Source: Candidatus Omnitrophota bacterium
Lineage (GTDB): Bacteria; Ratteibacteria; UBA8468; B48-G9; JAFGKM01
Reading direction: 5' to 3'
Assembly: GCA_022704985.1 (NCBI GenBank)
Contig: JAKJFI010000014.1
Location: 1-12,158 of the forward strand
Length of the DNA stretch: 12,158 nt
In this document: positions 1 through 12,158 of the stretch, one piece after another
Layout of the letters: every line of letters starts with the position of its first letter
Numbering within the stretch: position 1 is the stretch's first letter
Notes under the pieces: model-generated
The model's database searches: none
What the model was told of the DNA's origin: nothing
What the model saw: only the letters and a program-made list of their open reading frames with translations
Program-made: the position numbers and the translations under genes

Positions 1-291
1 ACGCAATGGCTGGCAGTACACCTTGCGCAGGAGTATAACAAGAAAATACGCGTAAATGCTATAGCGCCGGGATTTTTCCTCACGATGCAGAACAGATTCC
101 TTCTGCTTGATGAAAAAGAGGCGCTCACGCCGAGAGGTACCGCTATTATCAATCATACACCCATGGGAAGGTTCGGAGAACAGGCTGACCTGTCCGGAAT
201 ATGCATCTATCTGGCTTCTAATGCATCCCTTTTCGTAACTGGGACTGTAATCCCGATTGACGGGGGATTCAGCGCTTTTTCCGGAGTATAA
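1..291 (+). CDS. SDR-family oxidoreductase, D-mannonate oxidoreductase-like (3' part only)
   Basis: The reading frame is open from base 1 and ends with TAA at 289-291, so only the last 96 residues of a short-chain dehydrogenase are present; the Rossmann glycine motif and catalytic YxxxK lie off the left edge. What is visible is the classic SDR C-terminal half: the motif IRVNAIAPGFF (residues 17-27 of the fragment) and the ending FVTGTVIPIDGGFSAFSGV. The segment PGFFLTMQNRFLLL followed by HTPMGRFGE is, as I recall the family, typical of the D-mannonate oxidoreductase (UxuB/YjmF-like) branch, which interconverts D-fructuronate and D-mannonate with NAD(P)H. A gluconate 5-dehydrogenase-type activity is an alternative. 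The SDR assignment is firm; the substrate is inferred from the motif and from sugar-acid genes downstream. It is 162 bases upstream of gnd, so it may be in a separate transcript. Confidence 0.85.
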   Translation, partial: TQWLAVHLAQEYNKKIRVNAIAPGFFLTMQNRFLLLDEKEALTPRGTAIINHTPMGRFGEQADLSGICIYLASNASLFVTGTVIPIDGGFSAFSGV

Positions 292-306
292 AAAGCTCAC
301 AGACTT

Positions 307-350
307 GTCATTGCGAGGAATGTTTTGTATGACGAAGCAATCTCAATGAC
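307..350 (+). repeat. Dispersed palindromic repeat, family A, intergenic copy 1
   Basis: This 44-base element starts GTCATTGCGAGGA and ends GCAATCTCAATGAC, so its ends form an inverted repeat (GTCATTG/CAATGAC). The motif pair GTCATTGCGAG ... GCAATCTC is, from memory, a very common intergenic repeat in genomes of several uncultivated phyla. It has a divergent reverse-oriented relative at 3284-3356 and two relatives inside the kinase gene at 5948-5981 and 6568-6601. It has no coding capacity, and its transcribed form would fold into a hairpin. No T-run follows it, so it is not a canonical intrinsic terminator, although it could act as an mRNA stabiliser between the SDR gene and gnd. Confidence 0.75.
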
Positions 351-353
351 AAA

Positions 354-382
354 TTGGCAGAGCTGAACAAACTGAACAAAAT
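354..382 (+). promoter_or_regulatory. Possible sigma70-like promoter with tandem 9-bp repeat
   Basis: TTGGCA at 354-359 resembles a -35 box (5 of 6). It is followed after 17 bases by CAAAAT at 377-382, a weak -10 (4 of 6). Between them lies a perfect tandem repeat of CTGAACAAA (363-371 and 372-380), which could be a regulator site or chance. The position, about 70 bases before gnd, is sensible, but the -10 box is poor and the bacterium's promoter consensus is unknown. Confidence 0.25.
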
Positions 383-437
383 CCAGAACTCCTCACATAG
401 AGAGGGACATAGAAGAGTCCGAAGCAAGGAGTTCCGG
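383..437 (+). promoter_or_regulatory. Stem-loop in the gnd leader
   Basis: CCAGAACTCCT (383-393) is complementary to AGGAGTTCCGG (427-437) at 10 of 11 positions, with a 33-base loop. The right arm ends four bases before the gnd ribosome binding site AAGGAG (441-446), so folding could affect access to it. There is no poly-T tail, so it is not a terminator. I do not recognise it as a known riboswitch class. Confidence 0.4.
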
Positions 438-453
438 GTAAAGGAGAATGTAA

Positions 454-1944
454 ATGAATAAGGCAGATATCGGCGTAATCGGCATGGAAGTAATGGGGAA
501 GAACCTTGCGCTTAACATGGAAAGCAGAGGTTATACGGTTGCTGTTTTTAACAGGACGGAATCAAAAACTAAAGACTTCGCGGAAGGCCCGGCAAAAGGC
601 AAGAAGTTCATTCCTTGTTATGAACTTCAGAACTTCGTAACAGCATTGAAGTCACCCAGAAAGATAATGCTGATGGTAAAAGAAGGCGCTCCCGTGGATG
701 GCTTTATAGAGAAGCTTCTTCCCTTCCTTGACAAAGGGGACCTCATCATAGACGGCGGCAACTCGTTTTTCAAGGACACCATAAGAAGAAACGCCGCTCT
801 TACGGAGAAGGGCATTCTTTTCATAGGCACCGGCGTTTCCGGAGGAGAAGAGGGAGCGCTTAAAGGGCCTGCCATAATGCCGGGCGGACAGCCGGAGGCA
901 TACAAGCTCGTCGAAAAGATTTTTACGGATATCTCCGCAAAAGCCGCTGACGGAAAACCCTGCGTCGCATACATGGGACCTAACGGAGCGGGACATTTCG
1001 TTAAGACAACGCACAACGGGATAGAATACGGGGATATGCAGTTGATAGGCGAATGCGCATCGGTATTGAAAAAATCCGGCATGGATGCGAAAGAAATAGC
1101 GGAGATAATGGAAAAGTGGAACGGAAGCAACGATATACTCCGCTCCTACCTGATAGAGATAACCGCCGACAGCATGAAGGAGAAAGAGAAGTCCGGGCAG
1201 GGATACCTCGTGGATGTCGTAGCTGATATTACCCGGATGAAAGGCACCGGGACATGGACGGTTCAAAGCGCCCTCGAACTGCTGGTTCCCATTCCCACAA
1301 TCGCATCCGCCGTCTTTTCAAGGGAAATGTCTCAGGACAAGGACCTTCGACTGCAGATGGCAAAAATTCTGAAGGTTCCGGCAGGCGATAAGCTCGCGGA
1401 AGACAGGGAGAAGCTTATAGACATCGCACATGACGCCCTCTACATAGCGAAGATATCATCCTACGCCCAGGGGCTGGCACTGCTTCAGGCAGCGTCAAAG
1501 GAATACAAGTTTGACCTGAAACTGGGGGAGATTGCAAGGATATGGCGCGGCGGCTGTATCATAAGGGCGCAGTTCCTCGACGAGATAACAAAGGCTTACG
1601 AAGAAAATCCGGAGCTGCCAAACCTCATGGCGTCGCAGAAATTCTCCAGTTTCGTGAACGCAAACCTGTGGAAACTGTCCAGATTCATTGATATAGCTCA
1701 CAATGCCGGCGTGCCGGCGCTGGGCATGTCTTCTTCGTGCGACTACATACTGCAGATAGCCTCTCCCGTTATGTTCTCCGCGCAGGTCGCCGCGTTCCAG
1801 AGGGACTATTTCGGTGCGCACGGATATTTCAAGATTGGCGGGGAGAACAACCCGGAGATTATCAGGAACGCTGAAGGCAAAATGCGTGAATTCCACATTG
1901 AGTGGATGGAAGAGGGACGACCGGAAAAAGAAATAACCAAATAA
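454..1944 (+). CDS. gnd: 6-phosphogluconate dehydrogenase, decarboxylating (NADP-type)
   Basis: This cytosolic enzyme oxidises 6-phosphogluconate to ribulose 5-phosphate and CO2, making NADPH in the oxidative pentose phosphate pathway. At 496 residues it is full length (family about 470-490). Visible motifs are the dinucleotide fold GMEVMG (10-15), NRT (33-35, an NADP-preferring end of strand 2), GGNS (101-104), GVSGGEEGA (127-135, with the substrate Ser129), and the catalytic segment VKTTHNGIEYGDM with Lys184, His187, Asn188 and Glu191. RMKGTGTW (261-268) is a variant of the GQKGTGKW signature, and RDYFGAHGY near the C-terminus carries the Arg and His that reach into the partner subunit. The ATG is fixed by AAGGAG (441-446) seven bases upstream. 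It is followed after 10 bases by the phosphofructokinase gene, implying co-transcription of the two sugar-phosphate enzymes. Confidence 0.97.
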   Translation: MNKADIGVIGMEVMGKNLALNMESRGYTVAVFNRTESKTKDFAEGPAKGKKFIPCYELQNFVTALKSPRKIMLMVKEGAPVDGFIEKLLPFLDKGDLIIDGGNSFFKDTIRRNAALTEKGILFIGTGVSGGEEGALKGPAIMPGGQPEAYKLVEKIFTDISAKAADGKPCVAYMGPNGAGHFVKTTHNGIEYGDMQLIGECASVLKKSGMDAKEIAEIMEKWNGSNDILRSYLIEITADSMKEKEKSGQGYLVDVVADITRMKGTGTWTVQSALELLVPIPTIASAVFSREMSQDKDLRLQMAKILKVPAGDKLAEDREKLIDIAHDALYIAKISSYAQGLALLQAASKEYKFDLKLGEIARIWRGGCIIRAQFLDEITKAYEENPELPNLMASQKFSSFVNANLWKLSRFIDIAHNAGVPALGMSSSCDYILQIASPVMFSAQVAAFQRDYFGAHGYFKIGGENNPEIIRNAEGKMREFHIEWMEEGRPEKEITK

Positions 1945-1954
1945 GGAGCTCCTA

Positions 1955-3268
1955 ATGAAGATGAATGTGGTGATAGCGCAGAGCGGAGGTCCAACCTCTG
2001 TTATAAACAACAGCATACGGGGCGTCATAGACGCCATGGAAAAATCCGGCAGGGCCGGCAGAATATACGGCGCAAAGATGGGCATCATCGGGGTGCTGAA
2101 AGAGGAGCTTTACGACATTTCAGCGCAGAAGCCGGAAGAGATTAAACTGCTCGCCGCAACGCCTTCCGCCGGGGTCATAGGAAGTTGCCGATACAAGATA
2201 AAGAGCGACGAGGATATGGAGAGAATCGTGGAGGTCTTCAAGAAACATGACGTCGGGTATTTCTTCTACTGCGGCGGCAACGATTCAATGGACACCGCAA
2301 ACAAGGTGAGCATCCTGGCAAGAGAAAGGGGACTCAACCTGATATCCACCGGGATAGTGAAGACGATAGACAACGACGTTGGCGGCGGACTCCAGGATAA
2401 CGGCACCTTTGCAGTCTGCGACCACAACCCTGGATACGGAAGCGTTTCAAGGTACACCGCGACAAACATCCTTGAAGCGAACGAAGAAAACAAGGCAAGC
2501 TATACCAGCGACCCGGTTCTTGTAATAAGCTCTATGGGCAGAAAAATCGGTTTTATAACGGCATCGGCAAGGCTTGCCGACCCGGAACGTAAAATGCCTC
2601 TCCTGATACTTCTGCCGGAAGCTCTCAACAGGAACAAACCCGAAGAGAACCTTGAATTCATAACGGCAAGGGTTAATGAAAAGCTCGAGGAGCACGGAAG
2701 GTGCATAATAGCGATAAGCGAAGGGCTGGAGATAGGCGACCTTGAAATACTTTGCGACAACTTCGGACATGCGCAATTCGGCGCTTCCGGAAAGTCCGTT
2801 GAACAGGCGCTGATAAACCACCTCAATGGCTTGGACAGGAAAGACAGCCGCGGACGCTCTGAGAGCCGCCTTGTGCGCAAAGGAATCGCAAGATGCGAGA
2901 AACCCGGGACAAACCAGAGAAGGGCGCTTGCAACGACATCTCCGGTTGACCTTAGGGAAGCTTATGAAGTCGGGACACACGCCGCAAAAATAGCCCTGAA
3001 AGGGGAGGGCGGCTACATGTCAACGATTATCAGGGAACCCGGAAAGAAGTACGCGGTAAACTATGACAAGGTAGAGCTTGGAACGGTTGCAAACGCGGAC
3101 AGAAAGTTCCCGGAGGAATGGATATCGCAAAACAGGGTGGATGTTACGGACGAATTTATAGACTGGGCGTTTCCGCTGATAGGCGGGAAACTGCCAGTGT
3201 TTGCGGAGTTCAAGCAAATCTTCGCGTCTAAGAAATGCGAGGATTACACTCCGGCAGCATATAGATAA
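1955..3268 (+). CDS. pfp: PPi-type 6-phosphofructokinase (PfkA superfamily)
   Basis: It phosphorylates fructose 6-phosphate to the 1,6-bisphosphate, probably with pyrophosphate as donor and therefore reversibly. The 437-residue protein has the N-terminal QSGGPTSVIN (9-18), GGNDSMDT (107-114), KTIDND (136-141, with the catalytic TIDND), SMGRKIGF (193-200) and ISEG (254-257). The Asp of GGNDS (in place of Gly in ATP enzymes) and the Lys before TIDND (in place of Gly) are the two classical markers of PPi use. Oddities are Val where Pro normally precedes KTIDND, and a longer loop between TIDND and PGYGS (VGGGLQDNGTFAVCDHN, 142-158), several residues longer than I recall for short PPi-PFKs. The start follows AAGGAG (1943-1948), which overlaps the gnd stop, with 6-base spacing; a second in-frame ATG lies two codons later. 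It is likely translationally linked to gnd. Confidence 0.92.
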   Translation: MKMNVVIAQSGGPTSVINNSIRGVIDAMEKSGRAGRIYGAKMGIIGVLKEELYDISAQKPEEIKLLAATPSAGVIGSCRYKIKSDEDMERIVEVFKKHDVGYFFYCGGNDSMDTANKVSILARERGLNLISTGIVKTIDNDVGGGLQDNGTFAVCDHNPGYGSVSRYTATNILEANEENKASYTSDPVLVISSMGRKIGFITASARLADPERKMPLLILLPEALNRNKPEENLEFITARVNEKLEEHGRCIIAISEGLEIGDLEILCDNFGHAQFGASGKSVEQALINHLNGLDRKDSRGRSESRLVRKGIARCEKPGTNQRRALATTSPVDLREAYEVGTHAAKIALKGEGGYMSTIIREPGKKYAVNYDKVELGTVANADRKFPEEWISQNRVDVTDEFIDWAFPLIGGKLPVFAEFKQIFASKKCEDYTPAAYR

Positions 3269-3283
3269 CATCCACTGTTGCAT

Positions 3284-3356
3284 GTAATTGAGACTTTTTC
3301 GTCATACAAAGCATTCCTCGCACGGCAAGCGCAGGAATCCCGCTCCTCGCAATGAC
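3284..3356 (-). repeat. Dispersed palindromic repeat, family A, intergenic copy 2 (reverse orientation)
   Basis: Read on the minus strand it begins GTCATTGCGAGGAGCGGG and ends near GTCTCAATTAC, matching the ends of the 307-350 copy. Bases 3300-3321 are the reverse complement of 313-334 with one mismatch in 22, so even the variable core is shared. It carries about 30 extra bases (roughly 3322-3347) that repeat the GCGAG motif, suggesting an internal duplication or nested insertion. It fills most of the 116-base gap between the phosphofructokinase and HAD genes, which is otherwise featureless until the AAAGGAG ribosome site at 3371-3377. Confidence 0.7.
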
Positions 3357-3384
3357 GAAAAAGAAGGGACAAAGGAGAGAATAA

Positions 3385-4422
3385 ATGGACTTTGTGAAAT
3401 TGACGGACGAACAGATAAAGCACGACCCTGAACAACAGCTGAAGAACTTCAAAAGAAGCAAGGATTTCCTTGTTGCGATTGACACCGACGGATGTGTTAC
3501 CGACAACATGAACGGCAAGCAGATGCTGATATTCCATCCGCTCTACATGGAATTCTACCAGCTGTGGGGAATAGAATCTTATTTCAGGGAGGTTGCTGAA
3601 TACTACAACCTTTTTTCCGTGCAGAGAGGATGCAACAGGTTTCTTGCAATCCTGTACACCCTGCAGGCCCTGCGCAAGAGGAACGACGTTCTGAAAATCA
3701 CCCGGGAGAAAAACATCGCTCTTCCGGAAGCGGAACCCCTCAACCAGTACATTGAATACTGCGAGAAGAATAAACTCGGTCTCGGAAACCCGAGCCTGAT
3801 AAAATATCTGAATGCGAATCCCAGGAGTCTCTATCTCTACAAGCTTCTCGGATGGAGCGAAGCCGTAAACCGGATGTTTCCCTTCGTCAAAATCCCGCCG
3901 TTTGACAATGTACGCGAGTCGCTGAAGCTTATGTCGGATAAGGCAGACGTCATAATAGTCTCACAAACGCCCTATGAGGACCTTGTCAACTTCTGGCAGG
4001 AAAACAATCTTACGCCTTATATACGCGCAATCGCCGGACAGGAGATGGGGAAAAAGGGACATCATATAGAAACTGTAAAAAAGGTCTGCGGATACGAGGA
4101 TTCAAAGATTCTCATGCTTGGAGACGCCGACGGAGACCTCAAGGGCGTAAAGCAGAACAACGGGCTTTTCTACCCGGTGCCGGCAGGATACGAAAACCGG
4201 GCATGGCAGGAATTCCCTGAGTATTTTGAACAATTCACAGCTGGCAGGTATGCCGGAGAAACGGAGAAGAAACTTCTTGATGAATTCTCAAAGGTTCTTC
4301 TCACGACTCCGCCCTGGGAAAAAGACGGGTACGACCATGCGGCCGCATACAGGGAAAAACAGGAGATACGAAAGAAACTGCATGACCAACTGACACCCGA
4401 AACACCCCTGCTTATCCTTTGA
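3385..4422 (+). CDS. HAD-superfamily hydrolase (sugar-phosphatase-like)
   Basis: A soluble 345-residue protein with all four HAD motifs: motif I AIDTDGCVTD (31-40; nucleophile Asp33, acid/base Asp35), motif II VSQTP (192-196; Ser193), motif III Lys223 or Lys224 in GKKGHH, and motif IV MLGDADGD (244-251; Asp247 and Asp251 for Mg2+). About 150 residues between motifs I and II form a large helical cap, which sets substrate choice and is larger than in phosphoglycolate phosphatases. A C-terminal tail of roughly 70 residues follows the Rossmann core. It starts after AAAGGAG with 7-base spacing and ends 9 bases before the LarA-like gene, whose ribosome site overlaps its stop. Phosphatase action on a sugar or sugar-acid phosphate of the same pathway is inferred from context. 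I recognise the superfamily but not a named subfamily. Confidence 0.85.
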   Translation: MDFVKLTDEQIKHDPEQQLKNFKRSKDFLVAIDTDGCVTDNMNGKQMLIFHPLYMEFYQLWGIESYFREVAEYYNLFSVQRGCNRFLAILYTLQALRKRNDVLKITREKNIALPEAEPLNQYIEYCEKNKLGLGNPSLIKYLNANPRSLYLYKLLGWSEAVNRMFPFVKIPPFDNVRESLKLMSDKADVIIVSQTPYEDLVNFWQENNLTPYIRAIAGQEMGKKGHHIETVKKVCGYEDSKILMLGDADGDLKGVKQNNGLFYPVPAGYENRAWQEFPEYFEQFTAGRYAGETEKKLLDEFSKVLLTTPPWEKDGYDHAAAYREKQEIRKKLHDQLTPETPLLIL

Positions 4423-4431
4423 GGATGAAAA

Positions 4432-5724
4432 ATGAAAGTGCTTACCCATGAAGAATTGAAAAATGCTGTGAGCGAAAAACTTTCCTCAGGGAAAGATTTT
4501 TCCGGGAAAAAAGTACTTGTCGTTATCCCCGACACCACGCGTTCCGGCCCGACCGCCCTTATCTTCAAGTACATCCATGAGACCCTGGTCCCAGACGCCT
4601 ATAAAACTCCCTCTCCCCCACGGGATAAGGGGAAGGGCAAAGCCGCCAAAGTGGATTTCCTCATCGCACTGGGTACGCATCCCCCCATGCCCGAAGAGCG
4701 GGTCAATAGATTCCTTCAAATTACCGATGCCGACAGGAAAACAACTTTCAGTGGAACCTCCATATTCCAGCATCAGTGGGACAACCCGGGCGAACTCGTG
4801 CACATAGGAACGATATCGGCGGAAAAAATCAGGAAAATCTCCGGAGGACTTCTTTCCGAAGAGATACCTGTTACCGTCAACAAAAAGGTTTTTGAGTATG
4901 ATGAAATAATCCTTGTGGGCCCTGTATTTCCGCACGAGGTTGTGGGTTTCTCCGGCGGCTATAAGTACCTTTTCCCGGGCATTTCAGGACCTGACTTCCT
5001 GCACAGATTCCACTGGCTGGGCGCCCTGATAACCAACCCCAAGATAAACGGAACCAAGGATACCCCTGTCAGGAAAGCTCTTAACCTTGCGGCATCTTTT
5101 ATCAAAACTCCGCTTACGCTTTTATGCTACGTTGTTCAAAAAGGGGAAGTTTGCGGGTTATATGCGGGCGGCGTTGAAGCATGGTCAAAAGCGGCAGACC
5201 TCTCCGCCCAGCTGAACGTGAAATATATTGACCGACCTTACGCAACGATACTCTCGTTAGCTCCTGAAATATACGAGGACATATGGACAGCAGGCAAGTG
5301 CATGTATAAGCTTGAGCCGGTCGTGGCAGACGGCGGAACGCTCATAATATACGCGCCCCACGTGAAAGAAGTCTCACATACACACGGAAAGGATATTGAA
5401 CAGGTAGGCTACCACACAAGAGACTATTTTCTCAAGCAATTGGACAGGTTCCAGGACGTTTCCGGTTGCATAATGGCGCACTCTACACATGTGAAAGGCA
5501 TTGGCACCTATAAAGACGGCGTTGAGAAACCCAGGGTGAACGTCGTACTTGCCACCTCTATACCCGAAAAAATCTGTAAAAAGATAAATCTGGGTTACAT
5601 GGATTACAGAACAATTGACATTGAAGAATATAAAAAACGGAACGATACGCTCGTCGTTGAAAAGGCGGGCGAGATACTGTACCGCCTAAAAAATAATAAA
5701 ATACCCGATATAGACACCCTCTGA
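4432..5724 (+). CDS. LarA-family nickel-pincer hydroxyacid racemase/epimerase
   Basis: LarA-type enzymes (lactate racemase family) use a nickel-pincer nucleotide to racemise or epimerise 2-hydroxyacids; characterised homologues include malate racemase and D-gluconate 2-epimerase. The 430-residue sequence has PDTTRSGP (33-40), ALGTHPPM (79-86, His83), and FPHEVVGFSGGYKYLFPG with His168 and Lys178, followed by His194. The 10- and 16-residue spacings match His174, Lys184 (cofactor attachment) and His200 (nickel ligand) of the Lactobacillus enzyme. The start follows GAGGA (4421-4425). Residues 58-72 (KTPSPPRDKGKGKAA), just before the core strand KVDFLIALGTH, are encoded by a palindromic repeat and look like an inserted loop. 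With a mannonate-oxidoreductase-like gene and gnd nearby, an aldonate such as gluconate/mannonate is the most plausible substrate (inference). No cofactor-synthesis genes (larB, larC, larE) lie in the window. Confidence 0.85.
   Translation: MKVLTHEELKNAVSEKLSSGKDFSGKKVLVVIPDTTRSGPTALIFKYIHETLVPDAYKTPSPPRDKGKGKAAKVDFLIALGTHPPMPEERVNRFLQITDADRKTTFSGTSIFQHQWDNPGELVHIGTISAEKIRKISGGLLSEEIPVTVNKKVFEYDEIILVGPVFPHEVVGFSGGYKYLFPGISGPDFLHRFHWLGALITNPKINGTKDTPVRKALNLAASFIKTPLTLLCYVVQKGEVCGLYAGGVEAWSKAADLSAQLNVKYIDRPYATILSLAPEIYEDIWTAGKCMYKLEPVVADGGTLIIYAPHVKEVSHTHGKDIEQVGYHTRDYFLKQLDRFQDVSGCIMAHSTHVKGIGTYKDGVEKPRVNVVLATSIPEKICKKINLGYMDYRTIDIEEYKKRNDTLVVEKAGEILYRLKNNKIPDIDTL
4607..4637 (+). repeat. C-rich/G-rich palindromic repeat (family B) inside the LarA-like gene
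   Basis: CCCTCTCCCCC (4609-4619) is followed after a short spacer by AAGGGGAAGGG (4627-4637), giving an imperfect inverted repeat. It resembles the CCCTCTCCC...GGGAGAGGG dispersed repeats common between genes in many bacteria (from memory). Here it is read in frame as TPSPPRDKGKG. The composition is lysine- and proline-rich and unlike the conserved LarA sequence on either side, so an in-frame insertion is likely. Confidence 0.5.
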
Positions 5725-5725
5725 T

Positions 5726-5768
5726 GAGGAGGAACCCGGGACCCGACATCCGGGAAAACCAGAAAATA
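5726..5768 (+). promoter_or_regulatory. Strong Shine-Dalgarno separated from the kinase ATG by a hairpin
   Basis: GAGGAGGA (5726-5733) lies directly after the LarA-like stop but 34 bases before the kinase ATG at 5768. Between them CCCGG (5735-5739) and CCGGG (5750-5754) can pair with a 10-base loop. No in-frame ATG, GTG or TTG exists in this gap. Only a weak purine run (GGGAAAACCAGAAAAT) is near the ATG. The hairpin may bring the ribosome site closer, or translation may be coupled to the upstream gene. Confidence 0.35.
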
Positions 5769-7051
5769 TGGAGTTATATTCACCATATAGGATATGCCCT
5801 CTCGGAGCGCACATAGACCACCAGCTGGGTATCGTTCTTGGGACCACAATAAACAGGGGCATTCACTTCAAATTCACACCCAACAAGACGGGAAAGGTAT
5901 GTCTGCACAGTCTTGACTATAATGAGCGCATAGAATTTTCCATGCCTGTCATTGAGAGCCGAATTATGGCGCGGCAATCTCGTTCAGTAACGGATATTCC
6001 ACGGAAAACCGGGCACTGGTCCGATTATGCGCGCGGCGCCGTGTGGGTTCTCAACGAATTTTGCCATTATAGGCTTATACCCTCGCCTCAGCGGGAAGAG
6101 GGCAGGGCGAGGAGGCTTAAATACGGCATTGACGCCGAGATAAACGCAGATTTTCCGGGAGGCGGATTGAGTTCCTCCGCCGCTATCGCGATTGCCTACC
6201 TTCTTGCGCTTGAAAAGGTTAATAACCTGGATATTTCAGCCGAAGAGAATATAAAACTGGTGCAAAAACTGGAGAATGAATATATAGGCCTGAAAAACGG
6301 TATCCTTGACCAGTCGATAATTCTGCTCACCAAGCCTGTCCCCAATTCAATGGTCTATCTTGACTGTAAAACCCTTGAGCATAGACTGATTACTACTCAC
6401 CCTCACCCTAACCTCGCCCCGGCGGGGAAAGAGCAGGATAAAGAGGTCAAGTTTGAAGTGGCTGTGGTCTATTCGGGGATAGAACAGGCGCTCTCAGGCA
6501 CAGGATACAATAAACGCGTGGCAGAGTGCGGTGAAGCGGCGAGGTTGCTGATGGAAATGGCGGATAAGAGATTGCCGCGCCAAAAACCGGCTCGCAATGA
6601 TAAAATGATAAAATTGAGGGACGTGCCGGAAGAGGTCTTCCATGCGCATAAAGACAACCTCCCCGAAAACCTGAAAAAACGCGCCACCCATTTTTTTACT
6701 GAGATGGAACGGGTGCAGAAAGGCGCCGCCCTCTGGAAGAAGGGCGACCTTGAAGGATTCGGAAAACTTATGACGGAATCAGGCAAAAGCTCCATAGAAA
6801 ACTATGAGTGCGGAACGCCTGCCCTGATAAGAATATATGAACTTCTGAACTCCATAGACGGAGTCAACGGCGCACGCTTTAGCGGCGCCGGATTCCGAGG
6901 TTCCTGCATCGGGCTGATAAAACCCTCGGAAGATGTAAGAAATGCAGTAAGGAAAAAAATCGGGGAGTATTACAAAAAAGAGTTCCCGCAGTACGCCGAC
7001 AACTGTAAAATCGCTTTCTGCGCCACAAATACTGAGGTAGGTGGAATTTAA
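5768..7051 (+). CDS. GHMP kinase, galacturonokinase-like (galactokinase family)
   Basis: A GHMP-fold sugar 1-kinase of 427 residues. Motif 1 is SPYRICPLGAHIDHQLG (5-21); motif 2, the phosphate loop, is PGGGLSSSAA (130-139); the catalytic-base region is LKNGILDQS (175-183, Asp181); motif 3 is RFSGAGFRGSC (370-380). PLGAHIDHQ instead of the galactokinase GRxNLIGEHxDY, plus LDCKTLEH (198-205) and SSIENYECG (341-349), match plant galacturonokinase (GALAK) as I recall it, so D-galacturonate to its 1-phosphate is the best guess; another uronate or sugar is possible. The first motif begins at residue 5, so the N-terminus is shorter than usual. Four segments (residues 61-72, 103-116, 210-224, 267-280) are encoded by dispersed repeats and look like insertions away from the motifs. 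It is the last gene of the plus-strand block, convergent with the pilus operon 28 bases away. Confidence 0.82.
   Translation: MELYSPYRICPLGAHIDHQLGIVLGTTINRGIHFKFTPNKTGKVCLHSLDYNERIEFSMPVIESRIMARQSRSVTDIPRKTGHWSDYARGAVWVLNEFCHYRLIPSPQREEGRARRLKYGIDAEINADFPGGGLSSSAAIAIAYLLALEKVNNLDISAEENIKLVQKLENEYIGLKNGILDQSIILLTKPVPNSMVYLDCKTLEHRLITTHPHPNLAPAGKEQDKEVKFEVAVVYSGIEQALSGTGYNKRVAECGEAARLLMEMADKRLPRQKPARNDKMIKLRDVPEEVFHAHKDNLPENLKKRATHFFTEMERVQKGAALWKKGDLEGFGKLMTESGKSSIENYECGTPALIRIYELLNSIDGVNGARFSGAGFRGSCIGLIKPSEDVRNAVRKKIGEYYKKEFPQYADNCKIAFCATNTEVGGI
5948..5981 (+). repeat. Family A palindromic repeat inside the kinase gene (copy 1)
   Basis: This 34-base stretch starts GTCATTGAGAGCCG and ends GGCGCGGCAATCTC. 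It matches the reverse complement of 6568-6601 at 29 of 34 bases with no gaps, and shares the GTCATTG/GCAATCTC ends with the intergenic copy at 307-350. It is read in frame as VIESRIMARQS, a segment of the kinase between the N-terminal motif and the conserved YARGAV segment. No stop codon is introduced. Confidence 0.75.
6080..6113 (+). repeat. Family B palindromic repeat inside the kinase gene (copy 1)
   Basis: CCTCGCC (6081-6087) and GGCGAGG (6107-6113) form a perfect 7-base inverted repeat around GGGAAGAGGGCA. It encodes PSPQREEGRAR, an Arg/Pro-rich stretch just before the strand leading to the GGGLSSSAA loop. Its composition fits the CCCTC-rich repeat family also seen at 4607-4637 and 6395-6437. 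Confidence 0.5.
6395..6437 (+). repeat. Family B palindromic repeat inside the kinase gene (copy 2)
   Basis: The stretch ACTCACCCTCACCCTAACC continues into CTCGCCCCGGCGGGGAAAG, with an inner CCCCGGCGGGG palindrome. The CACCCTCACCCTAACC arm is, from memory, a hallmark of widespread intergenic repeats. It is read in frame as THPHPNLAPAGKEQ between LDCKTLEH and the VAVVYSG strand, where the plant enzyme has a shorter linker as I recall it. Confidence 0.6.
6568..6601 (-). repeat. Family A palindromic repeat inside the kinase gene (copy 2, inverted)
   Basis: Read on the minus strand it begins ATCATTGCGAGCCGG and ends GGCGCGGCAATCTC, 29 of 34 identical to 5948-5981. On the coding strand it gives RLPRQKPARND, a basic stretch between the SECQEAA-like helix (VAECGEAARLL) and the segment beginning VPEEVFHAHK. 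Being inverted, the two copies could pair within the kinase mRNA. Confidence 0.75.
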
Positions 7052-7079
7052 TTACTGGAAGCGGACCCTAATCTGTAAA

Positions 7080-8513
7080 TTATTGTATTGTTGAATCAGC
7101 GTTTATTTCTTCCCAGCGATTCACGTCGAAATATATATCCAAATCTTCATCTACGGTTGGAAAGAACGGTGGAGGATCTGTAGTCGCTCTGTCATCGTAA
7201 CGGTAATCCTTCGCAAAACCTGTCAGCAGTCGCCCTGTACTCGGATTGAACGTACCCGTCAGTCCGCGGTAATTTTGGATTATACCGCCCCAAACATTCA
7301 GCGTCCCCCTCGGATTACCCCTATTATGATTCTCGACATAGAAAGATTTATCAAAAACCATAATGCTGGCATGTATTACCATATTGTTAGGAGCTGAAGA
7401 ATCAACCTCCACGCTTCTTCCGGCCACCAGCCCGAGCTGACCGGTACAACCAGGATCATCAGGGTCGAGGTTGTATCGGATGCGGTCAGTTATAATCATA
7501 TCATTTTCAGCGACTATGGTAAGTCTATCGTACACCCTCGCGTCCGCGTTCCCGGGACCCTGTATTGTAATATCACCATTCGAATATATAACCCCGTTAA
7601 AAGAAGGTGTCAGCGTTCTGGAAGTCGTAACCGTTCGCGTTCGCCATCTTCCGCTTGCATCCTTATAGTCTTCCACATAAGTGGTAGTAAGCGTATTCCC
7701 GATTTTGGTCCATGTCCGCGTCCGGTCATAGCGTCCGGTGTTATATCTTTCCGTATAGGCAAGCGTGTTTCCATCCAGCGTTATTGTAGAATCACTGGCA
7801 ATATGTATGCCGCCGCTTGCATTGGAAGCGGTCTTTAATTTATCCATATTTAAGTATTTATTCATGTCTATAGGTTGCACGCCAAGTTGATAACCTGCCC
7901 GGAAATCTGGATTGTTATACACACCGGAGTAATAGTTGAAAGAATTTGCCGTACTGGTAACCTTGCCGTGAAAAACCGGACGCCCGCGTATATTTATCCG
8001 GCTGTTGGAATGGACAGGCCCGTAAAGAACGTCATTTCCCGTAAACCAGATTGTCTCGCCTCCTTCGCCCAATTCACTATTTGTAAAGTAGGCATATCTG
8101 GCAAAACTCTTTATGACCACGTTTAAGTTTATTTGCTTCTTGACAGTTACCGTTCCTGCCCGTGTATTTGTATCGACACTGGCAACGGAAATAATCTTGT
8201 ACCCGTCGCGATTTGAAGAACTGGGAGGGATAATGGTGACATCATATTTGCCCCTCCCGAACTGTTGCTCCTCAAAAGGCTGGAAAGCTTCCCCTGTAGG
8301 AGGGACGTAAGTGGTATGTACTTCTTTTTCCAACCAAGCCTTGCCGTGTTCAACGCCTGCCTCGGCAATCCAGAAAGCGCTCGTTGGATAAATACCCTTG
8401 TGGCTAAACAATCTTTCTTCTCTCGACATGTAAAGAAAAGCAATGCCGGTAATGGCAAGTATCAATCCCAGTATTACAACCACAAAAAGCGCCAGCCCCT
8501 TTTTATTATTCAT
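7080..8513 (-). CDS. PilX-like pilus assembly protein with DUF4900 region
   Basis: The N-terminus MNNKKGLALFVVVILGLILA has a short basic leader and one hydrophobic helix (about residues 7-27) like PilX-type minor pilins. It continues with AFWIAEAGVEHGKAWL, the AEAG helix typical of PilX N-terminal domains. It lacks Glu at position +5 after the presumed Gly cleavage point, as PilX proteins often do. The remaining roughly 400 residues are a large beta-rich extracellular domain including YGPVHSNSRINIRGRPVFHG, the pattern of DUF4900. It probably acts at the pilus tip or in pseudopilus priming or adhesion. This start gives 477 residues; an in-frame ATG at 8528 would add MGVRA. Neither start has a good ribosome site, and the gene closely follows the PilW-like stop (8535), implying coupling. 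It is the last gene of the operon, 28 bases from the convergent kinase gene. Confidence 0.78.
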   Translation of the reverse strand: MNNKKGLALFVVVILGLILAITGIAFLYMSREERLFSHKGIYPTSAFWIAEAGVEHGKAWLEKEVHTTYVPPTGEAFQPFEEQQFGRGKYDVTIIPPSSSNRDGYKIISVASVDTNTRAGTVTVKKQINLNVVIKSFARYAYFTNSELGEGGETIWFTGNDVLYGPVHSNSRINIRGRPVFHGKVTSTANSFNYYSGVYNNPDFRAGYQLGVQPIDMNKYLNMDKLKTASNASGGIHIASDSTITLDGNTLAYTERYNTGRYDRTRTWTKIGNTLTTTYVEDYKDASGRWRTRTVTTSRTLTPSFNGVIYSNGDITIQGPGNADARVYDRLTIVAENDMIITDRIRYNLDPDDPGCTGQLGLVAGRSVEVDSSAPNNMVIHASIMVFDKSFYVENHNRGNPRGTLNVWGGIIQNYRGLTGTFNPSTGRLLTGFAKDYRYDDRATTDPPPFFPTVDEDLDIYFDVNRWEEINADSTIQ

Positions 8514-8534
8514 GGCGCGCACCCCCATTGCTAA

Positions 8535-9032
8535 TCACGACTTAAAATTGCGCATAACAATCGTTTTCTGCGTAGAAAAACTTTCTTCCTTTCTCTTGAG
8601 TACCACCTCTATCCCTATCACGCCGGGAACATATTCTCCCTCTTCATTCTGCTCCGGGAAATTAAAGTCAAGAGAATGCAGTATCCCGGAAATCAGTATC
8701 TCGTCTTCTTCTTCGTTAATCTTGTATTTTAAATCCTTTCCATCTTGATAAAAAACTTTTGTCCACTCAAGGTTTTTATTCTTATCTTTACGCTCCAGCT
8801 CCAGTCTCTGCCCGCTATTCAGAATTTGAGCGTTGGTAGATTCTCTGATAGCCTTTGTAAGCACTGTAAGCATGAAAGAAGATTCACCCTGCAAAACAAC
8901 CTTGTCGTTTCCCCTAATCCAGAAGTTCGTAGAAGACACTTGAATAATCCCGACTATCAGAAACAGGATACCCGCTATTACCATCGCAATCATCAATTCC
9001 ACCAAACTGAATCCCTTTTTCCCCTTCAACAT
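8535..9032 (-). CDS. Prepilin, PilW/GspJ-like minor (pseudo)pilin
   Basis: A 165-residue class III prepilin: leader MLKGKKG, cleavage before FSLVELMIAM, with the conserved Glu at +5 and a hydrophobic alpha-helix to about residue 27. The mature part, with SSFMLTVLTKAIRESTNAQI and a C-terminal beta region (VIGIEVVLKRKEE), fits the PilW/GspJ type, which caps the growing pilus or pseudopilus together with GspI/K-like partners. It would be processed by a PilD-type prepilin peptidase, not encoded here. It begins 13 bases after the preceding prepilin gene with a weak GGGAA ribosome site, and its stop lies 6-21 bases before the PilX-like start candidates. The J/W type rather than H/U is inferred from length and gene order. 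Confidence 0.85.
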   Translation of the reverse strand: MLKGKKGFSLVELMIAMVIAGILFLIVGIIQVSSTNFWIRGNDKVVLQGESSFMLTVLTKAIRESTNAQILNSGQRLELERKDKNKNLEWTKVFYQDGKDLKYKINEEEDEILISGILHSLDFNFPEQNEEGEYVPGVIGIEVVLKRKEESFSTQKTIVMRNFKS

Positions 9033-9045
9033 AATATTCCCGTGG

Positions 9046-9438
9046 TTATCGAATAGAAATTATCGTCTTCAAATCTATCTTCTGTTCTTGCCCTTTCTCG
9101 GTCCATGTAACTTCAACTTCAACTATTTTCATGAAATTTTCCAAATCCTGCAAATCTTCTTCATAATCCTCTAAATCTTCCACAACTGTAGTTTTGCGTT
9201 TGAAAGACATGCCGCCTACAGATATCTGCTCATTACTATCCACTATCTCACTATACGGAATACGCCTCAACTCTTCCAGTTTTTGCTCTGCCAGTTCTCT
9301 TGCCTGCCTGTAACGACCAGAAAGGTCAATATCCATCCGACCGTATGAAAATAAAGCCATGCCAGCCAACATTATAATAAGAAAAATGGCTATTGCGATT
9401 AGAAGCTCAACAAGCGTATCTCCATTTTTATGTTTCAT
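9046..9438 (-). CDS. Prepilin, PilV/GspI-like minor (pseudo)pilin
   Basis: A 130-residue prepilin with leader MKHKNG followed by DTLVELLIAIAIFLIIM: Gly at -1, Glu at +5 and a hydrophobic helix to about residue 28. The first mature residue would be Asp instead of the usual Phe or Met. The ARELAEQKLEELRRIPY segment, the helix after the membrane part containing AEQKLEELR, is characteristic of PilV/GspI proteins. The short beta domain ends KIDLKTIISIR. No Shine-Dalgarno sequence is visible upstream of the ATG; the upstream 68-base gap holds a repeat-like sequence. Its place between the secretin and the PilW-like gene supports a minor pilin role. Confidence 0.85.
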   Translation of the reverse strand: MKHKNGDTLVELLIAIAIFLIIMLAGMALFSYGRMDIDLSGRYRQARELAEQKLEELRRIPYSEIVDSNEQISVGGMSFKRKTTVVEDLEDYEEDLQDLENFMKIVEVEVTWTEKGQEQKIDLKTIISIR

Positions 9439-9452
9439 ATAGTTGAAAGGAA

Positions 9453-9499
9453 GGGGGAGTAGCGCCCCATAATTCAGGATTAATATTTGACCCCACTCC
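9453..9499 (-). repeat. Repeat-like inverted sequence in the secretin-prepilin gap
   Basis: On the minus strand GGAGTGGGGTCAAATATTAA runs to GGGGCGCTACTCC; GGAGT (9499-9495) and ACTCC (9460-9456) form the ends. The GGGGTCAAATnTT core resembles, from memory, palindromes linked to REP-associated tyrosine transposases. It has no downstream T-run. It occupies most of the 68-base gap and leaves the next gene without a recognisable ribosome site. One copy only is seen here, so its status as a repeat is unproven. Confidence 0.35.
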
Positions 9500-9506
9500 T
9501 TTTAAT

Positions 9507-10814
9507 TCAATTTTCAGGCAGTATCCGTCTTTTTTCTACCTCAGCAACCACTTTTGCTTCTTCGGCTGTGATAATCTTAGGAGTCAGAAATATTACAAGG
9601 TCGGTCTTTTCAGAGTTCGATGCACGGTTGTTGAATAAGAACGGCAGTATATCGCCAAGAAATGGCATCTTGTTCGTAGTCTTTCTCGTATCCTGCCTTA
9701 ATAATCCGCCTATCACCAGCGTATCGCCATTCTTGATTATGACGCTTGTCTTTACTCTCCTCTCGTAGGTATCCACGGCAGGAGGGTCAACGAAAACTGT
9801 TGATTTTACGGCAGAACTGACGACGGGTTCAACTTCGAGAGTTATATAACCTTCCTGATTTATTTTTGGAACGACCTTCAAGGCGACACCTACATCCCGG
9901 TATTCGTATTCTGTTATTATCCTCTGGCCTTCGGTTTCAGTAACTTTCGGCGCAACCGCCGTATTTTTGATTATTTTTATCTCAGCAGGCTTATCGTTGA
10001 GGGTGGTAATTCTCGGATTCGCAAGGATGTTCGCCTTACCTTCAGACTGGAGAAGACGCAGGTTTGCGGTCAACGCCTGCAATGAAAGAGTGCCGAGAAT
10101 GAACTGCGGGTCGGAGGTTGCCGTTGTTGCTCTCGGACCGACAATCTTCCTTGAATAACTTTCCTGCCACGGGAAGGAAGTATCCAAGGCAGGGCCTGAA
10201 AAACCGGCTTCGACATTCCAGGCTATTCCAAGGTCCTTAATCGCATCTTCCGACAACTCTACAAGGACAGCCTCTATGGATACCTGTGAAACCATCTTAT
10301 CAAGCGATGAAATTATATCGTTTATCTGCTTGAGATTTTCATCCGTATCCCTGACAGTTATGCTGTTAGTTCTCGTATCCCGAATTATGCTTCCGCCTGT
10401 ACTCAAAAGGGGAGCAAGTAATTCTCCCAGAGTATCCGCTTTTGCATACTGCAGGAAAAAAGTCCGGCTTGACAACGGTGGAGGCGGCAAAAGAGGAATG
10501 GAAGATTTCTTTACAAGATATATTTCAGTCCCCTCTATTTTTTCACGGTATAAACCGTTCGCTTTCAATATGACATCCACTACCTGCGTCCTATCCGCGT
10601 CTTTCAGATAAACGCTTACCGGGTAACTGTTGAGTTCGGTACTGGCAATCAAATTAATCCCTGTTTCCTGAGTCAAAGTTTGAAGAACGCTTTTTAATTC
10701 CGCACGATAAAAATTAAGCGTAATTTCTTCTGCTCCAAAAGAGAAAATCGCAGGGATAAAAACATAAACAAAAAAGGTGCTCATTGCCAATACTGTAAAA
10801 AGATGTTTTTTCAT
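9507..10814 (-). CDS. pilQ: Outer-membrane secretin (PilQ/GspD family), compact form
   Basis: This forms the multimeric outer-membrane pore for the pilus or pseudopilus. A signal peptide (1-28, MKKHLFTVLA... ending FSFGA) is followed by an N0/STN-type domain (about 30-103), a proline linker (PLLPPPPLSS, 107-116), an N1-type domain (about 117-175) and the secretin beta-barrel domain (about 178-413). The last contains LLQSEGKANILANPRITTLN (253-272) and the signature region MPFLGDILPFLFNNR (383-397), slightly different from the usual VPxLGxIPxLGxLF. At 435 residues it is much smaller than proteobacterial PilQ, with no AMIN domain. I chose the ATG at 10814, preceded by AGGAG with 10-base spacing, because it gives a standard signal peptide. 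An in-frame ATG at 10862 overlaps the pilP stop (ATGA) and would add 16 residues. It is coupled to pilP. Confidence 0.92.
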   Translation of the reverse strand: MKKHLFTVLAMSTFFVYVFIPAIFSFGAEEITLNFYRAELKSVLQTLTQETGINLIASTELNSYPVSVYLKDADRTQVVDVILKANGLYREKIEGTEIYLVKKSSIPLLPPPPLSSRTFFLQYAKADTLGELLAPLLSTGGSIIRDTRTNSITVRDTDENLKQINDIISSLDKMVSQVSIEAVLVELSEDAIKDLGIAWNVEAGFSGPALDTSFPWQESYSRKIVGPRATTATSDPQFILGTLSLQALTANLRLLQSEGKANILANPRITTLNDKPAEIKIIKNTAVAPKVTETEGQRIITEYEYRDVGVALKVVPKINQEGYITLEVEPVVSSAVKSTVFVDPPAVDTYERRVKTSVIIKNGDTLVIGGLLRQDTRKTTNKMPFLGDILPFLFNNRASNSEKTDLVIFLTPKIITAEEAKVVAEVEKRRILPEN

Positions 10815-10858
10815 TTTTTCATATCTCCTGTTTGGAGTTATTCTCATGCCTCTCTTCC

Positions 10859-11410
10859 TCATTGTGCTTCAATTTTACCTGTGTTTTTAACGTCGCCAGA
10901 CTTTTTCGCAGGCAGTTCATTTTCAGCCTTATCAGACGGTTTGCTTTCTTCAAACTCATCCTCTGATTTCACTTCCTGACCAGCCATACTAACAGTAAAG
11001 AAAGTATTATCACATTGTAACAGGACATTGTCATCAATAATCCTGCGAATTCGACAATTTTCTATAAAATCGCCTTCTGCCTTCACCTCACCATTTATTA
11101 TGGCAAATGATTTCTTACTGCCGTGCAAAATGCCCGAAACAATAAATTCCTGCGCTTTTGCCTCTTCCACCGGCTCACTATCAGAAACAGAGACTATCCT
11201 GGGCGTTATCAATGGAACAAACGGGTCTCTCCTGACTCTGGAATATCCGGTCTTGCGCGCTTCGAGACCGGATATGTCATTCAAGGATTTCTTCAACGCT
11301 GTTATGTTGCCCTCAATCTTCTCTACGTCAAGTTCTCCCGATATCAGAAACCCCGAAAACATCAGTATTAAAATCGCGGTATAATCAAATCTCAGTTTTT
11401 TTCTTTCCAT
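10859..11410 (-). CDS. pilP: PilP/GspC-like inner-membrane alignment protein
   Basis: A 183-residue protein with an N-terminal membrane segment (about 11-24, TAILILMFSGFLIS), a linker, the RRDPFVPL motif (60-67) found in PilP and GspC proteins, and a beta domain (about 88-142, FIVSGILHGSKKSFAIINGE ... FFTVSM) corresponding to the HR/PilP domain that contacts the secretin N0 domain. The last 40 residues are charged and Lys/Glu-rich, likely disordered. Classical PilP is a lipoprotein, but no lipobox cysteine is present here, so anchoring is by the N-terminal helix as in GspC. It begins inside the end of pilO (26-base overlap, different frame) and ends overlapping or just before the secretin gene. 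PilP identity rests on RDPF, size and gene order. Confidence 0.8.
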   Translation of the reverse strand: MERKKLRFDYTAILILMFSGFLISGELDVEKIEGNITALKKSLNDISGLEARKTGYSRVRRDPFVPLITPRIVSVSDSEPVEEAKAQEFIVSGILHGSKKSFAIINGEVKAEGDFIENCRIRRIIDDNVLLQCDNTFFTVSMAGQEVKSEDEFEESKPSDKAENELPAKKSGDVKNTGKIEAQ

Positions 11411-11969
11411 CTACGGCTTCCTTTTTTATCCCCAGGAAAGTCAAATCGTATCTTGCGCCCTCATCGGCATCCTTGTCCCGGATAATAGTAATATCTTCCA
11501 GAACAAGAAACCTCTGGCTGCGTTCTATGGAATCTATCATGCTAAGGACATCTGGAAAACCGCCGGTGAGCAATACTTTCCAGGTGTAATAAAGTTTATC
11601 CTTGCTGGAACTCTTGCTTCCCGAACGGCGCTCAACTGTTGATACCTGAATCAGGTCGAGGTTTGCCTTTTTTGCCATCGTGTAAATATAGTTGTAAAAG
11701 GTAAGACCTGCATCAATACCCTGTCCGTCAGTCCATGTAAAATTTTCTGTTTTTTTATTTGCCTCTTTTATCACATTATCCAGTGAATTGATAAACTCCG
11801 GGGTGGCGGTTATCATCATATAGTCGTATTCAACCCTTGCCTTCTCATCCTTGCATTTGGCTATCGTCTTGTTCTGCGGAACAATGAGGAAGTTGTGAAC
11901 AAGCTGCGACACCACGATATATGAGAGAAGCATCCATATCATATACTTCTTTATGAGATTTACAAGCAT
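11385..11969 (-). CDS. pilO: PilO-like pilus alignment protein
   Basis: A bitopic inner-membrane protein of 194 residues: a short cytoplasmic N-terminus, one transmembrane helix (about 10-30, MIWMLLSYIVVSQLVHNFLI), a helical periplasmic stretch, then an alpha/beta ferredoxin-like domain (about 85-185) including KVLLTGGFPDVLSMIDSIER and ARYDLTFLGI. This is the PilO (GspM-like) plan: it pairs with PilN and binds PilP to join the inner-membrane motor platform to the secretin. The start is set by GGAGG seven bases before the ATG at 11969, which overlaps the stop of the upstream gene by one base (TAATG). A longer reading from 11999 would extend into that gene and lacks a ribosome site. Sequence similarity to PilO is weak, as usual in this family; gene order carries much of the call. 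Confidence 0.8.
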   Translation of the reverse strand: MLVNLIKKYMIWMLLSYIVVSQLVHNFLIVPQNKTIAKCKDEKARVEYDYMMITATPEFINSLDNVIKEANKKTENFTWTDGQGIDAGLTFYNYIYTMAKKANLDLIQVSTVERRSGSKSSSKDKLYYTWKVLLTGGFPDVLSMIDSIERSQRFLVLEDITIIRDKDADEGARYDLTFLGIKKEAVDGKKKTEI

Positions 11970-12158
11970 TAATCGACCTCCGCACCCTTCAATTCGCACT
12001 CTATATTAAAGGCCCTGACATCCGTAACGCCTTTCATTTCCTTCCTGACATCTTTCAGAGAAACCCCGTTGAAAAGCGGGCCTCTGTTCATATTCCTTAC
12101 AAATCTGTCTATTGCCTCTCTCTCGTTGACCATGCCGGGAAAAACGTAACCCCTTATC
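11969..12158 (-). CDS. pilN: PilN-like pilus assembly protein (C-terminal part)
   Basis: The frame is open from the right edge and ends with TAA at 11971-11969, giving the last 62 residues, ending FNIECELKGAEVD. The visible part includes REAIDRFVRNMNRGPLFNGV and MKGVTDVRAFNIECEL, the closing alpha-beta-beta portion of the PilN/GspL-type ferredoxin-like periplasmic domain. The N-terminal cytoplasmic tail that binds PilM and the transmembrane helix are outside the window. The stop overlaps the pilO ATG by one base, implying translational coupling, and pilM would be expected further upstream. Identification rests on position directly before pilO plus this C-terminal pattern. Confidence 0.72.
   Translation of the reverse strand, partial: IRGYVFPGMVNEREAIDRFVRNMNRGPLFNGVSLKDVRKEMKGVTDVRAFNIECELKGAEVD

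Follow-up and report, generated by a model that had tools for sequence, protein, structure and literature searches.

Why should short palindromic repeats lie, in frame, inside two adjacent enzyme genes? Rickettsia palindromic elements (RPE-1, RPE-2, RPE-4, RPE-6, and others) offer a precedent; the available parts of two studies (PMC3733652, PMC1950309) describe them as short palindromes that occur in intergenic DNA and also, in frame, within protein genes. A reading of the window, a 12,158-nt stretch of DNA from a Candidatus Omnitrophota bacterium, had proposed five units of two repeat families inside two neighboring genes. Our analysis indicates that these units are very probably REP/MITE-like repeats of two families, A and B, which, like RPEs, are translated and kept as tolerated loops that are probably disordered.

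A run of genes in the window encodes 6-phosphogluconate dehydrogenase, PPi-type phosphofructokinase, a HAD-like protein, a LarA-superfamily enzyme, and a galactokinase-like kinase (Pfam, NCBIfam). One B unit lies in the gene for the LarA-superfamily (nickel-pincer racemase/epimerase-like) protein (4432..5724, + strand; Pfam Lar_N, E = 1.2e-20), which scores 174.6 bits against NCBIfam NF052594, under its cut-off of 500. The other four units lie in the gene for a galactokinase-like GHMP kinase (5768..7051, + strand; Pfam GHMP_kinases_N/C), which scores 171.8 bits against TIGR00131, under the cut-off; its predicted model resembles solved galactokinases, e.g., 2dei, pointing to a galactokinase-like fold. 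Among the hits listed, the nearest named relatives of both proteins come from Omnitrophica and Ratteibacteria MAGs. We take the hosts to be neighboring sugar-pathway genes whose products are working enzymes.

Two repeat families in the window

Family A units comprise GTCATTGCGAG, a variable inner part, and then GGCAATCTC or a close form; family B units comprise CCCTCACCC, a short spacer, CCTCTCCC, and then a mirrored half. Other genomes supplied the training units (84 A, 82 B) for profile HMMs, the window being left out, and scores were compared with those of 100 first-order Markov shuffles, the best of which reached 11.1 (A) and 7.6 (B) bits. All five genic units and an intergenic one clearly exceeded these values. 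The A profile recovered 6568-6600 (29.9 bits), the intergenic 307-344 (21.9 bits), and 5948-5981 (21.8 bits), and the B profile 6074-6107 (19.2 bits), 6400-6431 (15.8 bits), and 4599-4637 (12.1 bits, with 10.9 bits on the opposite strand at 4608-4634). GTCATTGCGAG, with at most one mismatch, matches four times in the window against 0.23 expected, a count attained by 0 of 200 shuffles, and GGCAATCTC matches twice against 0.09 expected. Pattern counts and profile scores thus lie beyond the shuffles, and we reject chance resemblance. The five units of the sequence-only reading are all present where it placed them, and open reading frames contain every one of them, consistent with its claim that they are translated without a stop. 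Two of the kinase units, 5949-5981 and 6568-6600, are inverted copies of each other (88% over 33 nt); inverted copies, too, lie far beyond chance expectation.

Two intergenic A copies had also been proposed. That at 307..350 (+ strand) is clear. The other, a composite of family A pieces at 3284..3356 (- strand), is marginal, since its score of 11.8 bits at 3330-3356 is close to that of the best shuffle; its segment 3283-3322 repeats 312-351 in inverted orientation (88%).

Folded as RNA, the genic copies show little or moderate gain over shuffles, with z from -0.1 to -2.4: 6076-6116 reaches z -2.4 and 6565-6604 z -1.8, and the other three do no better than shuffles. The intergenic copies give z -4.45 (305-353) and z -1.0. 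For the genic copies, we therefore reject strong RNA hairpins except at 6076-6116, and the weakness of most of these hairpins counts against the reading as tolerated palindromic repeats. Open frames per unit, compared with shuffled letters, are slightly more numerous for A (4.62 vs 4.07) and fewer for B (3.48 vs 3.84), which argues against richness in open frames as a general adaptation of the units.

The units coincide with loop extensions missing from most best-listed relatives

We compared loop lengths in the best 120 relatives of each protein (of 6172 hits for LarA and 8000 for the kinase), with the window protein counted in. The B unit of LarA lies in a 15-residue insert (residues 57-71; 4600..4644, + strand), in a loop that measures 29 residues in the window protein and 14-15 in 116 of the 120 best-listed proteins. 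In the kinase, insert 1 (residues 60-74; 5945..5989, + strand) holds the A unit 5948-5981 in forward orientation; the loop has 31 residues, as opposed to 16-17 in 117/120, and the window protein stands alone at this length, the next longest being two proteins at 22. Insert 2 (residues 97-116; 6056..6115, + strand) holds the B unit 6074-6107 in a 29-residue loop (13-14 in 117/120), and insert 3 (residues 210-225; 6395..6442, + strand) the B unit 6400-6431 in another 29-residue loop (16-17 in 104/120). Loop 4 (residues 267-279; 6566..6604, + strand) contains the A unit 6568-6600 in reverse orientation and has 27 residues; it measures 19-21 residues in 87 of the 120 and at least 24 in 30. The excess over the usual loop length is 15 residues in LarA and about 15, 16, 13, and 7 in kinase loops 1-4. 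Because loop 4 varies in length anyway, its element is better described as lying inside a variable loop than as a clean insertion. The inserts are thus missing from most best-listed relatives, as expected of RPE-like elements and as the sequence-only reading had anticipated, with loop 4 ambiguous.

Some relatives carry extra peptides of their own. P0122 has a LarA insert whose sequence differs from that of the window. P0002 has a longer, repeated peptide in kinase loop 2; loop 3 spans 57 to 93 residues with other repeat-like peptides in P0002, P0003, P0005, and P0007 and is bare in P0004. An LPRxxxARND-like peptide found in kinase loop 4 is shared with P0002, P0003, P0005, P0011, and P0012. 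The peptides of P0002, P0003, P0005, and P0007, which are known as proteins only, were called repeat-derived by eye. These differing contents argue that both the choice of filled loops and their filling vary among related proteins. Residues invariant among 26 aligned kinases are, by definition, retained in the window protein.

Structure prediction had been suggested as a way of placing the inserts in surface loops. For the kinase, whose model has a mean pLDDT of 83.9, the inserts map to low-confidence loops: six segments of at least three residues fall below 50, and they lie in the four inserts, one of them extending a single residue beyond insert 1. The LarA model (mean pLDDT 76.7) agrees in part; its insert is below 50 at residues 60-67, and five further low-confidence segments lie elsewhere, a feature that counts against singling out the insert. 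Judging from the models, the inserts are probably floppy, disordered loops.

Both families recur in related genomes

Repeat counts outside the window refer to related genomes, not to the window's own: 35 genomes that share a class with G001 (L001's genome), several of them recorded as Omnitrophota, with phylum-level and class-level searches covering the same 35. By pattern search, family A occurs in 10 and family B in 17 of them, a recurrence in relatives that agrees with the original reading; with reversed patterns, A had 0 matches and B had 1.

Y1_Tnp genes are present in 7/7 genomes with at least five A units and in 16/28 others (p = 0.07), a suggestive association at most. At the 12 of 39 Y1_Tnp places examined, the exact A and B motifs were absent save for one bare GGCAATCTC. 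We thus rejected, for these 12 places, the arrangement of GTAG REPtrons, in which a tyrosine (RAYT) transposase is flanked by repeats, and found no mobilising gene beside the repeats there.

Family B lies in frame inside genes in some genomes

A copy was called genic when it lay in frame between two coding-like 150-nt flanks by our own hexamer test. Random positions in the same loci, which served as the control, were genic in 53-61% of cases, a local figure since the loci were picked around repeats. The sample for family A included 27 units of G023 in the examined loci (36 genome-wide with a longer pattern) and 43 of G034 (155 by pattern); for family B it held 10 of the 13 units of G001, and the B-richest genomes, G002 and G003, lay outside this test. 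Copies near the ends of stretches were set aside (A: 7/84 in G005, 1/43 in G034, 1/1 in G031; B: 1/20 in G005, 2/32 in G023, 1/20 in G021, 2/10 in G036).

Among assessable B copies, 9/19 were in-frame genic in G005 (L006's genome, an Omnitrophota by its record), 7/21 in G031, and 4/8 in G036, or 20/48 pooled; the figures were 3/30 in G023, 0/10 in G001, and 0/19 in G021, or 3/59 pooled. Relative to random positions, the B rate did not differ in G005 (p = 0.65) or G036 (p = 0.72, with only 8 copies), was slightly lower in G031 (p = 0.047), and was strongly depleted in G023, G001, and G021. Family A was genic in a single copy out of 152 (G005 1/77, G023 0/27, G034 0/42, G001 0/3, G036 0/3), and within G005 the two families differed sharply (p = 6e-7). 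An earlier, looser test, now superseded, required an open frame and at least 30 coding-like residues on each side; on partial B loci it gave 8/12 in G005, 3/8 in G023, 1/7 in G031, and 0/8 in G001, and for A 2/84 in G005 and 1/3 in G001. The RPE-like combination of intergenic copies with in-frame copies in conserved genes thus holds for B in G005, G031, G036, and G023 and for A in the window, and not in G001 or G021; genic placement in relatives extends to B and hardly to A.

Where B copies lie between same-strand coding flanks, 23 are in frame and 3 are frame-broken (p = 9e-9 against one third), which matches the prediction of selection for a working product. The corresponding A copies number 1 in frame and 6 frame-broken, with no frame-keeping pattern; the six may sit between neighboring same-strand genes. 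This lack of frame keeping in A, like the depletion or absence of B from genes of G023, G001, and G021, counts against the reading of the units as tolerated repeats in proteins.

Host genes include core enzymes

We compared 20 genic proteins with NCBIfam; they came from G005, G023, and G031, and four from G036 were left out. A single match spans the unit in 12 of them: MobA, NnrE, MnmE, Fmt, two LeuRS, two IspG, UvrA, Pta, AroD, and CinA. Four (HypD, LolC/E, a second Pta, and an AddA-like protein) match in two stretches, of which, for the first three, just the larger is located, and three (deacetylase L152, AddB L281, and M16 L282) lack a demonstrated span across the unit. LarA of G005 contains its own B unit, at a site different from that in the window; the NCBIfam match ends ahead of the unit, and LarA residues appear on both sides of it in the translation.

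The units in LeuRS, IspG, and Pta of G005 and G031 occupy corresponding places, and the IspG pieces are 80-85% identical. IspG matches occur in 29/35 genomes; in an alignment of 13 of these proteins, one loop bears extra peptides in G005, G031, and G036, is slightly longer in G032, and has no extra peptide in nine. The presence of units in many core genes of some relatives suggests that these lineages tolerate scattered repeat DNA as extra protein loops.

Proposed origin and persistence of the genic units

These data support the RPE-like reading, which none of the checks run refuted. Repeat copies would land or arise in genes, presumably entering as DNA by some route, in what would be selfish movement. 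Copies would survive if they keep the frame, bring no stop codon into it, and are located in a loop; harmful ones would be lost. Survival would follow from the tolerance of a peptide of about 15 residues, in many cases with abundant Pro, Gly, Ser, Arg, and Lys, as a probably disordered and presumably neutral loop on an enzyme that still functions. A loop that holds one unit could then take further units or tandem copies and become a recurrent site.

Loops of low-complexity sequence that grew by ordinary slippage in replication or by drift, and that are like dispersed repeats only superficially, could explain the wide length variation of loop 4 and the tandem repetition in the P0002 and P0005 loops. 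We consider this origin improbable: the units fit profiles trained on dispersed copies of other genomes beyond the best of 100 shuffles, one gene holds two unrelated families, and kinase copies 1 and 4 are mutually inverted. We give equally little credence to a functional role of the genic units as mRNA hairpins that tune operon expression or stability, or as binding peptides. The folding of 6076-6116 and, somewhat, of 6565-6604, and the corresponding positions in LeuRS, IspG, and Pta of G005 and G031, would fit such a role, but three of the five genic copies show no fold beyond shuffles, the sequence, number, and apparent family of units at one loop vary between relatives, and the host proteins are unrelated to each other. 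That the enzymes never contain the peptides, the units being skipped or removed, e.g., by ribosome bypassing, is a still more remote prospect; it would spare core enzymes such as LeuRS and UvrA an insert that might harm them, yet the 23-to-3 frame keeping of B, in copies stop-free by the definition of the test, would be needless if the units were skipped.

With tolerated repeat insertion as our preferred reading, we offer one tentative extension, which we think rather doubtful: in one Omnitrophota-type branch, family B may enter genes almost as readily as other parts of the chromosome, seeding core enzymes with disordered Pro/Gly-rich loops at recurrent sites. If so, the 20/48 entry in G005, G031, and G036 would amount to insertion scanning of the proteome, under way in nature and driven by a mobilising process not yet described.

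Relation to known intragenic repeats

By description, the window and its relatives resemble RPEs in combining intergenic with in-frame genic copies. They differ in occurring in other bacteria, in the presence of two unrelated families within one enzyme gene, and in family-specific placement, B being genic near chance in two genomes and A almost never. The case is less singular than hoped, since the available text of Di Nocera et al. (2013; PMC3733652) already catalogs REPs within genes of several species; among them are RPE-4 and RPE-6 of Rickettsia, which it places with the CGTC-tagged REPs. The principle is thus known; new are the lineage, the two families in one enzyme, the family-specific tolerance, and the recurrent insertion loops. 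Our literature search, partly judged by title and with most subscription journals outside its scope, found no report of such repeats in these bacteria (Omnitrophota). If the reading is right, repeats inserted in frame would cease to be an oddity of host-bound Rickettsia alone; they would be common in some uncultured bacteria and hit core genes such as LeuRS, IspG, and UvrA. Natural orthologue pairs with and without an insert would make it directly testable whether inserts are harmless, costly, or useful, and gene callers and structure predictors should expect such loops in metagenome proteins.

Omnitrophota is not among the five phyla with CGTC REPs named in the available part of PMC3733652. 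As compared with the description there, family A is like these REPs in mostly starting with TGTC followed by AT, in ending with AT and a short C-rich tail, and in having no dedicated transposase found nearby. The tag (CGTC, TGTC, or CCTC in that class) fits, with T or C preceding GTC in 112/142 A units. The contiguous end stem of A is 5 bp in 138/142 units, instead of 8-9 bp with a 4-5-nt loop, and its inner part is variable and longer than the loop of the class. The tails are CTC in 73, CCC in 35, and CCA in 5 of 142 units, compared with mostly CCA in the class. On stem and tail, we rejected membership of A in the CGTC superfamily. Family B, as defined by a pattern that excludes flanks, has neither a GTAG nor a CGTC tag.

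The same source, as far as available, lists REPs of the GTAG and CGTC types within genes of several species, in uvrA (O. terrae), recB, and tRNA synthetase genes, with double insertions of GTAG REPs in one gene and with roughly one shared recB site in two Xanthomonas. The units described here are similar to the GTAG REPs reported there in that they are translated within core genes, those for repair and tRNA synthetases among them, and occur as double insertions. Enterobacterial RU-1/ERIC-type repeats within genes are likewise described, in the accessible portion of Delihas (2007; PMC2759123), as small mobile sequences that add coding sequence; the present units likewise add coding sequence and, at about 30-45 nt, are shorter than the 103-168 bp of those repeats.

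Gene content of the window

Genes for a LarA-superfamily enzyme, a galactokinase-like kinase, PPi-PFK and 6PGDH occur together at window positions 454-7051, and this co-occurrence suggests a sugar or sugar-acid route. The nearest model for the LarA-superfamily enzyme is a putative hexonate epimerase, with a score below the cut-off. By eye, the translations of the minus-strand genes at 7080-11999 resemble proteins of type IV pilus assembly, namely prepilin-like proteins and a PilQ-like secretin.

Repeat units in related genomes

Matches to the family B sequence pattern number 285 in genome G002 and 71 in G003. The units are closely clustered in both, many of them spaced by about 40-50 bases (e.g. 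G002:C49:30896-31254).

In G023, the loop of a B unit in a deacetylase-like reading frame (L152, about 868-1668) holds a nested third palindrome-like sequence; a similar peptide, PSPLRQDFGGQA, is present in loop 3 of P0007, a close relative of the window kinase. Several family A units of the Omnitrophota genome G005 (loci L084, L101, L104 and L110, for example) enclose a GGACAGGCGTCTCGCCTGTCC-type palindrome.

DUF167 and M16 peptidase-like parts are joined within one 951-residue frame of G031 (L282:3543-6395), where a B unit precedes what seems, judged by eye, to be a second peptidase start; this frame is perhaps a gene fusion via the repeat.
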